From NCBI RefSeq assembly GCF_036240795.1, contig NZ_CP108454.1, positions 4,278,001-4,342,000 on the forward strand: a stretch of DNA of 64,000 bases. The letters run 5' to 3'. The notes under the pieces were generated by a model. The model ran no database searches and had not been told where the DNA came from. It saw only the letters and a list, made by a program, of their open reading frames with translations. Each line of letters begins with the position of its first letter. The first letter of the stretch is position 1. Shown here in pieces: positions 1 through 64,000 of this stretch. A program made the position numbers and the translations under genes. This DNA is from Streptomyces sp. NBC_01268 (GTDB lineage Bacteria > Actinomycetota > Actinomycetes > Streptomycetales > Streptomycetaceae).

Positions 1-61
1 CGCTTAGCCTCGGAGAGTCGAATCGGAAAGCAATCCGCTTAGCTCGATCGAGGAGCCCGCC

Positions 62-670
62 ATGTCCGTCAAGGTCGCCGTCGTCTACTACTCGTCCACG
101 GGGAACGTGCACCAGCTCGCCCAGGCCGTCGCCGAGGGCGCCGAGAAGGCCGGCGCGGAGGTCCGCCTCCGCCGGGTCCCCGAGCTCGCCCCCGACGCGG
201 CCATCGACGCGAACCCGGCCTGGCGCGCGCACGTCGAGGCGTCCGCCGATGTCGAGATCGCCACTCTCGAGGACCTGGAGTGGGCGGACGCGTACGCGCT
301 CGGCTCGCCGACCCGCTTCGGCAACGTCGCCGCCCAGCTCAAGCAGTACATCGACACCGCGGGCGGCCTGTGGCAGCAGGGCGTCCTGGCGGACAAGCCG
401 GCCACCGGCTTCACCAGCGCGTACAACACGCACGGCGGCAACGAGTCGACGCTGCTCGCGCTCTACAACACGTTCCACCACTGGGGCTCGGTCATCGTCT
501 CCCCCGGCTTCACGGACCCGTCCGTGTACGCGGCCGGCGGCAACCCCTACGGCACCTCGCACGCGAGCACCAACGGCGCCCCCGAGGAGAACGTCCTCGC
601 GGCCGCCCGCCACCAGGGCGAGCGCCTCGCGAAGATCGCCAAGCGCCTGAAGGGCCTCGCGGACGCCTGA
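62..670 (+). CDS. wrbA: WrbA-type NAD(P)H:quinone oxidoreductase
   Basis: A 202-residue flavodoxin-fold protein of the WrbA (type IV) family. Members bind FMN and reduce quinones by two electrons in the cytoplasm, which limits semiquinone redox cycling. The FMN phosphate loop is YYSSTGNV (residues about 9-16). GSPTRFGN (about 81-88) and GGNPYGTSH (about 160-168) form the isoalloxazine pocket. Length is typical of the family. The ATG has a good GAGGAG Shine-Dalgarno 6 nt upstream. The gene is single and faces the CsoR-like gene, sharing hairpin 759-792 as terminator. Family assignment is firm; the physiological quinone cannot be read from sequence. Confidence 0.93.
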   Translation: MSVKVAVVYYSSTGNVHQLAQAVAEGAEKAGAEVRLRRVPELAPDAAIDANPAWRAHVEASADVEIATLEDLEWADAYALGSPTRFGNVAAQLKQYIDTAGGLWQQGVLADKPATGFTSAYNTHGGNESTLLALYNTFHHWGSVIVSPGFTDPSVYAAGGNPYGTSHASTNGAPEENVLAAARHQGERLAKIAKRLKGLADA

Positions 671-688
671 CCGGCGGCGCGCGGAACG

Positions 689-757
689 AGAGGTGCCGCG
701 GTGCGAGACGTCCCGCGGGATGAGGAGTGCCGCGGTATGAGACGTCCCGCGGAATGA
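689..757. repeat. two-copy ~35-bp direct repeat
   Basis: Between wrbA and the shared terminator a unit of about 35 bp (core GTGCCGCGGT.TGAGACGTCCC, second copy with two changes) occurs twice, followed by a third truncated start of the unit. It is non-coding and looks like slippage-type tandem duplication. No function can be assigned. Confidence 0.7.
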
Positions 758-758
758 G

Positions 759-792
759 AAGTACCCCCGGAGCGACACCTCCGGGGGTACTT
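759..792. terminator. bidirectional hairpin between wrbA and the CsoR-like gene
   Basis: A perfect 14-bp stem (AAGTACCCCCGGAG and its complement) with a 6-nt loop lies between the convergent genes. The stem ends in AA/TT, giving a short U tract in each direction. Confidence 0.75.
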
Positions 793-848
793 CTGTGCGT
801 GCGCCTGTGCGTGCGCCCGCGTCGCGTTCTCCGCGCGGCCCCTCGGGC

Positions 849-1887
<1,039 letters not shown>

Positions 1888-1905
1888 GGGGTCAGCGTAC
1901 CGAGA

Positions 1906-1955
1906 AACTGAACTGCACCGTTGAGTTCATGTGTACTGTGCCGTACAGTTCAGTT
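1906..1955. promoter_or_regulatory. TetR operator and leaderless exporter promoter
   Basis: AACTGAACTG (1906-1915) and CAGTTCAGTT (1946-1955) are perfect inverted repeats separated by 30 bp. Between and over them lies a plus-strand promoter: TTGAGT (1921-1926), 17-bp spacer, TACAGT (1944-1949). The ATG of the exporter at 1956 falls about 7 nt after the -10 box and no Shine-Dalgarno is visible. Transcription therefore probably starts at the A of ATG, and a repressor bound to the right half-site would cover the start point. Confidence 0.75.
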
Positions 1956-3524
1956 ATGACGGCTCACCCGGACGTCCACGTCCCCCTCCCGCCCCCTGCC
2001 CTCCTCGCGCCACGCCGCTGGACGGCCCTGGCGCTGATCTGCGCGGCCCAGTTCATGCTGATCCTCGACGTCACCGTCGTGAACGTGGCGCTGCCCGCCA
2101 TCGCCGACGACCTCGGCCTCGGGCGTACGGAACTGACCTGGGTGGTCGCGGCGTACACCCTCTGCTTCGGCGGCCTGATGCTGCTCGGCGGACGGCTCGC
2201 CGACACCCTCGGCGCCCGCCGCACCCTGCTCGCCGGCCTCGCCCTCTTCACCGCCGCCTCCCTGACCTGCGGCCTCGCCACCGGCGCGGTCCCGCTCATC
2301 GCGGGACGTGTCGCCCAGGGCATCGGCGCCGCCCTGCTCTCCCCGGCGGCGCTCGCCCTGGTCGCGACTCTCTTCCACGGCCCCGAACGCACCAGAGCCC
2401 TCGGCATCTGGGCCGCCATCGGCGCCACCGGCTCGGCGATCGGCGTCCTCGTCGGCGGCGCGCTGACGGACGGCCCCGGGTGGTCGTGGATCTTCTACGT
2501 CAACGTGCCGGTGGGAGCGGCACTGCTCGTGGCGCTGCCCCGGGTGGTGCCGGCCGGGCGCCCCGGTCCCGCGGGGACGGCCGGGGTGGCAGGCACGGAA
2601 GAGGCGGCAGACAGGGAAGGGGCGGCAGGCGCGGAAGGGACGACGGATACGACGGATGCGCTCGCGGGGACGGCCGGGGGTTCACGACGGGCCGGGAGCC
2701 GCCGCCCCCGCCCCGACCTCCCCGGCGCCCTCCTCGTCACCGCCGCGACCGGCTCCCTCGTCTACGGCCTGATCCGGGCCGGTGACGCGGGCGGCTGGGT
2801 CTCGCCCGCAGCCCTGCTCCCGCTGCTCGGGTCGCTCGCCCTGTACGGGCTCTTCGCGGCCGTGGAGAAGGCGAGCCCGGCACCTCTGATGGACCCGAGG
2901 ACACTCACCCGGCGCCCGGTGGTCGCCGGATCCCTGCTGATGCTGGTCGCGACCGCGCTCCTGATCTCGTTCTTCTTCCTCGGCTCGGTGCTGCTCCAGC
3001 ACGTCCACCACTTCTCCGCCCTGCGGACGGGCCTGCTCTTCCTGCCGGTCGCGCTCACCACGGCCGTCGGCGCCCACCTCGGCTCGCGGCTCGTCGCCGG
3101 GACGGGCCCGCGCGCCCTGGCGGCGGCGGGCACCGGCCTGGCCGCCCTGGCGCTGCTCCCGCTCACGCTGCTCCCGGCGGACGCGAACCCCTGGACCACC
3201 CTGCTGCCCGCCCTGTCGGTCGCGGCCCTGGGGCTGGGCGCGGTGTTCGTCACGGCGACGACGACCGCGCTGGGCCTGACCGCCCCGCACGAGGCGGGCC
3301 TCGCCTCCGGGATCGTCAACACCTTCCACGAACTGGGCGGCTCCCTCGGCGTCGCCGCCGTCTCCACCCTCGCCGCCCCGGCCCTCACCGGGACCGGCAC
3401 CCCCGGCTCCTTCACCGCCGCCTTCACCCTCCTCACGGCCACGGCCGCCGTCACGGCCCTGGCCGCCCCCGCCCTCGTCCCGAAGGGCACACCCCGCCTG
3501 ACGGGCGGACCGCACGCGCACTGA
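1956..3524 (+). CDS. DHA2-family (EmrB/QacA-like) MFS drug exporter
   Basis: A 522-residue membrane protein of the 14-TM DHA2 drug:H+ antiporter group. TM1 carries LDVTVVNVALPAI (motif D1). Loop 2-3 carries GGRLADTLGARR (motif A). TM5 carries the antiporter motif C region (GAIGATGSAIGVLVGGAL-like). A long Ala/Gly/Glu-rich cytoplasmic linker of about 50 residues (around 200-250) interrupts the middle and looks expanded. The ATG at 1956 is preferred over the in-frame upstream starts, because those lie inside the operator and the promoter predicts a leaderless message. It is controlled by the divergent TetR gene. Substrate unknown. Confidence 0.92.
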   Translation: MTAHPDVHVPLPPPALLAPRRWTALALICAAQFMLILDVTVVNVALPAIADDLGLGRTELTWVVAAYTLCFGGLMLLGGRLADTLGARRTLLAGLALFTAASLTCGLATGAVPLIAGRVAQGIGAALLSPAALALVATLFHGPERTRALGIWAAIGATGSAIGVLVGGALTDGPGWSWIFYVNVPVGAALLVALPRVVPAGRPGPAGTAGVAGTEEAADREGAAGAEGTTDTTDALAGTAGGSRRAGSRRPRPDLPGALLVTAATGSLVYGLIRAGDAGGWVSPAALLPLLGSLALYGLFAAVEKASPAPLMDPRTLTRRPVVAGSLLMLVATALLISFFFLGSVLLQHVHHFSALRTGLLFLPVALTTAVGAHLGSRLVAGTGPRALAAAGTGLAALALLPLTLLPADANPWTTLLPALSVAALGLGAVFVTATTTALGLTAPHEAGLASGIVNTFHELGGSLGVAAVSTLAAPALTGTGTPGSFTAAFTLLTATAAVTALAAPALVPKGTPRLTGGPHAH

Positions 3525-3532
3525 ACGGGGCG

Positions 3533-5020
3533 TCACGGATCGAGGCGGGCCGCGCGGGTCTGGAGGTAGCGGCGTTCCGGGAGGCTGAGGGTGCGGCGGG
3601 CGGCGGTGCGGTAGGCGTCGGCGGCGGCTCGGTGGGCGCCGGTGCGTTCGAGGAGGTGGGCGCGGACGGCGGGCAGGCGGTGCGAGTCGGGCAGCCGGGG
3701 TTCCAGTGCGGTCAGGGCCGCGAGCCCCGCCTCCGGGCCCTCGACCATCGCGAGGGCGACCACGCGGCCCAGCTCCGCCATCGGGTCGGGCGTCTTCGTC
3801 ACCAGGACGTCGTAGAGGGCGAGGATCTGGGGCCAGTCCGTCGTCCCGGGCGCGGTCGCCTCGTCGTGGAGGGCGGCGATGGCGGCCTGGAGCTGGTACG
3901 GCCCCGGCGGGCCCTCGATCAGGGCCTCCGCCACCAGCGCGGTGCCCTCGGCGATGGCCGCCCGGTCCCAGCGGCCGCGGTCCTGCTCGTCCAGCGGGAC
4001 CAGCTCGCCGTCCGGCCCCGTGCGCGCCGCGCTGCGGGCCTCCGTGAGCAGCATCAGGGCCAGCAGACCCGTCACCGCGCCCTCCCGGGGCAGCAGCCGA
4101 CGGGCCGCCCGGGTCAGCCGGATGGCCTCGCGGGCCAGGTCGGCGCGGTGCAGGGCGGGGCCGGAGGTGGCGGTGTAGCCCTCGTTGAAGATCAGGTACA
4201 GCACCTGGAGCACGGAGGCCAGGCGCGCGTCCCGGTCCCGCGCGGCGGGCGGCCGGAACGGCTGGTCCGCCCCGGTCGCCCGCAGTCTCGCCTTCGCCCG
4301 GCTGATCCGCTGCGCCATCGTCGCCTCCGGCACGAGGTGGGCGCGGGCGATCTCCGCCGTCGTCAGGCCGCCCACCGCCCGCAGCGTCAGCGCGATCCGC
4401 GCGGCCGGCGCCAGCACCGGGTCGCAGCACAGGAAGAGGAGGGTGAGCGTGTCGTCCTCGGCGGGCGCCGCCTTGGGGTCGCGCGGTTCGAGCCGCAGCG
4501 CGGTCTCCTCCCGCCGGGCCCGCGCCTCCTCGGCCCGCAGCGTGTCCGTGAGCCGCCGGGACGCCACCCGGATCAGCCAGCCGCGCGGATTGCCCGGCAC
4601 GCCGTCCGCCGGCCACTGCCGGGCCGCCGCGAGCAACGCCTCCTGCACGGCGTCCTCGGCGGCCGCGAAGTGCCCGTACCGGCGCACGAGCGCGCCGAGG
4701 ACCTGCGGCGCGTGCAGGCGCAGCAGGTCCTCGACGTGACGGCCGGGGGGTGGGGCGGGGGGTGGGGGTGGGCCGGGCGTTCGGTCCGGGGGCGAGGGCG
4801 GGCTTGGGGTCCGGCCCCGGGGCGGGGCCGGAGTCGGGTCCCGGTGCGGGTCGGCTGTCCGGTCCTCCGGGGCCCGGGCCGGGCGTCGGGACGTGGTCCG
4901 GTCGGCCGGCGCCCGCCCCGTTCGCCCGTCCTCGGCCGGGTCCTCGGCCGGGCCCTCGGCCGGGCCCTCGGGCGGGTCCTCGGCCGGGCCCTCGGGCGGG
5001 CCCTCGGGCGGCAGGGTCAA
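3533..5020 (-). CDS. ECF42-group RNA polymerase sigma factor with C-terminal TPR-like domain
   Basis: A 495-residue ECF sigma factor. Sigma2 starts near residue 97 (HVEDLLRLHAPQVLGALVRRYG, AAEDAVQEALLAA) and sigma4 follows (LTLRAVGGLTTAEIARAHLVPEATMAQRISRAK). A C-terminal helical extension of about 200 residues includes LYLIFNEGY, the signature of ECF42 proteins, which carry a regulatory TPR-like domain instead of an anti-sigma partner. The first 96 residues are a Pro/Glu/Gly/Asp repeat linker. No ATG or GTG exists in frame after the upstream stop, so the TTG overlapping the DGPF stop (TTGA, 5017-5020) is the only reasonable start. It is translationally coupled to the DGPF gene. Confidence 0.88.
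   Translation of the reverse strand: MTLPPEGPPEGPAEDPPEGPAEGPAEDPAEDGRTGRAPADRTTSRRPARAPEDRTADPHRDPTPAPPRGRTPSPPSPPDRTPGPPPPPAPPPGRHVEDLLRLHAPQVLGALVRRYGHFAAAEDAVQEALLAAARQWPADGVPGNPRGWLIRVASRRLTDTLRAEEARARREETALRLEPRDPKAAPAEDDTLTLLFLCCDPVLAPAARIALTLRAVGGLTTAEIARAHLVPEATMAQRISRAKARLRATGADQPFRPPAARDRDARLASVLQVLYLIFNEGYTATSGPALHRADLAREAIRLTRAARRLLPREGAVTGLLALMLLTEARSAARTGPDGELVPLDEQDRGRWDRAAIAEGTALVAEALIEGPPGPYQLQAAIAALHDEATAPGTTDWPQILALYDVLVTKTPDPMAELGRVVALAMVEGPEAGLAALTALEPRLPDSHRLPAVRAHLLERTGAHRAAADAYRTAARRTLSLPERRYLQTRAARLDP
4920..5010. repeat. GC-rich 12-bp degenerate tandem repeat inside the sigma gene
   Basis: Alternating blocks of CCTCGGCCGGG and CCTCGGGCGGG encode, on the minus strand, the PEGPAED-type repeats at the N-terminus of the ECF42 sigma factor. 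This is simple-sequence expansion within coding DNA and is likely to vary in copy number between strains. Confidence 0.7.
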
Positions 5021-5451
5021 GCCGTCCCGTCCCCGCCGAGGTCCGCCCCGCCGGCCTCGTCGATCTGCCGGATGACCACCGGGTAGACCGGCGAGCCGAC
5101 GGGGCCGGGGCACTGTGCCACCCGGGCCGCGATCTCGGTCACCCGGTCCAGGCTCGCGCAGTCGAGCACCCAGTACCCGGCGAGCACCTCCTTCGTCTCC
5201 CCGTACGGGCCGTCGGTGACGACCGGCCGGCCCTCCTCGTCGGCCGTCACGAAGCGGGTCCTGGCCGGCTCGACCAGGCCCTGCGCGTCGACGAGCTCGC
5301 CCGACTCGGACAGGTCGTCGCTGACCGCGTTCATGTAGGCGAACATCGCCCTGAGCTCCTGCTCGCTCCAGGCCGGGCTGCGGTCGCTCGCCGTCCCCTT
5401 CATGGCCTCGTAGTCGGCCTGGGCGCCCTGCACCATCACCAGGTACTTCAT
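5017..5451 (-). CDS. DGPF/YCII-related protein, ECF42 partner
   Basis: A 144-residue protein of the YCII/DGPF family. The eponymous motif reads DGPYGETKEVLAGYWVLD (about residues 83-100), and the start MKYLVMVQG is characteristic. The biochemical role of DGPF proteins is unknown, but they are the standard genomic partners and targets of ECF42 sigma factors. The ATG has GAGGAG 5 nt upstream. The stop overlaps the TTG of the sigma gene, so both form one transcript, likely driven by the ECF42-type promoter at 5522-5548. Confidence 0.92.
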   Translation of the reverse strand: MKYLVMVQGAQADYEAMKGTASDRSPAWSEQELRAMFAYMNAVSDDLSESGELVDAQGLVEPARTRFVTADEEGRPVVTDGPYGETKEVLAGYWVLDCASLDRVTEIAARVAQCPGPVGSPVYPVVIRQIDEAGGADLGGDGTA

Positions 5452-5521
5452 GACGTCTCCTCGTTCCCGGGTTCCTCGGGGCTCCTGCGGAGCCTTGGGT
5501 CCGAGGCCCTTCACAGGAGAC

Positions 5522-5548
5522 GTCGGAGCCGGGCCGGGTTTCTCGACA
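5522..5548 (-). promoter_or_regulatory. ECF42-type autoregulatory promoter
   Basis: On the minus strand TGTCGA (5548-5543), 17 bp, CGAC (5525-5522) precedes the DGPF-sigma operon. It fits the TGTCGA / CG(A/T)C promoter motif described for ECF42 sigma factors in Streptomyces. The predicted start point is about 65 nt before the DGPF ATG. Confidence 0.65.
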
Positions 5549-5600
5549 CCTCGCCGGAGCTCACCTGTACGGGTTCCCCCGTACGGGCCAGCCGCGCCGC

Positions 5601-6809
5601 TCAGCCCCCGGCCACCAGCTCCCGTTCCAGCGGCGTGCGGAAGCGCGGCGTGACCCGGACCTCGCCCACCCAGGCGGCGAGCCGCGCGGCCTCCGCCTCG
5701 ACCGCGCGGACCGCGTCGGCGCCGACGTCCGAGAGGAACCGGTGCGCGATCCCGCCGTCCGGACGCTGCGCCCAGCCGCCGACGATCCGGCCGTTCCACC
5801 AGACGGTCGGCCCGATGTTGCCGCTGCGGTCGAACAGCGCGGGCCGGTGCGCCGGGTCCAGGTACCAGTCGCGGGACTGCCAGCCCATCGGCGTCGGGTC
5901 GAGCGCGGGCAGCAGGGCCGCCCACGGGCCGGCGGCATCGGGCCGTACGGGATCGAGGTCGTCGGGCAGGAGATGGCCGACCGTCCCGGCCCCGTCCAGG
6001 GCGACCGGCTCCGCGCCGAGCGCGGCCAGGGCGAGGCGGACGTCCGTGACCTTCCAGCCCGTCCACCACTTCAGATCGGCCTCGGTCGCCGGACCGTACG
6101 CGGCGAGCCAGCGCCGGACGAGCTCAGACTGGGCCTCGGCGGCCGGGAGTTCGTCGTGCGCCGGGGTCAGCGCCCAGCGGAAGCGGCTCGACGTCCAGGA
6201 CCCCTGCGGCCGGCCCCGCGCGATCCGGCCCTCCATGCCGAGGACCCGCAGCACCCGGCTGGACACCGACTGCGGCCCCTCCTGGGCGGTCCCGACGCCG
6301 TACACGTACTGCTCGCGCAACCTCGGTACGGCGGTCCCGAGTTCGGCCCCCGTCGCCTCGCCGCGTTCCGCCAGCTCGGCCAGGACCCGGCGTTCGGTCT
6401 CGGCGAGCCAGGCCGCGTCGAAGTCGCTGCCGGCCGCCAAGTGCTTGACGAGGGTGGTGCGTTCGCGGACCGCGGCGGCGGTGGAGGTGGAGGAGTGGAC
6501 GGCGGCGGCGAGACCGGAGGGGACGACGAAGACCGTGTGCCGCATGCCGTGCATCCGGGTCAGCGTCCGCTCCTCGTACAGTGCCCGTTCCACCTCCGCC
6601 ACGGGGTCCCGGTCCTCCGCGAGCCGCGCCCCCGCCGCCAGGAACACCGTCGCCGGATCGGTCGCGTGCAGCGCCACCAGCGCACCGGCGACCTCCTCGG
6701 CGGTCGCCGCGCGAGCCGCCCCGGCCAGCCGGTGCCGCAGCGCGAGCCGGGCCCTGCGCTCCTCGGGACCGACGAGCCTGCCGTGCCGCTTCTTCTCGCC
6801 TCTGCTCAT
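5601..6809 (-). CDS. winged-helix DNA-binding domain protein (AlkZ-like, HTH_42)
   Basis: A 402-residue member of the AlkZ/YcaQ superfamily (HTH_42), whose characterised members are DNA glycosylases that excise bulky alkyl or crosslink adducts. Recognisable blocks are the N-terminal VALHATDPATVFL, the central RLREQYVYGVG region, and the LLPALDPTPMGWQSRDWYL / NIGPTVWWNGRIVGGW block of the C-terminal half. The catalytic QxQ/QxD motif of AlkZ and YcaQ, expected where HATDP occurs, is replaced by H-A-T, so activity is doubtful or altered. The ATG at 6809 follows a short AT-richer gap; an alternative upstream ATG exists. The 11-bp repeat array 6845-6910 lies just upstream. Confidence 0.8.
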   Translation of the reverse strand: MSRGEKKRHGRLVGPEERRARLALRHRLAGAARAATAEEVAGALVALHATDPATVFLAAGARLAEDRDPVAEVERALYEERTLTRMHGMRHTVFVVPSGLAAAVHSSTSTAAAVRERTTLVKHLAAGSDFDAAWLAETERRVLAELAERGEATGAELGTAVPRLREQYVYGVGTAQEGPQSVSSRVLRVLGMEGRIARGRPQGSWTSSRFRWALTPAHDELPAAEAQSELVRRWLAAYGPATEADLKWWTGWKVTDVRLALAALGAEPVALDGAGTVGHLLPDDLDPVRPDAAGPWAALLPALDPTPMGWQSRDWYLDPAHRPALFDRSGNIGPTVWWNGRIVGGWAQRPDGGIAHRFLSDVGADAVRAVEAEAARLAAWVGEVRVTPRFRTPLERELVAGG

Positions 6810-6844
6810 GGTCCCAGCATGGCGCGAGCATGCCCTCGACATGG

Positions 6845-6910
6845 CCCGGTACGGCCCCCGTACGGACCCGGTACGGCCCCGGTACGGACCCGGTACGGCC
6901 CCGGTACGGA
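6845..6910. repeat. six tandem 11-bp CCCGGTACGG(A/C) repeats
   Basis: Six head-to-tail 11-mers alternate between CCCGGTACGGC and CCCGGTACGGA, with one substitution in the second copy. Each contains the near-palindrome CCGGTACGG. The period equals roughly one helical turn. The array is intergenic, 36 bp upstream of the AlkZ-like start on the minus strand. Confidence 0.9.
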
Positions 6911-7026
6911 CCCAGCGGCCTATCGCGATCCAGTACCGCCCCCCAGCGCGGCCTCGAATCGTGCGCAGGACCGCTCGCACGGGCAGGAACCCCGTCACCG
7001 TCCTCAGGGGGCGGGAGGGAGCCGGT

Positions 7027-8088
7027 TCAGTCGGCCGCGGCCCGCTCGCCCGTCGGCCGGCGTCGCAGCGAGGCGTCGGTCAGGACGGCCGGGCGCCAGA
7101 CGCCGTCGGCCCGGTAGAGGTCGGTCCCGGGCGGGACGATCGCGTCGATGCGGTCCATGGCCTCGTCCGTGAGGACCACGGAGGCCCCCTTCAGCAGCCC
7201 CTCCAGCTGGTCCATCGTCCGGGGCCCGAGGATGACGGAGGTCACCGCCGGGTGGGCGGCGGCGAAGGCGACGGCCAGCTCGGGCAGGGTGCAGCCGAGG
7301 GACTCGGCGACGCCGACCAGCTCCTCGACGGCGTCCAGCTTGGCCTGGTTGCCGGGGAGGGCGGGGTCGAAGCGGTGCGGGGTGAGCGCGGCGCGCCCGC
7401 GCGTGAGGTCGACGGGCAGCCCCCGGCGGTAGCCGCCGCTGAGGAACCCGGACGCCAGCGGGCTCCAGGTCAGCACCCCCATCCCGTACCGCTGGGCGAC
7501 GGGCAGGACGGACGCCTCGACGCCGCGGGCGAGCAGCGAGTACGGGGGCTGTTCGGTGCGGAAGCGGCGCAGCCCGCGCCGTTCGGCGACGGCGTGCGCC
7601 TCGACGATCTCCTCGGCGGGGAAGGTCGAGCAGCCGAAGGCGCGGATCTTGCCCTGGGAGACCAGGTCGCCGAGGACGTCGAGGGTCTCCTCGATGTCGG
7701 TGCGGTGGTCGGGCCGGTGCACCTGGTAGAGGTCGATCCAGTCGGTGCCGAGCCGCTTCAGGCTGTTCTCGACGGCCCGGGTGATCCAACGGCGCGAGGT
7801 GCCGCCCCGGTTGGGGCCCTCGCCGCCGACCGGGAAGTAGACCTTGGTGGCGAGGACGGTGTCGTCCCGGCGGCGCGGGTCGCCGAGCGCCTTGCCGACG
7901 ATCTCCTCGGACTCGCCCGCCGAGTACATGTCGGCGGTGTCGACGAAGTTGACGCCCTGGTCGAGGGCGGCGTGGATGATCCGTACGGACTCCTGGTGAT
8001 CGGAGTTGCCGACGGACCCGAACATCATCGTGCCGAGGCAGTAGGTGCTGACTTCGATCCCGGTCCCGCCGAGTACCCGATAGCGCAT
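7027..8088 (-). CDS. aldo/keto reductase
   Basis: A 353-residue NADPH-dependent aldo/keto reductase with a (beta/alpha)8 barrel. The catalytic tetrad is visible: Asp and Tyr in DTADMYSAG, Lys in ATKVYF, His in YQVHRPD. The C-terminal cofactor loop VILGPRTMDQLE is present. Substrate cannot be told. The ATG at 8088 is chosen because TAGGGT (-10, 8101-8096) lies 7 nt before it, predicting a leaderless transcript; the GTG at 8097 would overlap that box. A single gene, read toward the AlkZ-like gene. Confidence 0.92.
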   Translation of the reverse strand: MRYRVLGGTGIEVSTYCLGTMMFGSVGNSDHQESVRIIHAALDQGVNFVDTADMYSAGESEEIVGKALGDPRRRDDTVLATKVYFPVGGEGPNRGGTSRRWITRAVENSLKRLGTDWIDLYQVHRPDHRTDIEETLDVLGDLVSQGKIRAFGCSTFPAEEIVEAHAVAERRGLRRFRTEQPPYSLLARGVEASVLPVAQRYGMGVLTWSPLASGFLSGGYRRGLPVDLTRGRAALTPHRFDPALPGNQAKLDAVEELVGVAESLGCTLPELAVAFAAAHPAVTSVILGPRTMDQLEGLLKGASVVLTDEAMDRIDAIVPPGTDLYRADGVWRPAVLTDASLRRRPTGERAAAD

Positions 8089-8148
8089 GCGCCGCACCCT
8101 AGGTGCTGGAGCGCGCTCGAAGGCAAGGGGGAAGCGGCGGCGTGGAGT

Positions 8149-9153
8149 TCAGCGCGGGAGCTCGTCCAGGAACCGGGCCACGAGCTCGTGCAGCACGTCC
8201 GGCCGCTCCAGGTGCAGGTCGTGCCCGGCGCCGGGCAGACAGGCGCCCCGCAGGCCGGGCTGGAGCCGCGCCATCCCGTCGTACTCGTCCCCCTCCACGA
8301 TGCCCTTCTCGCCGATGACGGAGAGGAGCGGAACGCCGATCGCGGCCCACTCCGCCCACCAGTCGCGCCCCGAGTTCTCGGCGAGCGAGGCGACCATCAC
8401 CTCCGGGTCGAACCGGGGCCACCAGCCCCCGTCGCGCTGCTCCAGACCGCCCGCCCAGCCGTCCCCTACGGGGCCGCCGCCGAGGTACGCGGCGGCCGCC
8501 TCCCGCGAGGGGAAGGGCACGGGCCAGGCCCTGAGCCAGCCCCCGATCTCCTCCGGGACACCGGGTTCGGCCGGTCCGGGCCCGGCCTCGACGAGGACGG
8601 CCCCGGCGAGGCGCGAGGAGTGCGCGGCGGCGGCCAGGAAGGCGGCGTGCCCACCGTACGACTGCCCGACGAGCACGGGCGGCAGGCCCCCGGGACCGCA
8701 CGCCAACCCCAGCTCGGGGTCGTCGAGTACGGCGATGATGTCGGCGACGTACGCGGCGCGCGAGGTGTCGGCGGGGCGCCGCTCGCTCGCGCCGTGCCCG
8801 CGCTGGTCGAGGGCGACGACCCGGTGCCCGTCGGCGCGCAGGAGCCGGGCGAGCGCGTCCCATTCGCCGGCCTGCCCGGCGAGCCCGTGGAGGAGGAGCA
8901 GGGATCGCGGGGGGCCGGCCGGGCCGGTTCCGTCGGCGGGGACGACCGGGCCACGCGGGCCGGTCTCGCCACCCCTGCCGCCCCTGCCGCCCCCGCCGCC
9001 CCAGTCGCGGCAGGAGAGCCGCACTCCGTCCCGTACGAGGACGTGCTCGGTCCACTCGGCCTGTGCGGCCTGCTCGGTCTGTGCGATCCGATCGGTCTGG
9101 TCGGTCTGACTGGTCCCGTCAGCCCGGTCGGGTCGGGGGAGGTGGCTGGTCAT
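8149..9153 (-). CDS. alpha/beta hydrolase
   Basis: A 334-residue alpha/beta-hydrolase-fold protein. The oxyanion region is LLLLHGLAGQAGEWD, the strand-4 motif is ALDQRGHGAS, the nucleophile elbow GQSYGG holds the catalytic Ser, and GAGHDLHLE supplies the His. The first 75 residues are low complexity (Gln/Thr/Ala then Gly/Arg). It overlaps the ArsR gene by ATGA (9150-9153) with GGAGGAA before the ATG, so the two are translationally coupled and probably functionally linked. Substrate unknown. Confidence 0.88.
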   Translation of the reverse strand: MTSHLPRPDRADGTSQTDQTDRIAQTEQAAQAEWTEHVLVRDGVRLSCRDWGGGGGRGGRGGETGPRGPVVPADGTGPAGPPRSLLLLHGLAGQAGEWDALARLLRADGHRVVALDQRGHGASERRPADTSRAAYVADIIAVLDDPELGLACGPGGLPPVLVGQSYGGHAAFLAAAAHSSRLAGAVLVEAGPGPAEPGVPEEIGGWLRAWPVPFPSREAAAAYLGGGPVGDGWAGGLEQRDGGWWPRFDPEVMVASLAENSGRDWWAEWAAIGVPLLSVIGEKGIVEGDEYDGMARLQPGLRGACLPGAGHDLHLERPDVLHELVARFLDELPR

Positions 9154-10130
9154 GCGGGTTCCTCCGTGGAGCAGAGCAGGCTGTCGGCGACGGTGGTGCG
9201 GGCGTAGAGGACGGAGCGTCCGCTGCGGTGGGCGGTGACCAGGCCGGCGTTCTTGAGGGCGATGAGGTGCTGGGAGACGCCGGCCGGCGACAGACCGGAC
9301 GAGGCGGCGAGTTGGGTCGTCGAGGCGGGGGTGTCGAGCTCGGCGAGGAGGAGGGTGCGGGAGCGGCCGAGGACGGCGGCGACGGCGTCGGTGGCGCTGC
9401 TCGTGGTGCGGGGCTCCCAGAGGTTGCCGATACCCCGTGCGGGATAGGCGAGTTGGGGCGCGTCGGGGGCGACGGAACGGGTCAGGACGCGCGGCCAGGC
9501 GAAGGCCGAGGGGATCAGCAGCAGTCCGGACCCGGCCTGGTCGCGGGTGAGCGCGCAGGCGCGCCGGACGAGGCGCAGGGTGCCGTCGTCCCACCGGACG
9601 GTCTCGTGGAGCTCGCTGAGCACGGTCGCCGAGCCGTGTTCGGCGACCTGGCGGGCGCGGTGGAAGACGTCGGCTTCGAGGAGGCTGCGGATGCGGGCCC
9701 AGTAGGGGGCGAGGGCGAGTTCCCAGTAGGTCTCGATCTCGTGGGCGAGCCGGTCCAGGTCGAGGTCGCGATCGAGGCCTGCCGGGAGGTCGGTGTCGCG
9801 GCTGAGGAGCCGCAGGTCGCGGGCGATCTGTTCGGGCGGGGTCTTCCGGACGGCGTCGAGTTCGGACGCGAGGGTGGGGAAGGGCCCGGTGGGGGTGGGA
9901 TTGAGGAAGTCGGCGAGGTAGCCGCGGGCGGGAACGAGCGCGGCGAGCCGGCCGCGGTCGAGCCCGGCGCGGGCGATCCGGGGCCGCACCTGGGCGGCCC
10001 AGCGGCGGTGGAGCGGCGGGTCGGCGGCGTCTCTGAGCAGGCGGAAGCTGGTGACGACCTCCCACATGGGGGAGACGGCGAAGCGGGTCTGGGCGAGATC
10101 GGCGGCGGAGAAACTGAGTCCGGACTCCAT
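9150..10130 (-). CDS. ArsR-family regulator with DUF5937-like N-terminal region
   Basis: A 326-residue protein with a C-terminal ArsR winged helix (about residues 240-315: LDTPASTTQLAASSGLSPAGVSQHLIALKNAGLV and the wing HRSGRSVLYA). A long N-terminal region (FSAADLAQTRFAVSPMWEVVTS) is typical of a Streptomyces ArsR subfamily. No metal-binding cysteine cluster is present. It is first in the regulator-hydrolase operon and divergent from the MFS gene, which it may control. Confidence 0.87.
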   Translation of the reverse strand: MESGLSFSAADLAQTRFAVSPMWEVVTSFRLLRDAADPPLHRRWAAQVRPRIARAGLDRGRLAALVPARGYLADFLNPTPTGPFPTLASELDAVRKTPPEQIARDLRLLSRDTDLPAGLDRDLDLDRLAHEIETYWELALAPYWARIRSLLEADVFHRARQVAEHGSATVLSELHETVRWDDGTLRLVRRACALTRDQAGSGLLLIPSAFAWPRVLTRSVAPDAPQLAYPARGIGNLWEPRTTSSATDAVAAVLGRSRTLLLAELDTPASTTQLAASSGLSPAGVSQHLIALKNAGLVTAHRSGRSVLYARTTVADSLLCSTEEPA

Positions 10131-10193
10131 GTGTACCCCCGTGATCCGAGCGTTGGATTCGGCCTGAGCTTAATCACTGGAGGGGGGTGGTGG

Positions 10194-10210
10194 AGGAGGA
10201 GCAACCTCCT
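10194..10210 (+). promoter_or_regulatory. hairpin sequestering the Shine-Dalgarno of the MFS gene
   Basis: AGGAGG (10194-10199), the only Shine-Dalgarno for the ATG at 10215, is perfectly complementary to CCTCCT (10205-10210) across the 5-nt loop AGCAA. The hairpin would mask the ribosome site. Confidence 0.55.
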
Positions 10211-10214
10211 GCCC

Positions 10215-11747
10215 ATGCCCTCCAAGCCAGCGCGGTCCAACTCCCCGTCCCCCTCTGCCTCCCCGTCCCCCTCCCCTTCCCCTTCCCCGTCCCCGTCCCC
10301 GTCCCTCTTCTCGACGTTCAAGAACCTGCCGCCCGTGGTCTGGACGCTCTTCGGCGGCACGGTCGTCAACCGTCTCGGCTACATGGTCACGCCCTTCCTG
10401 GTCTTCTTCCTCGCCTCGCGCGGAGTGACCGGAACGGAGACCTCGTACGTCCTCGGCGCCTTGGGGGCCGGGAACCTGCTCGGCCCGGCGGTCGGCGGCG
10501 TCCTCGCCGACCGGATCGGCCGCCGTCCCACGATGCTGATCGGTCTGCTGGGCGCGGCGGTGGCGCAGGGCACGCTGTTCGTGGCGCCGGAGGTGTGGAC
10601 GATGGCCGCGGCGGCGCTGCTGATCAGCGCCACGGGCACGCTCGTCGCCCCCGCGGCGTTCGCGTTGATGGCGGACGCGGTCGACGCGGAGCGCCGGCAG
10701 CGCGCGTACGCGCTGTTCGGCTGGGGCGTCAACATCGGCACGGCCGTGGCCGGCGTGCTGGGCGGGGTGCTCGCCGCGCAGGGCTACTGGCTGCTGTTCG
10801 CCGTCGACGCCGGGACGATGCTGGTCTACGCGGCCGTCGTCGCCACCCGGCTGAGCGAGCCGCCGCGCGGACCGCGCCCGGAGAAGGACGGCATCGGTTA
10901 CGGGGTGGTGCTGCGCGACCGGCTCACGCTGCTCCTGCTTCCCCTGTTCGGCGTCCAGCTCTTCGTCTACTCGCTGACCGAGGTGGCCCTGCCGCTGGCC
11001 ATCCACGACAGCGGCCTCTCGCCCGCGGTGTACGGCGCGATGGCGGCCGTCAACGCCGTCCTGGTGGTCGCCCTGCAGCCCTTCGCGACGGCCCGCCTCG
11101 CCGGTCTGCCCCCGCTGCGGGTGCAGGCCGTGGGCAGCGTCCTGATCGCGCTCGGCGTGGCCCTGACGGGCGTCGCCGACGGCATCGTGGGCTTCGTCGT
11201 GTCGGTCGTGGTCTGGTCGCTGGGCGAGGTCGTCGTCGCGGGCATCGCGGCCGCCGTCATCGCCGACCTGGCTCCGGCGCACGCCCGAGGCCGCTACCAG
11301 GGAGCGTTCAGCTGGACCTGGGGTGTCGCACGCTTCGGCGCGCTGACGGTGGGCGTCACGGTGTACACGGGCCTCGGGGCCCCGGCCCTGTGGTGGTCGG
11401 CGCTCGCAGGGGGCCTGGCGGCGGCGGCCGCGACCCTGGCCCTGGCGGGCCGGGTCACGCGGCGGACGGCCCGGCAGGAACTACTTGGCGCCGGCGAGGG
11501 CGTGGGCGACGAGGGCGTTGGCGTGGCCGTGACCGAGCCCGTGCTCGGACTTGAGCCAGGAGACGAGCTCCATGTGCTTGGTGAGCGGGGAGCTCTCGAT
11601 GAGCCCGAGCCACTCGGAGACGGGGCGCCCGTACTTCTTCTCGATGGAGGGGAAGTAGCTGGCGGGGCCCTTGACGGGGGGAGCGGCGGACATGGGGAGG
11701 CCTCTTCTCTGCGGGGCGCGGGCGCGGCTGCGGCTGCTGTGTCGTGA
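10215..11747 (+). CDS. MFS transporter with antisense-overlapping C-terminal extension
   Basis: A 510-residue 12-TM major facilitator. TM1 is near VVWTLFGGTVVNRLGYMVTP, motif A is GGVLADRIGRRPTM, and the two halves are joined by a short loop (SEPPRGPRPEKDGIGY). Residues about 7-30 are a Ser-Pro repeat from a CCCCGT/CCCCTT tract. The transporter proper ends near 11470, but no stop occurs until 11745-11747. The last 88 or so codons are therefore exactly antisense to the DUF4287 gene, and the tail is low complexity. The intrinsic terminator at 11769 follows the 11747 stop closely, so the long transcript is plausible. It is divergent from the ArsR gene. Substrate unknown. Confidence 0.85.
   Translation: MPSKPARSNSPSPSASPSPSPSPSPSPSPSLFSTFKNLPPVVWTLFGGTVVNRLGYMVTPFLVFFLASRGVTGTETSYVLGALGAGNLLGPAVGGVLADRIGRRPTMLIGLLGAAVAQGTLFVAPEVWTMAAAALLISATGTLVAPAAFALMADAVDAERRQRAYALFGWGVNIGTAVAGVLGGVLAAQGYWLLFAVDAGTMLVYAAVVATRLSEPPRGPRPEKDGIGYGVVLRDRLTLLLLPLFGVQLFVYSLTEVALPLAIHDSGLSPAVYGAMAAVNAVLVVALQPFATARLAGLPPLRVQAVGSVLIALGVALTGVADGIVGFVVSVVVWSLGEVVVAGIAAAVIADLAPAHARGRYQGAFSWTWGVARFGALTVGVTVYTGLGAPALWWSALAGGLAAAAATLALAGRVTRRTARQELLGAGEGVGDEGVGVAVTEPVLGLEPGDELHVLGERGALDEPEPLGDGAPVLLLDGGEVAGGALDGGSGGHGEASSLRGAGAAAAAVS
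11481..11693 (-). CDS. DUF4287 domain protein
   Basis: A 70-residue protein filling the whole DUF4287 domain (FPSIEKKYGRPVSEWL, KHMELVSWLKSEHGLGHGHANALVAH). The family is small, helical and of unknown function, common in actinobacteria. The ATG has a GAAGAGG-type site upstream. The gene lies entirely within the 3' part of the MFS reading frame on the other strand. Confidence 0.88.
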   Translation of the reverse strand: MSAAPPVKGPASYFPSIEKKYGRPVSEWLGLIESSPLTKHMELVSWLKSEHGLGHGHANALVAHALAGAK

Positions 11748-11768
11748 GCTGTCGAGAGGAGAGACCGG

Positions 11769-11808
11769 GGCCCCGCCGAGAACTCATCGGCGGGGCCGTG
11801 ATGTTTTT
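11769..11808 (+). terminator. intrinsic terminator after the MFS gene
   Basis: An 11-bp stem (GGCCCCGCCGA / TCGGCGGGGCC, 11769-11797) with a 7-nt loop is followed by TGATGTTTTT, a clear plus-strand U tract, 22 nt beyond the MFS stop. Confidence 0.85.
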
Positions 11809-11837
11809 CGAAGCCCGGGACGCCGGCCGGGCCGGAC

Positions 11838-11886
11838 ATGAATCCCCGTCCGCCCGAGGTGCTTGGGATGAATCCCCGTCCGCCCG
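11838..11886. repeat. 19-bp direct repeat
   Basis: ATGAATCCCCGTCCGCCCG occurs at 11838 and again 30 bp later at 11868, just beyond the end of the ABC permease gene. Function not apparent. Confidence 0.75.
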
Positions 11887-11897
11887 CGGCGCTCGGC

Positions 11898-14177
11898 TCA
11901 GTCCCGCCGGATGTGCTCGGGATCGACGTGCCGCCGCACGAGCGGCAACGAGGCCAGCCCGCCGACCACCAGCACCCCCAGCGCCGACACCACCAGCAAC
12001 GGCAATCCGGCCCAGTCCCAGTGCACCGCCCCGCCGCCGGTGATCAGGTAGCTGGACTCGGCCAGCCACCCCGTCACGACGGCCGCCCCGAGCCCCACCC
12101 CGAGCGGCAGCACGACCTGCGCACACTGCGCCCACCGCAACGTCGCGCCCCGCGCCCCCAGCAGAGCGAGCGCGGCCACCTGCCCGCGCCGCTCCATCGC
12201 CCGATCCGCCACCGACACGACGAACGCGGCGACCCCGACGACGAGACCGAGCACCATGCCGGCGGCGAGGAGGCTGCGGATGACGGTGAGCTGGTGCAGC
12301 GAGCTGACGACGATCCCGACGGGCTCGACCTCGGCGGTGGGCGCGATGGCGCCGATGGCGTCGAGGGCGGTGCGGACGGTGGTGGGGTCGGAGGGGGTGA
12401 CGAGACTGATGGTGCCGTCGGCGGGGACGGTGCCAGGGGGGAGGAGGGATGGGGGGATGAGGACGTCGATGCCGGAGAACGCCGAAGGCTGCCAGGCGAA
12501 CACGGTCACCGCCTCCTGCGGAATGGCGACGGTGATCTTCCTCCCGCTGTCGAGGAGGAACGGAAAGCCGCGGCCGGGCTGGCCGTCCGGGTTCTGAAGC
12601 GTGTCCGGCTCGTTGACGCGGAGCACCTTGCCGTCGATGCAGCCGCTGCTCGACTTCGTGAAGGAGGCCAGTTCGGCACAGGTCGCGATAGCCGCCGTGA
12701 TCCGTGGAGTGTCCACGTCGAGGGAACGGATCCACGAGTCTGCGGTGAGTCCTTGCCCCCGGACTCCTTCCACCTGGCTGAGCCGGGCTCGCTGGTGGGC
12801 GTCGACGGCGTCCACGGACAAGGCGTACTCCTGGACGGGCGCGGTACGTCGGCTCACCTGGTCCAGCTCGACGAGGACGCCCTGCGTCAGCGAAGCCGCG
12901 TAGACGAGCAGGACGAGCCCGGTGACGACACGCAGCGCGCTGCCCGGGTCGACCTCGGCCCGGCGCATCGCGAGGGTGAGCGGCAGCGACCGCACGCGAC
13001 CGGCCAGTCGGCGGGCCAGCCACGCGGTGACGGGCGCGAGCCCGAACACCAGCCCCGCGCCGGTGAGGAGCACGGCCCCGGGAACGAGTACCGCGCCGGC
13101 GCTGCCCCCGGACGGGTCCCGTCCGAGGACACTGAGGGCGCAGTACCCACCGATGACACCGAGCCCTGGCACCAGCAGCAGCGTCCCGTACATCTTGGGC
13201 GGCTTGCGCTGAGCGCTGCGGCGCACGTTCAGCGGCGTGAGTGCCGCCTCGCGAGCGGATCGCCGTCCGACGAACCAGGCGAGCGCCGGGCAGAGCACCA
13301 GGCAGACGGCGAGAGTGGTGGTTTCCGGCCGCCCGTCGGCCGGAAACCATTGCAGACCGGGAAGACCGATCCGGGCCATGACCTCGTTGAAGCCGAGGTA
13401 TCCGGCGACTCCGACGACAGCCCCGAGGGATGCGGCTGCCACCGTCTCGCCTGCGTTGACCCGCAGCGTGTCCTTCACGCTCAGCCCGACCAGCCGGAGC
13501 GCGGCCAGTCTTCGGGCCCGCGACTCGGCGGAGAGCCGGGCGCAGACGGAGAGGAACACGGCGAGGGGAAGGAGGACGATGCAGGCGAGTGTGAAGCGGA
13601 GGATGTCGAGCGTCGACTCTTCCACGGCGGGATACGGGTCGAACGAGGAACCGAACGAGCTGAGTCCGGAGGCATCCGACGGCAGCTGCTGCCGCGTCCG
13701 TCCGACATACGCGTAGAGGTCGTCCTGACCGGCCAACCCCGCCGGCCCGATGACGCCGATCACCTTCCCGGGCAGGAGTCCGGCGATGCCCGGTTCCTCC
13801 GTCAGGACCTGCCGCAGGCGAGGAGAGACGATCACCTCCCCCGGGGCGGGAAGCCGGTCCACGCCGGGTGGCAGCGGAGTCGGCCCCGGCCGGGTGCGCG
13901 CGACGAACACCCGGTAGAACGGCTCGGATCCGTACGTGTCCTGACGTATGGCGTACGCGGCGGCCGAGACGGGCCTCGAGGGCGTGTCCTCCACCACCGG
14001 GCGGGGATTCCGGTCGCTGGAGCGCGCCTCGTGCGCGCCGATGATCGCCGGAATGGTGAGGACGGCGGCCAGGCAGGCCACCCCCAACGCGCATCCGCCC
14101 GTCATCAGCAGGAAGCGGGCCCGCCCCCGCCGCCCGCCGCGCCACAGCAGGCGCAGCCCGAACAGGAAGCCGTTCAC
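11898..14177 (-). CDS. FtsX-type ABC transporter permease
   Basis: A 759-residue MacB/FtsX-family permease. It has an N-terminal TM after LRLLWRGGRRGRARFLLM and a large extracytoplasmic domain (about 55-230). A first FtsX core follows (around 240-480), then a second extracellular domain, and a C-terminal FtsX core ends with a TM near LPLLVVSALGVLVVGGLASLPLVRR. Such permeases usually act in envelope stress, peptide resistance or lipoprotein/secreted-protein handling rather than solute uptake. The GTG start overlaps the ATPase stop (GTGA, 14174-14177), so the two are translationally coupled. Confidence 0.9.
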   Translation of the reverse strand: MNGFLFGLRLLWRGGRRGRARFLLMTGGCALGVACLAAVLTIPAIIGAHEARSSDRNPRPVVEDTPSRPVSAAAYAIRQDTYGSEPFYRVFVARTRPGPTPLPPGVDRLPAPGEVIVSPRLRQVLTEEPGIAGLLPGKVIGVIGPAGLAGQDDLYAYVGRTRQQLPSDASGLSSFGSSFDPYPAVEESTLDILRFTLACIVLLPLAVFLSVCARLSAESRARRLAALRLVGLSVKDTLRVNAGETVAAASLGAVVGVAGYLGFNEVMARIGLPGLQWFPADGRPETTTLAVCLVLCPALAWFVGRRSAREAALTPLNVRRSAQRKPPKMYGTLLLVPGLGVIGGYCALSVLGRDPSGGSAGAVLVPGAVLLTGAGLVFGLAPVTAWLARRLAGRVRSLPLTLAMRRAEVDPGSALRVVTGLVLLVYAASLTQGVLVELDQVSRRTAPVQEYALSVDAVDAHQRARLSQVEGVRGQGLTADSWIRSLDVDTPRITAAIATCAELASFTKSSSGCIDGKVLRVNEPDTLQNPDGQPGRGFPFLLDSGRKITVAIPQEAVTVFAWQPSAFSGIDVLIPPSLLPPGTVPADGTISLVTPSDPTTVRTALDAIGAIAPTAEVEPVGIVVSSLHQLTVIRSLLAAGMVLGLVVGVAAFVVSVADRAMERRGQVAALALLGARGATLRWAQCAQVVLPLGVGLGAAVVTGWLAESSYLITGGGAVHWDWAGLPLLVVSALGVLVVGGLASLPLVRRHVDPEHIRRD

Positions 14178-14833
14178 GTCAGGACTCCGTCGGACATCCT
14201 GTACTGGACGTCGGCTCGCGCGGCGACACTCTCGTCGTGCGTGACGATGACGACCGCCGTGCCCTGATCTCGGGCCAGCCGCAGGAACTCGTCCAGTACG
14301 GCGGCGGCGTTGGCACTGTCGAGGGCCCCGGTCGGCTCGTCCGCGAACACCACTGCGGGGCGGTGCACCAGGGCCCGTGCCACGGCGACCCGCTGGCTCT
14401 GACCGCCGGACAGCTGGGAGGTCCTGCGCTGGAGCAGCTCGGTCATGCCGAGCCGCCCCAGCACCTCCCCGGCCACCGCGTGCGCGGGAGCCTTGCGCCG
14501 GCCCGCGAGTCGAAGCGGGAGCGCCGCGTTCTCCTCGACGGTCAGCTCGGGCAACAGCTCGCCGTACTGGAAGACGAACCCGAACCGCTCCCGGCGCAGC
14601 GTGCTCAGCTCGTCGTCGTCGAGGCTCGCGAGATCGACACCGTCGAAGACGACCCGGCCGCCGGTGGGGGCCAGTACCCCGGCCAGGCAGTAGAGCAGGG
14701 ACGACTTGCCGGATCCGCTGCTCCCCATGACGGCGGCCACTTCTCCGCGCCGCAGCGTGAAATCGGCGCCGCTGACGGCTTGGTGTGCACCGTAGGACAG
14801 GTCCACGCGCTCGGCGCGGAGAACGGAGTTCAT
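14174..14833 (-). CDS. ABC transporter ATP-binding protein (LolD/MacB type)
   Basis: A 219-residue nucleotide-binding subunit. It shows Walker A GSSGSGKSS (about 37-45), Q-loop FQYGELLPELTVEEN, signature LSGGQSQRVAVARAL, Walker B VVFADEPTGALD, and H-loop VIVTHDESVA. The TVEEN and GALD sequences are typical of ATPases that pair with FtsX-type permeases. It sits between the secreted-protein gene (21-nt gap) and the permease (GTGA overlap). Confidence 0.95.
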   Translation of the reverse strand: MNSVLRAERVDLSYGAHQAVSGADFTLRRGEVAAVMGSSGSGKSSLLYCLAGVLAPTGGRVVFDGVDLASLDDDELSTLRRERFGFVFQYGELLPELTVEENAALPLRLAGRRKAPAHAVAGEVLGRLGMTELLQRRTSQLSGGQSQRVAVARALVHRPAVVFADEPTGALDSANAAAVLDEFLRLARDQGTAVVIVTHDESVAARADVQYRMSDGVLT

Positions 14834-14854
14834 GGTGAGGTGTGCTCCGTGCCG

Positions 14855-15271
14855 TCAGCCCTTCCGGTGGTAGGAGAGCTCGGGGGAGCAGTTGTCGGGC
14901 CGGAGTGAGCCACGATCACGGCACACCCGGATCGAGGCATCCGTGGAGTACAGCGCCGCGCCGTCGTACACCTCCCGGTCCAGGTGGACGGTCTTGCGCT
15001 GGACACCGTTGAAACGGTTCCAGGCGTAGCCCTGGACCTTCGCCTGCAGGTAGACGTTGTGGCCGTCGTTCGGGAAGCTGTCGACCAGGTCGCCCTTGAA
15101 GTGGAAGCCTCCGTGATTGCCGTCCTTGGGCTCCCAGCGGTACTTCGCGTCGCGGAACTTGGAGCCGTCAGTGGTCCGGGTCTTGATCTCCTGCCACGAG
15201 TCCGCCACCGCGGCACCGATTCCACCCATGAACAACCCGGCGGTCACCGCCACCGTCACCCACTTCCGCAC
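14855..15271 (-). CDS. small secreted protein of an ABC-transporter operon
   Basis: A 138-residue exported protein not recognised as a known family. A signal peptide (VRKWVTVAVTAGLFMGG, cleavage probably after AAVA) precedes a beta-rich domain of about 110 residues with many Tyr/Trp/Gly, including KYRWEPKDG and GYAWNRF. Two cysteines near the C-terminus (VCRDRG..DNCSPE) could form a disulfide. The GTG at 15271 is chosen for the GGAGG 4 nt upstream; in-frame ATGs further up lie in the promoter. It is first in the operon with an FtsX-type ABC transporter, suggesting it is the exported effector, ligand or sensor of that transporter. Confidence 0.75.
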   Translation of the reverse strand: MRKWVTVAVTAGLFMGGIGAAVADSWQEIKTRTTDGSKFRDAKYRWEPKDGNHGGFHFKGDLVDSFPNDGHNVYLQAKVQGYAWNRFNGVQRKTVHLDREVYDGAALYSTDASIRVCRDRGSLRPDNCSPELSYHRKG

Positions 15272-15275
15272 AACG

Positions 15276-15344
15276 CCTCCACTCAGAGCACCAAGGGATC
15301 TTGTGGCTCTGAGTATCGAGGGCATTGCTCACCGTAGTGAAATG
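15276..15344 (-). promoter_or_regulatory. promoter and leader hairpin of the secreted protein-ABC operon
   Basis: On the minus strand TTCACT, 18 bp, GATACT forms a plausible promoter. Overlapping its -10 and reaching the Shine-Dalgarno (15276-15280) is an interrupted inverted repeat: CTCAGAGC (15282-15289) pairs with GCTCTGAG (15306-15313), continued inside by CAAG/CTTG around a GGAT loop. It could be an operator or an RNA hairpin controlling translation. Confidence 0.55.
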
Positions 15345-15443
15345 GTGGATCGTTTCCTTCCTACCATCTGGTGAATCGACGGCCGGCGATCGTCAACACC
15401 CGCACTCCCGCCGCCCGTTCTCCGGCACCTCGTTCCCGACCCC

Positions 15444-16037
15444 TCAGCCCTCCAGCCCGGCCAGGAACCCCCGCACCCGCCCCATCAGCACGCCCGCCGC
15501 CTCCGCGTCGTACCCGGCGAGCCCCGGGTCCGCGAACAGGTGCCGGTCCCCCGGGTAGAGGAACAACTCACCGCTCCCCGCGCTGTCGCGCACCCGCGCC
15601 ACCAGCGCCCGAGCCGCCTCGACGTCGCCCTCGCCCGCGAAGAACGGGTCGGCGTCCATCCCGTGCACCTGGACCGGCACCCCCTCCGGCCAGCCCCCGC
15701 CGAACTCCTCCGGCGGCACGCACGCCTCGAACAGCAGCGCCCCCGCGGCCCCCGCCCGGGTCTGGGCCAGCTTCTGGGCGGGGAGGACGCCGAGGGAGAA
15801 GCCGGCGTAGACGAGCCGCTCGGGGAGCGAGTCCGCCGCGCGGACGCCACGCTCGACGAGCGTGCCGAAGCCGACCTCCTGCGCGTACCCGGCCCCGGCC
15901 TCCAGGCTGTCGAACGTCCGGCCCTCGTACAGGTCGGGCACGTGCACGGTGTGCCCGGCGTGCCGCAGCTCCTCGGCGAACGCGAGGACACCGGGGGTGA
16001 GCCCGTGGGCGTGGTGGAAGAGCAGTACCTCGGCCAT
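15444..16037 (-). CDS. dienelactone hydrolase-family protein
   Basis: A 197-residue alpha/beta hydrolase of the dienelactone hydrolase family. The elbow is GFSLG, with Ser where true dienelactone hydrolases have Cys. The acid is probably in HGMDADPFF and the His in PGDRHLF. The N-terminal LLFHHAHGLTPGVLAFAEELR supplies the oxyanion hole. It is full length without a signal peptide, hence a cytoplasmic serine hydrolase of unknown substrate, and monocistronic. Confidence 0.85.
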   Translation of the reverse strand: MAEVLLFHHAHGLTPGVLAFAEELRHAGHTVHVPDLYEGRTFDSLEAGAGYAQEVGFGTLVERGVRAADSLPERLVYAGFSLGVLPAQKLAQTRAGAAGALLFEACVPPEEFGGGWPEGVPVQVHGMDADPFFAGEGDVEAARALVARVRDSAGSGELFLYPGDRHLFADPGLAGYDAEAAGVLMGRVRGFLAGLEG

Positions 16038-16180
16038 GGCGAGCGGCCCCCGTTTCTCGTTCGCTTCGCGTTCCTCGATGCCCGCTCATCATGCAGGGCC
16101 GCACTGACACCAACGCCGCGTCACGCGACGACGGACCGGCCGGCCTACGCCGTAGCACCCCGCCCCGCGGATCCGTCAGG

Positions 16181-16801
16181 TCACCCCAGCCGCCCCAACC
16201 GCCCCAACATCCCTTCCTTGCATTCCGGCCACTCCGCGTCCGTGACGGAGAAGATCGCCGAATCGCGCAGCTTCCCGTCCTCGCCCGGCGCCCAGGAACG
16301 CGACCAGTTCCGCAGGACGCCCTCGAAGCGCGCACCGGTCTTCGCGATGGCGGCGCGGGAACGCGCGTTGCGCGCATCGGTCTTGAGGTCGAGACGGGCC
16401 ACGTTCCAGTGCTCGAAGGCGTGCCGGAAGAGGAGGTACTTGGCCTCGGTGTTCACGCCGGTGCCCTGGGCCGACGCCGCGAGCCAGGTGAAGCCGACCT
16501 CGACCGCCTGGAGTGCGTCCCCGGACTCCCGCAGCCTCGGGTCCCAGAAGGACGTGACGCCGACGGCCCGGCCGGTGGCCTTCTGTACCTGCGCGTACGG
16601 CGCGAGCGTCCCGGCGGCGACGCGGCCGAGATGTGCGTCGATGTACGCGCCGACCTCGGCGGCCCTGGGCACCCACGTGTACAGGTACGCACCGCGGTCC
16701 TCCTCGACCGCCACCGCGAGGTCGGCCGCGTGGCGGTGGTCGAGCGGTTCGAGGCGGACGAGTTCGCCTTCCAGAACGGGCCCCTTGAACACGAACGGCA
16801 T
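16181..16801 (-). CDS. GNAT N-acetyltransferase (RimJ/RimL-like)
   Basis: A 206-residue GNAT of the RimJ/RimL type. It begins GELVRLEPLDHRHAADL, has the central strand VEVGFTWLAAS, and replaces the usual R-GxG acetyl-CoA loop with AQGTGVNTEAKYLL, followed by VARLDLKTDARNARSRAAIAKTGARFEGVLR, the classical RimJ-type C-terminal block. The likely substrate is a protein N-terminus or small amine. Monocistronic. Confidence 0.9.
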   Translation of the reverse strand: MPFVFKGPVLEGELVRLEPLDHRHAADLAVAVEEDRGAYLYTWVPRAAEVGAYIDAHLGRVAAGTLAPYAQVQKATGRAVGVTSFWDPRLRESGDALQAVEVGFTWLAASAQGTGVNTEAKYLLFRHAFEHWNVARLDLKTDARNARSRAAIAKTGARFEGVLRNWSRSWAPGEDGKLRDSAIFSVTDAEWPECKEGMLGRLGRLG

Positions 16802-16905
16802 CGAAATCCCCAGTCTCGGTTGTCACGTACAGGGCGCAGGCTTACAGAGGCGCCTCTGCCGTGTCGCGCGATTTCGGCGCGGGCGGGACTGCCTAGGCTC
16901 GGCAC

Positions 16906-17226
16906 GTGACGGAGAACGAGATCAAGCTCAAGGCCATCGCCGCTCTGACGGCGCTGCGTGGGGGAGTGGACGAGAGCCTCGTCTCGGACCTGCTCGGCGA
17001 GGTGATTCCGCGGGAGTTCTCGGTGCCGGTGGACGCGACCGCCGAGGAGGCCGGACTCGCCGTCCTCGCCCAGCTCTCGGACCCGCTGAGCGCACTCGTC
17101 AACGGCTTCATCCTCGCCTTCGACGCCGTGGCCGACGCCCACGACGCGGCGGGCGCGGAGCCGGGCACGGAACCGATCCTCCAGGAACTGGCCCTCCGCC
17201 TGGCCAGCGACAGCTTCGAGGACTGA
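16906..17226 (+). CDS. small acidic hypothetical protein
   Basis: A 106-residue, acidic, predicted all-helical protein with no recognised domain; the sequence has amphipathic helices (LAVLAQLSDPLSALVNGFIL). The GTG at 16906 lies 6 nt after TAGGCT (16894-16899), the recurrent leaderless arrangement of this window, which supports the start. It lies between divergently placed genes with no operon partner. Confidence 0.7.
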   Translation: MTENEIKLKAIAALTALRGGVDESLVSDLLGEVIPREFSVPVDATAEEAGLAVLAQLSDPLSALVNGFILAFDAVADAHDAAGAEPGTEPILQELALRLASDSFED

Positions 17227-17265
17227 CCGAACGGACTGACGGAGAGGCGCGGCCCCTCCCCGTTG

Positions 17266-17907
17266 TCACGTCCTCAGCGCGGCCGCCAGCAGTCCAAAGA
17301 CATGGTCCGTCTCCGGCACCAGCGTGGCCTCGATCTCGGCGTCCGTGTGTCCGGCCAGGGTGAGTTCCTGGATGCGGCGGAACAGAAGCCGGTCGGCGGC
17401 GGCGATCTGCGCGGCGGCGGCACGGGACGCGATGTCCTGGTCGCCGGCCGGGGCTCCGGCGGCGGAGTCCTGGTCCGCCGCGAGCAGCGCCTCGGCGAGC
17501 GCCTCCTCGCGCAGGTCGTGCAGCTCGCGCACCCGCGCGGTCAGGGTCGGGCTGTCGGCGACCATGCGGGCGAACTCGACGCCGGTGAAACCGGCGACGG
17601 GGCTGTGCTCCGCGAGCGTCGCGCGGAACGCCCGTTCCAGCGCGCTCAGCGGCGCCTCGTCCGGTTCGCGGGCGGCGACGGTACGGGCCAGGGCTCCGGT
17701 GAAGGCCTCGTGGTGGTCGAGGGCCAGGTCTTCCTTGCGCGGGAAGTAGTTGGTGACGGTCTTCTTGGCCACGCGGGCGGCGTGGGCGATCTCGGTGATG
17801 GTGGTCTGTTCGAAGCCCTGCTCGATGAAGAGCCGGGTGGCGCAGTCGGAGATCAGCTGCCTGGTCTCCTGCTTCTTGGACTCACGGAGTCCCAGCTCGC
17901 TACTCAT
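17266..17907 (-). CDS. TetR-family repressor next to a VOC gene
   Basis: A 213-residue TetR regulator. The helix-turn-helix spans about residues 10-58 (ISDCATRLFIEQGFEQTTITEIAHAARVAKKTVTNYFPRK). The KKTVTNYFPRKEDL recognition block is typical of a large Streptomyces group. The C-terminal domain has TetR_C-like helices with no ligand clue. It is divergent from the VOC gene, with paired TTAC-N7-GCAAA sites between them. Confidence 0.92.
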   Translation of the reverse strand: MSSELGLRESKKQETRQLISDCATRLFIEQGFEQTTITEIAHAARVAKKTVTNYFPRKEDLALDHHEAFTGALARTVAAREPDEAPLSALERAFRATLAEHSPVAGFTGVEFARMVADSPTLTARVRELHDLREEALAEALLAADQDSAAGAPAGDQDIASRAAAAQIAAADRLLFRRIQELTLAGHTDAEIEATLVPETDHVFGLLAAALRT

Positions 17908-17916
17908 GGGCGAATC

Positions 17917-17984
17917 TTACACCGGTGGCAAAAATACTCTTGACCACTCGACTCGCCTCTGCGTAAAGTTACGTCCGTAGCAAA
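17917..17984. promoter_or_regulatory. direct-repeat operators and VOC promoter
   Basis: TTAC-N7-GCAAA occurs at 17917-17932 and at 17969-17984, 52 bp apart in the same orientation. Between them TTGACC (17940-17945), 18 bp, TAAAGT (17964-17969) is a good promoter toward the VOC gene. The second site covers its start point and the first abuts the TetR start. Confidence 0.6.
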
Positions 17985-18093
17985 GGTCGCCCTGGCGTCC
18001 GGCCTGGGCGATCCGATTCCGCGCGATGGGTGATCAGGGATCAGCGAGCCCTGATCTCCGATCAAGACCCACCCCGACCGACCGAGGAGCACC

Positions 18094-18483
18094 TTGAACG
18101 TCACCACCTCCACCCTCTCCCTCACCGTCGCCGACGTGGACGCCTCACGCGACTTCTTCTGCACCCACCTCGGATACGAGGTCGCCATGGCCGCCGACGG
18201 CTTCGCCTCCCTCACTCGGGGCGAGGAGGACGCGGCCGCGGACATCGTGCTGTTGCGCACCGGCATCGAGGTGCTCCCGCCCGAGCAGCGCGACCGGCAG
18301 GCCGGGGGCCTGATCCTCGCGCTGACCGTCAGCGGCCTCGACGCCGAGGAGCGCCGGCTGCGGGAGGCGGGCGCGCCCATCACGATGCCGCTGCGCGAAG
18401 AGCCCTGGGGCGAGCGCCTGTTCCAGATGACGGACCCGAACGGCATAGTCGTCCAGCTCGTCGAATGGACGAGCCAGGTCTGA
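18094..18483 (+). CDS. VOC-family (glyoxalase/bleomycin-resistance fold) protein
   Basis: A 129-residue vicinal-oxygen-chelate protein with paired beta-alpha-beta-beta-beta modules: LSLTVADVDASRDFFCTHLGYEV in the first, LFQMTDPNGIVVQLVEW with the C-terminal Glu metal ligand in the second. Members bind metals or antibiotics. TTG start with GAGGAG 4 nt upstream. It is divergent from a TetR gene that probably represses it; the function could be resistance or a dioxygenase/isomerase. Confidence 0.88.
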   Translation: MNVTTSTLSLTVADVDASRDFFCTHLGYEVAMAADGFASLTRGEEDAAADIVLLRTGIEVLPPEQRDRQAGGLILALTVSGLDAEERRLREAGAPITMPLREEPWGERLFQMTDPNGIVVQLVEWTSQV

Positions 18484-18648
18484 CCCCTTCCCCGCACCGA
18501 CACAGGCGGGCACGCGCACAACCACCGCCACGGGCACAGTCATAGGCGCGGCCACCGGCACGGCCACCCGGCACCCGCTCCACCCCCACGGGCTACCCTC
18601 ACCACGCTCAACACCCACGTAATCTCGCCCCGTTGTCACGGAGACACC

Positions 18649-19530
18649 TTGTCGATACGCATCACCGCCCTGACCGACCCCGAGCCGACCGCCATCGGCC
18701 GCCGCCTGGCCTGGCTGGCCTCGGCGGCGGACGGCACCCCCCTCGGGTCCGCGTTCCTCCGCCTGTTCGCGAAGGAAGGCCAGCGTCACCTCGCCGAGCT
18801 GGACCTCCAGGTCCACCCGGCCGAGCGGCGCCACGGGGTGGGCTCGCTGCTGCTGGACGCTGCGGTCGAGGCCGCGCGGCTGGACGGCAGGCGCAGCCTC
18901 GTCGCCCAGGCCGAGGCGGAGTCACCGGGGGCGGCGTTCCTGGCGGCGCGGGAGTTCGGGGTCGCGATGACCCTCACGTACGCCCGGCTCGTGCCCGCCG
19001 ACGCGGACCTGCCCGCCCTCACCGCGCTCGTCGAGAAGGCGCCCGAGGGCTACCGGCTCGTGGAGTGGGAGGGGATGGTCCCGGAGGAGCTCGCGGAGAC
19101 CTTCGTGGCCTCACGACGGGCGATGGACGACATGCCGATGGGCGCGGTCGACTACGGCACGGTCGTCTGGGACCTCGACCGCGTACGGGCGGCCGCCGGT
19201 GCCGTCGCCGGGCGCGGGGACGTCCTGCACACCGTCGCGGCCGTCGATGTCTCGGACGGCTCCATAGCCGGCTTCACCGAGCTCGTGGTCCCCGGCAGCG
19301 GTACGGGCGACGCCCAGCACTACGGCACCGGCGTCCTCCCCGAGCACCGCGGTCACGGGCTGGCCCGCTGGATGAAGGCGGCGGCGATCGTCCAGGCCCG
19401 TGAGACGTACCCGAAGCTGGGCGGCCTGCTGACGGACACGGCCGACAACAACCCGTACATGCGCCGGGTCAACGACGCACTCGGGTACCTGCCGACGCAC
19501 GCGGCCCACGAGTTCCAGCGCGACCTGTAG
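18649..19530 (+). CDS. tandem-domain GNAT acetyltransferase
   Basis: A 293-residue protein with two GNAT modules. The N-terminal one has AELDLQVHPAERRHGVGSLLL, with the RRHGVG acetyl-CoA loop. The C-terminal one has HYGTGVLPEHRGHGLARWMK and ends TDNNPYMRRVNDALGYLP-like, a pattern of mycothiol synthase-like and other tandem GNATs. TTG start, with CACGGAGACACC preceding. Substrate unknown; the N-terminal domain is possibly the degenerate one. Confidence 0.87.
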   Translation: MSIRITALTDPEPTAIGRRLAWLASAADGTPLGSAFLRLFAKEGQRHLAELDLQVHPAERRHGVGSLLLDAAVEAARLDGRRSLVAQAEAESPGAAFLAAREFGVAMTLTYARLVPADADLPALTALVEKAPEGYRLVEWEGMVPEELAETFVASRRAMDDMPMGAVDYGTVVWDLDRVRAAAGAVAGRGDVLHTVAAVDVSDGSIAGFTELVVPGSGTGDAQHYGTGVLPEHRGHGLARWMKAAAIVQARETYPKLGGLLTDTADNNPYMRRVNDALGYLPTHAAHEFQRDL

Positions 19531-19622
19531 GCGTCCGCCGTCCTCGCCGTGCCTCACAGCTCACTCCGCCCACCCTGCCCAACCGGCCCACCCGGCCCGC
19601 GAGCCCCGTACTGATCGGGTGA

Positions 19623-19889
19623 AGGCCGGGGCGGGTCCGTGAGACGGCGCCGTGCACCGCGTCGCTCGACGTCGCGATCGTGGTGAAGGCGCCGCTGACG
19701 TATCTGCCGCAGATCACGAACTCCGCCGAGGTCGCCGGCGGCACGCCCGACCCGGGACCGGGCAATGATGCCGGCGGCACGCCCGACCCGGGACCGGGCA
19801 ACGACGCCGGCGGCACGCCCGACCCGGGACCGGGCAACGACGCCGTCACCATCGACACGCGGCCGAACCGACCGACCCCGCGCGGGTGA
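19623..19889 (+). pseudogene. decayed C-terminal DUF11-like repeat fragment
   Basis: An open frame without its own convincing start encodes ASLDVAIVVKAPLTYLPQ and then ITNSAEVAGGTPDPGPGNDA. This reads as the final strands of a DUF11 (surface adhesin) repeat, whose usual end is LTNTATVT..TPDPNPGNN. It contains three 12-residue GGTPDPGPGNDA repeats and stops at 19889. No signal peptide, upstream repeats or cell-wall anchor are present, so it looks like the remnant of a large surface-protein gene. Confidence 0.55.
19734..19841. repeat. three 36-bp tandem repeats
   Basis: Three copies of a 36-bp unit beginning GCCGGCGGCACGCCCGACCC are almost identical (the first ends AATGAT, the others AACGAC). 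They encode 12 residues each within the DUF11-like remnant. A likely strain-variable minisatellite. Confidence 0.93.
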
Positions 19890-19942
19890 TCATGCGGCGT
19901 GCCTGCGTGAACGGGCCCGGCGCGGTTGTCGAGGATGCGCGC

Positions 19943-20503
19943 ATGCGCCTTTCCACCTCGCTGCCGCGCCGTGCCCTGCTGCCCTTCGTGGCGGCCGTCG
20001 CCCTCCTGACCGCCGCCGGGTCCACCTCGGCGACCGCGGCGGAAGCATGCGGTTCGATCATCACTGCCCCGCTCGCCCCGCCGGCGGCGGCCGACGACCC
20101 CTGTCCCAGCGCCGACCCGGTGGTGTGCCGCATCCGCGTCATGCCGATGGACCAGAAGGTCGACGCCCAGCGGACCCGCATCCGCTATCACGAGCTCCTG
20201 GAGGACATGCACCGCACCGAGGCCGACATGCGCGAGGCGGGCTACACCGAGGAGGAGATCGCCCGCGAGCTGGTCGACATGCGCAACCAGGCGAAGGAGA
20301 TCACCCGCGCGGGCATGACCCCTGAGGAGGTCCGCGTCCTGGAGGAGCGCAACCAGGCCAAGTACGGCAACCCCCTGGGTCCCACGGCCGACCAGCTCCA
20401 CGCGAAGTACGGCTCCTGGGAGCAGGTGACCGACGCGTCCATGCGCACCAGCTACGCCGTCGACCGCGAGCTCAGCCTCGAGTACCGCCCCTGCCCGGTG
20501 TAG
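19943..20503 (+). CDS. secreted hypothetical protein
   Basis: A 186-residue protein with a Sec signal peptide (MRLSTSLPRRALLPFVAAV..ATAAEA) and no recognised domain. The mature part has a Pro/Ala-rich start with CGSIITAP and DDPCPSADPVVCRIRV, then a helical, charged region of about 90 residues (MHRTEADMREAGYTEEEIARELVDMRNQAKEI-type) and a C-terminal Cys. Cysteines at both ends may pair. The ATG at 19943 is chosen because it begins the signal sequence. Function unknown. Confidence 0.78.
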   Translation: MRLSTSLPRRALLPFVAAVALLTAAGSTSATAAEACGSIITAPLAPPAAADDPCPSADPVVCRIRVMPMDQKVDAQRTRIRYHELLEDMHRTEADMREAGYTEEEIARELVDMRNQAKEITRAGMTPEEVRVLEERNQAKYGNPLGPTADQLHAKYGSWEQVTDASMRTSYAVDRELSLEYRPCPV

Positions 20504-20585
20504 TCCGTGATGCCCGGAGCGGCGGGCCGGACCGCTGACGCCGACACCGCCCCGACCCCTCGTCCCCCGCCCGGCCTCCTCGGGG

Positions 20586-21353
20586 TCAGGCCGGGTACGT
20601 GATCGAGCCCAGTGGAGGACAGGGGGCGAGGGCGGTCCCGGCGCCGGGGCGCTCGACGAAGGCGCGGGCCTCGGCGGCCCGTCTGCGGCGGGTCTCCAGC
20701 TCGTCGGCATGCCAGGCGTCGGACCTGGCGCGCGGGAGGTCCCAGGTACCGTCGATGAGATCGAGGCTGGTGTTGCCGGCGCTGCGCTGGAACTCCGCCT
20801 TCATGGCGGTCTGCTGGAGGGCGCTCTGGATCGCGGCGAGGTCGACGCGGGTGATCAGGACGCCGACGGTGTGCGGCTCGCGGGTGGGCAGGGGGGCCTG
20901 CGGGAGCATGGACACCCCGGTGTCGAGGCGCCCGATGTTGTCGACCGTGGCGTCCTGCGCGTCCCGCACCGCGATCTGCATCTCCCGGTGCAGCCAGAAG
21001 AACTCGTCGAGGTCCCCCTGGGTAATGCGCATGCGCTGGTAGAGGGCCTGGAACCGGGGATCGTGGTGCAGCGGACGCACGGGGGGCACGTGCAGTGCCA
21101 CGCAGTCGTTGTAGCCGGCGTCCACCGCGGCTTCGAGGTGGGAGACCGCCCGGTCCGCCTGCCCCGTCATGAGGGCCGACCCGCCGAGGTTCACGTGGCA
21201 CGCGGCGGCTATCCACATGCCGTCGGGCCCGAGCCTCGCGGCGCGCTCCACGAGGTCGTGGAGTCCCGCGGCCCCTGCGGTGGGCCCCTCGGTCAGCTGC
21301 GTCACGAGCAGCTGGTGCAGGCGGGCGACCAGTGAGTTGACGGTGTCGGCCAT
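20586..21353 (-). CDS. hypothetical TPR-like protein
   Basis: A 255-residue cytoplasmic protein. Residues about 45-85 (AACHVNLGGSALMTGQADRAVSHLEAAVDAGY) read as a tetratricopeptide-like hairpin, followed by PRFQALYQRMRITQGDLDEFFWLHREMQIA. The C-terminal third is Arg-rich and helical, with no catalytic motif seen. The ATG has GAGGAG 5 nt upstream. It sits just beyond the 3' side of tRNA-Ser, where foreign genes often insert, but base composition is unremarkable. Confidence 0.75.
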   Translation of the reverse strand: MADTVNSLVARLHQLLVTQLTEGPTAGAAGLHDLVERAARLGPDGMWIAAACHVNLGGSALMTGQADRAVSHLEAAVDAGYNDCVALHVPPVRPLHHDPRFQALYQRMRITQGDLDEFFWLHREMQIAVRDAQDATVDNIGRLDTGVSMLPQAPLPTREPHTVGVLITRVDLAAIQSALQQTAMKAEFQRSAGNTSLDLIDGTWDLPRARSDAWHADELETRRRRAAEARAFVERPGAGTALAPCPPLGSITYPA

Positions 21354-21485
21354 GGATCTCCTCGGACCTCGACGGTGAAGAGCGAAGGGACCGTGCCGCG
21401 TCCGTGGACGTGGGCGGTCCCGTGGAGATGACGGGCGGACGGGGGCAACGGTTCCTGCCGGCCCACCGTGTCGGAGGCCGCGAGA

Positions 21486-21557
21486 CGACGAAGGCTGCGA
21501 GATTCGAACTCGTGAGGGGTTGCCCCCACACGCTTTCCATCCGAAGCCTTCCGTCGC
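21486..21557 (-). other. truncated tRNA-Ser-derived element inside a long stem
   Basis: Positions 21498-21539 repeat 42 of 43 nt of tRNA-Ser (21738-21780), covering the T arm, the long variable arm and the anticodon-loop 3' half; the D arm is absent. The segment is enclosed by a new stem, GAAGGCT/AGCCTTC (21490-21496 with 21545-21551), extended by CGAC/GTCG with one bulge. The acceptor sequence differs from that of tRNA-Ser. It could be a pseudo-tRNA, an integration scar or a structured RNA. Confidence 0.7.
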
Positions 21558-21668
21558 TGTCAGGCCAGACCGGCGCACGATCGGCCAGGGTCTCCAGCAC
21601 GGCGTCGAGTTCCCGAGCGGTGCTGGGTGTCGTCGCTCCCAGCGCCTTCGCGTGCCCTGACGGGAAAC

Positions 21669-21706
21669 GTCGAAGGGCCCCACCGCGAACGGTGGGGCCC
21701 TTCGAC
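21669..21706 (-). terminator. terminator downstream of tRNA-Ser
   Basis: A 16-bp perfect stem (GTCGAAGGGCCCCACC and complement) with a 6-nt loop, 20 nt beyond the tRNA 3' end on the minus strand, followed by ACGTTTCCC. Confidence 0.85.
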
Positions 21707-21725
21707 ATCGTGCCCGGTGAGGCAC

Positions 21726-21813
21726 TGGCGGAGGATACGAGATTCGAACTCGTGAGGGGTTGCCCCCAACACGCTTTCCAAGCGTGCGCCCTAGGCCACT
21801 AGGCGAATCCTCC
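21726..21813 (-). tRNA. tRNA-Ser(GGA)
   Basis: Class II tRNA. Acceptor GGAGGAT/ATCCTCC, anticodon loop containing GGA, a long variable arm (TTGGGGGCAACCCC) and T loop GTTCGAATC. Discriminator G and an encoded CCA end at 21726. Confidence 0.97.
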
Positions 21814-21932
21814 GGGGAGAACATTACATGACCGGAGGGGGTGCTCGCGCACACGATTCGGAGCGGGGGTCGGCGAAGGGCGCAGGTCGACGGGGGTGGC
21901 GGGGGAGGGGCTGGGATCGGGTACTCTGGGCG

Positions 21933-22022
21933 GAGCCCCTCACGTGGCGCTATCTGACTGAACTCCCCCAGGGCCGGAAGGCAGCAAGGGTAGGTCGGCT
22001 CTGGCGGGTGCGTGGGGGGCGC
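21933..22022 (+). ncRNA. ffs: small bacterial SRP RNA (4.5S-type)
   Basis: The conserved SRP domain GGGCCGGAAGGCAGCAAGGG (GGAA tetraloop and the Ffh-binding internal loop) lies at 21971-21990. The ends pair as GCCCCTCACG (21935-21944) with CGTGGGGGGC (22011-22020). TACTCT at 21922-21927 is a suitable -10 box. The position just upstream of dnaX is the conserved actinobacterial arrangement. End coordinates are estimated. Confidence 0.92.
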
Positions 22023-22079
22023 TTGCGTTCCCGGGTCGTCGTTCCCGGGTTGTCGGTGGGCGCCTATAACCTCGTATAC

Positions 22080-24215
22080 GTGTCGTCTCTCGCGCTGTAC
22101 CGCCGCTACCGCCCCGAGTCCTTCGCCGAGGTCATCGGGCAGGAGCATGTCACCGACCCGCTGCAGCAGGCGCTGCGGAACAACCGGGTCAATCACGCGT
22201 ACCTGTTCAGCGGCCCCCGTGGATGTGGCAAGACGACCAGCGCGCGGATCCTGGCGCGCTGTCTGAACTGTGAGAAGGGTCCCACCCCCACCCCGTGCGG
22301 GGAGTGCCAGTCCTGTCTCGACCTCGCGCGCAACGGCCCGGGCTCCATCGACGTCATCGAGATCGACGCGGCCTCGCACGGTGGCGTGGACGACGCCCGT
22401 GACCTGCGGGAGAAGGCCTTCTTCGGGCCCGCCTCCAGCCGCTACAAGATCTACATCATCGACGAGGCGCACATGGTCACCTCGGCGGGCTTCAACGCCC
22501 TGCTGAAGGTGGTCGAGGAGCCGCCGGAGCACCTCAAGTTCATCTTCGCGACGACCGAGCCCGAGAAGGTCATCGGCACCATCCGGTCGCGCACGCACCA
22601 CTACCCCTTCCGGCTCGTCCCGCCCGGCACCCTCCGGGAGTACCTGGGCGAGGTCTGCGGCCGCGAGGGCATCCCCGTCGAGGACGGCGTGCTGCCGCTC
22701 GTCGTGCGGGCCGGTGCCGGTTCGGTGCGTGACTCGATGTCGGTGATGGACCAGCTCCTCGCGGGCGCCACAGACGTGGGTGTGACGTACGCGATGGCGA
22801 CCTCCCTGCTCGGCTACACCGACGGGTCCCTGCTCGACTCGGTGGTGGACTCCTTCGCCTCCGGCGACGGGGCCGCGGCCTTCGAGGTCGTCGACCGGGT
22901 CATCGAGGGGGGCAACGACCCCCGGCGGTTCGTCGCCGACCTCCTGGAGCGGCTGCGCGACCTGGTGATCCTCGCGGCCGTACCCGACGCCGCGGAGAAG
23001 GGGCTCGTCGACGCCCCGGTGGACGTCATCGAGCGGATGCAGGCGCAGGCCTCCGTCTTCGGCGCCGCCGAGCTCAGCCGGGCCGCCGACCTCGTCAACG
23101 CCGGGCTGACCGAGATGCGCGGCGCGACCTCGCCCCGGCTCCAGCTGGAGCTGATCTGCGCGCGCGTGCTGCTGCCCGCCGCCTTCGACGACGAGCGCTC
23201 GATGCAGGCGCGGCTCGACCGGCTGGAGCGCGGTGCCGCCGCCGCGCCGGCGCCCGTGTTCACGACCAGCTCGCCCGCGCCGCAGATGGGGTACGTGCCG
23301 TCGGCCGAGGCGCATGTCCCGCCGCCCGTCGCCCCCGTGCCGCAGGCCGCCCCCATGCCGCCCGCACCCGTGCCCGCCCCCGTTCAGCCCGAACCCGCCG
23401 CGTACCAGCAGGCCCCCGCGCCCCAGCCGGAGGCCGCCGACGCGCCGCGCCCCGGTGCCTGGCCCGGGGCCGCCAAGCCCGGCGGCGGTGCGCCCGGCGC
23501 CTGGCCGGGAGCCGCCGTGCCCGCGGCGGCGCCCGTGCAGCAGGCCCCGGCCTCCGCCCCGCAGGCCGCCGCCCAGCCCGCCGCCCCGGCGGCCGGAGGC
23601 AGCATGGCCGCGGGCGCCGCCCAGGTGCGCAACATGTGGCCGCAGATCCTGGAGGCGGTCAAGGGCCGGCGGCGTTTCACCTGGATCCTGCTCTCGCAGA
23701 ACGCCCAGGTCGCCGGCTTCGACGGCACCACCCTCCAGCTCGGCTTCCTCAACGCGGGCGCCCGGGACAACTTCGCGAGCAGCGGCAGCGAGGACGTGCT
23801 GAAGGCCGCCCTCGCCGAGCAGTTCAACGTGAACTGGCGCGTCGAGGCGATCATCGACCCCTCAGGCGGTGCCGCCGCGCCGCCCGGCGCCGGAGGGTTC
23901 TCCGGCGGGGGCGCTCCCGGCGGCGGTTTCGGCGGTGGCGGCTTCGGCGGCCGACCGGCCGCGCCCGCTCCCGCGCAGGCCGCACCGCCCGTGCAGCAGG
24001 CCCCGGCTCCGGCCCCCGCTCCCGTGCAGGCCCCGCCGCCGGTCCAGCAGGCCCCGGCCCCCGTCCACACGCCGCAGGCGCCGCCGCCCGTCGCGCCCGA
24101 GGACGACGTGCCGGAGGAGGACGATCCGGACCTCGTGGACTCCGCGCTCTCCGGCCACGACCTGATCGTGCGCGAGCTCGGCGCGACGGTCCTGGAGGAA
24201 TACACCAACGAGTAG
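22080..24215 (+). CDS. dnaX: DNA polymerase III gamma/tau subunit
   Basis: A 711-residue clamp-loader subunit. It starts SSLALYRRYRPESFAEVIGQ. Walker A is GPRGCGKTT, the zinc module is CLNC..CGECQSC, the Walker B/DExx is IIDEAHM, and the SRC-like region is IRSRTHHYPFRL. The AAA+ and helical domains end near residue 380. Two Pro/Ala/Gln-rich linkers flank the C-terminal tau-type domain (MWPQILEAVKGRRRFTWILLS). GTG start, 9 nt after TATAAC, suggests a leaderless message. No slippery heptamer for a programmed frameshift was seen, so a single product is expected. Confidence 0.97.
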   Translation: MSSLALYRRYRPESFAEVIGQEHVTDPLQQALRNNRVNHAYLFSGPRGCGKTTSARILARCLNCEKGPTPTPCGECQSCLDLARNGPGSIDVIEIDAASHGGVDDARDLREKAFFGPASSRYKIYIIDEAHMVTSAGFNALLKVVEEPPEHLKFIFATTEPEKVIGTIRSRTHHYPFRLVPPGTLREYLGEVCGREGIPVEDGVLPLVVRAGAGSVRDSMSVMDQLLAGATDVGVTYAMATSLLGYTDGSLLDSVVDSFASGDGAAAFEVVDRVIEGGNDPRRFVADLLERLRDLVILAAVPDAAEKGLVDAPVDVIERMQAQASVFGAAELSRAADLVNAGLTEMRGATSPRLQLELICARVLLPAAFDDERSMQARLDRLERGAAAAPAPVFTTSSPAPQMGYVPSAEAHVPPPVAPVPQAAPMPPAPVPAPVQPEPAAYQQAPAPQPEAADAPRPGAWPGAAKPGGGAPGAWPGAAVPAAAPVQQAPASAPQAAAQPAAPAAGGSMAAGAAQVRNMWPQILEAVKGRRRFTWILLSQNAQVAGFDGTTLQLGFLNAGARDNFASSGSEDVLKAALAEQFNVNWRVEAIIDPSGGAAAPPGAGGFSGGGAPGGGFGGGGFGGRPAAPAPAQAAPPVQQAPAPAPAPVQAPPPVQQAPAPVHTPQAPPPVAPEDDVPEEDDPDLVDSALSGHDLIVRELGATVLEEYTNE

Positions 24216-24276
24216 CGGCGTCTCGCTCGGTGGCCCGCACAAGGAGCACCCGGCCCCGCGGGCTACCCTGGCTGGC

Positions 24277-25527
24277 GTGAAGGTCCTCGTCATCGGCGGC
24301 GGCGCCCGCGAACATGCCCTGTGCCGCTCCCTCTCTCTCGATCCCGACGTCACCGCTCTGCACTGCGCGCCCGGCAACGCCGGAATCGCCGAGGTCGCCG
24401 AGCTGCACGCCGTCGACCAGCTCGACGGCGACGCCGTCGCCCGCCTGGCCACCGAGCTCGGCGCCGAACTCGTCGTCGTCGGCCCGGAGGCCCCGCTCGT
24501 CGCGGGCGTCGCCGACGCCGTCCGCGCCGCCGGCATCCCCGCCTTCGGCCCGTCCCAGGAGGCGGCGCTGCTGGAGGGCTCCAAGGCGTTCGCCAAGGAC
24601 GTCATGGCCGGGGCCGGCGTCCCGACCGCCCGCAGCTACGTCTGCACCACCCCCGAGGAGATCGACGAGGCGCTGGACGCCTTCGGCGCTCCGTACGTCG
24701 TGAAGGACGACGGCCTCGCCGCCGGCAAGGGCGTCGTGGTCACCGAGGACCTGGCGCAGGCCCGGGAGCACGCCCTCGCCTGCGACCGCGTCGTGATCGA
24801 GGAGTTCCTGGACGGCCCCGAGGTCTCCCTCTTCGCCATCACCGACGGCACCACCGTCCTCCCGCTCCAGCCCGCGCAGGACTTCAAGCGCGCGCTCGAC
24901 GGCGACGAGGGCCCGAACACCGGTGGCATGGGCGCCTACTCGCCGCTGCCGTGGGCCGACCCCAAGCTGGTCGACGAGGTCATGGCGACGGTCCTGCAGC
25001 CGACCGTCGACGAGCTGCGCCGCCGCGGCACCCCGTTCTCCGGTCTGCTGTACGCGGGCCTGGCGATCACCAGCCGCGGCGTGCGGGTGATCGAGTTCAA
25101 CGCGCGCTTCGGCGACCCGGAGACCCAGGTCGTGCTGGCCCGCCTCCGCACCCCGCTCGCGGGCGTCCTCCTGAACGCCGCCAACGGCACCCTCGAGGAC
25201 CAGCCGCCGCTCGCCTGGCGCGACGACGCCGCCGTGACCGTGGTCGTGGCCGCGCACAACTACCCGGGCACCCCGCGCACCGGCGACCCGATCGACGGCC
25301 TGGCCGAGGTCGCCGCGACGGACGCCCCGGAGGCGTACGTGCTGCACGCCGGCACCAAGCGGGACGGCGACGCCGTCGTCAGCGCCGGCGGCCGCGTGCT
25401 GTCGGTGACCGCCACCGGTACGGACCTGGCGCAGGCCCGTGAGCGCGCGTACGCGGCAGTCGGCCGCATCCGCCTTGACGGTTCCCAGCACCGTACGGAC
25501 ATCGCCCTCAAGGCCTCCGGGGCCTGA
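24277..25527 (+). CDS. purD: phosphoribosylamine-glycine ligase
   Basis: GAR synthetase, second step of purine synthesis: ATP-dependent joining of glycine to 5-phosphoribosylamine. It is 416 residues with the ATP-grasp fold. [16 protein letters not shown] opens the N domain, followed by [12 protein letters not shown], then [11 protein letters not shown] in the ATP-grasp and [11 protein letters not shown] with metal ligands. GTG start 7 nt after TACCCT (24264-24269), predicted leaderless. It is followed by a terminator and transcribed with, but separately from, dnaX. Confidence 0.98.
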
Positions 25528-25582
25528 GCGAACCGGAATCAACCGCTGTAGCGCGGGATAAAGCAGGATCAAGCAGTACGAA

Positions 25583-25616
25583 AGCGCGGCCGTGCAGTGA
25601 ACAGCACGGCCGCGCT
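25583..25616 (+). terminator. terminator after purD
   Basis: A 13-bp perfect stem (AGCGCGGCCGTGC and complement) with an 8-nt loop, 56 nt after the purD stop. Confidence 0.8.
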
Positions 25617-25780
25617 GCCGTCATCACCTTTACCCAAAGCCATTCCATCGAGTGACGGTTCGCCCGTCTGGATGACGCCGATCGAAGCCCCAACTAGGGT
25701 GCGGCGAGGGCGTTCCGACGGTGTTCCGGCACTTGGCCCACCGGCATTGCGATGTCGGTGGCGGATGCCACAGTGGGGGA

Positions 25781-25828
25781 GTGAGCAACACCGCCACGGG
25801 TAGTCCCGACGAGGGCAGGAGGGGGTGA
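25781..25828 (+). CDS. possible 15-codon leader ORF
   Basis: GTG AGC AAC ACC begins a 15-codon frame that ends TGA at 25826-25828 and so shares the A of the ATG of the next gene (TGATG). Its last codons contain the AGGAGG ribosome site of that gene. Translation of the leader could control access to that site. Small size and a weak ribosome site of its own keep confidence low. Confidence 0.3.
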   Translation: MSNTATGSPDEGRRG

Positions 25829-27771
25829 TGTACGGCGTGTCCGGTACCGGTTCGGCGATCGGCGAGGAGCTCGGCGCGCGCGCCGCGCGGGTCCGCGCCC
25901 TGGCCGTGCTCCGCGTCCGCGGCAGGGCGCTGGGGGCCGCGGTGCTCCCCGCCGCCGTCGCCGTCGTCCTCTACGCGGGCGGCGTCACCGACCACTTCAC
26001 GGGCCCCGCCTGGGACACCGCCCGCTGGGTGGTCTCGGTCGTCGCCATCGGCGTCCTCCTGGTCGCCGCCGCCGTCGCCCTGGTCGTCGCGCGGGCCCGC
26101 CCGGCCGTGACGCCGACGGTGGAGCTCGCCGAGACCTCCGCCCCCGACCTCTACCGGATGGTCCGCGACCTCGCCGACCGCCTCGGGGTCCCCGCACCCT
26201 CCGCGATAGCCCTGACGCCGGACTGCGACAGCTGGCTGGAGGACCGCTCGCACCCGGCCCACGGCCGGCACCGCGGCGGCGACGCGCCCGTCCTCGTCAT
26301 CGGCTCCCCCTTCCTGTGGTGGATGCGCGTCGGCGAGCTCCGCGCGGTCCTCGCCCCCGTCGTCGCCGGTACGGGACCGGCCGCGCACCCGGACATAGCC
26401 GCGGCCCGCCGTTTCGTACGGGGCCTGGACGCGGCGGTCGCCGTGCCCCGGCGCCCCGGCCTCGATCCGGTCCGCAGGCTGGGCGCGCTCGGCGTCGGCC
26501 GGCTGGCCCGGATCATGCTCGTGGGCTGTCGCACGCACGCGGCCGAGATGGAGCGGGGCGTGGCCGCGGCCGGCTCCGAGCGGGCGCAGGCCGTGGACTA
26601 CGGCGTACGGATCGTCGCCCAGGAGCAGGTCGGCCTCGCCTACGCGGGCTGGGACCGGCTGCTGACCCGGGTCGCCCTGCCCGCCTGGCGGATGGGCCGC
26701 TGGCCCTCGCGCCTGGACGCGGGCGTGGTGTCCGCCCTCACCGAGCTCTCCCGCCGCGACCGTCTCGCCGAGGGCTTCACCTCCCGGCTGGGCGAGCGTC
26801 CCGCCTGCGACCTCCTGGAGGAGCCCGGCACGGTCGACGCGGCCACCTCGCTGCTCGCCGCCCGCCTCTTCCACGGCGGCCCCGCGGAGCCGGGCCCGGA
26901 CTGGGCGCCGGTCGAGTGGAGCGAGTATCCGGAGGAGGTCGTCGACCGCAAGTGGCGTGCCGACGCGGCCCGCCTCCACCAGGTGCTCGACCGCCTCGGC
27001 CCGGCCGATCCGTCCGACGGGAGCCACGCCGCCGAGGACCGTACGGCCGCCGAGGCCCCCGACGGCCCCGACGGCCCCGACGACGGCCCCACCCTGTCCC
27101 GCGTCATGGCCCGCCTCGCCACGCCCCGCCCCCACGCGGGCGCCCTGGGCGGCGAAGCCGCCACCGAAGCCCCGCCGACCGCGCACGCCGAGGCCGGGGC
27201 GGAGGCGGCCGCCGCCACCGAAGCCGACGCCGTCGCCGGAGCCGCCCTCCTCGACCCGGACCTGGCCGACGCCGCCGACCCGGGCGTGGCCGACGCCGCC
27301 GACCCGGGCCCGGCCGACGCCGCCGACCCGGGCGTGGCCCCCGATCTGGCTGCCGGCCTCGACCCTGACCTGGCTCCCGACCCCGACCCCGTGGGCAACC
27401 CCGCCGCCGACGTGCTCGCCGCCGCGCTCACCGCGCAGGCGGCCCGCGAGGAGGGGCTGCGGCCGGCCGTGCCCGCCGCGGAGGGGCCGGACGGGCCGCT
27501 GCCGCTGTTCCCGCTCCAGCCGCCGCGCACCGGGCGGGACCTGCTCGCCGACCACGTGGCGGCCATGGTCTGCTGCGCCGCCGTGGACACGGCGGAGGCG
27601 GCCCCGGGGCTGGACTGGCTCGACGGGCCCGCGCTGCTCGTCGCCGGAGAGCGGAGCACCGATCTGAACGGCGTGGTCCTCGCCCTCGTCGAGGACGGCG
27701 ACCCGGAGCCCCTGCGCGCCTGGCTGGCGCGTACGGGAGTGCGCCCGGAGAAGCCGGTCCGGCTGGTCTGA
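25828..27771 (+). CDS. membrane protein resembling an M48 peptidase without HExxH
   Basis: A 647-residue protein. Two TM segments (about residues 35-52 and 66-90) precede a region laid out like the M48/HtpX peptidase core (RMVRDLADRLGVPAPSAIALTPDCDSW.., VLVIGSPFLWWMRVGELRAVLAPVVAG). The helix that should carry HExxH reads LAPVVAGTG, so zinc catalysis is not possible there. A later helix (VDRKWRADAARLHQVLDRL) matches the peptidase tail. A low-complexity Asp/Ala/Pro tract and an extra C-terminal domain follow. ATG at 25828 with AGGAGG 5 nt upstream. Probably a pseudoenzyme. Confidence 0.65.
   Translation: MYGVSGTGSAIGEELGARAARVRALAVLRVRGRALGAAVLPAAVAVVLYAGGVTDHFTGPAWDTARWVVSVVAIGVLLVAAAVALVVARARPAVTPTVELAETSAPDLYRMVRDLADRLGVPAPSAIALTPDCDSWLEDRSHPAHGRHRGGDAPVLVIGSPFLWWMRVGELRAVLAPVVAGTGPAAHPDIAAARRFVRGLDAAVAVPRRPGLDPVRRLGALGVGRLARIMLVGCRTHAAEMERGVAAAGSERAQAVDYGVRIVAQEQVGLAYAGWDRLLTRVALPAWRMGRWPSRLDAGVVSALTELSRRDRLAEGFTSRLGERPACDLLEEPGTVDAATSLLAARLFHGGPAEPGPDWAPVEWSEYPEEVVDRKWRADAARLHQVLDRLGPADPSDGSHAAEDRTAAEAPDGPDGPDDGPTLSRVMARLATPRPHAGALGGEAATEAPPTAHAEAGAEAAAATEADAVAGAALLDPDLADAADPGVADAADPGPADAADPGVAPDLAAGLDPDLAPDPDPVGNPAADVLAAALTAQAAREEGLRPAVPAAEGPDGPLPLFPLQPPRTGRDLLADHVAAMVCCAAVDTAEAAPGLDWLDGPALLVAGERSTDLNGVVLALVEDGDPEPLRAWLARTGVRPEKPVRLV
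27258..27395. repeat. Asp-Ala-Pro-Gly coding repeats
   Basis: Imperfect tandem units of about 24 bp encode ADAADPG(V/P) repeats followed by DPDLAPDPDP in the degenerate M48-like protein. Likely a flexible, copy-number-variable linker. Confidence 0.7.
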
Positions 27772-27990
27772 GGGCCTTGTGCGAAGCCCTCCGGAAAAGG
27801 TCCCGGGAGGGGCCCGCAGGATGCTCGTGCGCAGCTCAACACACCGGAGTGGCTGGTTCCACTCTCGTCAATTCGCGACGAACGGTGACGGAGTGCGTGC
27901 GTTATGTGATGTGCTGGAGACCGGCACTGACAGAGGCAGTATCCAGAGGCACTGACCAGCCGGCCGGGGGCGTAGAGGGAGGGGCGCAGC

Positions 27991-29451
27991 ATGGGGGCGG
28001 AGCAGATCAGGCGGTGGGAATCGGGCGCGCTCGCCCATGCCGTATCGGATCCTTTCGGCCAGGGCCCGCTGCCCTGGCTGCGCGGATCCGAGAACTACTT
28101 CGACGACACCGGTCAGATGGTGCCCTGGTACGCCGACGAGACCCTGGCCCGCGGCGGTGGCGGCGGGCCGCGGACCGCCGACGACGTGCACGGTCAGATC
28201 AAGGGCTTCGTCTCCAGCGGGGCCGTCGCGCCCGGCGAGGCGATCGATTTCCACATCACGGTGGACCCGCCGCAGCAGTTCTCGGTCGACATCTACCGGA
28301 TCGGGCACTACGGCGGCGACGGAGCCGCGAAGATCACCACCAGTCCGCGGCTCTCCGGGATCGTGCAACCGGCCCCGCTGACCGCCGACCGGACCGTCTC
28401 CTGCCACCACTGGTGGCAGTCCTGGCGGCTGCAGATCCCGTCGTACTGGTCGATCGGCGCCTACGTCGCCGTCCTCACCACCGTCGGCGGCTACCGCTCG
28501 CACATCCCGTTCACGGTCCGCGACAGCCATCCGGCGGACCTGCTGCTCGTGCTGCCGGACGTGACCTGGCAGGCGTACAACCTCTATCCGGAGGACGGCC
28601 GGACGGGCGCCAGCCTCTACCACGCCTGGGACGAGGAGGGCCGGCTGCTCGGCGAGGAGGAGGCGGCGGTCACGGTCTCCTTCGACCGTCCGTACGCGGG
28701 CGCGGGCCTGCCGCTGCACGTGGGCCACGCCTACGACTTCATCCGCTGGGCCGAGCGCTACGGCTACGACCTCGCGTACGCCGAGACCCGCGACCTGCAC
28801 GCGGGCCGGGTGGACCCGAGCCGCTACCGGGGCCTCGTCTTCCCGGGGCACGACGAGTACTGGTCGGCGCCCATGCGCCGGACCGCCGAACTCGCCCGCG
28901 ACCAGGGAACCTCGCTGGTCTTCCTCTCCGCCAACACCATGTACTGGCAGGTGGAGCTGGGCCCGTCGCCGTCCGGCGCCCCGGACCGGCTGCTCACCTG
29001 CCGCAAGCGCCGCGGCCCCGGCCGGCCGGCGCTGTGGCGGGAGGTCGACCGGCCGGAGCAGCAGCTGCTCGGCATCCAGTACGCGGGGCGGGTGCCCGAA
29101 CCGCACCCCCTGGTCGTGCGGAACGCGGACCACTGGCTGTGGGAGGCCACCGGCGCGGGCGAGGGCGACGAGCTCCCGGGCCTGGTCGCGGGCGAGGCCG
29201 ACCGCTACTTCCCGCGCACCGCGCTCCCCGAGCACCAGGGCCGCATCCTGCTCGCCCACTCGCCCTACCGGGACAGCGAGGGGGCGCTCCGGCACCAGGA
29301 GACGAGCCTCTACCGGGCCCCGTCGGGCGCCTGGGTCTTCGCCGCCGGCACCTTCGCCTGGTCGCCGGCGCTGGACCGGCCCGGGCACGTGGACGCGCGC
29401 GTCCAGCGGGCCACCGCGAACCTGCTCGACCGGATCTGCAAGAGGGACTGA
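27991..29451 (+). CDS. N,N-dimethylformamidase large-subunit-like protein
   Basis: A 486-residue protein resembling the beta-subunit C-terminal domain family of N,N-dimethylformamidase (DMFA-like). Blocks include an Ig-like N-terminal part (VDIYRIGHYGGDGA), then LLLVLPDVTWQAYNLY, YDLAYAETRDLH, and LVFPGHDEYWSAPMRR, a glutamine-amidotransferase-like fold region with the conserved GHDEYW. The mononuclear iron ligand set of true DMFase was not traced. ATG preceded by GGGAGGGG. Substrate in Streptomyces is unknown; a free-standing conserved gene next to purC. Confidence 0.75.
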   Translation: MGAEQIRRWESGALAHAVSDPFGQGPLPWLRGSENYFDDTGQMVPWYADETLARGGGGGPRTADDVHGQIKGFVSSGAVAPGEAIDFHITVDPPQQFSVDIYRIGHYGGDGAAKITTSPRLSGIVQPAPLTADRTVSCHHWWQSWRLQIPSYWSIGAYVAVLTTVGGYRSHIPFTVRDSHPADLLLVLPDVTWQAYNLYPEDGRTGASLYHAWDEEGRLLGEEEAAVTVSFDRPYAGAGLPLHVGHAYDFIRWAERYGYDLAYAETRDLHAGRVDPSRYRGLVFPGHDEYWSAPMRRTAELARDQGTSLVFLSANTMYWQVELGPSPSGAPDRLLTCRKRRGPGRPALWREVDRPEQQLLGIQYAGRVPEPHPLVVRNADHWLWEATGAGEGDELPGLVAGEADRYFPRTALPEHQGRILLAHSPYRDSEGALRHQETSLYRAPSGAWVFAAGTFAWSPALDRPGHVDARVQRATANLLDRICKRD

Positions 29452-29539
29452 GCGGGGGGTCACAGGGCCGGGCGGCAGGATCCGCCCGGATGTGCGAGAG
29501 AATCGGACACGCTCCTGGATCAACCTACGCGGAGGAACC

Positions 29540-30436
29540 GTGTCCGGATTCGTAGAAAAGCCCGAGCCTGTCCAGGTACCGGGCCTGACCCATCTCCACA
29601 CGGGCAAGGTCCGCGACCTGTACCGGAACGAGGCGGGCGAGCTCGTGATGGTGGCGAGCGACCGCATGTCGGCCTACGACTGGGTGCTGCCCACCGAGAT
29701 CCCCGACAAGGGCCGGGTCCTCACCAAGCTCTCCCTGTGGTGGTTCGACCGACTGGCCGACCTGGTCCCGAACCACGTGCTCTCCACCGAGCTGCCGGCC
29801 GGGGCGCCCGCCGACTGGGAGGGCCGCACGCTGATCTGCAAGTCGCTGGACATGGTCCCGGTCGAGTGCGTCGCCCGCGGCTACCTCACCGGCTCCGGCC
29901 TCGTCGAGTACGACGAGTCCCGCACGGTCTGCGGCCTCGCGCTGCCCGAGGGCCTGACCGACGGCTCCGAGCTGCCCGCGCCGATCTTCACCCCGGCGAC
30001 CAAGGCCGCGGTCGGCGACCACGACGAGAACGTCTCCTACGAGGAGGTGGCCCGTCAGGTCGGTGCCGAGACGGCCGCGGTGCTGCGCCGGACGACCCTC
30101 GACGTGTACGGCCGGGCCCGTGACATCGCTCGTGAGCGCGGCGTCATCCTCGCCGACACGAAGTTCGAGTTCGGCTTCGAGGGGGAGACGCTCGTCCTCG
30201 CCGACGAGGTGCTCACCCCGGACTCGTCGCGTTTCTGGCCGGCCGACGAGTGGCAGCCGGGCCGCACGCAGCCCTCGTACGACAAGCAGTTCGTGCGGAA
30301 CTGGCTGACCTCCCCGGCCTCCGGCTGGGACCGCAAGAGCGAGCAGCCGCCGCCGGCGCTCCCGCAGGAGGTCGTGGACGCGACCCGCGCCAAGTACATC
30401 GAGGCGTACGAGCGCCTGACCGGGACCACCTGGTAG
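29540..30436 (+). CDS. purC: SAICAR synthetase
   Basis: Phosphoribosylaminoimidazole-succinocarboxamide synthase: ATP-dependent condensation of CAIR with aspartate. It is 298 residues. GKVRDLYRNEAGELVMVASDRMSAYDWVLPTEIPDKG forms the phosphate/ATP entry, VECVARGYLTGSG is the CAIR loop, and ADTKFEFG and DEVLTPDSSRFWP are the metal/aspartate motifs. GTG at 29540 with GGAGGAA 4 nt upstream is the best start. Ends in a strong terminator; monocistronic. Confidence 0.98.
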   Translation: MSGFVEKPEPVQVPGLTHLHTGKVRDLYRNEAGELVMVASDRMSAYDWVLPTEIPDKGRVLTKLSLWWFDRLADLVPNHVLSTELPAGAPADWEGRTLICKSLDMVPVECVARGYLTGSGLVEYDESRTVCGLALPEGLTDGSELPAPIFTPATKAAVGDHDENVSYEEVARQVGAETAAVLRRTTLDVYGRARDIARERGVILADTKFEFGFEGETLVLADEVLTPDSSRFWPADEWQPGRTQPSYDKQFVRNWLTSPASGWDRKSEQPPPALPQEVVDATRAKYIEAYERLTGTTW

Positions 30437-30446
30437 GGGAACGAGA

Positions 30447-30475
30447 AAGCCCCCGGTCGATTCGACCGGGGGCTT
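30447..30475 (+). terminator. terminator after purC
   Basis: AAGCCCCCGGTCGA and TCGACCGGGGGCTT form a long stem ending in CTTCTTCA, 10 nt past the purC stop. It also faces the tRNA-Gly 3' end and may serve both strands. Confidence 0.85.
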
Positions 30476-30480
30476 CTTCA

Positions 30481-30556
30481 TGGAGCGGACGACGAGATTC
30501 GAACTCGCGACCCTCACCTTGGCAAGGTGATGCTCTACCAACTGAGCCACGTCCGC
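30481..30556 (-). tRNA. tRNA-Gly(GCC), CCA encoded
   Basis: Acceptor GCGGACG/CGTCCGC, D loop AGTTGGTA, anticodon loop with GCC, T loop GTTCGAATC, discriminator U followed by an encoded CCA. Confidence 0.97.
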
Positions 30557-30681
30557 ATGCGCCGTAGCGCGCTGCTAACTATACCCAATGTTCCGGGCGT
30601 CGATGACCGGGTTTTCCAGGCCTCGGGCTGTGGCGGTCGACACAGATCCACTGTGCGCACGGGCGGCGTTCGCCGGACATG

Positions 30682-30717
30682 ACGAAGGCCCCGGTTCTGA
30701 TGAACCGGGGCCTTCGT
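30682..30717 (-). terminator. terminator of the second tRNA-Gly(GCC)
   Basis: A 16-bp perfect stem (ACGAAGGCCCCGGTTC and complement) around TGAT lies 7 nt beyond the tRNA 3' end on the minus strand. Confidence 0.82.
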
Positions 30718-30723
30718 TCCCTG

Positions 30724-30796
30724 AGCGGACGACGAGATTCGAACTCGCGACCCTCACCTTGGCAAGGTGATGCTCTACCAACTGAGCCACGTCCGC
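30724..30796 (-). tRNA. tRNA-Gly(GCC), second copy
   Basis: All 73 nt are identical to the tRNA at 30484-30556, but this copy lacks an encoded CCA (CAG follows the discriminator). Confidence 0.97.
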
Positions 30797-30876
30797 ATTG
30801 CCTCCGCTCGGCTTTCACCGGGCGGCGCGAGCACCACTCTACCTGATGCACCGGAGTGCTCGGTAACGCGATGCAG

Positions 30877-30948
30877 AGCGGGTGACAGGGATTGCACACT
30901 GCGCCTTCCCCCTGGAAGGGGGCTGTTCTGCTACTGAACTACACCCGC
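30877..30948 (-). tRNA. tRNA-Gly(UCC), non-canonical D and T loops
   Basis: Acceptor GCGGGTG/CACCCGC, D stem GTTC/GAAC and anticodon loop CTTCCAG (UCC) define a glycine tRNA. The 7-nt D loop AGTAGCA lacks the G18-G19 pair. The T loop reads G-TGCAATC-C instead of G-TTCRANN-C, and the T stem closes only if one U is bulged (GCAG-u-G with C-CTGT). The top anticodon pair is G-A. No CCA is encoded. Whether this tRNA works on ribosomes is open; see findings. Confidence 0.8.
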
Positions 30949-31050
30949 ACGCTGCTTGAGGTCCGGGGCCTTTCGGCCTCGCCCCTCGGCGTGTTCCAGA
31001 CTCTAGCGGATCATGGGGGGTGGGATGCAAATCCGGGGTCGGACCCCGTG

Positions 31051-31395
31051 TCAGCTCGCGGCGCGGAAGGCCTCGTAGACCCGCTTCGGGATGCGGCCCC
31101 GGGCGGGCACGTCCATCTTGTTGGACTGCGCCCAGGCGCGGACCGCCGCCGGGTCGGGGGCGAGCGCGGTGTGCTTGAAGCCGCCTTCGGGCAGCGTCCG
31201 CGGGGCGCCGGCGGACCGGCCGCTCAGCTTGCGGCCCGCGGCCAGGTAGGGCGCGAGCGCCTTGCGCAGTTTCTTTGCATTGGCGGGATTCAGGTCGATC
31301 TCGTACATCTTCCCGTCCAGGCCGAACGCCACTGTTTCCGCCGCTACTCCGCCGTCGATGTCGTCGGAGAGAGTGACCACCACACGCTGAGCCAC
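31051..31395 (-). CDS. lsrL: Lsr2-family nucleoid-associated protein
   Basis: A 114-residue H-NS-like xenogeneic silencer. The N-terminal oligomerisation domain starts AQRVVVTLSDDIDGGVAAETVAFGLDGK. The C-terminal DNA-binding domain is AVRAWAQSNKMDVPARGRIPKRVYEAFRAA, with the R-G-R minor-groove hook. GTG start with AGGAAAGGACC upstream. The neighbourhood (purS divergent) is, from memory, that of LsrL, the shorter-studied Lsr2 paralogue of Streptomyces, rather than Lsr2 itself. Its own upstream region is AT-richer than average, a likely autoregulatory target. Confidence 0.92.
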   Translation of the reverse strand: MAQRVVVTLSDDIDGGVAAETVAFGLDGKMYEIDLNPANAKKLRKALAPYLAAGRKLSGRSAGAPRTLPEGGFKHTALAPDPAAVRAWAQSNKMDVPARGRIPKRVYEAFRAAS

Positions 31396-31684
31396 GGATA
31401 TCGGTCCTTTCCTGCGGATCGCCGTGCCGTCTCGACGCTCGTGCCGCTCTGACGTGCGGCGATGCCGATGTAGCTGCTCTCCAAGAGGCAATACTGCGCT
31501 GGTCTGGTGCCTGTTCGCGCCCGGTTGCGCACGTCGGGTTTTTTCTCTGCATTCCCTTTGTACAGTGGCGGGTGGCGCATTGTGAAGCCCACTCAATTGT
31601 TTCCGCGTGTCCCGGTCGGCGGACGATATTCCGCTTGAATTCATCGGGGCGCTGTGCAGGGGCCCTTTGTAGGATCCTTCAGAC
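31396..31684. other. AT-richer divergent region between lsrL and purS
   Basis: No gene. This stretch contains a run of six T, CAATTG and GAATTC, and is visibly less GC-rich than its neighbours, the composition that Lsr2-type proteins prefer. It must hold the lsrL promoter. Confidence 0.6.
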
Positions 31685-31701
31685 TTCTACCCGCGTAGAA
31701 T
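31685..31701 (+). promoter_or_regulatory. purSQL -10 box within a palindrome
   Basis: TTCTAC-CCGC-GTAGAA (31685-31700) is a perfect 6-4-6 palindrome whose right arm forms a TAGAAT -10 box (31696-31701), 55 nt before the purS start. It is a candidate operator for the purSQL operon; no recognisable -35 element is present. Confidence 0.55.
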
Positions 31702-31756
31702 TTGGAGGCAGGTACGCTGAGGGAACCGCCCACGCAACACACCACCGGGAGTGCCA

Positions 31757-32002
31757 GTGGCACGCGTCGTAGTCGACGTCATGCTCAAGCCGGAGATCCT
31801 CGACCCCCAGGGACAGGCGGTGCAGCGTGCACTGCCCCGCCTTGGATTCGAGGGCATCGCCGACGTCCGCCAGGGAAAGCGCTTCGAGCTGGAGGTGGAG
31901 GGGCCGGTCGACGAGGCCGCCCTCGCCCGCATCCATGAGATGGCCGAGACTTTCCTTGCCAACACCGTGATCGAGGACTTCACCGTGAAGGTGGAGTCGT
32001 GA
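31757..32002 (+). CDS. purS: FGAM synthase subunit PurS
   Basis: Small subunit (81 residues) of the three-part formylglycinamidine ribonucleotide synthase; it bridges PurQ and PurL for ammonia channelling. The sequence starts [21 protein letters not shown] and contains [12 protein letters not shown], both diagnostic. The GTG at 31757 has GGGAG 7 nt upstream and is preferred over the GTG at 31751. Overlaps purQ by GTGA. Confidence 0.97.
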
Positions 32003-32678
32003 CCGCACGCATCGGCGTCGTCACGTTCCCCGGAACGCTCGACGACCAGGACGCGCTGCGCGCCGCCCGCCTCGCGGGCGCCGAGCCCGTGTCGCTCTGG
32101 CACCGCGACAAGGACCTCAAGCAGGTCGACGCCGTGGTCCTGGCCGGCGGCTTCTCGTACGGCGACTACCTGCGGGCCGGCGCCATCTCGCGCTTCTCGC
32201 CGGTGATGGAGTCGATCATCGAGCAGGCGAAGGCGGGCATGCCCGTCCTCGGCATCTGCAACGGCTTCCAGATCCTCACCGAGGCCCACCTGCTGCCGGG
32301 CGCCATGCTGCGCAACAACCACCTCCACTTCATCTGCCGCGACCAGAAGCTGCGGGTGGAGAACGCGGAGACCGCCTGGACCTCGGACTACACCGCGGGT
32401 CAGGAGATCGAGGTCCCGCTCAAGAACATGGACGGCCGGTACGTCGCCGACGAGCACACCCTCGACGAGCTCGAGGCCGAGGGGCGGGTGGCCTTCCGCT
32501 ACCTGGACATGAACCCCAACGGCTCGCTGCGCGACATCGCGGGCATCACCAACGCCGCGGGCAACGTGGTCGGCCTCATGCCGCACCCGGAGCACGCCGT
32601 GGAGCCGCTCGTCGGCACCGGCAAGACCGACGGCCTCGGTTTCTTCACCTCGATCCTCAAGAAGCTGGTCAACGCCTG

Positions 32679-32679
<1 letters not shown>
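31999..32679 (+). CDS. purQ: FGAM synthase glutaminase subunit PurQ
   Basis: 226-residue class I glutamine amidotransferase. Nucleophile Cys in [10 protein letters not shown], with His and Glu in MPHPEHAVE. It opens [17 protein letters not shown]. Supplies ammonia to PurL. Starts at the GTG overlapping the purS stop and ends in TGATG with purL, so the three subunits are translationally coupled. Confidence 0.98.
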
Positions 32680-34928
<2,249 letters not shown>

Positions 34929-34978
34929 TCCGTCTGGCCTGATCCGTCCCGTACCGGTCCCGTACCCGTACGGAGAGG

Positions 34979-35005
34979 AGCCCCCGTCCGACCAGGGCGG
35001 GGGCT
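34979..35005. terminator. terminator between purL and the SnoaL-like gene
   Basis: AGCCCCCG (34979-34986) pairs with CGGGGGCT (34998-35005) around an 11-nt loop; it serves the convergent genes. Confidence 0.75.
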
Positions 35006-35016
35006 TCGTCGTGCGC

Positions 35017-35427
35017 TCAGCCGCCCAGGGAGTAGAAGGCGTCGAGTTCCGCGATGTCCTCGACGCACTCGTCGATGTCCGAGACCTTTCCTCCGATGAT
35101 CGTGAAGAAGAGGGCGCCGGGCATCTCGATGCCCCGGTCGCCGTGCTCGGCGAACCACTTGTGGCTCGCGATGGCGTGGCCGCGCCCGTCGACGGTGATG
35201 GTGCCGAGCTCGATGCGCAGGGTGCCGCCGGTGTACTCGGCCAGCGACCCGTACATGGCGAGGACGTTGTCGCGGCCCTTGAAGTGCCCGCCGAACCGGG
35301 TGGTGCCCGGCGCGTGGTGGGTGCAGTCGCTGGTCATCAGGGCGGAGAGCGCCTCCATGTCACCGTGCATGAACGCTTCGTAGCCCTGCCGCACCAGGGC
35401 GGCGTCGGGGTGCTCGTGATGGGTCAT
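35017..35427 (-). CDS. SnoaL-like/NTF2-fold protein
   Basis: A 136-residue protein with the NTF2 fold: ALVRQGYEAFMHGDMEALSALMTSDCTHHAPG is the start of the SnoaL-like domain, followed by FKGRDNVLAMYGSLAEYT and HKWFAEHGDRG. No sigma or enzyme partner is attached. The ribosome site is weak. Such stand-alone proteins are cyclases, isomerases or binding proteins; nothing here decides. Confidence 0.85.
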   Translation of the reverse strand: MTHHEHPDAALVRQGYEAFMHGDMEALSALMTSDCTHHAPGTTRFGGHFKGRDNVLAMYGSLAEYTGGTLRIELGTITVDGRGHAIASHKWFAEHGDRGIEMPGALFFTIIGGKVSDIDECVEDIAELDAFYSLGG

Positions 35428-35493
35428 GGTCCCGGCATGCCTTTCGGTGAGGGGATGTCCCCCCTCCTCAAGTCTCGGGGCTAGCCTCGGCCC

Positions 35494-36282
35494 ATGCCAC
35501 CCGCCAAGAAGCGCGCCCGCAGCTACGACTCCGCCAAGACCCGAGCCGCCGTCCTCGCCCAGTTCGGGCACGTACGGGACGCGGTGCTCGCGCTGCCCCC
35601 GGCGGCGCTCGACGGGCCGACCCGGCTGGGGGCGTGGACGGTGCGGGAGCTGGCCGGGCACATCGCGTGGATGGTCGACTCGGTGCCCGCGCTGCTCGCC
35701 GCGCCCGAGCCGGCGAAGCAGGAACTCCCGCTCCTGGACTGGCCGTCCGTGACCGCGTCGGCCGCCGGGCGGATCGACGAGCACACCCGGGGCATCGGCA
35801 CCGCCGACCTCGCCGGTCTCTACGAGCGGACCCGGGAGGCGTACGAGACGGCGGTGGCGGCGGCCCCGGACACCCGGCTGCTCCCGGTGAGCTTCGGGGC
35901 GATGACGCTCGCCGATTTCCTCGTCACCCGGACCGTCGAACTCGTCGTCCACACCGACGACCTCAGCGCTGCGACCGGTGTCGGCATTCCGTACGACCGG
36001 CAGGCGCTCGCCGCCTGCACCCGCCTGCTCGCCGACACCCTCGCGGCGAGGGCGCCGGGCGGTGCGGTGGAGGTGCGCGTCCCGCCGTACGCGGTGGTGC
36101 AGTGCGTCGAGGGGCCGCGGCACACCCGGGGCACCCCGCCGAACGTCGTCGAGACGGACCCGCTGACCTGGATCCGGCTCGCGACCGGGCGCGCCGACTG
36201 GGCGGTGGAGCTGGACGCGGCGCGGGTGAGCGCGAGCGGGGAGCGGGCGGATCTGGCGGGGCTGCTTCCGCTGATGGGCTGA
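35494..36282 (+). CDS. mycothiol-dependent maleylpyruvate isomerase-like protein with SCP2 C-terminus
   Basis: A 262-residue protein. The N-terminal DinB-like four-helix domain has the metal triad His in ELAGHIAWM and Glu/His in TVELVVHTDDL, as in mycothiol-dependent isomerases and S-transferases. The C-terminal part (TDPLTWIRLATGRADW, LAGLLPLM) is the SCP2/sterol-carrier-like domain common to these proteins. The ATG lies 6 nt after TAGCCT (35482-35487), predicted leaderless. Substrate unknown. Confidence 0.87.
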   Translation: MPPAKKRARSYDSAKTRAAVLAQFGHVRDAVLALPPAALDGPTRLGAWTVRELAGHIAWMVDSVPALLAAPEPAKQELPLLDWPSVTASAAGRIDEHTRGIGTADLAGLYERTREAYETAVAAAPDTRLLPVSFGAMTLADFLVTRTVELVVHTDDLSAATGVGIPYDRQALAACTRLLADTLAARAPGGAVEVRVPPYAVVQCVEGPRHTRGTPPNVVETDPLTWIRLATGRADWAVELDAARVSASGERADLAGLLPLMG

Positions 36283-36379
36283 GGCGCCGGCGGCCGTCCC
36301 GGGAACCGTGGGCGGTCGCCCCCCCGGGAGCGTGAGCGGGCCCCCGGAACCGTAAGAGGAGCCGGCCCGTCCCATCGGC

Positions 36380-37174
36380 ATGAAGAAGCCGCGCGTGTTC
36401 GCCGCCCTGGTCCCGCTGCTCTTCCTCGTCGCCTGCGGTGCGCAGCAGGGGACAGGTTCCGGAGCCGGCACCGTCACCCCCGGTCTGCCCGTCGAGGGCA
36501 CCGACTGGACGATCGGGGCGGTCACGGTCGACGGCGCCCGGTCGGCGGCCCCACCCGGGGCGCGGGTGGCGTTCACGGAGGACGGGCGGGCCCGGGGGAA
36601 CAGCGGCTGCAACACCTTCGGCGCCGCCGTCGCCGTGGACGGCACGAGCCTCACCGTCTCCCCGAGCGAGGTCACCGAGATCGGCTGCCCCGCCGACCTG
36701 CACCGTTTCGAGACGGCCCTGCTGAAGGCGTTCGACGGCCGGCTCAAGGGCGAGTGGAGGGGGAAGGCGCTCACGCTGACCTCGCCGGACGGGCGCCGGG
36801 TCGTGGAGCTGTCCGCCGAGCCCGACGCCCCGCTCGTCGGCACCACCTGGACGGTGGACGGGCTGCTCTCCGGGAAGACCGCCGCGTCCCTCCCGGCCGG
36901 CTCCGAGGGCAAGGCGAAGCTGACCTTCGGCAAGGACGGGCGGCTCACCGGCAGCCTCGGCTGCAACCGGGTCACCGCGCCCGCGCGGATCAGCGGCGGG
37001 ACGATCACGCTCGGCGCGATCGCGACCACCCGGATGATCTGCACGGGGCCGCAGATGGACCTGGAGACGAAGCTGTACGAGGCCCTCGACGGCCCCCTCG
37101 GGTACCGGCTCGACCACCGCACCCTGACGGTCACCGACGCGGACGGGCAGGGCTTCACCGCGACCGCGGGCTGA
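36380..37174 (+). CDS. two-domain META/HslJ-like lipoprotein
   Basis: A 264-residue predicted lipoprotein: MKKPRVFAALVPLLFLVAC gives a lipobox LVAC with Cys19. Two META domains follow: GTDWTIGAVTVDG..NSGCNTFGAAV and GTTWTVDGLLSG..GSLGCNRVTAPARISG..IATTRMIC. The family includes heat-shock protein HslJ, an outer-face protein linked to novobiocin resistance; the role in Gram-positives is unknown. No close ribosome site; GAGGAG is about 20 nt away. Confidence 0.87.
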   Translation: MKKPRVFAALVPLLFLVACGAQQGTGSGAGTVTPGLPVEGTDWTIGAVTVDGARSAAPPGARVAFTEDGRARGNSGCNTFGAAVAVDGTSLTVSPSEVTEIGCPADLHRFETALLKAFDGRLKGEWRGKALTLTSPDGRRVVELSAEPDAPLVGTTWTVDGLLSGKTAASLPAGSEGKAKLTFGKDGRLTGSLGCNRVTAPARISGGTITLGAIATTRMICTGPQMDLETKLYEALDGPLGYRLDHRTLTVTDADGQGFTATAG

Positions 37175-37438
37175 GCCGGGAGGGCCTCCGGCCGTGCCGG
37201 GAGGGCCCGCCGGCTGCGTCCTCCGTCACATCCCGACCGTTCGGCCCGTGCCGTACGAGCGTCCGCTTCGGAGGGTCCCTTTCCCGGTCACCGGCCGGGA
37301 GCCCTTGTGCCCCTTGCTTTGTGGGCTCCGACAAGGATCGATGGATCAGTTCGTGGGATCGTACGAGCAGCTCGGGGGCCCTACCACGACCCGGTCGCCA
37401 ATTCGGACCGGTGGTCGATCTCGCCTACACTCGGAGCC

Positions 37439-38965
37439 GTGCCACGTGGTGACGGTCGACTCAATCACGATCTGCTCCCCGGCGAGAAAGGCCCCCAGGA
37501 CGCTTGTGGCGTCTTCGGTGTCTGGGCTCCGGGTGAAGAGGTCGCAAAGCTCACGTACTTCGGGCTCTACGCCCTCCAGCATCGGGGTCAGGAATCCGCG
37601 GGAATCGCGGTAAGCAACGGCTCCCAGATCCTCGTCTTCAAGGACATGGGCCTCGTGTCCCAGGTCTTCGACGAGACCTCTCTCGGTTCCCTCCAAGGTC
37701 ATATCGCGGTCGGTCACGCCCGCTACTCGACCACCGGGGCCTCCGTGTGGGAGAACGCGCAGCCGACGTTCCGGGCGACCGCCCACGGCTCGATCGCGCT
37801 CGGCCACAACGGCAACCTGGTGAACACGGCCCAGCTGGCCGAGATGGTCGCGGAACTCCCCAAGCGGGAGGGCCGGTCCACTCAGGTCGCCGCGACGAAC
37901 GACACCGACCTGGTGACCGCGCTGCTCGCGGGCCAGGCGGACGAGGACGGCAAGCCGCTCACCATCGAGCAGGCGGCCGCGAAGGTCCTCCCCGAGGTCC
38001 GGGGCGCCTTCTCCCTCGTCTTCATGGACGAGCACACGCTCTACGCGGCCCGTGACCCGCAGGGCATCCGCCCGCTGGTCCTCGGCCGGCTGGAGCGCGG
38101 CTGGGTCGTCGCGTCGGAGTCCGCCGCCCTCGACATCTGCGGTGCGACCTTCGTCCGCGAGGTCGAGCCGGGCGAGCTGGTGGCCATCGACGAGAACGGC
38201 ATCCGCACCTCGCGCTTCGCAGAAGCGAAGCCCAAGGGCTGTGTCTTCGAGTACGTCTACCTGGCCCGTCCCGACACGGACATCGCCGGCCGCAACGTGT
38301 ACCTCTCCCGCGTGGAGATGGGCCGCAAGCTGGCCAAGGAAGCGCCCGTCGAAGCCGACCTGGTCATAGCGACGCCGGAGTCCGGCACGCCGGCCGCCAT
38401 CGGCTACGCGGAGGCCTCGGGCATCCCGTTCGGTGCCGGCCTGGTCAAGAACGCCTACGTCGGCCGGACCTTCATCCAGCCCTCGCAGACCATCCGCCAG
38501 CTGGGCATCCGGCTGAAGCTGAACCCCCTCAAGGAAGTCATCAAGGGGAAGAAGCTGGTGGTCGTGGACGACTCGATCGTCCGCGGCAACACCCAGCGCG
38601 CCCTGGTCAGGATGCTCCGCGAGGCCGGTGCCGCCGAGGTCCACATCCGGATCTCCTCGCCGCCGGTGAAGTGGCCCTGCTTCTTCGGTATCGACTTCGC
38701 CACCCGCGCGGAGCTGATCGCCAACGGCATGACGGTCGACGAGATCGGCAAGTCGCTCGGCGCGGACTCGCTCTCGTACATCTCGCTCGACGGGATGATC
38801 GAGGCGACCACCATCCAGAAGCCCAACCTGTGCCGCGCCTGCTTCGACGGCGAGTACCCGATGGAGCTTCCGGACCCCGAGCTGCTCGGCAAGCAGCTCC
38901 TGGAGACCGAGCTGGCCGCGGGCCCCGCAGCCACCGCGGCCGCGGACGCCCTCCGCCGCCCGTAA
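37439..38965 (+). CDS. purF: amidophosphoribosyltransferase
   Basis: First committed purine enzyme (PRPP plus glutamine to phosphoribosylamine). 508 residues. A propeptide of about 22 residues is removed to expose Cys23 in QDACGVFGVW as N-terminal nucleophile. Glutaminase motifs are LQHRGQESAGI and GHARYSTTG, the PRPP loop is VVVDDSIVRGNTQ, and the cysteines in KWPCFFGI and NLCRACFD indicate the [4Fe-4S]-type enzyme of Bacillus. GTG start 7 nt after TACACT (37426-37431), predicted leaderless. Followed by purM. Confidence 0.98.
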   Translation: MPRGDGRLNHDLLPGEKGPQDACGVFGVWAPGEEVAKLTYFGLYALQHRGQESAGIAVSNGSQILVFKDMGLVSQVFDETSLGSLQGHIAVGHARYSTTGASVWENAQPTFRATAHGSIALGHNGNLVNTAQLAEMVAELPKREGRSTQVAATNDTDLVTALLAGQADEDGKPLTIEQAAAKVLPEVRGAFSLVFMDEHTLYAARDPQGIRPLVLGRLERGWVVASESAALDICGATFVREVEPGELVAIDENGIRTSRFAEAKPKGCVFEYVYLARPDTDIAGRNVYLSRVEMGRKLAKEAPVEADLVIATPESGTPAAIGYAEASGIPFGAGLVKNAYVGRTFIQPSQTIRQLGIRLKLNPLKEVIKGKKLVVVDDSIVRGNTQRALVRMLREAGAAEVHIRISSPPVKWPCFFGIDFATRAELIANGMTVDEIGKSLGADSLSYISLDGMIEATTIQKPNLCRACFDGEYPMELPDPELLGKQLLETELAAGPAATAAADALRRP

Positions 38966-39009
38966 CACCCCGCTGCGCCCCCGCAGTACGACACGAAAGT
39001 TCTGAAGCC

Positions 39010-40077
39010 ATGTCTCAGGCCACCGGTGCCAGCTACGCGAGCGCGGGCGTCGACATCGAAGCGGGCGACCGCGCCGTCGAACTCATGAAGGAGTGGGTGA
39101 AGAAGACCCAGCGCCCCGAGGTCCTCGGCGGCCTCGGCGGCTTCGCCGGCCTCTTCGACGCCTCCGCCCTCAAGCGGTACGAGCGCCCGCTGCTCGCCTC
39201 GGCGACCGACGGCGTCGGCACGAAGGTCGACATCGCCCGCCAGATGGGCGTGTACGACACGATCGGCCACGACCTGGTCGCCATGGTCATGGACGACATC
39301 GTCGTCTGCGGCGCCGAGCCGCTCTTCATGACCGACTACATCTGCGTCGGCAAGGTGCACCCCGAGCGGGTCGCCGCCATCGTCAAGGGCATCGCCGAGG
39401 GCTGCGTCCTGGCCGGCTGCGCCCTGGTCGGCGGCGAGACGGCGGAGCACCCGGGCCTCCTGGGCCCGGACGACTTCGACGTCGCGGGCGCCGGCACGGG
39501 TGTCGTGGAGTACGACCGGCTGCTCGGCGCGGATCGCATCCGTACGGGTGACGCGGTCATCGCCATGGCGTCCTCCGGTCTTCACTCCAACGGGTACTCG
39601 CTCGTCCGCCACGTGGTCTTCGACCGCGCCGGCATGACCCTGGACCAGCAGGTCGAGGAGTTCGGCCGGACCCTGGGCGAGGAGCTCCTGGAGCCCACCA
39701 AGATCTACTCGCTGGACTGCCTGGCGCTGACCCGGACCACCGACGTCCACGCCTTCAGCCACATCACGGGCGGCGGCCTGGCCGCCAACCTGGCGCGGGT
39801 GATCCCGGACGGCCTGCACGCCACCGTGGACCGTTCGACGTGGGCCCCGGGCGCGGTCTTCGACCTGGTCGGCAAGGCCGGACAGGTCGAGCGCCTGGAG
39901 CTGGAGAAGACCCTCAACATGGGCGTCGGCATGATGGCCGTGGTCCCCGCCGACTCGGTGGACGCGGCGCTCACCACGCTGGCCGACCGGGGCGTCGAGT
40001 CCTGGGTGGCCGGTGAGATCACCGAGCGCGGCGACAAGGCGAGTGGCGCGGAGCTGGTCGGCGACTACGCGAAGTAG
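39010..40077 (+). CDS. purM: AIR synthetase
   Basis: Phosphoribosylformylglycinamidine cyclo-ligase, 355 residues: ATP-dependent ring closure of FGAM to AIR. Markers are ASAGVDIEAGDRAVELMK, LLASATDGVGTKVDIA, the DDIVVCGAEPLFMTDYI block, LVGGETAEHPG, SSGLHSNGYSL and HITGGGLAANL. It lies 44 nt after purF on the same strand, likely one operon. Terminated by the very stable hairpin at 40089-40140. Confidence 0.98.
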   Translation: MSQATGASYASAGVDIEAGDRAVELMKEWVKKTQRPEVLGGLGGFAGLFDASALKRYERPLLASATDGVGTKVDIARQMGVYDTIGHDLVAMVMDDIVVCGAEPLFMTDYICVGKVHPERVAAIVKGIAEGCVLAGCALVGGETAEHPGLLGPDDFDVAGAGTGVVEYDRLLGADRIRTGDAVIAMASSGLHSNGYSLVRHVVFDRAGMTLDQQVEEFGRTLGEELLEPTKIYSLDCLALTRTTDVHAFSHITGGGLAANLARVIPDGLHATVDRSTWAPGAVFDLVGKAGQVERLELEKTLNMGVGMMAVVPADSVDAALTTLADRGVESWVAGEITERGDKASGAELVGDYAK

Positions 40078-40088
40078 CCGGCCCCGGC

Positions 40089-40140
40089 ACGTACGCGGAA
40101 GGGCACCCCTTGACCTCAAGGGGTGCCCTTCCGCGTACGT
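40089..40140. terminator. 25-bp perfect hairpin between purM and the DUF3073 gene
   Basis: Left arm 40089-40113 and right arm 40116-40140 are exact complements (ends ACGTACGCGG / CCGCGTACGT), leaving a minimal loop around TTGACCTCAA. It terminates purM and possibly the convergent DUF3073 gene. Confidence 0.88.
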
Positions 40141-40299
40141 ACGGGGTGGGGAGCCGTGTCCCGGGCCGGTGCGCCGGCGGTGTCGCGGGCGTCCCCGGAC
40201 CGCTACCGTCCTCGGCGCCGCCGCTCCTGGAGCGGCCGTTTCCGGACAGCGCAGAAACCCGGTCCGGGTACCCCGGACCGGGCTGCGATGTTCAGAAGG

Positions 40300-40554
40300 T
40301 CAAGCGCGACGCTGAGTGGACGCCGGACCGGACTCGTCGTCCTCGTCCTCGTCCGTGTTGTAGAGATCCGCGTACTGCGCGTACGGGTCGTCTTCCTCGT
40401 CGTCGTCGTCCTCGAACGGCTCGCCATTCGGCGGCTGATTCGAGGTCGATGCGCCCAGCTCATTGGCCAGACGCGACAGGTCAGTCCCGCCGCTGCTGTA
40501 CTTCAGCTGGCGGGCGACCTTCGTCTGCTTGGCCTTTGCCCGGCCGCGCCCCAT
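40300..40554 (-). CDS. DUF3073 protein
   Basis: An 84-residue highly charged protein conserved in actinobacteria next to purM. It starts MGRGRAKAKQTKVARQLKY (basic) and ends in a long acidic tract (EDDDDEEDDPYAQYADL). The family has no assigned function; basic and acidic ends suggest nucleic-acid or protein binding. The start at 40554 gives the canonical N-terminus. Confidence 0.92.
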   Translation of the reverse strand: MGRGRAKAKQTKVARQLKYSSGGTDLSRLANELGASTSNQPPNGEPFEDDDDEEDDPYAQYADLYNTDEDEDDESGPASTQRRA

Positions 40555-40855
40555 GGCTCGACCCCCTCGGTGACGGGGCTCGACGGCCCCAGAGTCTTGA
40601 CACGCGTTCATGATCCGGAACGGACTCTCGAATGAGAGACCGGTCCGTAGGGCTTCAACGGTACCTGTTTCCGTCGGTCTACGGTACGCCGCGCGCATCA
40701 CATACCTCGGTACAGAACCTTCGAGGAGCCCCGTCCTCGCTGGTCAATCGCGATTTTAACCCCTTCTTGAGGGGCGACCCGCCGATCGGCGTGAGCGAAG
40801 TCTCCCGAATCGGCCCGGGAGGGGCTCTCCGTCGGCGGGCCGCCCCCGGCGAGGG
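40555..40855. other. 301-bp gap upstream of the DUF3073 gene
   Basis: No gene seen. It contains small inverted repeats (CTCTC-GAAT-GAGAG near 40627, CCCCTTCTTGAGGGG near 40760) and must include the DUF3073 promoter and the end of the vdh transcript. Confidence 0.5.
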
Positions 40856-41944
40856 TCAGTCGCGGCGGGCCTCGGCCATCCTCTGCTCGGCGATCCGGTC
40901 GGCCGCGGCGGCCGGCGGAATCCCATCAGACTTTGCGCGAGCGAAGATTTCGAGGGTGGTGTCGAAGATCTTCGTCGCCTTGGCCTTGCAGCGGTCGAAG
41001 TCGAAGCCGTGCAGCTCGTCGGCCACCTGGATCACGCCACCGGCGTTGATCACGTAGTCGGGCGCGTAGAGGATGCCGCGCTCCGAGAGGTCCTTCTCGA
41101 CGCCGGGGTGCGCGAGCTGGTTGTTGGCGGCACCGCAGACGATCTTGGCGGTGAGGACCGGCACGGTGGCGTCGTTCAGCGCCCCGCCGAGGGCGCAGGG
41201 GGCGTAGACGTCCAGGCCCTCGGTGCGGATCAGCGCGTCGGTGTCGGCGACCACGGAGACCTGCGGGAACTTCTCGGTGATCCGGCGCACCGACTCCTCG
41301 CGGACGTCGGTGATCACGACCTCGGCACCGTCGGAGATCAGGTGCTCGACCAGGTAGTGGCCGACCTTGCCGACGCCCGCCACGCCGACCTTGCGGCCGC
41401 GGAGGGTGGGGTCGCCCCAGAGGAACTGCGCGGAGGCGCGCATGCCCTGGAAGACGCCGAAGGCGGTGAGGACGGAGGAGTCGCCGGCGCCGCCGTTCTC
41501 GGGGGAGCGGCCGGTGGTCCACTGGTTGGTGCGGGCCACGACGTCCATGTCGGCGACGTAGGTGCCGACGTCGCAGGCCGTCACGTAGCGGCCGCCGAGG
41601 GAGGCCACGAAGCGCCCGTAGGCGAGCAGGAGCTCCTCGGTCTTGATCGTCTCGGGGTCACCGATGATCACTGCCTTGCCGCCGCCGTGGTCGAGGCCGG
41701 CCATGGCGTTCTTGTACGACATGCCGCGGGAGAGGTTCAGCGCGTCGGCGACGGCCTCCGCCTCGGTGGCGTACGGGTAGAAGCGGGTGCCGCCGAGGGC
41801 GGGGCCCAGGGCGGTGTTGTGGAGGGCGATGACGGCCTTGAGGCCGGTGGCGCGGTCCTGGCACAGCACGACTTGTTCGTGGCCGCCCTGCTCCGAGTGG
41901 AACAGGGTGTGCAGTACATCAGGAACGCCGGTCACATCGGTCAC
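40856..41944 (-). CDS. vdh: valine (branched-chain amino acid) dehydrogenase
   Basis: NAD-dependent Glu/Leu/Phe/Val dehydrogenase family, 362 residues, close to Streptomyces Vdh, which deaminates valine, leucine and isoleucine to feed acyl-CoA precursors. The substrate domain has [14 protein letters not shown] and [19 protein letters not shown], with the catalytic Lys in GGGK. The Rossmann part has [13 protein letters not shown], and the [11 protein letters not shown] motif is typical. GTG at 41944 with GGGAG 8 nt upstream. Divergent from the hypothetical gene at 42098. Confidence 0.95.
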
Positions 41945-42097
41945 GGTGGTGACTCCCAAGTTGATGCGGCGGAAGGTCCCCCCTGCGGGTGGGGGTGGGA
42001 CCAGGTCGGCACGAGGGTAAGTCCTACCTGGCCGTAGCAGGGACGCAGTGCTGAGGATCACCCCCTCCCGGAGTACCCGCGTGGAAGGATTTGCGAC

Positions 42098-43012
42098 ATG
42101 CCGGACCCGTCGTGCCCCTCTTCGGTGCCCGTTCCGTACGCCTCCTACTTGCGGGTGTACGAGCCGCTGGCCGCGTTCCCGGAGCCGGAGCGGAGCCACT
42201 GGGCCCGCTACGCCTGCCGTACGGACCTGCCGGGGGCGCAGCAGGAACTGCGGAGCTCGCTGGCGGACTTGGTGCGGGTGCCGCCGGCTCCGGTGCCGGC
42301 CCGCGAGAGCGGGGACGCGTTCGTGGTGACGGTGGACGGGACGGTCCTGGTCTGTCCGTGGCGCACCCGGCTGCGCGGCTGGCTGGCGCTGGAGGAGCTG
42401 GTGGGCGGGACGCTGCCGGCGCCGGTCCTGGACGCGATGCTGGCGCCGGAGGCGCGGGCGCGGGTGGCGGCGGAGCACGAGCGGTGGCGGGAGCGGAATC
42501 CGGACGCGCGGCCGTGGATCCGCGGCGCGGTGTGGCAGGTGCCGCTCCGGTGGTTCGCGCTCTTCTCGGACGAGGAGCGGGAGTACGAGCCGGGGGCCCC
42601 GGGCGGGGCGGGCACGGGCGGCACAGGCGGCGGAGGGAGCGAGGGCGCCGGCGAGGCCGTGGCCCGGCCGCCGGTGCTGCGCTACCGGACGCCGATGGTG
42701 CAGGCGCGGCGGCGGCTCGCGCGGGCCCTGAAGGCGCTGCGGGAGGCGATCGACGAGGGCCCGATGACGGAGGGTCTGGTCGAGGTGGGGCGCTGGCTGG
42801 AGGAGTTCCATCCGCGGGCGCTGGTGGAGCTGGACTACGGCGGCCTGGTGCACGCGCTCGCGGCGGAGGCGCTGGAGGCGGACCGGTCGGCGGCCGACAT
42901 GGCGGTGGGGATCGCGGCGCTGCGGGACGGCGACGAGGAGGCCGCGCAGGCGGCGTACGGGCGGCTGGCGGAGCGGTGGCGGGCGGTCCGCGACCTCCAG
43001 TTCGCCAACTGA
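42098..43012 (+). CDS. conserved actinobacterial hypothetical protein
   Basis: A 304-residue protein I do not recognise as a family with known function. It begins with a short Pro-rich stretch ([22 protein letters not shown]), has a central [18 protein letters not shown] block, a Gly/Thr/Glu linker (about residues 168-190), and a helical C-terminal half ([42 protein letters not shown]). No signal peptide or TM. Its place between vdh and bldC is conserved in Streptomyces from memory. Confidence 0.78.
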
Positions 43013-43600
43013 CGGGGCCGGTCTTCCCCCCTGGAACCGACCGTCCTCGCGGTTATCACTCGACAGATCGGGTCCATCTGGCTTAAATGATCTTCTCGCT
43101 GGACGTCTGTTCGGGTCTTTGGTGTGTTCTCGTGGGGACGTTGGGGCGGGTGTGGCAGGACGTAGGTCCCGATCCGGGCCTTTGGCTCAAGCGTGACGGA
43201 CAGCACTTACCGCACCCTTGCGCCCATCACCCACCCTCGTGCCAAAATAGGACAAGGAGTCCGGGGAGGGTTCCTTCCGTCCAAGTAAGGGCGGAAAGCT
43301 CAGCATTGCACTCTATGGGGGGTCTGAGGACTCCTGATCGCTCTGTGACTGATCGTCACAGGGGCGTGACTGTCCGTTATGGCATGGTCCATCGACTTCC
43401 GCCGCTGATGAACACCTGCGAGGGCAATTCCATCGGTTTGGCCGACGTGGCTGGACGGATGGTGTAGTTGTAGTGCCGAGGACAAGCCGTTCGTCCTATA
43501 ACCGACTCGGCCCGCTACTGCCATTTCGGGCAACGCGGGTCAAGGTGCAGAATTTAGAGGAAAGAACCGAGAAGGTTCGGTTCTCCCGAGGAGGCCGCTC
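43013..43600 (+). promoter_or_regulatory. 588-bp upstream region of bldC
   Basis: No convincing gene. It holds an inverted repeat CTGTGAC-TGATC-GTCACAG (43343-43361). A GAGGAGG-like ribosome site (CCGAGGAGG) lies about 7 nt before the bldC ATG. The long leader suggests extended upstream regulation of bldC. Confidence 0.6.
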
Positions 43601-43807
43601 ATGACCGCTCGCACCCCTGATGCCGAGCCGCTGCTGACCCCTGCCGAGGTTGCCACGATGTTCCGCGTGGACCCGAAGACGGTGACCCGTTGGGCGAAGG
43701 CGGGCAAGCTCACGTCCATCCGCACCCTGGGTGGGCACCGCCGGTACCGCGAGGCCGAGGTTCGCGCTCTGCTGGCGGGTATTCCGCAGCAGCGTAGCGA
43801 GGCCTGA
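43601..43807 (+). CDS. bldC: developmental regulator BldC
   Basis: A 68-residue MerR-type winged-helix protein lacking the MerR coiled coil and effector domain. LLTPAEVATMFRVDPKTVTRWAKAGKLTSIRTLGGHRRYREAEVRALL is essentially the whole DNA-binding fold. BldC binds direct repeats cooperatively and holds back sporulation genes in Streptomyces. ATG with GAGGAGG upstream; monocistronic with an excellent terminator at 43935. Confidence 0.97.
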   Translation: MTARTPDAEPLLTPAEVATMFRVDPKTVTRWAKAGKLTSIRTLGGHRRYREAEVRALLAGIPQQRSEA

Positions 43808-43934
43808 GGCGCTCGCGACTTACGCAACACCCCGTAATACCTGCACCACCGGGCACACGCCGGGTCCCCCAACCTGGTCCGCCCACCCCAAGCTCTGCTG
43901 ACGAACGACCTGCCCCAACAGGTTCTCCGTCGTC

Positions 43935-43974
43935 GATCGCGCTGGACTCCGCCGGGTCCAGCGCGATCTTTTTA
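43935..43974 (+). terminator. intrinsic terminator after bldC
   Basis: A 12-bp stem (GATCGCGCTGGA / TCCAGCGCGATC) with a 10-nt loop is followed by TTTTTAT. It lies 127 nt after bldC. Confidence 0.88.
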
Positions 43975-44190
43975 TGTCCGGCGCCGACCCCGTCCCTGCG
44001 GTGCAATTGCACATATTAAATCGAAGCCATGTAGGAAGGGTGTAAGTGAAGCACTTCCGAAAACGGATTGAGTGACACCCGTCACATCGTCAGACTCTTG
44101 TCATGGAACAGCCTTCCACCCCCCGGAGGCTCGCCAACGCGCCGTTGGTCACCCCTTGCCGGGACCTTGGTCCCTCGCGGGCGGGAACGC
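43975..44190. other. AT-rich non-coding island with inverted repeats
   Basis: No gene. The stretch has the palindrome GTGCAATTGCAC (44001-44012), AAGTG-AAG-CACTT (about 44044-44056), GTGAC-ACCC-GTCAC (44072-44085) and GGGACC-TT-GGTCCC (44161-44174). It is unusually A+T-rich for this chromosome. Confidence 0.6.
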
Positions 44191-44224
44191 AAGAAGGCCC
44201 GCACCGAACGGTGCGGGCCTTCTT
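44191..44224 (-). terminator. terminator downstream of tRNA-Asp
   Basis: A 15-bp perfect stem (AAGAAGGCCCGCACC and complement) with GAAC loop, 5 nt past the tRNA 3' end on the minus strand. Confidence 0.85.
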
Positions 44225-44228
44225 CGCT

Positions 44229-44305
44229 GGCGATCCTGACGGGACTTGAACCCGCGACCTCCACCTTGACAGGGTGGCGAGCTAACCAACTGCTCCACAG
44301 GACCT
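44229..44305 (-). tRNA. tRNA-Asp(GUC), CCA encoded
   Basis: Acceptor GGTCCTG/CAGGATC, anticodon loop CTGTCAA, T loop GTTCAAGTC, discriminator G then encoded CCA. Confidence 0.97.
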
Positions 44306-44392
44306 TCGCAGCCGCTGAACCGTGGCTGCGAAGATGACTGTACAGCAGGTCAGCGGTCTGGTCGAACTCGCCGGGCGGGCCCGCCGAACGGG

Positions 44393-47300
44393 CTACGGCA
44401 CCGCCGCGTCGATCGCCTTCACGATCCGCTTGTCGGAGACCGGGTGGGCCGTGCCCAGGGCGTGCGCGAAGTAGCTCACCCGCAGCTCCTCGATCATCCA
44501 GCGGATGTCCGTGACCTGCGTCGGCACCGGCCGGCCCTTGGGGAGCTGTTCGAGCAGCCACGCGTACTCGTCCAGCATCTCGTGGACCTTCTCCATGCGG
44601 GTGGTGTCCCGCTGCACGCCCGTCGGCATCTGCTGCAGCCGCCGGTCCGCCGCCACCAGGTAGCGCATCAGGTCCGGCAGCCGCTTCAGGCCCGTACGGG
44701 TCACGAAACCGGCCGGCATCAGCCAGGACAGCTGGTCGCGCACGTCCTTGAGGTTGGGGAGCAGCGCGGGGCTGCCGGTGGCCTTCAGGCGCCGCTCACA
44801 GGCCTGCCAGGCCGCCAGGACCTGCTGCACCTGCCCCACGGTCCGCACGGTCAGCTCGACGAGGTCCGCGCGGACCTTGTCGTACAGCTTCCGGAAGGAC
44901 TCCTCGTCCCAGGCCGGGCCGCCGTGGTCCGCGATCAGCCGGTCGGCCGCCGCGGTCGCGCAGTCGTCGAACAGCGCCTGGATCGAGCCGTGCGGGTTCG
45001 CCGACAGGGCCAGCTTCTGCTGGTTGGTCAGCCGGTCCGAGGCGAACTTCGCCGGGTTCACCGGAATGTTCAGCATGATCAGCTTCCGGGTGCCCCGCCA
45101 CATCGCCAGCTGCTGCTCGGCCTCCGTGTCGAAGAGCCGTACGGCCACGCTGTCGCCCTCGTCGACGAGGGCCGGGTACGCCTTGACCGGCTGGCCGGCC
45201 CGACGGGTCTCGAAGACCCGGGTGAGCGTGCCGATCGTCCACTCCTTGAGCCCTGAGCGCTCCAGAGAGGGCCCGGAGCCGTCCGGGCCGCCCGTCGCCG
45301 CCGCGGCGGCCTTGGAGAGCGCCTGACGGGCCTTGGGGCGCATCCGCAGCTTGAGCGCCTCCAGGTCCTTGTCCTCGGCCAGCTTGCGGCGCCGCTCGTC
45401 GACGATCCGGAAGGTGATCGTGAGGTGCTCGGGCAGCTTCGCCCAGTCGAAGTCCTCGGCGGTCACCGGGACGCCGACCATCCGCTGGAGCTCGCGGGCG
45501 AGCGCGGTCGTCAGCGGCTCCTGGACGGGCACGACCGCGTCCAGGAAGCGGGTCGCGAAGTTCGGCGCCGGGACGTAGTGGCGGCGGATCGGCTTGGGGA
45601 GGGACCGGATCAGCTCCGTGACGACCTCCTCGCGCAGGCCCGGGATCTGCCACTCGAAGCCCTCGTCGGTGACCTGGTTGAGCACCTGGAGCGGGACGTG
45701 CACGGTCACGCCGTCCGCGTCCGCGCCCGGCTCGAACTGGTACGTCACCCGGAACTTCAGCGCGCCCTGCCGCCACGAGTCCGGGTAGTCGTCCTTGGTG
45801 ACCGCTCCCGCCTTCTCGTTGATGAGCATCTCGCGCACGAAGTCGAGGAACTCCGGCTCCTCGTGGCGCTTGTGCTTCCACCACGAGTCGAAGTGCGCCC
45901 CCGAGACGACGTGCTCGGGCACCCGCTTGTCGTAGAAGTCGTACAGCGTCTCGTCGTCGACGAGGATGTCCCGGCGCCGGGCCCGGTGCTCCAACTCCTC
46001 GACCTCGGTGAGGAGTTTGCGGTTGTCGGCGAAGAACTTGTGGTGGGTGCGCCAGTCGCCCTCGACCAGCGCGTTGCGGATGAACAGCTCGCGGGAGGCC
46101 TCGGGGTCGATCCGGCCGTAGTTCACCTTGCGGTCGGCGACGATCGGCACGCCGTACAGCGTCACCTTCTCGAAGGCCATGACCGCGGCCTGGTCCTTCT
46201 CCCAGTGCGGCTCGCTGTACGTCTTCTTCACCAGGTGCTGGGCCAGCGGCTCGATCCACTCGGGCTCGATCCGCGCGTTGACCCGCGCCCACAGGCGGGA
46301 GGTCTCCACCAGCTCGGCGGACATGACGAGCCGCGGGGGCTTCTTGAAGAGCGCGGAGCCGGGGAAGATCGCGAACTTGGCGCTGCGGGCGCCGAGGTAC
46401 TCGTTCCGGGTGCCCTCCCGCTTGCCGTCCCTGCCGCCGCCGTCCTTGGACTCCTTCACGTCCTTCAGGCCGATGTGGCTGAGGAGACCGGAGAGCAGGG
46501 ACACGTGGACGGACTGCTCCGGGGCGTCCTCCTCGTTGGGGTGTATCCCCATCTGCTTCGCGACGGTCCGCAGCTGGGCGTAGATGTCCTGCCACTCGCG
46601 GATCCGCAGGAAGTTGAGGTACTCCTGCTTGCACATCCGGCGGAAGGAGCTGGAGCCGCGCTCCTTCTGCTGCTCGCGGATGTAGCGCCAGAGGTTGAGG
46701 AAGGCGAGGAAGTCGCTCGTCTCGTCCTTGAAGCGGGCGTGCTGCTGGTCGGCCTGCGCCTGCTTCTCGGAGGGCCGCTCGCGCGGGTCCTGGATGGAGA
46801 GCGCGGCCGCGATGACCATGACCTCGCGGACGCAGCCGTTCCGGTCGGCCTCCAGGACCATCCGGGCGAGCCGCGGGTCGACGGGCAGCTGGGACAGCTT
46901 GCGACCCTGCTCGGTGAGCCGCTTCTTCGGGTCCTTCTCGGCCGGGTTCAGCGCGCCGAGCTCCTGGAGCAGCTGCACGCCGTCCCGGATGTTGCGGTGG
47001 TCCGGCGGGTCGATGAAGGGGAACTTCTCGATGTCGCCGAGGCCGGCCGCGGTCATCTGGAGGATGACGGAGGCCAGGTTGGTGCGCAGGATCTCCGCGT
47101 CGGTGAACTCCGGCCGGGTGAGGAAGTCGTCCTCGGAGTACAGCCGGATGCAGATGCCGTCGCTGGTACGGCCGCAGCGGCCCTTGCGCTGGTTGGCGCT
47201 GGCCTGGCTGACCGGCTCGATCGGCAGCCGCTGCACCTTGGTGCGGTGGGAGTAGCGGGAGATGCGGGCGGTGCCCGGGTCGATCACGTACTTGATGCCG

Positions 47301-48367
47301 GGGACGGTGAGCGAGGTCTCGGCCACGTTCGTCGCGAGGACGATCCGGCGGCCGGAGTGCGCCTGGAAGACCCGGTGCTGCTCGGCATGGCTCAGCCGCG
47401 CGTACAGCGGCAGCACCTCGGTGGAGCGCAGCTGCTTCTTGATCAGGGCGTCCGCGGTGTCGCGGATCTCGCGCTCGCCGGAGAGGAAGACCAGGACGTC
47501 GCCGGGGCCCTCGGCCTGGAGCTCGTCCACGGCGTCGCAGATCGCGGTGATCTGGTCCCGGTCGGACTCCTCGCTGTCCTCTTCGAGGAGCGGGCGGTAG
47601 CGCACCTCGACCGGGTACGTGCGGCCGCTGACCTCGACGATCGGGGCGTCGCCGAAGTGGCGGGAGAAGCGCTCCGGGTCGATGGTCGCGGAGGTGATCA
47701 CGACCTTCAGGTCGGGGCGCTTCGGCAGCAGCTGGGCCAGGTAGCCGAGCAGGAAGTCGATGTTGAGGGACCGCTCGTGGGCCTCGTCGATGATGATCGT
47801 GTCGTAGGCGCGCAGCTCGCGGTCCGTCTGGATCTCGGCGAGCAGGATGCCGTCCGTCATCAGCTTCACGAAGGTGCCCTCGGGGTTCACCTGGTCGGTG
47901 AAGCGCACCTTCCAGCCGACCGCCTCGCCCAGCGGGGTGCGGAGCTCCTCCGCGACGCGCTCGGCGACCGTGCGGGCGGCGATCCGGCGGGGCTGGGTGT
48001 GCCCGATCATGCCGCGGACGCCGCGGCCCAGCTCCAGGCAGATCTTCGGGATCTGCGTCGTCTTCCCGGAGCCGGTCTCACCGGCGACGATCACGACCTG
48101 GTGGTCGCGTATCGCCTCCAGGATCGCGTCCTTCTTCTGGGAGACGGGCAGCTGTTCCGGGTACGTGACCGCGGGCACGCGGGCGGCGCGCGCGTCGACC
48201 CGCTCCTTGGCCTTGCCGGCCTCGGCGGCGATCTCGTCCAGGACGGCCTCACGGGCCTCGGGCTTACGGATGCGGCGGGCGCCTTCGAGACGTCGGCCGA
48301 GCCGGTGGGAGTCCCGCAGCGAGACCTCGGCCAGGACGGACTGGAGGGCGGCGAAGGAAGTAGACAT
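44393..48367 (-). CDS. hrpA: DEAH-box RNA helicase HrpA
   Basis: A 1324-residue HrpA-type helicase. Motif I is GETGSGKTTQ, motif II DEAHERS, motif III SATID, motif VI QRKGRCGRTSDG. HA2 and OB-type domains follow near residues 470-720, and a long C-terminal DUF3418 region (from about 740) is found only in bacterial HrpA. Acts on structured mRNA or stalled ribosomes in the cytoplasm. Its length is typical. Transcribed from a 118-bp region shared with the small secreted-protein gene at 48486. Confidence 0.97.
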   Translation of the reverse strand: MSTSFAALQSVLAEVSLRDSHRLGRRLEGARRIRKPEAREAVLDEIAAEAGKAKERVDARAARVPAVTYPEQLPVSQKKDAILEAIRDHQVVIVAGETGSGKTTQIPKICLELGRGVRGMIGHTQPRRIAARTVAERVAEELRTPLGEAVGWKVRFTDQVNPEGTFVKLMTDGILLAEIQTDRELRAYDTIIIDEAHERSLNIDFLLGYLAQLLPKRPDLKVVITSATIDPERFSRHFGDAPIVEVSGRTYPVEVRYRPLLEEDSEESDRDQITAICDAVDELQAEGPGDVLVFLSGEREIRDTADALIKKQLRSTEVLPLYARLSHAEQHRVFQAHSGRRIVLATNVAETSLTVPGIKYVIDPGTARISRYSHRTKVQRLPIEPVSQASANQRKGRCGRTSDGICIRLYSEDDFLTRPEFTDAEILRTNLASVILQMTAAGLGDIEKFPFIDPPDHRNIRDGVQLLQELGALNPAEKDPKKRLTEQGRKLSQLPVDPRLARMVLEADRNGCVREVMVIAAALSIQDPRERPSEKQAQADQQHARFKDETSDFLAFLNLWRYIREQQKERGSSSFRRMCKQEYLNFLRIREWQDIYAQLRTVAKQMGIHPNEEDAPEQSVHVSLLSGLLSHIGLKDVKESKDGGGRDGKREGTRNEYLGARSAKFAIFPGSALFKKPPRLVMSAELVETSRLWARVNARIEPEWIEPLAQHLVKKTYSEPHWEKDQAAVMAFEKVTLYGVPIVADRKVNYGRIDPEASRELFIRNALVEGDWRTHHKFFADNRKLLTEVEELEHRARRRDILVDDETLYDFYDKRVPEHVVSGAHFDSWWKHKRHEEPEFLDFVREMLINEKAGAVTKDDYPDSWRQGALKFRVTYQFEPGADADGVTVHVPLQVLNQVTDEGFEWQIPGLREEVVTELIRSLPKPIRRHYVPAPNFATRFLDAVVPVQEPLTTALARELQRMVGVPVTAEDFDWAKLPEHLTITFRIVDERRRKLAEDKDLEALKLRMRPKARQALSKAAAAATGGPDGSGPSLERSGLKEWTIGTLTRVFETRRAGQPVKAYPALVDEGDSVAVRLFDTEAEQQLAMWRGTRKLIMLNIPVNPAKFASDRLTNQQKLALSANPHGSIQALFDDCATAAADRLIADHGGPAWDEESFRKLYDKVRADLVELTVRTVGQVQQVLAAWQACERRLKATGSPALLPNLKDVRDQLSWLMPAGFVTRTGLKRLPDLMRYLVAADRRLQQMPTGVQRDTTRMEKVHEMLDEYAWLLEQLPKGRPVPTQVTDIRWMIEELRVSYFAHALGTAHPVSDKRIVKAIDAAVP

Positions 48368-48485
48368 ACGGGATCCAGGATCGCACCTGCGGCGGAGAAG
48401 CGGCGAACCGATTTACGAGGCCCGGACCGGTGGGCTGCGTAATATTTCGGGCACACCCGCCAGCACCGTCCCGAAAGGTTTCCGC

Positions 48486-48833
48486 ATGTCCCGCACCGCT
48501 CGCGCGCTCGCGGCGTTCGCCGCGCTGGCCGGCCTGGTGCTGGGACTCGTGGTCTGCGGGGCCGCCACGCCCCCGCCCGCGCCCGGACCGGTCGTCGCGG
48601 GCGCCGCGGCGCCCGGCTGCGGGCAGGGCCATCCGGCCGACGAGGGGGCCGCGGGCCCCGTCGTACCGCCGCGGTCGCACGGCTTCGGGGAACTGCTGCC
48701 GGCGCTCGTGGGGGCACGGGCGGGCTGCGCGGACTGGGCCGTGGACGAGGGCCCGGCGGAGACGACCCGGGGCCGGGAGCCGCCCGCGCTGGTGCCCCCC
48801 TCCCCGGTGGAGCTGTCGATCCTGAGGGTCTAG
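48486..48833 (+). CDS. small exported hypothetical protein
   Basis: A 115-residue Ala/Pro/Gly-rich protein. It opens with a signal peptide or TM (RALAAFAALAGLVLGLVV). The rest has two Cys (APGCGQG, ARAGCADW) and no recognised domain. GAAAGG lies about 10 nt before the ATG. Divergent from hrpA and upstream of the DsbA-like gene; a common envelope redox role is possible but unproven. Confidence 0.6.
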   Translation: MSRTARALAAFAALAGLVLGLVVCGAATPPPAPGPVVAGAAAPGCGQGHPADEGAAGPVVPPRSHGFGELLPALVGARAGCADWAVDEGPAETTRGREPPALVPPSPVELSILRV

Positions 48834-48892
48834 ACGGCCGGCGCCCCTCCTCGCCGTCCGTCCTCTTCCTCCGTCCTCAGGAGCGCTTCCGC

Positions 48893-49681
48893 ATGCCCAC
48901 GTCCAAGCCCGTCATGATCATCGGCGGTGTCGTGCTCGCCGCCACGCTGCTCGGCGTCGCCTCGTACGCGACCACCAGGCCGTCCGGCCCCTCCTCCTCG
49001 CCCGGCGCCGCCGCCGAGGTCTCCGCCGACCCGTCCGCCGGCGTCTACCCGGAGCTGGAGGCCTACGCCCGCCGGGACGCCTCCGACAAGCTGGCCCTCG
49101 GCCGGGCCGACGCGCCGGTCGTCCTGATCGAGTACGCCGACTTCAAGTGCGGCTACTGCGGGAAGTTCGCCCGGGACACCGAGCCCGAGCTGGTGAAGCG
49201 GTACGTCGACGCCGGCACCCTGCGCATCGAGTGGCGGAACTTCCCGATCTTCGGCGAGGAGTCGGAGGCGGCGGCCAGGGCCTCCTGGGCGGCCGGGCAG
49301 CAGGGCCGGTTCTGGGAGTTCCACAAGGCGGCGTACGCGCAGGGGGCCAAGGAGAAGGGCTTCGGCAAGGAGCGCCTGACCGCCCTCGCGGAGGAGGCGG
49401 GCGTCTCGGACCTGGCCCGCTTCACCCGCGACACGGACGGGGCCGCGGCCCGGGCGGCGGTGGGCAAGGACCAGGAGCAGGGCTACTCGCTGGGGGCCAC
49501 CTCCACCCCCTCCTTCCTCGTCAACGGGCGCCCGATCGCGGGCGCCCAGCCGATGGAGGCCTTCACCGAGGCGATCGACGCGGCGGCGAAGGCGGCCGCG
49601 GCCAAGAAGCCCGGGCCGCAGTCCGGGCCGCAGTCCGGGCCGGAGTCGGGTGCGAAGACGGGTCCGGAGTCCGGCCGGTGA
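48893..49681 (+). CDS. membrane-anchored DsbA/thioredoxin-fold oxidoreductase
   Basis: A 262-residue extracytoplasmic thiol-disulfide protein. An N-terminal TM anchor (VMIIGGVVLAATLLGVA) and linker precede the thioredoxin fold with an inserted helical domain. The redox motif is CGYC in YADFKCGYCGKFA, and the cis-Pro loop is TSTPSFLVNG. The C-terminal tail repeats SGPQSGP. It is translationally coupled (GTGA, 49678-49681) to a CcdA-like protein, the usual electron donor for such proteins. Confidence 0.92.
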   Translation: MPTSKPVMIIGGVVLAATLLGVASYATTRPSGPSSSPGAAAEVSADPSAGVYPELEAYARRDASDKLALGRADAPVVLIEYADFKCGYCGKFARDTEPELVKRYVDAGTLRIEWRNFPIFGEESEAAARASWAAGQQGRFWEFHKAAYAQGAKEKGFGKERLTALAEEAGVSDLARFTRDTDGAAARAAVGKDQEQGYSLGATSTPSFLVNGRPIAGAQPMEAFTEAIDAAAKAAAAKKPGPQSGPQSGPESGAKTGPESGR

Positions 49682-50511
49682 CCTCCGGTATCGGATACTT
49701 CGCGGCCTTCCTCGGCGGGCTGCTGGCCCTGCTCAGCCCGTGCAGCGCCCTGCTGCTCCCGGCCTTCTTCGCGTACTCGGTCGACGGCCGGGCCCGCCTG
49801 GTCGCCCGGACCGGTGTCTTCTACGCGGGCCTGGCCACCACCCTCGTCCCGCTGGGTGCGGCCGGCTCCTTCGCCGGGCGGCTCTTCTACGGGCACCGGG
49901 ACCTGCTGGTGGCCGTCGGCGGCTGGCTGATCGTCGGCCTCGGGGTGCTGCAGATCCTCGGTCTGGGCTTCGCGTCCCGCCGGATGAGCGAGGTCAGCGG
50001 CCGGATCCGCCCCACGACCGCGTTCTCGGTGTACGCCCTGGGCCTGGTCTACGGCCTCGCCGGCTTCTGCGCGGGCCCCATCCTGGGCAGCGTCCTGACC
50101 GTGGCCGCGCTCAGCGGCAGCCCGGTCTACGGCGGCCTGCTCCTCGCCGTGTACGCGCTCGGCATGGCCGTCCCGCTCTTCGTGCTGGCCCTGCTCTGGA
50201 ACCGGTACGACCTGGGGCGGCGGCGCTGGCTGCGGGGCCGGCCGATCCGGCTCGGCCGGTTCGAGCTGCATTCGACCTCGCTGCTCTCGGGCCTGTTCTT
50301 CATCGCCCTCGGCACGCTCTTCCTGGTCTTCGACGGGACGACCGCGCTGCCGGGGCTGCTGTCCGTGGACGACTCGTTCGCCGTGGAGGAGCGGGTGGGC
50401 GCCCTCGGCCGCCTGGTCCCGGACTGGGCGCTGCTCCTCGCGGTGCCGGCCGTGGTGGCGGGCGGCTTCGCCGTGCGGGCCCTGCGGGGACGGCGGCGCG
50501 GGGAGGCGTGA
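49678..50511 (+). CDS. CcdA/DsbD-family thiol-reducing membrane protein
   Basis: A 277-residue polytopic protein of the CcdA family, which carries electrons from cytoplasmic thioredoxin across the membrane. The two reactive cysteines are in SPCSALLLPAF (TM1) and GFCAGPILGS (TM4). About six to seven TM segments are visible, with a short C-terminal Arg tail. GTG overlaps the DsbA-like stop. The pair probably reduces or isomerises disulfides outside the cell. Confidence 0.92.
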   Translation: MTSGIGYFAAFLGGLLALLSPCSALLLPAFFAYSVDGRARLVARTGVFYAGLATTLVPLGAAGSFAGRLFYGHRDLLVAVGGWLIVGLGVLQILGLGFASRRMSEVSGRIRPTTAFSVYALGLVYGLAGFCAGPILGSVLTVAALSGSPVYGGLLLAVYALGMAVPLFVLALLWNRYDLGRRRWLRGRPIRLGRFELHSTSLLSGLFFIALGTLFLVFDGTTALPGLLSVDDSFAVEERVGALGRLVPDWALLLAVPAVVAGGFAVRALRGRRRGEA

Positions 50512-50598
50512 GGGTACGGGGAGGAGGGCGCCGCCCTCCTCCCCGTACGCCGGTCGCGCGCCGGTCACTCGAACGGCAGACGCGGGACGGCACACGAA

Positions 50599-50635
50599 GA
50601 AGGCCCCGTTCTTTCGAACGGGGCCTTCTCTTTTG
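50599..50635 (+). terminator. terminator after the ccdA-like gene
   Basis: GAAGGCCCCGTTC / GAACGGGGCCTTC is a 13-bp stem followed by TCTTTTGT on the plus strand; the reverse strand may end tRNA-Phe. Confidence 0.85.
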
Positions 50636-50709
50636 TGGCTGGGGCCGGGGTCGAACCGGCGACCTATCGCTTTTCAGGCGATCGCTCGTACCAACTGAGC
50701 TACCCAGCC
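50636..50709 (-). tRNA. tRNA-Phe(GAA)
   Basis: Acceptor GGCTGGG/CCCAGCC, anticodon loop CTGAAAA, T loop GTTCGACCC, discriminator A. No CCA encoded. Last of three tRNAs read on the minus strand. Confidence 0.97.
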
Positions 50710-50731
50710 ACGAGACTGTTTCCAGCCTCAG

Positions 50732-50805
50732 CGACTCTGACGGGACTTGAACCCGCGACCTCCACCTTGACAGGGTGGCGAGCTAACCAACTGCTCCACA
50801 GAGCC
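50732..50805 (-). tRNA. tRNA-Asp(GUC), second gene
   Basis: Identical to the tRNA-Asp at 44232-44305 apart from the acceptor stem (GGCTCTG/CAGAGTC). No CCA encoded. Middle member of the Glu-Asp-Phe cluster. Confidence 0.97.
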
Positions 50806-50844
50806 ATATGTTGTGCGAGAACTAGTCTCGCACAGGATTGTGCG

Positions 50845-50917
50845 TGCCCCCAACGGGATTCGAACCCGTGCTACCGCCTTGAAAGGGCGGCGTCCTGGGC
50901 CACTAGACGATGAGGGC
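50845..50917 (-). tRNA. tRNA-Glu(UUC)
   Basis: Acceptor GCCCTCA/TGGGGGC, anticodon loop CTTTCAA, T loop GTTCGAATC, discriminator A. No CCA encoded. First of the minus-strand tRNA cluster. Confidence 0.97.
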
Positions 50918-51042
50918 TAAGGGCCCACCTGGGCGCTTTCCAGCGCGTCGGGGACGTGAGAAGCATATGGGATCTCGGCCGGATCGCCAAAACGGTTTCT
51001 CCGGGCAGGTGAAGGGGCCCCTGAGGGAGGGAGAATGGGCGC

Positions 51043-51393
51043 GTGCTGGAGATGACGCGCGAGGAGTTCGAGGAGCTCGTCGCCGAAGCCCTGGACCGGA
51101 TCCCGCCGGAGCTGACCCGGCTGATGGACAACGTCGCCGTGTTCGTGGAGGACGAGCCGGCGTCCGACGATCCCGAACTCCTCGGTCTCTACGAGGGGAC
51201 TCCGCTGACCGACCGCGGCGAGTGGTACGCCGGGGTGCTCCCGGACCGGATCACCATCTACCGCGGACCGACCCTGCGGATGTGCGAGTCCCGCGAGGAC
51301 GTGGTCGCGGAGACCGAGATCACCGTGGTGCACGAGATCGCCCACCACTTCGGCATCGACGACGAGCGGCTGCACGCGCTGGGTTACGGCTGA
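51043..51393 (+). CDS. minimal zincin metallopeptidase-family protein
   Basis: A 116-residue member of the small zincin family (PF06262-like). Its C-terminal helix carries HEIAHHFGIDDERLHALGYG, with HExxH and a third ligand Asp. The N-terminal part MTREEFEELVAEALDRIPPELTRLMDNV is conserved. Probably a cytoplasmic peptidase of unknown target. GTG start with GGGAGGG 9 nt upstream; an in-frame ATG three codons later is an alternative. Confidence 0.9.
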   Translation: MLEMTREEFEELVAEALDRIPPELTRLMDNVAVFVEDEPASDDPELLGLYEGTPLTDRGEWYAGVLPDRITIYRGPTLRMCESREDVVAETEITVVHEIAHHFGIDDERLHALGYG

Positions 51394-51554
51394 GCCGGCC
51401 GGGTCCGGGGCGGGGCGGGCGGGCGGTGGCCGGGATCGGTCCGGCGGTGGCTGGGGCGTGTCCCTCGCGGCGCCAAGGGAGTTGGGCAGGGCGACGCGTT
51501 CGATCGGCTCGATCGGCGCCCCGTTCCCGCCCGTCATGTCCTGGAGGTGCCTCC

Positions 51555-52163
51555 GTGCGCCATTTGCCCACCCCGGTGCGTTGGGCCGCGACCGCGTTGG
51601 CGGTCGCCGCCTGCGCGGGTCTGAGCGGCTGTATGAGTGTCAGCGACGACGGCGCGAAGCCGGCGCCCAGCAACTCCGCGGGGAAGCGGGGCGCTGCGGC
51701 CGGTGCCGGGGAGGACGGCGGCCTCTCCGGAGGGGGCGAGGGGGACGGGTACGACCGTACGGTCCGGAGCGGTCCGGACGCGGACGGCTCGGGCAAGGAG
51801 TCGCCGGTCCCGAGCGGCTCTCCGACGGCCTCCGCCAAGCCGGCCGGCGGCGCGGGCGCGGCGGGCGCGGGCGGGCTGCCGAAGCCGCCGCAGACACCGG
51901 GCGGGGCCGGCGGCCCCGGCGCGGGCCCCGGGGGCGACTCGGGTGCGCCGGGTGGCGAGACCACGCCACCGGTCGATCCGTCGCAGCCGACGCCGACCCA
52001 GGACCCGACCACGCCCCCGCCGGACCCGACGTCCGAACCGACGGTCAGCGAGACCCCCTCGACCACCCCCGGGGCGGATACCCACATGGGTGCCATGAGG
52101 GCGGCGGAGGGGCCGGGTGGGCCCTCCGAGCCGGAGGCATCACCGCAGGCCAGGCCGGTGTGA
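51555..52163 (+). CDS. Pro/Gly-rich putative lipoprotein
   Basis: A 202-residue predicted lipoprotein: signal RWAATALAVAACAGLSGC with lipobox LSGC, then a long disordered Gly/Pro/Ser/Thr region (TPTQDPTTPPPDPTSEPT). No domain recognised. GTG start with GGAGG 7 nt upstream; that site can pair with CCTCC immediately before the GTG. Confidence 0.72.
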   Translation: MRHLPTPVRWAATALAVAACAGLSGCMSVSDDGAKPAPSNSAGKRGAAAGAGEDGGLSGGGEGDGYDRTVRSGPDADGSGKESPVPSGSPTASAKPAGGAGAAGAGGLPKPPQTPGGAGGPGAGPGGDSGAPGGETTPPVDPSQPTPTQDPTTPPPDPTSEPTVSETPSTTPGADTHMGAMRAAEGPGGPSEPEASPQARPV

Positions 52164-52364
52164 CGGTGATCGGTTTGCCTTGGGTGGGGGGGAGTGCGTA
52201 TGGTGGTAGATCGTTTGATCCCATTTGCCCGGCGCCACGACCGAAGAGCGCCGTGACTGGCGCGTACTCTCCCTTGCCGTGGCTGACCGCATTGAGGCGG
52301 TCCGTAGTGCGAAACACGGAGTTGACGGGCGCGTGCCGAGACTCCGGAAGGTTTCGCATTTCGC

Positions 52365-54722
52365 ATGTCCATTTTCAGTTCTGATCACGCCGTCCTGCCC
52401 GAGAACGAGAACGACGAGACCGTCGCCGAGGCCGTAGTGGCCACCGACGCCGTCGAGACCGTCGAGGCCGAGGACACCACCGACAGCATCGACACCACCG
52501 ACGCCGACGACGCCGACGACACCGTCGAGGCCGTCGAGGCCGACGCCGACGAGACCCCCGAGATCACCTTCGGTGACCTGGGCCTCCCCGAGGGCGTCGT
52601 GCGCAAGCTGGCGCAGAACGGCGTCACCACCCCCTTCCCGATCCAGGCCGCGACCATCCCGGACGCCCTGGCCGGCAAGGACATCCTCGGCCGCGGCCGT
52701 ACCGGCTCCGGCAAGACCCTCTCCTTCGGTCTGCCGCTGCTCGCCACCCTGGCGGAGGGCCGCACCGAGAAGAAGAAGCCCCGCGGCGTCATCCTCACCC
52801 CGACCCGTGAGCTCGCGATGCAGGTCGCGGACGCCCTCCAGCCGTACGGCGACGTGCTCGGCCTCAAGATGAAGGTCGTCTGCGGCGGTACGTCGATGGG
52901 CAACCAGATCTACGCGCTCGAGCGCGGCGTCGACATCCTCGTCGCCACCCCGGGCCGTCTGCGCGACATCATCAACCGCGGCGCCTGCTCCCTGGAGCAG
53001 GTCAAGATCGCGGTCCTCGACGAGGCCGACCAGATGGCCGACCTGGGCTTCCTGCCCGAGGTCACCGAGCTGCTCGACCAGGTTCCGGCCGGCGGCCAGC
53101 GCCTGCTCTTCTCCGCCACCCTGGAGAACGAGATCGACAGCCTGGTCAAGCGCTACCTGGTGAACCCGGTCACGCACGAGGTCGACCCGTCCGCCGGCGC
53201 CGTCACGACGATGACCCACCACGTCCTGGTCGTGAAGCCGAAGGACAAGGCCCCGGTCACCGCGGCCATCGCCGCCCGTAAGGGCCGCACCATCATCTTC
53301 GTCCGCACCCAGCTGGGCGCCGACCGCATCGCCGAGCAGCTGCGTGACGCCGGTGTGAAGGCCGACGCGCTGCACGGCGGCATGACCCAGGGCGCGCGTA
53401 CCCGCACCCTCGCCGACTTCAAGGACGGCTACGTCAACGCGCTCGTCGCGACCGACGTCGCCGCCCGAGGCATCCACGTGGACGGCATCGACCTGGTCCT
53501 CAACGTGGACCCGGCCGGCGACCACAAGGACTACCTGCACCGCTCGGGCCGTACCGCCCGTGCCGGCCGCTCCGGCGTCGTGGTCTCCCTGGCCCTGCCG
53601 CACCAGCGCCGTCAGATCTTCCGTCTGATGGAGGACGCGGGCGTCGACGCCTCGCGCCACATCGTCGGCGGGGCCGGCGCGTTCGACCCCGAGGTCGCCG
53701 AGATCACCGGCGCCCGCTCGCTCACCGAGGTCCAGGCCGACTCCGCGAACAACTCGGCCAAGCAGGCCGAGCGCGAGGTCGCCGACCTGACCAAGCAGCT
53801 GGAGCGCCTGCAGCGCCGCGCCGTCGAGCTCCGCGAGGAGGCCGACCGCCTGGTGGCCCGCGCCGCCCGTGAGCGCGGTGAGGACCCGGAGGCCGCGGTC
53901 GCCGAGGTGACCGAGGCCGCCGAGGCCGAGGTCGCGGAGGCCGTCGCCGCGGTGGCGGCCGAGCCGGTTCGCGAGGAGCGCCGCGACTTCGACCGCCGCG
54001 ACGACCGCGGTGGCTACGAGCGCCGTGACAACGACCGTGGTGGCTTCCGTCGGGACAACGACCGTGGCGGCGACCGCGGTGGCTTCCGTCGCGACAACGA
54101 CCGTCCGTCGGGCGGCTTCCGCCGTGACAACGACCGTCCGTCGTTCAACCGCGACCGTGACAACGACCGCGGTGGCTTCCGTCGCGACAACGACCGTCCG
54201 TCCGGTGGCTTCCGCCGTGACAACGACCGTCCGTCGTTCAACCGCGACCGTGACAACGACCGCGGTGGCTTCCGTCGCGACAACGACCGTCCGTCCGGTG
54301 GCTTCCGCCGTGACAACGACCGTCCGTCGTTCAACCGCGACCGTGACAACGACCGTGGCGGCTTCCGTCGCGACAACGACCGTCCCTCGTTCAACCGCGA
54401 CCGTGACAACGACCGCGGTGGCGACCGTGGCGGCTTCCGCCGCGACAACGACCGTCCGTCCGGCGGCTTCCGTCGCGACAACGAGCGCCGTGACAACGAC
54501 CGTCCGTCCGGTGGCGGCTTCCGCCGCGACGACCGCCCCTCCGGCGGCCACCGTGGCAGCGACCGTCCGTTCAACCGCGACCGTCGTGACGACCGCCCGT
54601 CCAGCGGCTTCCGCCGCGACGACCACCGCCCCTCGGGCGGCGGCTTCCGCCGTGACGACCACCGCCCGTCCGGTGGTGGCTTCCGCCGCGACGAGAAGCC
54701 GCGCTGGAAGCGCAACGGCTGA
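52365..54722 (+). CDS. DEAD-box RNA helicase with Arg/Gly/Asp-rich repeat tail
   Basis: A 785-residue DEAD-box helicase. An acidic N-terminal tail (about 65 residues of Asp/Glu/Thr/Val) precedes Q-motif FGDLGLPEGVVRKLAQNG, motif I GRTGSGKT, Ia TPTRELA, II DEAD, III SAT, V ATDVAARGIHV and VI HRSGRTARAG. After a coiled coil (EREVADLTKQLERLQRR) comes a tail of about 200 residues of GGFRRDNDRPS repeats, an RGG-like RNA-binding or condensate-forming region. ATG start; the 200-bp upstream region includes a GGCGC/GCGCC hairpin and may be a regulated leader, as in cold-shock helicases. Confidence 0.93.
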   Translation: MSIFSSDHAVLPENENDETVAEAVVATDAVETVEAEDTTDSIDTTDADDADDTVEAVEADADETPEITFGDLGLPEGVVRKLAQNGVTTPFPIQAATIPDALAGKDILGRGRTGSGKTLSFGLPLLATLAEGRTEKKKPRGVILTPTRELAMQVADALQPYGDVLGLKMKVVCGGTSMGNQIYALERGVDILVATPGRLRDIINRGACSLEQVKIAVLDEADQMADLGFLPEVTELLDQVPAGGQRLLFSATLENEIDSLVKRYLVNPVTHEVDPSAGAVTTMTHHVLVVKPKDKAPVTAAIAARKGRTIIFVRTQLGADRIAEQLRDAGVKADALHGGMTQGARTRTLADFKDGYVNALVATDVAARGIHVDGIDLVLNVDPAGDHKDYLHRSGRTARAGRSGVVVSLALPHQRRQIFRLMEDAGVDASRHIVGGAGAFDPEVAEITGARSLTEVQADSANNSAKQAEREVADLTKQLERLQRRAVELREEADRLVARAARERGEDPEAAVAEVTEAAEAEVAEAVAAVAAEPVREERRDFDRRDDRGGYERRDNDRGGFRRDNDRGGDRGGFRRDNDRPSGGFRRDNDRPSFNRDRDNDRGGFRRDNDRPSGGFRRDNDRPSFNRDRDNDRGGFRRDNDRPSGGFRRDNDRPSFNRDRDNDRGGFRRDNDRPSFNRDRDNDRGGDRGGFRRDNDRPSGGFRRDNERRDNDRPSGGGFRRDDRPSGGHRGSDRPFNRDRRDDRPSSGFRRDDHRPSGGGFRRDDHRPSGGGFRRDEKPRWKRNG
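54078..54356. repeat. three 93-bp tandem repeats in the helicase tail
   Basis: Units starting at 54078, 54171 and 54264 each encode the 31-residue block GGFRRDNDRPS-GGFRRDNDR followed by PSFNRDRDNDR. They differ only by scattered silent changes, and shorter partial units continue to about 54710. Prone to copy-number change. Confidence 0.92.
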
Positions 54723-54738
54723 TCTTCCGTAAGGCCGT

Positions 54739-54782
54739 GAAAGGGCCCGTATCCGCACTTCGGTGCGGGTGCGGGCCCTTTC
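54739..54782 (+). terminator. terminator after the DEAD-box gene
   Basis: An 11-bp stem (GAAAGGGCCCG and complement) is stacked on an inner CCGCAC-TTCG-GTGCGG hairpin, 17 nt past the stop. Confidence 0.85.
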
Positions 54783-54890
54783 CGTACCCGCTGTTAGAGT
54801 CGCCGCATCCGAACGGGTGGCCGTGGCTGGGGGGCTGCGACGACACCCTGTTCGCCCGACTGCATCTCGTCACGTCTCAGGGGGGACCGA

Positions 54891-57800
54891 GTGCGCCGTA
54901 GCGCTCTTGTACGCCATTCCATCGCAGCCGTGGCCGCGGCGACCGTCTTCGCCGGCCTCGGCCCGCTCATTCCGACGGCGGCCGCCGCCGAGGGCGACAC
55001 GGTCGTCTTCCCGGCCGCGGTCGCGGCCCAGCCCCGCCAGGTCGTCCCGCTCTCGGCAGGCCCGGGCGGCTACCTCCGCTACGAACAGGGTCTCGGGCAG
55101 TTCTGGACCAGCTGGGACGGCGTCGAGACGATCGTCCACAACGACCGGGAGGGCGCGGAGACCGGCGGCGTGTACGGGGCGGGCTCCGACGTCGTCGCGG
55201 CGTACCAGTCGAACGGGCCGATCACGCCCGCGGACATACGCCTGTGGGACGTGACCGCCGGGGAGAACACCTACGTCCGGCTGCCGTCGCTCGACCACAC
55301 GTACGTGGGGACCTTCGGTTCCACCGTCGTCACCTTCACGCAGAGCGGCGCCGACGCCCCGCGCGAGTGGCACCTGCTGCGGCGGGTGAACGGCGCCGTG
55401 CAGGACACCCCCGTGACCGGTTGGCCGGAGGGCGCGACGCCCGCCGACAAGGCGGTGGCGGGAGACGCGAACGGCTTTCTGATCGGCTACCAGGTGGACG
55501 GCGTCACCCGCCCCGCCTGGGTCGACCTCGCCTCCGCCAAGGTCAGGCCGGTCTCGCTGGACCCGACCGCCCGGGTGGGCTCCTTCGTCCAGACGCCCAC
55601 CGAGGTCATCGTGTGGACGAAGGACGGCAAGGTGCGGTTCTTCCCCAAGGGGCAGCCCGGCGGCGAGGGGCCGCTCACCCAGGCCCCGGCCACGCTCGAC
55701 CTCGCCTACAAGAACGACGGCGACGTCCTGCTGGGCTCCGTCAACCTGGACCTCGTCGTCGCCCGCGCCACCGGCTACTCGGCGACCGCCCCGTACAGCA
55801 TCTTCACGGCGTCCCGGCTGGGCGGCCAGGAGAGCTACCGGTTCCTGTACGGCCGCAAGGACGCGGTGGCCACGCCGGACGGCGGGCTGCTGATGATCGG
55901 CGGCCTGGGCGCCGACGAACTGGGCCTCTACCGCTTCCGCCCGGAGGGAGCGTCCACGACCCTGAACCGCATCCGCGAGGTGACCCCGCTCACCTCGAAG
56001 CCGCGCCGGCTGAGCTTCAGCCACGGCCGGCTCGACTCGCTGGAGCGGATGCCGGACGAGAAGAACGTCGTCCGCTCGCGGACGGTGTCGGTCAGCGGGC
56101 CCCTTGAGGCGGGGGAGACGCAGGAGCGGGGAGACCTCGGCCTGCCCCTGGACTACTGCACGGACACGACCTCTTGCGAAGCACCGTTCACGACGGGCGA
56201 CGGGCGGATGGTGTTCAACAGGCCCGGCAACGAAGCGGGGCTGCCGGTCGTGGTGGAGCCCGGGGCGGCCACGGGCCGTCCGATCAGCACCGAGTTCACC
56301 TCCTTCAACGTCTTCGACGTGTCGGGCCGCTATGCCCTGGGCGCCGGGAGCGGCCCCGACGGTCTGAGCTTCCGCACGTCCGTGATCGACCTGGACACGG
56401 GGAAGCGGGCCGCCACGTTCGCGGTCGGCTACGAGCTCAGGGAGGCCGAGCTCTACGGTGACACCCTCTGGGTGCCGGGCTCGGGCGAGACCGCCGGCAA
56501 GGTCGTCGGCTACGACGTCCGGACGCGCGCGGTGAAGCGCACGGTCGACCTGGGGGCCGACTGCGCCGCCCAGAACGTCCGGGTGACGGCGCACTGGCTC
56601 GGCTGGGACTGCGCGAGCGGAGCGGCCGGAGTCCACGACCTCGACACGCACACGAACCACCCGTTCGGCGACGCGTACTCCGTCCTCGGCGACGGCTACG
56701 CGGTCAGGGCTTCCGGGACCGAGCTCAAGGTCACGGACTACAGGGGGTCCGCCCCCGTGGCGAAGGGCACGTACCGGACCAGCGAGTTCAACGACGAGGC
56801 GGGCGAGTACGCCGTCGACACCGCCACCGGGCGCCTGGCGTACCAGTCGACCGCGGCCGGTGACGTGAGCGTCGTCGACCTCGGCGTCCCCGCCTCGCCG
56901 CTCGCCCGCATCGACGCCGACGTGCCCGCCACGGCCGCCGTCGCCGACGGGACGGGCACGTGGCGGCCGCGCTGGTGGCTGTCCAAGCCGGCCGCCTCCT
57001 GGCAGCTGACCCTGACGCGCAAGGCCACCGGCACCGTGGCCCGCACCCTGACGGGCGGCGAGGCGCGGGGCGTGCTCGCGGCCGCCTGGGACGGCAGGGA
57101 CGCCGCGGGCAGGCTCGTCGCGAACGGCTCCTACAGCTGGAAGCTGACGGCCAAGGCGGCCGACGGCTCCGGGGCCGACCTGGTGCACTCCGGCGACGTC
57201 CTCCTGAGCGGGGCGGCGGCGTCGGAGTACGGCACGTTCGCGCCGCTCACGCCGACGCGGCTGATGGACACCCGGGCCGGGCTCGGGGTGCCGAAGGCCA
57301 AGGTCGGCGCGGCGCAGACCGTCTCGCTCCAGGTGGCGGGCGCGGGCGGGGTCCCGGCGGCGGGCGTCACGGCGGTCGTCCTCAACGTGACCGCGACGAA
57401 CGCGAGCTCCGGCAGCTTCGTGTCGGTGTACCCGTCGGGCACGCAGCGGACGAGCGCGTCGAACCTGAACTTCACGGCCGGCCGGACCGCGCCGAACCTG
57501 GTGGTCGTCCCCGTGGTGGACGGCAAGGTGAACTTCTACAACCACGCCGGCTCGGTCGACCTGCTGGCCGACGTCGCCGGCTACTACACGAGCGCCGGCA
57601 CGGGCACCACGTACCAGCCGGTCACGCCGACCCGCCTGATGGACACCCGCAGCGGCCTGGGCGTGCCCAAGGCCAAGGTCGGCCCGGCCGGCACGGTGAG
57701 CCTCGCCGTCCCCGAGCCGGGGGCGACGGCGGTCGTCCTGAACGTCACGGCGACGGGCCCGACGGCCGGCGGCTTCGTGTCGGTCTACCCGTACGGGACC

Positions 57801-58295
57801 CCGCGCACGGCGGCGTCGAACCTGAACTTCACGGCGGGTCAGACGGTGCCGAACCTGGTCGTCGTCCCCGTGAAGGACGGCAAGGTCACCTTCTACAACC
57901 ACGCGGGCTCCGTCGACCTGCTGGCCGACGTCGCCGGCTACTACAAGGCGGGCGCCTCGGGCGCCGAGTACAGGCCGGTCACGCCGACCCGTCTGATGGA
58001 CACCCGCACGGGCGACCCGCTCGGCGCGGGCGGCACGGTGAGCCTCCCGGTCGACCGTCCGGGGGCGACGGCGGTCGTCCTGAACGTCACGGCGACGGGC
58101 CCGACGGCCGGCGGCTTCGTGTCGGTCTACCCGTACGGGACCCCGCGCACGGCGGCGTCGAACCTGAACTTCACGGCGGGTCAGACGGTGCCGAACCTGG
58201 TCGTCGTCCCCGTGAAGGACGGCAAGGTCACCTTCTACAACCGGGCCGGTTCGGTCCACCTTCTCGCGGACCTCGCGGGCTACTTCGTCGGCTGA
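54891..58295 (+). CDS. large secreted protein with FlgD-Ig module and three RLMDTR domains
   Basis: A 1134-residue exported protein. The signal peptide is SALVRHSIAAVAAATVFAGL..TAAAAEG. Residues about 40-690 read as a beta-propeller-like region with repeated GYAL/GLYRF-type strands. A FlgD-Ig-like segment (AAWDGRDAAGRLVANGSYSWKLTA) follows. Three C-terminal domains of about 115 residues each start TPTRLMDTR and end VDLLADVAGYY; these recur in Streptomyces secreted proteins and are thought to mediate surface attachment. GTG start. The last two domains are near-identical in DNA. Function unknown; no enzyme motif found. Confidence 0.88.
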   Translation: MRRSALVRHSIAAVAAATVFAGLGPLIPTAAAAEGDTVVFPAAVAAQPRQVVPLSAGPGGYLRYEQGLGQFWTSWDGVETIVHNDREGAETGGVYGAGSDVVAAYQSNGPITPADIRLWDVTAGENTYVRLPSLDHTYVGTFGSTVVTFTQSGADAPREWHLLRRVNGAVQDTPVTGWPEGATPADKAVAGDANGFLIGYQVDGVTRPAWVDLASAKVRPVSLDPTARVGSFVQTPTEVIVWTKDGKVRFFPKGQPGGEGPLTQAPATLDLAYKNDGDVLLGSVNLDLVVARATGYSATAPYSIFTASRLGGQESYRFLYGRKDAVATPDGGLLMIGGLGADELGLYRFRPEGASTTLNRIREVTPLTSKPRRLSFSHGRLDSLERMPDEKNVVRSRTVSVSGPLEAGETQERGDLGLPLDYCTDTTSCEAPFTTGDGRMVFNRPGNEAGLPVVVEPGAATGRPISTEFTSFNVFDVSGRYALGAGSGPDGLSFRTSVIDLDTGKRAATFAVGYELREAELYGDTLWVPGSGETAGKVVGYDVRTRAVKRTVDLGADCAAQNVRVTAHWLGWDCASGAAGVHDLDTHTNHPFGDAYSVLGDGYAVRASGTELKVTDYRGSAPVAKGTYRTSEFNDEAGEYAVDTATGRLAYQSTAAGDVSVVDLGVPASPLARIDADVPATAAVADGTGTWRPRWWLSKPAASWQLTLTRKATGTVARTLTGGEARGVLAAAWDGRDAAGRLVANGSYSWKLTAKAADGSGADLVHSGDVLLSGAAASEYGTFAPLTPTRLMDTRAGLGVPKAKVGAAQTVSLQVAGAGGVPAAGVTAVVLNVTATNASSGSFVSVYPSGTQRTSASNLNFTAGRTAPNLVVVPVVDGKVNFYNHAGSVDLLADVAGYYTSAGTGTTYQPVTPTRLMDTRSGLGVPKAKVGPAGTVSLAVPEPGATAVVLNVTATGPTAGGFVSVYPYGTPRTAASNLNFTAGQTVPNLVVVPVKDGKVTFYNHAGSVDLLADVAGYYKAGASGAEYRPVTPTRLMDTRTGDPLGAGGTVSLPVDRPGATAVVLNVTATGPTAGGFVSVYPYGTPRTAASNLNFTAGQTVPNLVVVPVKDGKVTFYNRAGSVHLLADLAGYFVG
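57717..58242. repeat. 184-bp perfect direct repeat
   Basis: 57717-57900 and 58059-58242 are identical over 184 bp, offset by 342 bp (114 codons), within domains 2 and 3 of the secreted protein. Domain 1 is clearly diverged, so this is a recent duplication or gene conversion. Confidence 0.95.
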
Positions 58296-58304
58296 CCCCG
58301 GCCC

Positions 58305-58336
58305 GGCCCCGGCGCACCGCCCGGTGCGCCGGGGCC
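58305..58336 (+). terminator. terminator after the large secreted protein gene
   Basis: A 14-bp perfect stem (GGCCCCGGCGCACC and complement) with loop GCCC, 10 nt past the stop; no U tract. Confidence 0.75.
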
Positions 58337-58394
58337 GATACCCGATCGGTTTCGGGGAGGTCTCCGGCTATGCTGCTCGGGTGTGCTCGTCCAC

Positions 58395-58467
58395 GGGCCG
58401 TTAGCTCAATTGGCAGAGCAGTGGACTTTTAATCCATTGGTTGTGGGTTCGAGTCCCACACGGCCTA
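58395..58467 (+). tRNA. tRNA-Lys(UUU)
   Basis: Acceptor GGGCCGT/ACGGCCT, D loop AATTGGCA, anticodon loop CTTTTAA, T loop GTTCGAGTC, discriminator A. No CCA encoded. Confidence 0.97.
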
Positions 58468-58508
58468 CCGACGCACGGCGGGCGAGGGGAGACCCTCTGT
58501 CCTGCTGC

Positions 58509-58546
58509 GGAGCGCCCCGACCGGTTTCGGCTGGTCGGGGCGCTCC
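58509..58546. terminator. terminator between tRNA-Lys and the convergent GNAT gene
   Basis: A 14-bp stem (GGAGCGCCCCGACC and complement) with a 10-nt loop containing TTTCG. Confidence 0.82.
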
Positions 58547-58558
58547 GTCGTTCCGGGT

Positions 58559-59344
58559 TCACCGTGACGGTGCCACAGGAACGGAGGCCCACCAGGTCGA
58601 GGGCGCCGCGACGGTGTACCCCAGGGACTCGTACAGCGGCCTGCCCAGCTTCGAAGCGGTGAGCGTGACCGGCAGCTCCGCCAGGTGGGCCAGGGCTCCG
58701 AGCATGACGGACCGGCCGACGCCACGCGACCGGAAGGCCGGTGAGGTGCCGACCCAGTAGTGGCTGCCGACGCCGTCGTCCACGACGCTGACGCAGGCTC
58801 CCGCGGCCACGCCGTCGTGCCAGGCGACGAACACGTCCACGCCCGGCTGCCCGATCAGCGTCATCGGGAACAGCTCGCCGGGGCGGTAGGGCTCGAAGCC
58901 GGTCAGTTCGAAGCCCTCGATGACGATCCGCTCGGCGGCCTGGAGCTCCTCGGGCCGCTGTACCCGGGTCACCTCCAGGGCCGGTTCGCCGACGGGCCCG
59001 GGCGGGCGCAGCATGACCGGCATCTGCCAGCTGCGCATGCCCAGCGGGCTCAGGTCGGTCGAGCCGAACGGATCCTCGACGTTCACCGGCCCCGCGGCCC
59101 GGCGGGCCAGCTCGCTCAACTCGGCCCGTTCGCCCGGGTCGAGGTCGGGCTCCTGGATCAGGATCCGCAGTCCGGCCCGCTCGTCTCCGTCGACCGCGAC
59201 GAAGCCGCGGCGCCGGATGACGTCATGCCCCCGGCTTCGTCCGGTCGCGGTCCAGAGGGCGGCGGAGTTGCGGGCCTGACGCGTCGGCGCCTCGGCCAGG
59301 GCCAGGGGCGTGGGCCGGCCGGCCGGAGTGGATCTTGTTGTCAT
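58559..59344 (-). CDS. GNAT N-acetyltransferase
   Basis: A 261-residue protein with a C-terminal GNAT domain. VFVAWHDGVAAGACVSVVDDGVGSHYWVGTSPAFRSRGVGRSVMLGAL holds strands 2-4 and the acetyl-CoA loop RSRGVG, and LGRPLYESLGYTV closes the fold. The N-terminal half (about 110 residues) is less typical. The start at 59344 (MTTRSTPAG) is uncertain; an ATG 11 codons earlier is also open. Substrate unknown. Confidence 0.85.
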   Translation of the reverse strand: MTTRSTPAGRPTPLALAEAPTRQARNSAALWTATGRSRGHDVIRRRGFVAVDGDERAGLRILIQEPDLDPGERAELSELARRAAGPVNVEDPFGSTDLSPLGMRSWQMPVMLRPPGPVGEPALEVTRVQRPEELQAAERIVIEGFELTGFEPYRPGELFPMTLIGQPGVDVFVAWHDGVAAGACVSVVDDGVGSHYWVGTSPAFRSRGVGRSVMLGALAHLAELPVTLTASKLGRPLYESLGYTVAAPSTWWASVPVAPSR

Positions 59345-59463
59345 TGCGCTTACGGTAGTGCGCAGTTGACCCGTCACGCAGGCCGATTCCGGGCGGGCCG
59401 TCGGGCCGCCCGGCGCCCCTGCCCGGCTCCCGCCGGGACGGGGGCGTCTCGTCGTGACGGGGG

Positions 59464-60336
59464 TCAGCCGGTGACGCCCAGGGCCGCCAGGCGCTCCGGG
59501 TCCGCCACGATGTCGATGCCGACGATGCGGTCGGCGACGATCGTGAAGGCCATGAGGCCGACCGGGCGCCCGTCGGCGAGGGAGACCAGGCCGGCCGCGC
59601 CGTTGACCACGACCGGGCGGGCCGCGTGGCGGAACCGGGCGAAGGTGAGGGCCTGGCTCGTGACCGCCTCGGCGCCGCGGACCAGCTTGGAGGCGGCCCT
59701 CAGCAGGGTGCCGCCGTCGGCGCGGAGGACCACGCCGGGGTCGAGGACCGTCAGCAGGCCCTGGAAGTCGCCGGCCCGGGAGGCGGCCAGGAAGGCGTCG
59801 ACGACCTCGCGCTGGCGGGCCAGGTCGGGCGCGGGGGCCGGGGTGGCGCCCTGGACGCGGCGGCGGGCGCGGCTGGCGAGCTGGCGGGTGGCGGCGGGGC
59901 TGCGGTCGACGATGGGCGCGATCTCGTCGAAGGAGACCGCGAACAGGTCGTGCAGCACGAACGCGAGGCGCTCGGCCGGGGACAGGGTCTCCAGGACGAC
60001 GAGGAGCGCGAGTCCGACCGAGTCGGCGCGCAGCGCCTCCTTCTCGGGGTCGGCGACGCCCTCCTCCCGGACCACCGGGTCGGGCACGTAGCTCTCCAGC
60101 GGGTCCTCGCGGCGGGCGGTGCGGGAGCGCAGCATGTCGAGGCAGACCCGGCCGACGACGGTGGTCAGCCAGCCGCTGAGGTTCTCCACGCCGCTGGTGT
60201 CGGAGCGGTTCAGCTTGAACCAGGCCTCCTGGACGGCGTCCTCCGCCTCGCTGAGCGAGCCGAGCATCCGGTAGGCCACCGCCCGCAGGTGGCCGCGGTC
60301 GGCGTCGAAGCGTGCGGCCAGGAGGTCCTTGTCCAT
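59464..60336 (-). CDS. ECF41-group sigma factor (SigJ type) with SnoaL-like C-terminus
   Basis: A 290-residue ECF sigma factor. Sigma2 has DADRGHLRAVAYRMLGSLSEAEDAVQEAWF, sigma4 has LSPAERLAFVLHDLFAVSFDEIAPIVDRSPAATRQLASRAR. A C-terminal SnoaL/NTF2-like domain (EVVDAFLAASRAGDFQGLL, VLRADGG) replaces an anti-sigma factor; the DGG motif is the ECF41 hallmark and tunes activity. ATG at 60336. A good ECF41-type promoter lies upstream, implying autoregulation. No carboxymuconolactone-decarboxylase-like gene, the usual target, is adjacent. Confidence 0.92.
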   Translation of the reverse strand: MDKDLLAARFDADRGHLRAVAYRMLGSLSEAEDAVQEAWFKLNRSDTSGVENLSGWLTTVVGRVCLDMLRSRTARREDPLESYVPDPVVREEGVADPEKEALRADSVGLALLVVLETLSPAERLAFVLHDLFAVSFDEIAPIVDRSPAATRQLASRARRRVQGATPAPAPDLARQREVVDAFLAASRAGDFQGLLTVLDPGVVLRADGGTLLRAASKLVRGAEAVTSQALTFARFRHAARPVVVNGAAGLVSLADGRPVGLMAFTIVADRIVGIDIVADPERLAALGVTG

Positions 60337-60382
60337 CGGTGGGTGTTCCCCTTCGCGTCCGGTCACAGGGTCGTACGGGTAT

Positions 60383-60409
60383 GACGGATGACGCCCCACG
60401 GATGTGACA
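60383..60409 (-). promoter_or_regulatory. ECF41-type autoregulatory promoter
   Basis: On the minus strand TGTCACA (60409-60403), exactly 16 bp, CGTC (60386-60383) precedes the ECF41 gene by about 47 nt. It matches the published ECF41 motif TGTCACA-N16-CGTC. Confidence 0.78.
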
Positions 60410-60530
60410 GGTTCCGGTACGTGAGATCCCCGCCCGGTCGAAGGAAACGGCCCGGATTCCCCGGGCGAACCCCGCGAGCGCCGTGGATCAGCCCTTCAGC
60501 GTGGTGATCGTCTTCCCTAGATTTATGTCC

Positions 60531-61034
60531 ATGACGACGACATCGACGCAGGTCAGCCCCGTGAACTCGGTCCTCCGCACCCCGCCCGCCGCCCCCGCCG
60601 CCGCGGTCGCGTACTTCTCCGCCAGCCTCGCCTTCCACGCCGACGTCTCCGATGTGGCCTCCGCCCTCGCCGACGCCCGGGCCACCGGCGGCGACCCCGG
60701 TTTCGTGGTGCTCGACTCCCGCTCCACCGCCTCCTGGGACCAGGGGCACGTGCCGGGCGCGGTGCACCTGCCGACCGCCCTCATCGCCGAGCAGGCCGAG
60801 CAGCTCCTCGACAAGGGCGTCCCGGTCGTCACGTACTGCTGGGGCCCCGGCTGCAACGGCGCCACGCGCGCCGCGCTCGCCCTCGCGCAGCTGGGCTTCC
60901 AGGTGAAGGAGATGCTGGGCGGCTTCGAGTACTGGGTGCGCGAGGGCTTCGGCTTCGAGACGTGGGAGGGCGCCGAGCAGAGGGCGGCGGACCCGCTCAC
61001 GGCGCCGGTCGACTCGGACGACTGCGGTTGCTGA
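60531..61034 (+). CDS. rhodanese-like sulfurtransferase domain protein
   Basis: A 167-residue single-domain rhodanese. FVVLDSRSTASWDQGHVPGAVHLP is the N-terminal half, and YCWGPGCNGATRAALALAQLGF is the active-site region with Cys before the loop CNGATRA. A C-terminal DDCGC adds two cysteines that could accept sulfur. TAGATT (60518-60523), 17 bp after TTCAGC, ends 7 nt before the ATG at 60531, suggesting a leaderless start; the ATG at 60525 would overlap the promoter. Divergent from the ECF41 gene. Confidence 0.88.
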   Translation: MTTTSTQVSPVNSVLRTPPAAPAAAVAYFSASLAFHADVSDVASALADARATGGDPGFVVLDSRSTASWDQGHVPGAVHLPTALIAEQAEQLLDKGVPVVTYCWGPGCNGATRAALALAQLGFQVKEMLGGFEYWVREGFGFETWEGAEQRAADPLTAPVDSDDCGC

Positions 61035-61110
61035 GGAGGACCCCGGCGGCGGCCCGGCGGCAATGGATTTCGTGACCTGGGCATTCATGCCGTAGAGTGG
61101 TGTTCACCGA

Positions 61111-61184
61111 CGCGGGGTGGAGCAGCTCGGTAGCTCGCTGGGCTCATAACCCAGAGGTCGCAGGTTCAAATCCTGTCCCCGCTA
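61111..61184 (+). tRNA. initiator tRNA-fMet(CAU)
   Basis: Anticodon loop CTCATAA flanked by the initiator GGG/CCC pairs (TGGG..CCCA). The acceptor begins C1 opposite U72 (CGCGGGG/CCCCGCT), the unpaired end required for initiators. Discriminator A. No CCA encoded. Confidence 0.97.
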
Positions 61185-61193
61185 CTCAGTAGC

Positions 61194-61231
61194 CCGAAGG
61201 CCCGGATCCGATCATGGATCCGGGCCTTCGG
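61194..61231 (+). terminator. terminator after tRNA-fMet
   Basis: A 16-bp perfect stem (CCGAAGGCCCGGATCC and complement) with loop GATCAT, followed by CGTTTCC. Confidence 0.87.
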
Positions 61232-61359
61232 CGTTTCCGTGTACCCGGACCCGTAGCCGTGGGCAACCGGAAAGGCCATACGCCCGCAAGTAAACGGTGG
61301 CCAAAACCGGGTCCGCCTTTTTGCGCGCCGCACGTGCGCCGCGTAGCCTCACGCGCACG

Positions 61360-61839
61360 ATGAGTGACCGAGGTGTGACGGAACTGCGGCAGGCGGGACG
61401 GCGGGCGCCCGCCGTCCTGCTGCTGTTCGCGCTCGTCGCGCTGATCGCGGGCGTCTGCCACGGCGCGCACGGGCACGCGCTGGCGGCGCCCGGGGCGGTG
61501 ACGTCGGGTGCGGTGCCCGCCGGTGAGGCGACGGCCGTCGGGGCGGTGGCCTCGGGTGCGGTGGTCCCCCGCGCGGTGGCCTCCGGTGGCACCGCCGCCT
61601 TCTCCGTCCCCGGGTTCCCGCACGGCTGCGAGCGGTCCGGGGAGGGGTGGTCCTTCGACGCGCACCTGCCCGCGCAGTCCGCCGGTGCGCAGTTCCCGGC
61701 GCCGGACGCCGCGGGCGCCGTCCTCGCGTACGACGAGGTGTTCCCCGAGGCCCCGCACACGCGCTGTGTCCGTGGCCGGGCCGGGCCCGGACCCGAGCCG
61801 GGCCGGCTGCTGATCGCCCTCGGGGTGGACCGGAACTGA
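61360..61839 (+). CDS. small exported or membrane-anchored hypothetical protein
   Basis: A 159-residue protein. A TM or signal segment [20 protein letters not shown] precedes an Ala/Val/Gly-rich stretch, then a domain with two cysteines ([16 protein letters not shown]) and the strand [10 protein letters not shown]. No family recognised. ATG at 61360 is preceded by TTGCGC, 17 bp, TAGCCT (61344-61349), giving a near-leaderless transcript. Upstream of the PLP-enzyme gene on the same strand. Confidence 0.65.
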
Positions 61840-61922
61840 GCCGGGTCGCGCACCTAAGCGACCTCGTTCCTTCCGCACGCCCCGGACGCCGGGGCTGCCC
61901 CACCCCAAGGACGCTACCCCCC

Positions 61923-62957
61923 ATGAGCAATCCCGCCCACCTGATCTCCGTGGCCCGGCAGACCGTCGGCAACACCCCCGTCCTGTGGATGGACGACGGG
62001 TACTGGGCCAAGCTGGAAGGCTTCAACTTCGGCGGCATCAAGGACCGCGCCGCCCTCCACATGGTCGAGCAGGCCCGCCGCCGCGGGGAGCTGCGGCCGG
62101 GCGCCCCCATCGTCGAGTCCACCTCCGGCACCCTCGGGCTCGGGCTCGCGCTCGCCGGGATCCTGCACGGGCACCCCGTCCACGTCGTCACCGACCCCGG
62201 CCTCGAACCGATCGTCGAGCGGATGCTCACCGCCCACGGCGCCCACGTGCACGTCGTGCCCGAGCCCAGCCCGGACGGCGGCTGGCAGCAGGCCCGGATG
62301 GACCGGGTCGCCGAACTGCTGATCGCCCTCGACGGGGCCTGGTGGCCCAACCAGTACGGCAACCCCGACAACCCGCAGGCCTACGGCGGGCTCGCCGCCG
62401 AGCTCGGCGAGCAGCTGGACCGGGTCGACGTGCTGGTCTGCGCGGTCGGCACCGGAGGCCACTCGGCCGGCATCTCCCGCGCGCTGCGCGCCACCACCAG
62501 CCCCGCCCTCGAACTCGTCGGGGTGGACTCCATCGACTCCACCGTCTTCGGCCTCCCGGCCGGCGAGCGCCTGATGCGCGGGCTCGGCTCCTCCATCCAC
62601 CCGGGCAACGTCGACCACGCCGCCTTCGACGAGATCCACTGGGTGGGTCCCGCGGAGGCGGTACGGGCCGCCCGGCGGCTCGCGTCCCGGCAGTTCGCCA
62701 CCGGCGGCTGGAGCGTGGGTGCGGTCGCGCTGGTCGCGGGCTGGCTGGCCCGCACCCGGCCGCGCGGCACCCGGATCGCGGCGGTCTTCCCCGACGGGCC
62801 GCAGCGCTACTTCGACACCGTCTTCAACGACGAGTTCTGCGCGGCGCACGGGCTGCTCGACGGCCCCGTACGGGAGGACCCCGCCGGGTACGCCGAGGGC
62901 GAGCCGGTCCGTGGCTGGACCCGCCGGGTGCTGGACCGGGCGGAGCGGGTCCGTTGA
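61923..62957 (+). CDS. cysteine synthase-family PLP-dependent enzyme
   Basis: A 344-residue fold-type II PLP enzyme. The Schiff-base Lys is in [11 protein letters not shown], the substrate/phosphate loop is [10 protein letters not shown] (STSGN-like), and the PLP phosphate loop is [13 protein letters not shown]. Related to CysK but without the canonical Asn of TSGNTG and with a distinct C-terminal half, so it may make another beta-substituted alanine, such as diaminopropionate by an SbnA-type reaction. It overlaps the next MFS gene (TTGA), suggesting synthesis and export of a common product. Confidence 0.85.
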
Positions 62958-64000
62958 GCACGACGACCGCGCCGCCCCCGGGCGGGATCTGGAAGCAGAG
63001 CCGCACCTTCGACCCGGCCGTGCGGCTGCTCTTCCTGAACCAGCTCACCATCAACCTCGGCTTCTACATGCTGATGCCGTACCTGGCCGCCCACCTGGCC
63101 GACGGCCTCGGGATGGCGGCCTGGGCGGTCGGGCTCGTGCTCGGCGCGCGGAACCTGTCCCAGCAGGGCATGTTCCTCGTCGGCGGCGCGCTCGCCGACC
63201 GGCTCGGCTTCAAGCCGCTGATCGTCGCCGGGTGCGCGCTGCGGACGGCCGGCTTCGGGGCGCTCGCCTTCGCGCAGTCGCTGCCGATGCTGATCGCCGC
63301 CTCGCTGGCGACCGGCCTGGCGGGGGCGCTGTTCAACCCCGCGGTGCGGGCCTATCTGGCGGTGGAGGCGGGGGAGCGGCGCGTGGAGGCCTTCGCGCTG
63401 TTCAACACCTACTACCAGGCGGGCATCCTGCTCGGGCCGCTCGTCGGGGTGGCGCTGACCGGGGTGTCGTTCCGGCTGACGTGCGTGGTGGCCGCGGTGC
63501 TGTTCGCCGGGCTCACCCTCGTACAGCTGCGGCACCTGCCCGTGCGGAAGGAGCTGCCCGCGGGGGACGGGCGGGAGCGGGGGCAGTTCGGGACGGTGCT
63601 CGCCAACCGGGTGTTCTGGCTGTTCTCGCTGGCGATGACCGGTTCGTACGTGCTGTCGTTCCAGGTCTATCTGGCGCTGCCGCTCGCCGCGGACAGCACG
63701 GCGGTGACGACGGCGCTGTTCGTGGTGTCGGCGGTGGTGGCGCTCGTCGGGCAGCTGCGGATCACCGCCTGGTGCAAGCGGCGGCTCAGCCGGGAGCGGT
63801 GTCTGGTGCTCGGGCTCGGGCTGATGGGCGTGGCGTTCCTGCCGCCGGCGCTGCTGGGCGGCGGCCGTTCGCTGCCGGGGCTGCTGCTGTGCGCGGCGCT
63901 CCTGGCGGCGGCGAACGCGGTGCTCTACCCGTACGAGATGGACACCGTGGTCGCCCTCGCCGAGGGCCGCTGGGTCGCCACCCACTACGGGCTCTACAAC
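62954..64000 (+). CDS. MFS transporter, cut by the window end
   Basis: An open frame without a stop to the last base, 349 residues so far, of a major facilitator. TM1 is [23 protein letters not shown], motif A is [14 protein letters not shown], and further TMs follow to [16 protein letters not shown]. The TTG at 62954 overlaps the PLP-enzyme stop (TTGA) and is preferred because of that coupling; the next GTG would lose the N-terminal tail only. The presumed export substrate is the product of the coupled PLP enzyme. Confidence 0.9.

Follow-up and report, generated by a model that had tools for sequence, protein, structure and literature searches.

An Altered Elbow and a Bulged T Stem in a Second tRNA-Gly(UCC) of Streptomycetaceae, a Possible Glycine Donor for Cell-Wall Synthesis

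Introduction

Does the unusual tRNA-like gene with anticodon UCC that lies beside two tRNA-Gly(GCC) genes in Streptomyces sp. NBC_01268 serve translation, the cell wall or another process, or is it a gene in decay? The question was raised by a preliminary description of this DNA, which saw a tRNA-Gly that had lost both halves of the contact between the D and T loops and proposed it as a glycine donor for peptidoglycan. Non-proteinogenic tRNA-Gly of staphylococci feed peptidoglycan bridges (Giannouli et al. 2009, as cited in PMC4052509), and in most instances, according to PMC4052509, the diversion of aminoacyl-tRNA from translation into wall synthesis is somewhat unclear. Streptomyces coelicolor carries a single-glycine wall branch made by FemX, with VanK acting on precursors made under vancomycin (PMC4790382).

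Materials and Methods

The window, that is the whole stretch of DNA analyzed, comprises 64,000 nucleotides (contig NZ_CP108454.1, positions 4,278,001 to 4,342,000), and four- and five-digit positions of features in it are counted from its first letter. tRNA genes were called with ARAGORN and scored with the Rfam tRNA model RF00005, and a covariance model of the variant gene (R1) was built from 23 sequences, the window's own copy included. Homologs within the genus were located by BLAST using the gene plus 20 bases on each side, and the letters were read in 69 of the 121 genus genomes (the 30 best and 39 weaker ones). Altogether 147 distinct places with 55 distinct sequences were collected, a few genomes being possibly counted twice where flank lengths differ; 145 copies were counted by position, with L234 (71 nt) and L237 (bulge shifted) left out. 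D-loop positions were numbered by column comparison with AATGGTA, the 7-nt D loop that the canonical UCC and CCC glycine tRNAs of the same genome share. Alternative secondary structures were compared using RNAfold. A tree was constructed by a quick method from PurS, the PurQ-like protein, the N-terminus of PurL and the Lsr2-like protein (44 of 85 rows usable) and was rooted by choice on the Yinghuangia and g99 groups.

Results

The gene and its surroundings

A 72-nt tRNA-like gene with anticodon UCC and no encoded CCA occupies exactly positions 30877 to 30948 on the reverse strand, where the preliminary description had placed it, and the two neighboring genes (30724 to 30796 and 30484 to 30556, same strand) are canonical tRNA-Gly(GCC) genes that were called by ARAGORN and scored 71.8 bits each with the Rfam model. 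The UCC gene scored 43.5 bits with RF00005 (E-value 1.1e-6 in 12 kb) and 98.1 bits with R1, and it was not reported when ARAGORN was run on the window.

The sequence folds into a cloverleaf with the acceptor stem GCGGGTG/CACCCGC and U73. The D stem (GTTC/GAAC) closes the D loop AGTAGCA (30929 to 30935), which is numbered A14 G15 U16 A18 G19 C20 A21, with A18 at 30932 and G19 at 30931. The anticodon arm is intact, with U33 and a purine at position 37, and consists of the stem GCCCC/GGGGA, which has a G-A mismatch at 27-43 in the window copy, and the loop CTTCCAG with the anticodon at 30914 to 30916. The variable region AGGC is followed by the T stem GCAG(T)G/CCTGT, in which the bracketed letter is a one-nucleotide U bulge between T-stem positions 52 and 53 (30898), and in which A51 (30900) pairs with U63 (30887) in place of the G51-C63 of canonical tRNA-Gly. 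The T loop TGCAATC (30890 to 30896) reads U54 G55 C56 A57 A58 U59 C60, with G55 at 30895 and C56 at 30894, so that the GTGC motif and the bulge are both present as first described. The recurrence of the bulge and the altered loops in the homologs read (five basal copies keep G18 and U55) indicates that they are not a sequencing error.

Upstream of the gene lies a putative promoter of its own, with a -10 box TAGAGT (31000 to 31005) and a -35 box TTGCAT (31025 to 31030) separated by a 19-nt spacer, followed by an lsr2-like gene (31051 to 31395; PF11774, 95.3 bits; PF23359, 58.9 bits), which marks the same site in relatives; all of these are on the reverse strand. The other neighbors encode PurS, a GATase_5 (PurQ-like) protein and SAICAR synthetase, and no partner gene linked to the variant tRNA was found among the locus neighbors.

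The tRNA set of the genome

The preliminary description had made its reading depend on the presence of another UCC glycine tRNA in the genome and on the conservation of the loop changes in close relatives. The first was found at position 2846238 of the genome, where a canonical tRNA-Gly(UCC) scored 71.6 bits, which makes the variant the second UCC gene. The glycine set is completed by a canonical tRNA-Gly(CCC) at 3935627 and three tRNA-Gly(GCC) genes, one at 1669088 and the two beside the variant. The canonical Gly(UCC) is 71 nt long without CCA, as against 72 nt for the variant, and has G18-U55, a T stem of five unbulged pairs and G51-C63.

The genome holds 69 tRNA places, and the DNA was compared for 63 of them, the other six being 84-87 nt long. 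GTTCRA stands near the 3' end in 51 of 51 distinct tRNAs called by ARAGORN, and GG is present in the D-loop region of 50 of these, the exception being a bldA-type tRNA-Leu(UAA) (L049:121-203). Elsewhere in the genome a weak tRNA-like gene (L047:1174-1250; G000:C1:5924175; 41.1 bits) was called as tRNA-Ala(GGC), while canonical Ala(GGC) genes occur at other places. It stands about 80 bases after what we take to be an agmatine-deiminase-like ORF and before a presumably TetR-like one, and no phage match was found for it.

Conservation within the genus

Each of the 121 genus genomes yielded a homolog of the variant gene, and the genus copies read keep the loop changes, which was the second point on which the preliminary description depended. 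The mean pairwise ungapped identity over 68 genus loci is 0.924 for the gene, as against 0.395 for the 100 bases upstream and 0.334 downstream, so the gene does not drift like its surroundings. Stem pairs are standard in 99.4% of cells in 23 chosen sequences, compared with 51-56% when the pairing is slid, and five stem pairs show changes on both sides in the same set; these sequences are related, and shuffle counts on them are not to be read as probabilities. The T-arm pattern was present in 40 of 40 genus genomes of the class draw.

Two or three variant copies occur in 8 of the 121 genus genomes, and the odd loops recur in each of those copies that was read. A second match in G022, by comparison, has 71 nt and a canonical score. 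One genome (G120) carries two variant copies 4.1 kb apart on opposite strands (L081:926-997, reverse, and 5089-5160, forward), and a Gly(GCC) gene adjoins only the second of these.

Among 68 genus loci, 61 have a -10-like box of the form CTA[GAC][AT]GT in the 160 bases that precede the gene, mostly at a distance of 56-59 bases, and TTG[CG] lies farther upstream of it in 60 of the 68. The box is missing in the remaining seven (L087, L089, L094, L098, L103, L104, and L105), five of which hold several copies.

The elbow and the T stem

The contact between the D and T loops is only partly lost. Positions 18 and 55 are A and G in 140 and G and U in 5 of the 145 copies, never mixed, while G19-C56 is intact by sequence in all 145 and G15-C48 is kept in 144. 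Of the two halves that the preliminary description regarded as lost, G18-U55 has indeed been replaced by A18-G55, but G19-C56 stands; likewise its D loop without G18-G19 lacks only G18, now A, and retains G19 when aligned with the canonical loop. Judged from these kept pairs, the elbow may be nearly normal. It is not the canonical elongator elbow with G18G19, GUUC and an unbulged T stem, given A18, G55 and the bulge.

The T-stem bulge is present in every one of the 145 copies (U in 143, C in 2), as is A51-U63, and C50-G64 is invariant or nearly so. The 49-65 pair is G-U in 135 copies, the window copy among them, and A-U in 10, all from Streptacidiphilus; G-U is the strong form of this pair. 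The G18-U55 copies are L224, L305, and L306 from Yinghuangia (g96) and L229 and L230 from g99, which is probably Embleya. Since the bulge and A51-U63 are found in all copies, including those of the early-branching Yinghuangia and g99 with G18-U55, they probably arose first and were followed by the paired elbow swap from G18-U55 to A18-G55.

Elsewhere in the molecule, G1-C72, C2-G71, C35, C36 and U73 are unchanged in all 145 copies, and the anticodon UCC, U33 and A37 are invariant. Changes fall on both partners of a pair at 3-70 (A-U instead of G-C in 16 copies), 11-24 (U-A in 70, C-G in 75) and 32-38; the last is C-G in 78 and U-A in 67 copies, the two positions changing together throughout, and is C-A in the canonical Gly(UCC). 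The two copies left out of the counts differ in length or register: L234 (G426), a 71-nt copy of the variant, is shorter by one base between the anticodon and T stems and has a U6-G66 wobble, and in L237 the bulge is shifted by one base, with the 5' strand of the T stem still pairing with the 3' strand.

Distribution in the family and the class

Within the family, 90 of the 121 genomes sampled over 17 genera have the variant at 86 bits or more with R1. The 31 genomes without it comprise 27 of g108, 3 of g105 and 1 of g110, and from locus identity we infer that g108 is Kitasatospora and g105 Peterkaempfera. The g110 genome without it (G384) may lack the variant through an assembly gap, because the pair of adjoining GCC genes was not found there either. 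A scan of 66 named loci gave 23 in which the variant scored at least 87 bits (Streptacidiphilus, Actinacidiphila, Streptantibioticus, Wenjunlia, Yinghuangia, some Streptomyces-labeled strains and one MAG) and 43 without it: 40 from Kitasatospora or close strains labeled otherwise (among which the loci L257 and L276 stop shortly past the first GCC gene), 2 Peterkaempfera-like and 1 Nocardia. One Kitasatospora and one Peterkaempfera locus were read base by base, and in both the lsr2-like gene is directly followed by the two GCC tRNAs. Five genomes from these two genera, all lacking the variant, have the complete canonical glycine set (UCC, CCC and three GCC).

Several records labeled Streptomyces or, in one case, Saccharothrix (L245, L250, L253, L257, L265 and others) have a Kitasatospora-like locus, with 89-90% Lsr2-like identity and no variant tRNA; their labels may be out of date.

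The tree needs three presence/absence changes, or two by the starred branches, and since Kitasatospora appears paraphyletic in it, it was not used for counting losses. The outgroup rows have the tRNA, which favors loss rather than gain as the explanation of the absences. An origin from a phage or plasmid was also considered and was rejected, with no phage match and one weak plasmid match, in Methylibium.

Searched with R1, all 24 genus genomes of the class sample scored 97-105 bits, and none of 222 genomes from 94 other genera of the class reached 74 bits (best, 73.6 bits), under strict filters below which a weak or very different analog could hide among canonical tRNA scores; among the matches listed in those 222 genomes the length was the canonical 71 nt. 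The T-arm pattern, with at most one mismatch, matched 3 of 354 non-genus genomes, and at these three places no tRNA was found by ARAGORN or Rfam (best R1 score, 18.2 bits).

Discussion

Possible functions of the variant tRNA

Across most of the Streptomycetaceae sampled the gene is under strong selection, and from its sequence record the variant looks like a functional tRNA-Gly(UCC), second to the canonical one and with a dedicated role. What such a tRNA would do is a matter of graded likelihood. Tentatively, and at somewhat short of an even chance, we favor a glycine donor that partly evades EF-Tu and feeds FemX, as the staphylococcal cell-wall tRNAs do in their host. Glycyl-tRNA synthetase would charge the variant, EF-Tu or the ribosome would use it less readily on account of the altered T stem and elbow, and part of the Gly-tRNA would stay free for a Fem-type transferase (FemX, and VanK where present), whose use of it would yield the single glycine branch on peptidoglycan precursors. 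The bacterial glycine identity elements are G1-C72, C2-G71, U73, C35 and C36 (PMC9976931), and because none of these varies among the copies counted, the known identity set is kept. Weak pairs at A49-U65 and A51-U63 are said to let the cell-wall tRNAs of S. aureus escape EF-Tu (PMC4052509), and the second of these is a constant feature of the variant. This genome carries FemAB (PF02388), as do 120 of the 121 genomes of the family.

The genomic distribution of the transferase does not follow that of the tRNA. All 30 sampled genomes of Kitasatospora (g108) and Peterkaempfera (g105) have FemAB without the variant, which FemX therefore does not require, and FemAB (E-value at most 0.001) occurs in 88 of the 222 non-genus genomes of the class, in none of which the variant reached 74 bits. 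Co-distribution with FemAB was therefore rejected as proof of a donor role, FemAB being frequent without the variant tRNA. Wall chemistry is no better a guide to the absences: Kitasatospora and Streptacidiphilus are both held to differ from Streptomyces in having DL- and LL-diaminopimelic acid in whole-organism hydrolysates (PMC6113628), but Streptacidiphilus loci keep the variant, so this difference does not explain the loss. The donor role put forward in the preliminary description thus has on its side A51-U63, the retained glycine identity elements and the occurrence of FemAB, and against it the genomes with FemAB and no variant, together with a loop change that differs from the staphylococcal one.

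The features that the variant has kept would also suit a decoding tRNA, which counts against a donor role. A specialized tRNA-Gly of this kind, which we consider rather unlikely, would translate GGA and GGG with its altered elbow, perhaps more slowly or under growth-phase control like bldA. The invariant UCC, U33 and A37 agree with decoding, as does G49-U65 where it is kept, and the intact G19-C56 is the elbow pair contacted by ribosomal protein L5 (PMC4810234). The bldA-type tRNA of the same genome decodes without GG in its D loop, which again speaks for decoding and against the donor. On the other hand, these codons are already read by the canonical Gly(UCC) and Gly(CCC), also in the five genomes without the variant, and in a decoding tRNA a T-stem bulge kept by every copy counted would not easily be put down to neutral change.

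We regard it as unlikely that the tRNA is a glycine donor or signal for some other non-ribosomal process, be it a Fem-like or other tRNA-dependent enzyme, a stress sensor or a regulator that competes for GlyRS. The absence of the variant from Kitasatospora and Peterkaempfera despite their FemAB would fit such a role, and in many genus genomes the FemAB matches are too numerous for a single protein. The locus, however, offers no linked partner among its lsr2-like, PurS, GATase_5 (PurQ-like) and SAICAR synthetase neighbors, and a route through a T-box finds no support, with a single T-box-like match (L319; G000:C1:2274810-2275045) of 53.5 bits, below the cut-off of 93.

Very improbably, the 3' half of the A18-G55 copies might instead form another hairpin (GCGC-AGU-GUGC) and make the molecule a tRNA-like RNA without a T arm. 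RNAfold places this hairpin 1.4-5.7 kcal/mol below the cloverleaf in 48 of 49 distinct A18-G55 sequences (1.4-2.9 in 47 of them), and 1.4-6.1 kcal/mol above it in the five distinct G18-U55 sequences, where one or two pairs are missing. RNAfold ignores tertiary contacts and modifications, and we weighed this result lightly because it does not recover the cloverleaf of the canonical Gly(UCC) either. The invariant CCUGU on the 3' side of the T stem has no use in the hairpin, and it pairs with the 5' strand even in L237.

Decay of the gene, which the preliminary description had kept as its alternative and to which the low Rfam score and the silence of ARAGORN might point, is ruled out for the genus by a gene identity of 0.924 against 0.33-0.40 in the flanks, the covarying stems and the presence in all 121 genus genomes.

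Returning to the cell-wall donor, its likeness to the staphylococcal tRNA-Gly would have a separate origin, in which the bulge came first and the A18-G55 swap second. That Streptomycetaceae evolved a dedicated, non-translational cell-wall tRNA-Gly separately, through the bulge and A51-U63, then A18-G55, and then the loss in Kitasatospora and Peterkaempfera, is possible, though we advance it slightly more tentatively than the donor role itself. A search of the literature, limited to the titles and abstracts listed and covering few subscription papers, found no report of the variant tRNA, which is weak evidence of novelty.

Should the donor role be true, the variant would build the elbow of a bacterial tRNA in a new way and would be a hidden contributor to wall synthesis in Streptomyces, a genetically tractable genus with known branch enzymes. 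Natural controls are at hand in the genera without it, Kitasatospora and Peterkaempfera, and in the basal copies with G18-U55. The gene, which ARAGORN misses, also shows cleanly how the two partners of a tRNA elbow pair can change jointly.

Comparison with known systems

The variant resembles the canonical bacterial tRNA-Gly(UCC) in its acceptor stem, U73, anticodon and glycine identity and differs from it in the absence of G18-U55, the bulged T stem and A51-U63 for G51-C63. The bldA tRNA-Leu(UAA) of Streptomyces, which serves the rare codon UUA (PMC4932002), is likewise a special-purpose tRNA, found in the same genome and with an odd D loop without GG. Its T loop, unlike that of the variant, has the normal GTTC.

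Non-proteinogenic tRNA-Gly of Staphylococcus have the anticodon UCC and GUGC in the T loop. As in Staphylococcus, the variant is an extra tRNA-Gly beside the decoding set, in a host where Fem transferases bring glycine into the wall. Position 18 is changed in both, and of the two weak EF-Tu pairs named in PMC4052509 the variant has A51-U63 throughout and A49-U65 in the 10 Streptacidiphilus copies, the window copy not being among them. The preliminary description had equated the two double changes. This does not hold against the published description, in which GG at 18-19 becomes UU or CU (PMC4052509): the variant replaces G18 in 140 of 145 copies and keeps G19 in all, and it has in addition, compared with that description, a conserved T-stem bulge and mostly G-U at 49-65. 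Staphylococcus and Streptomyces belong, moreover, to different phyla. Because 18 and 19 were examined for a joint replacement and only 18 was found replaced, the variant is not filed as a member of the staphylococcal group, though it would work alike if the donor role holds.
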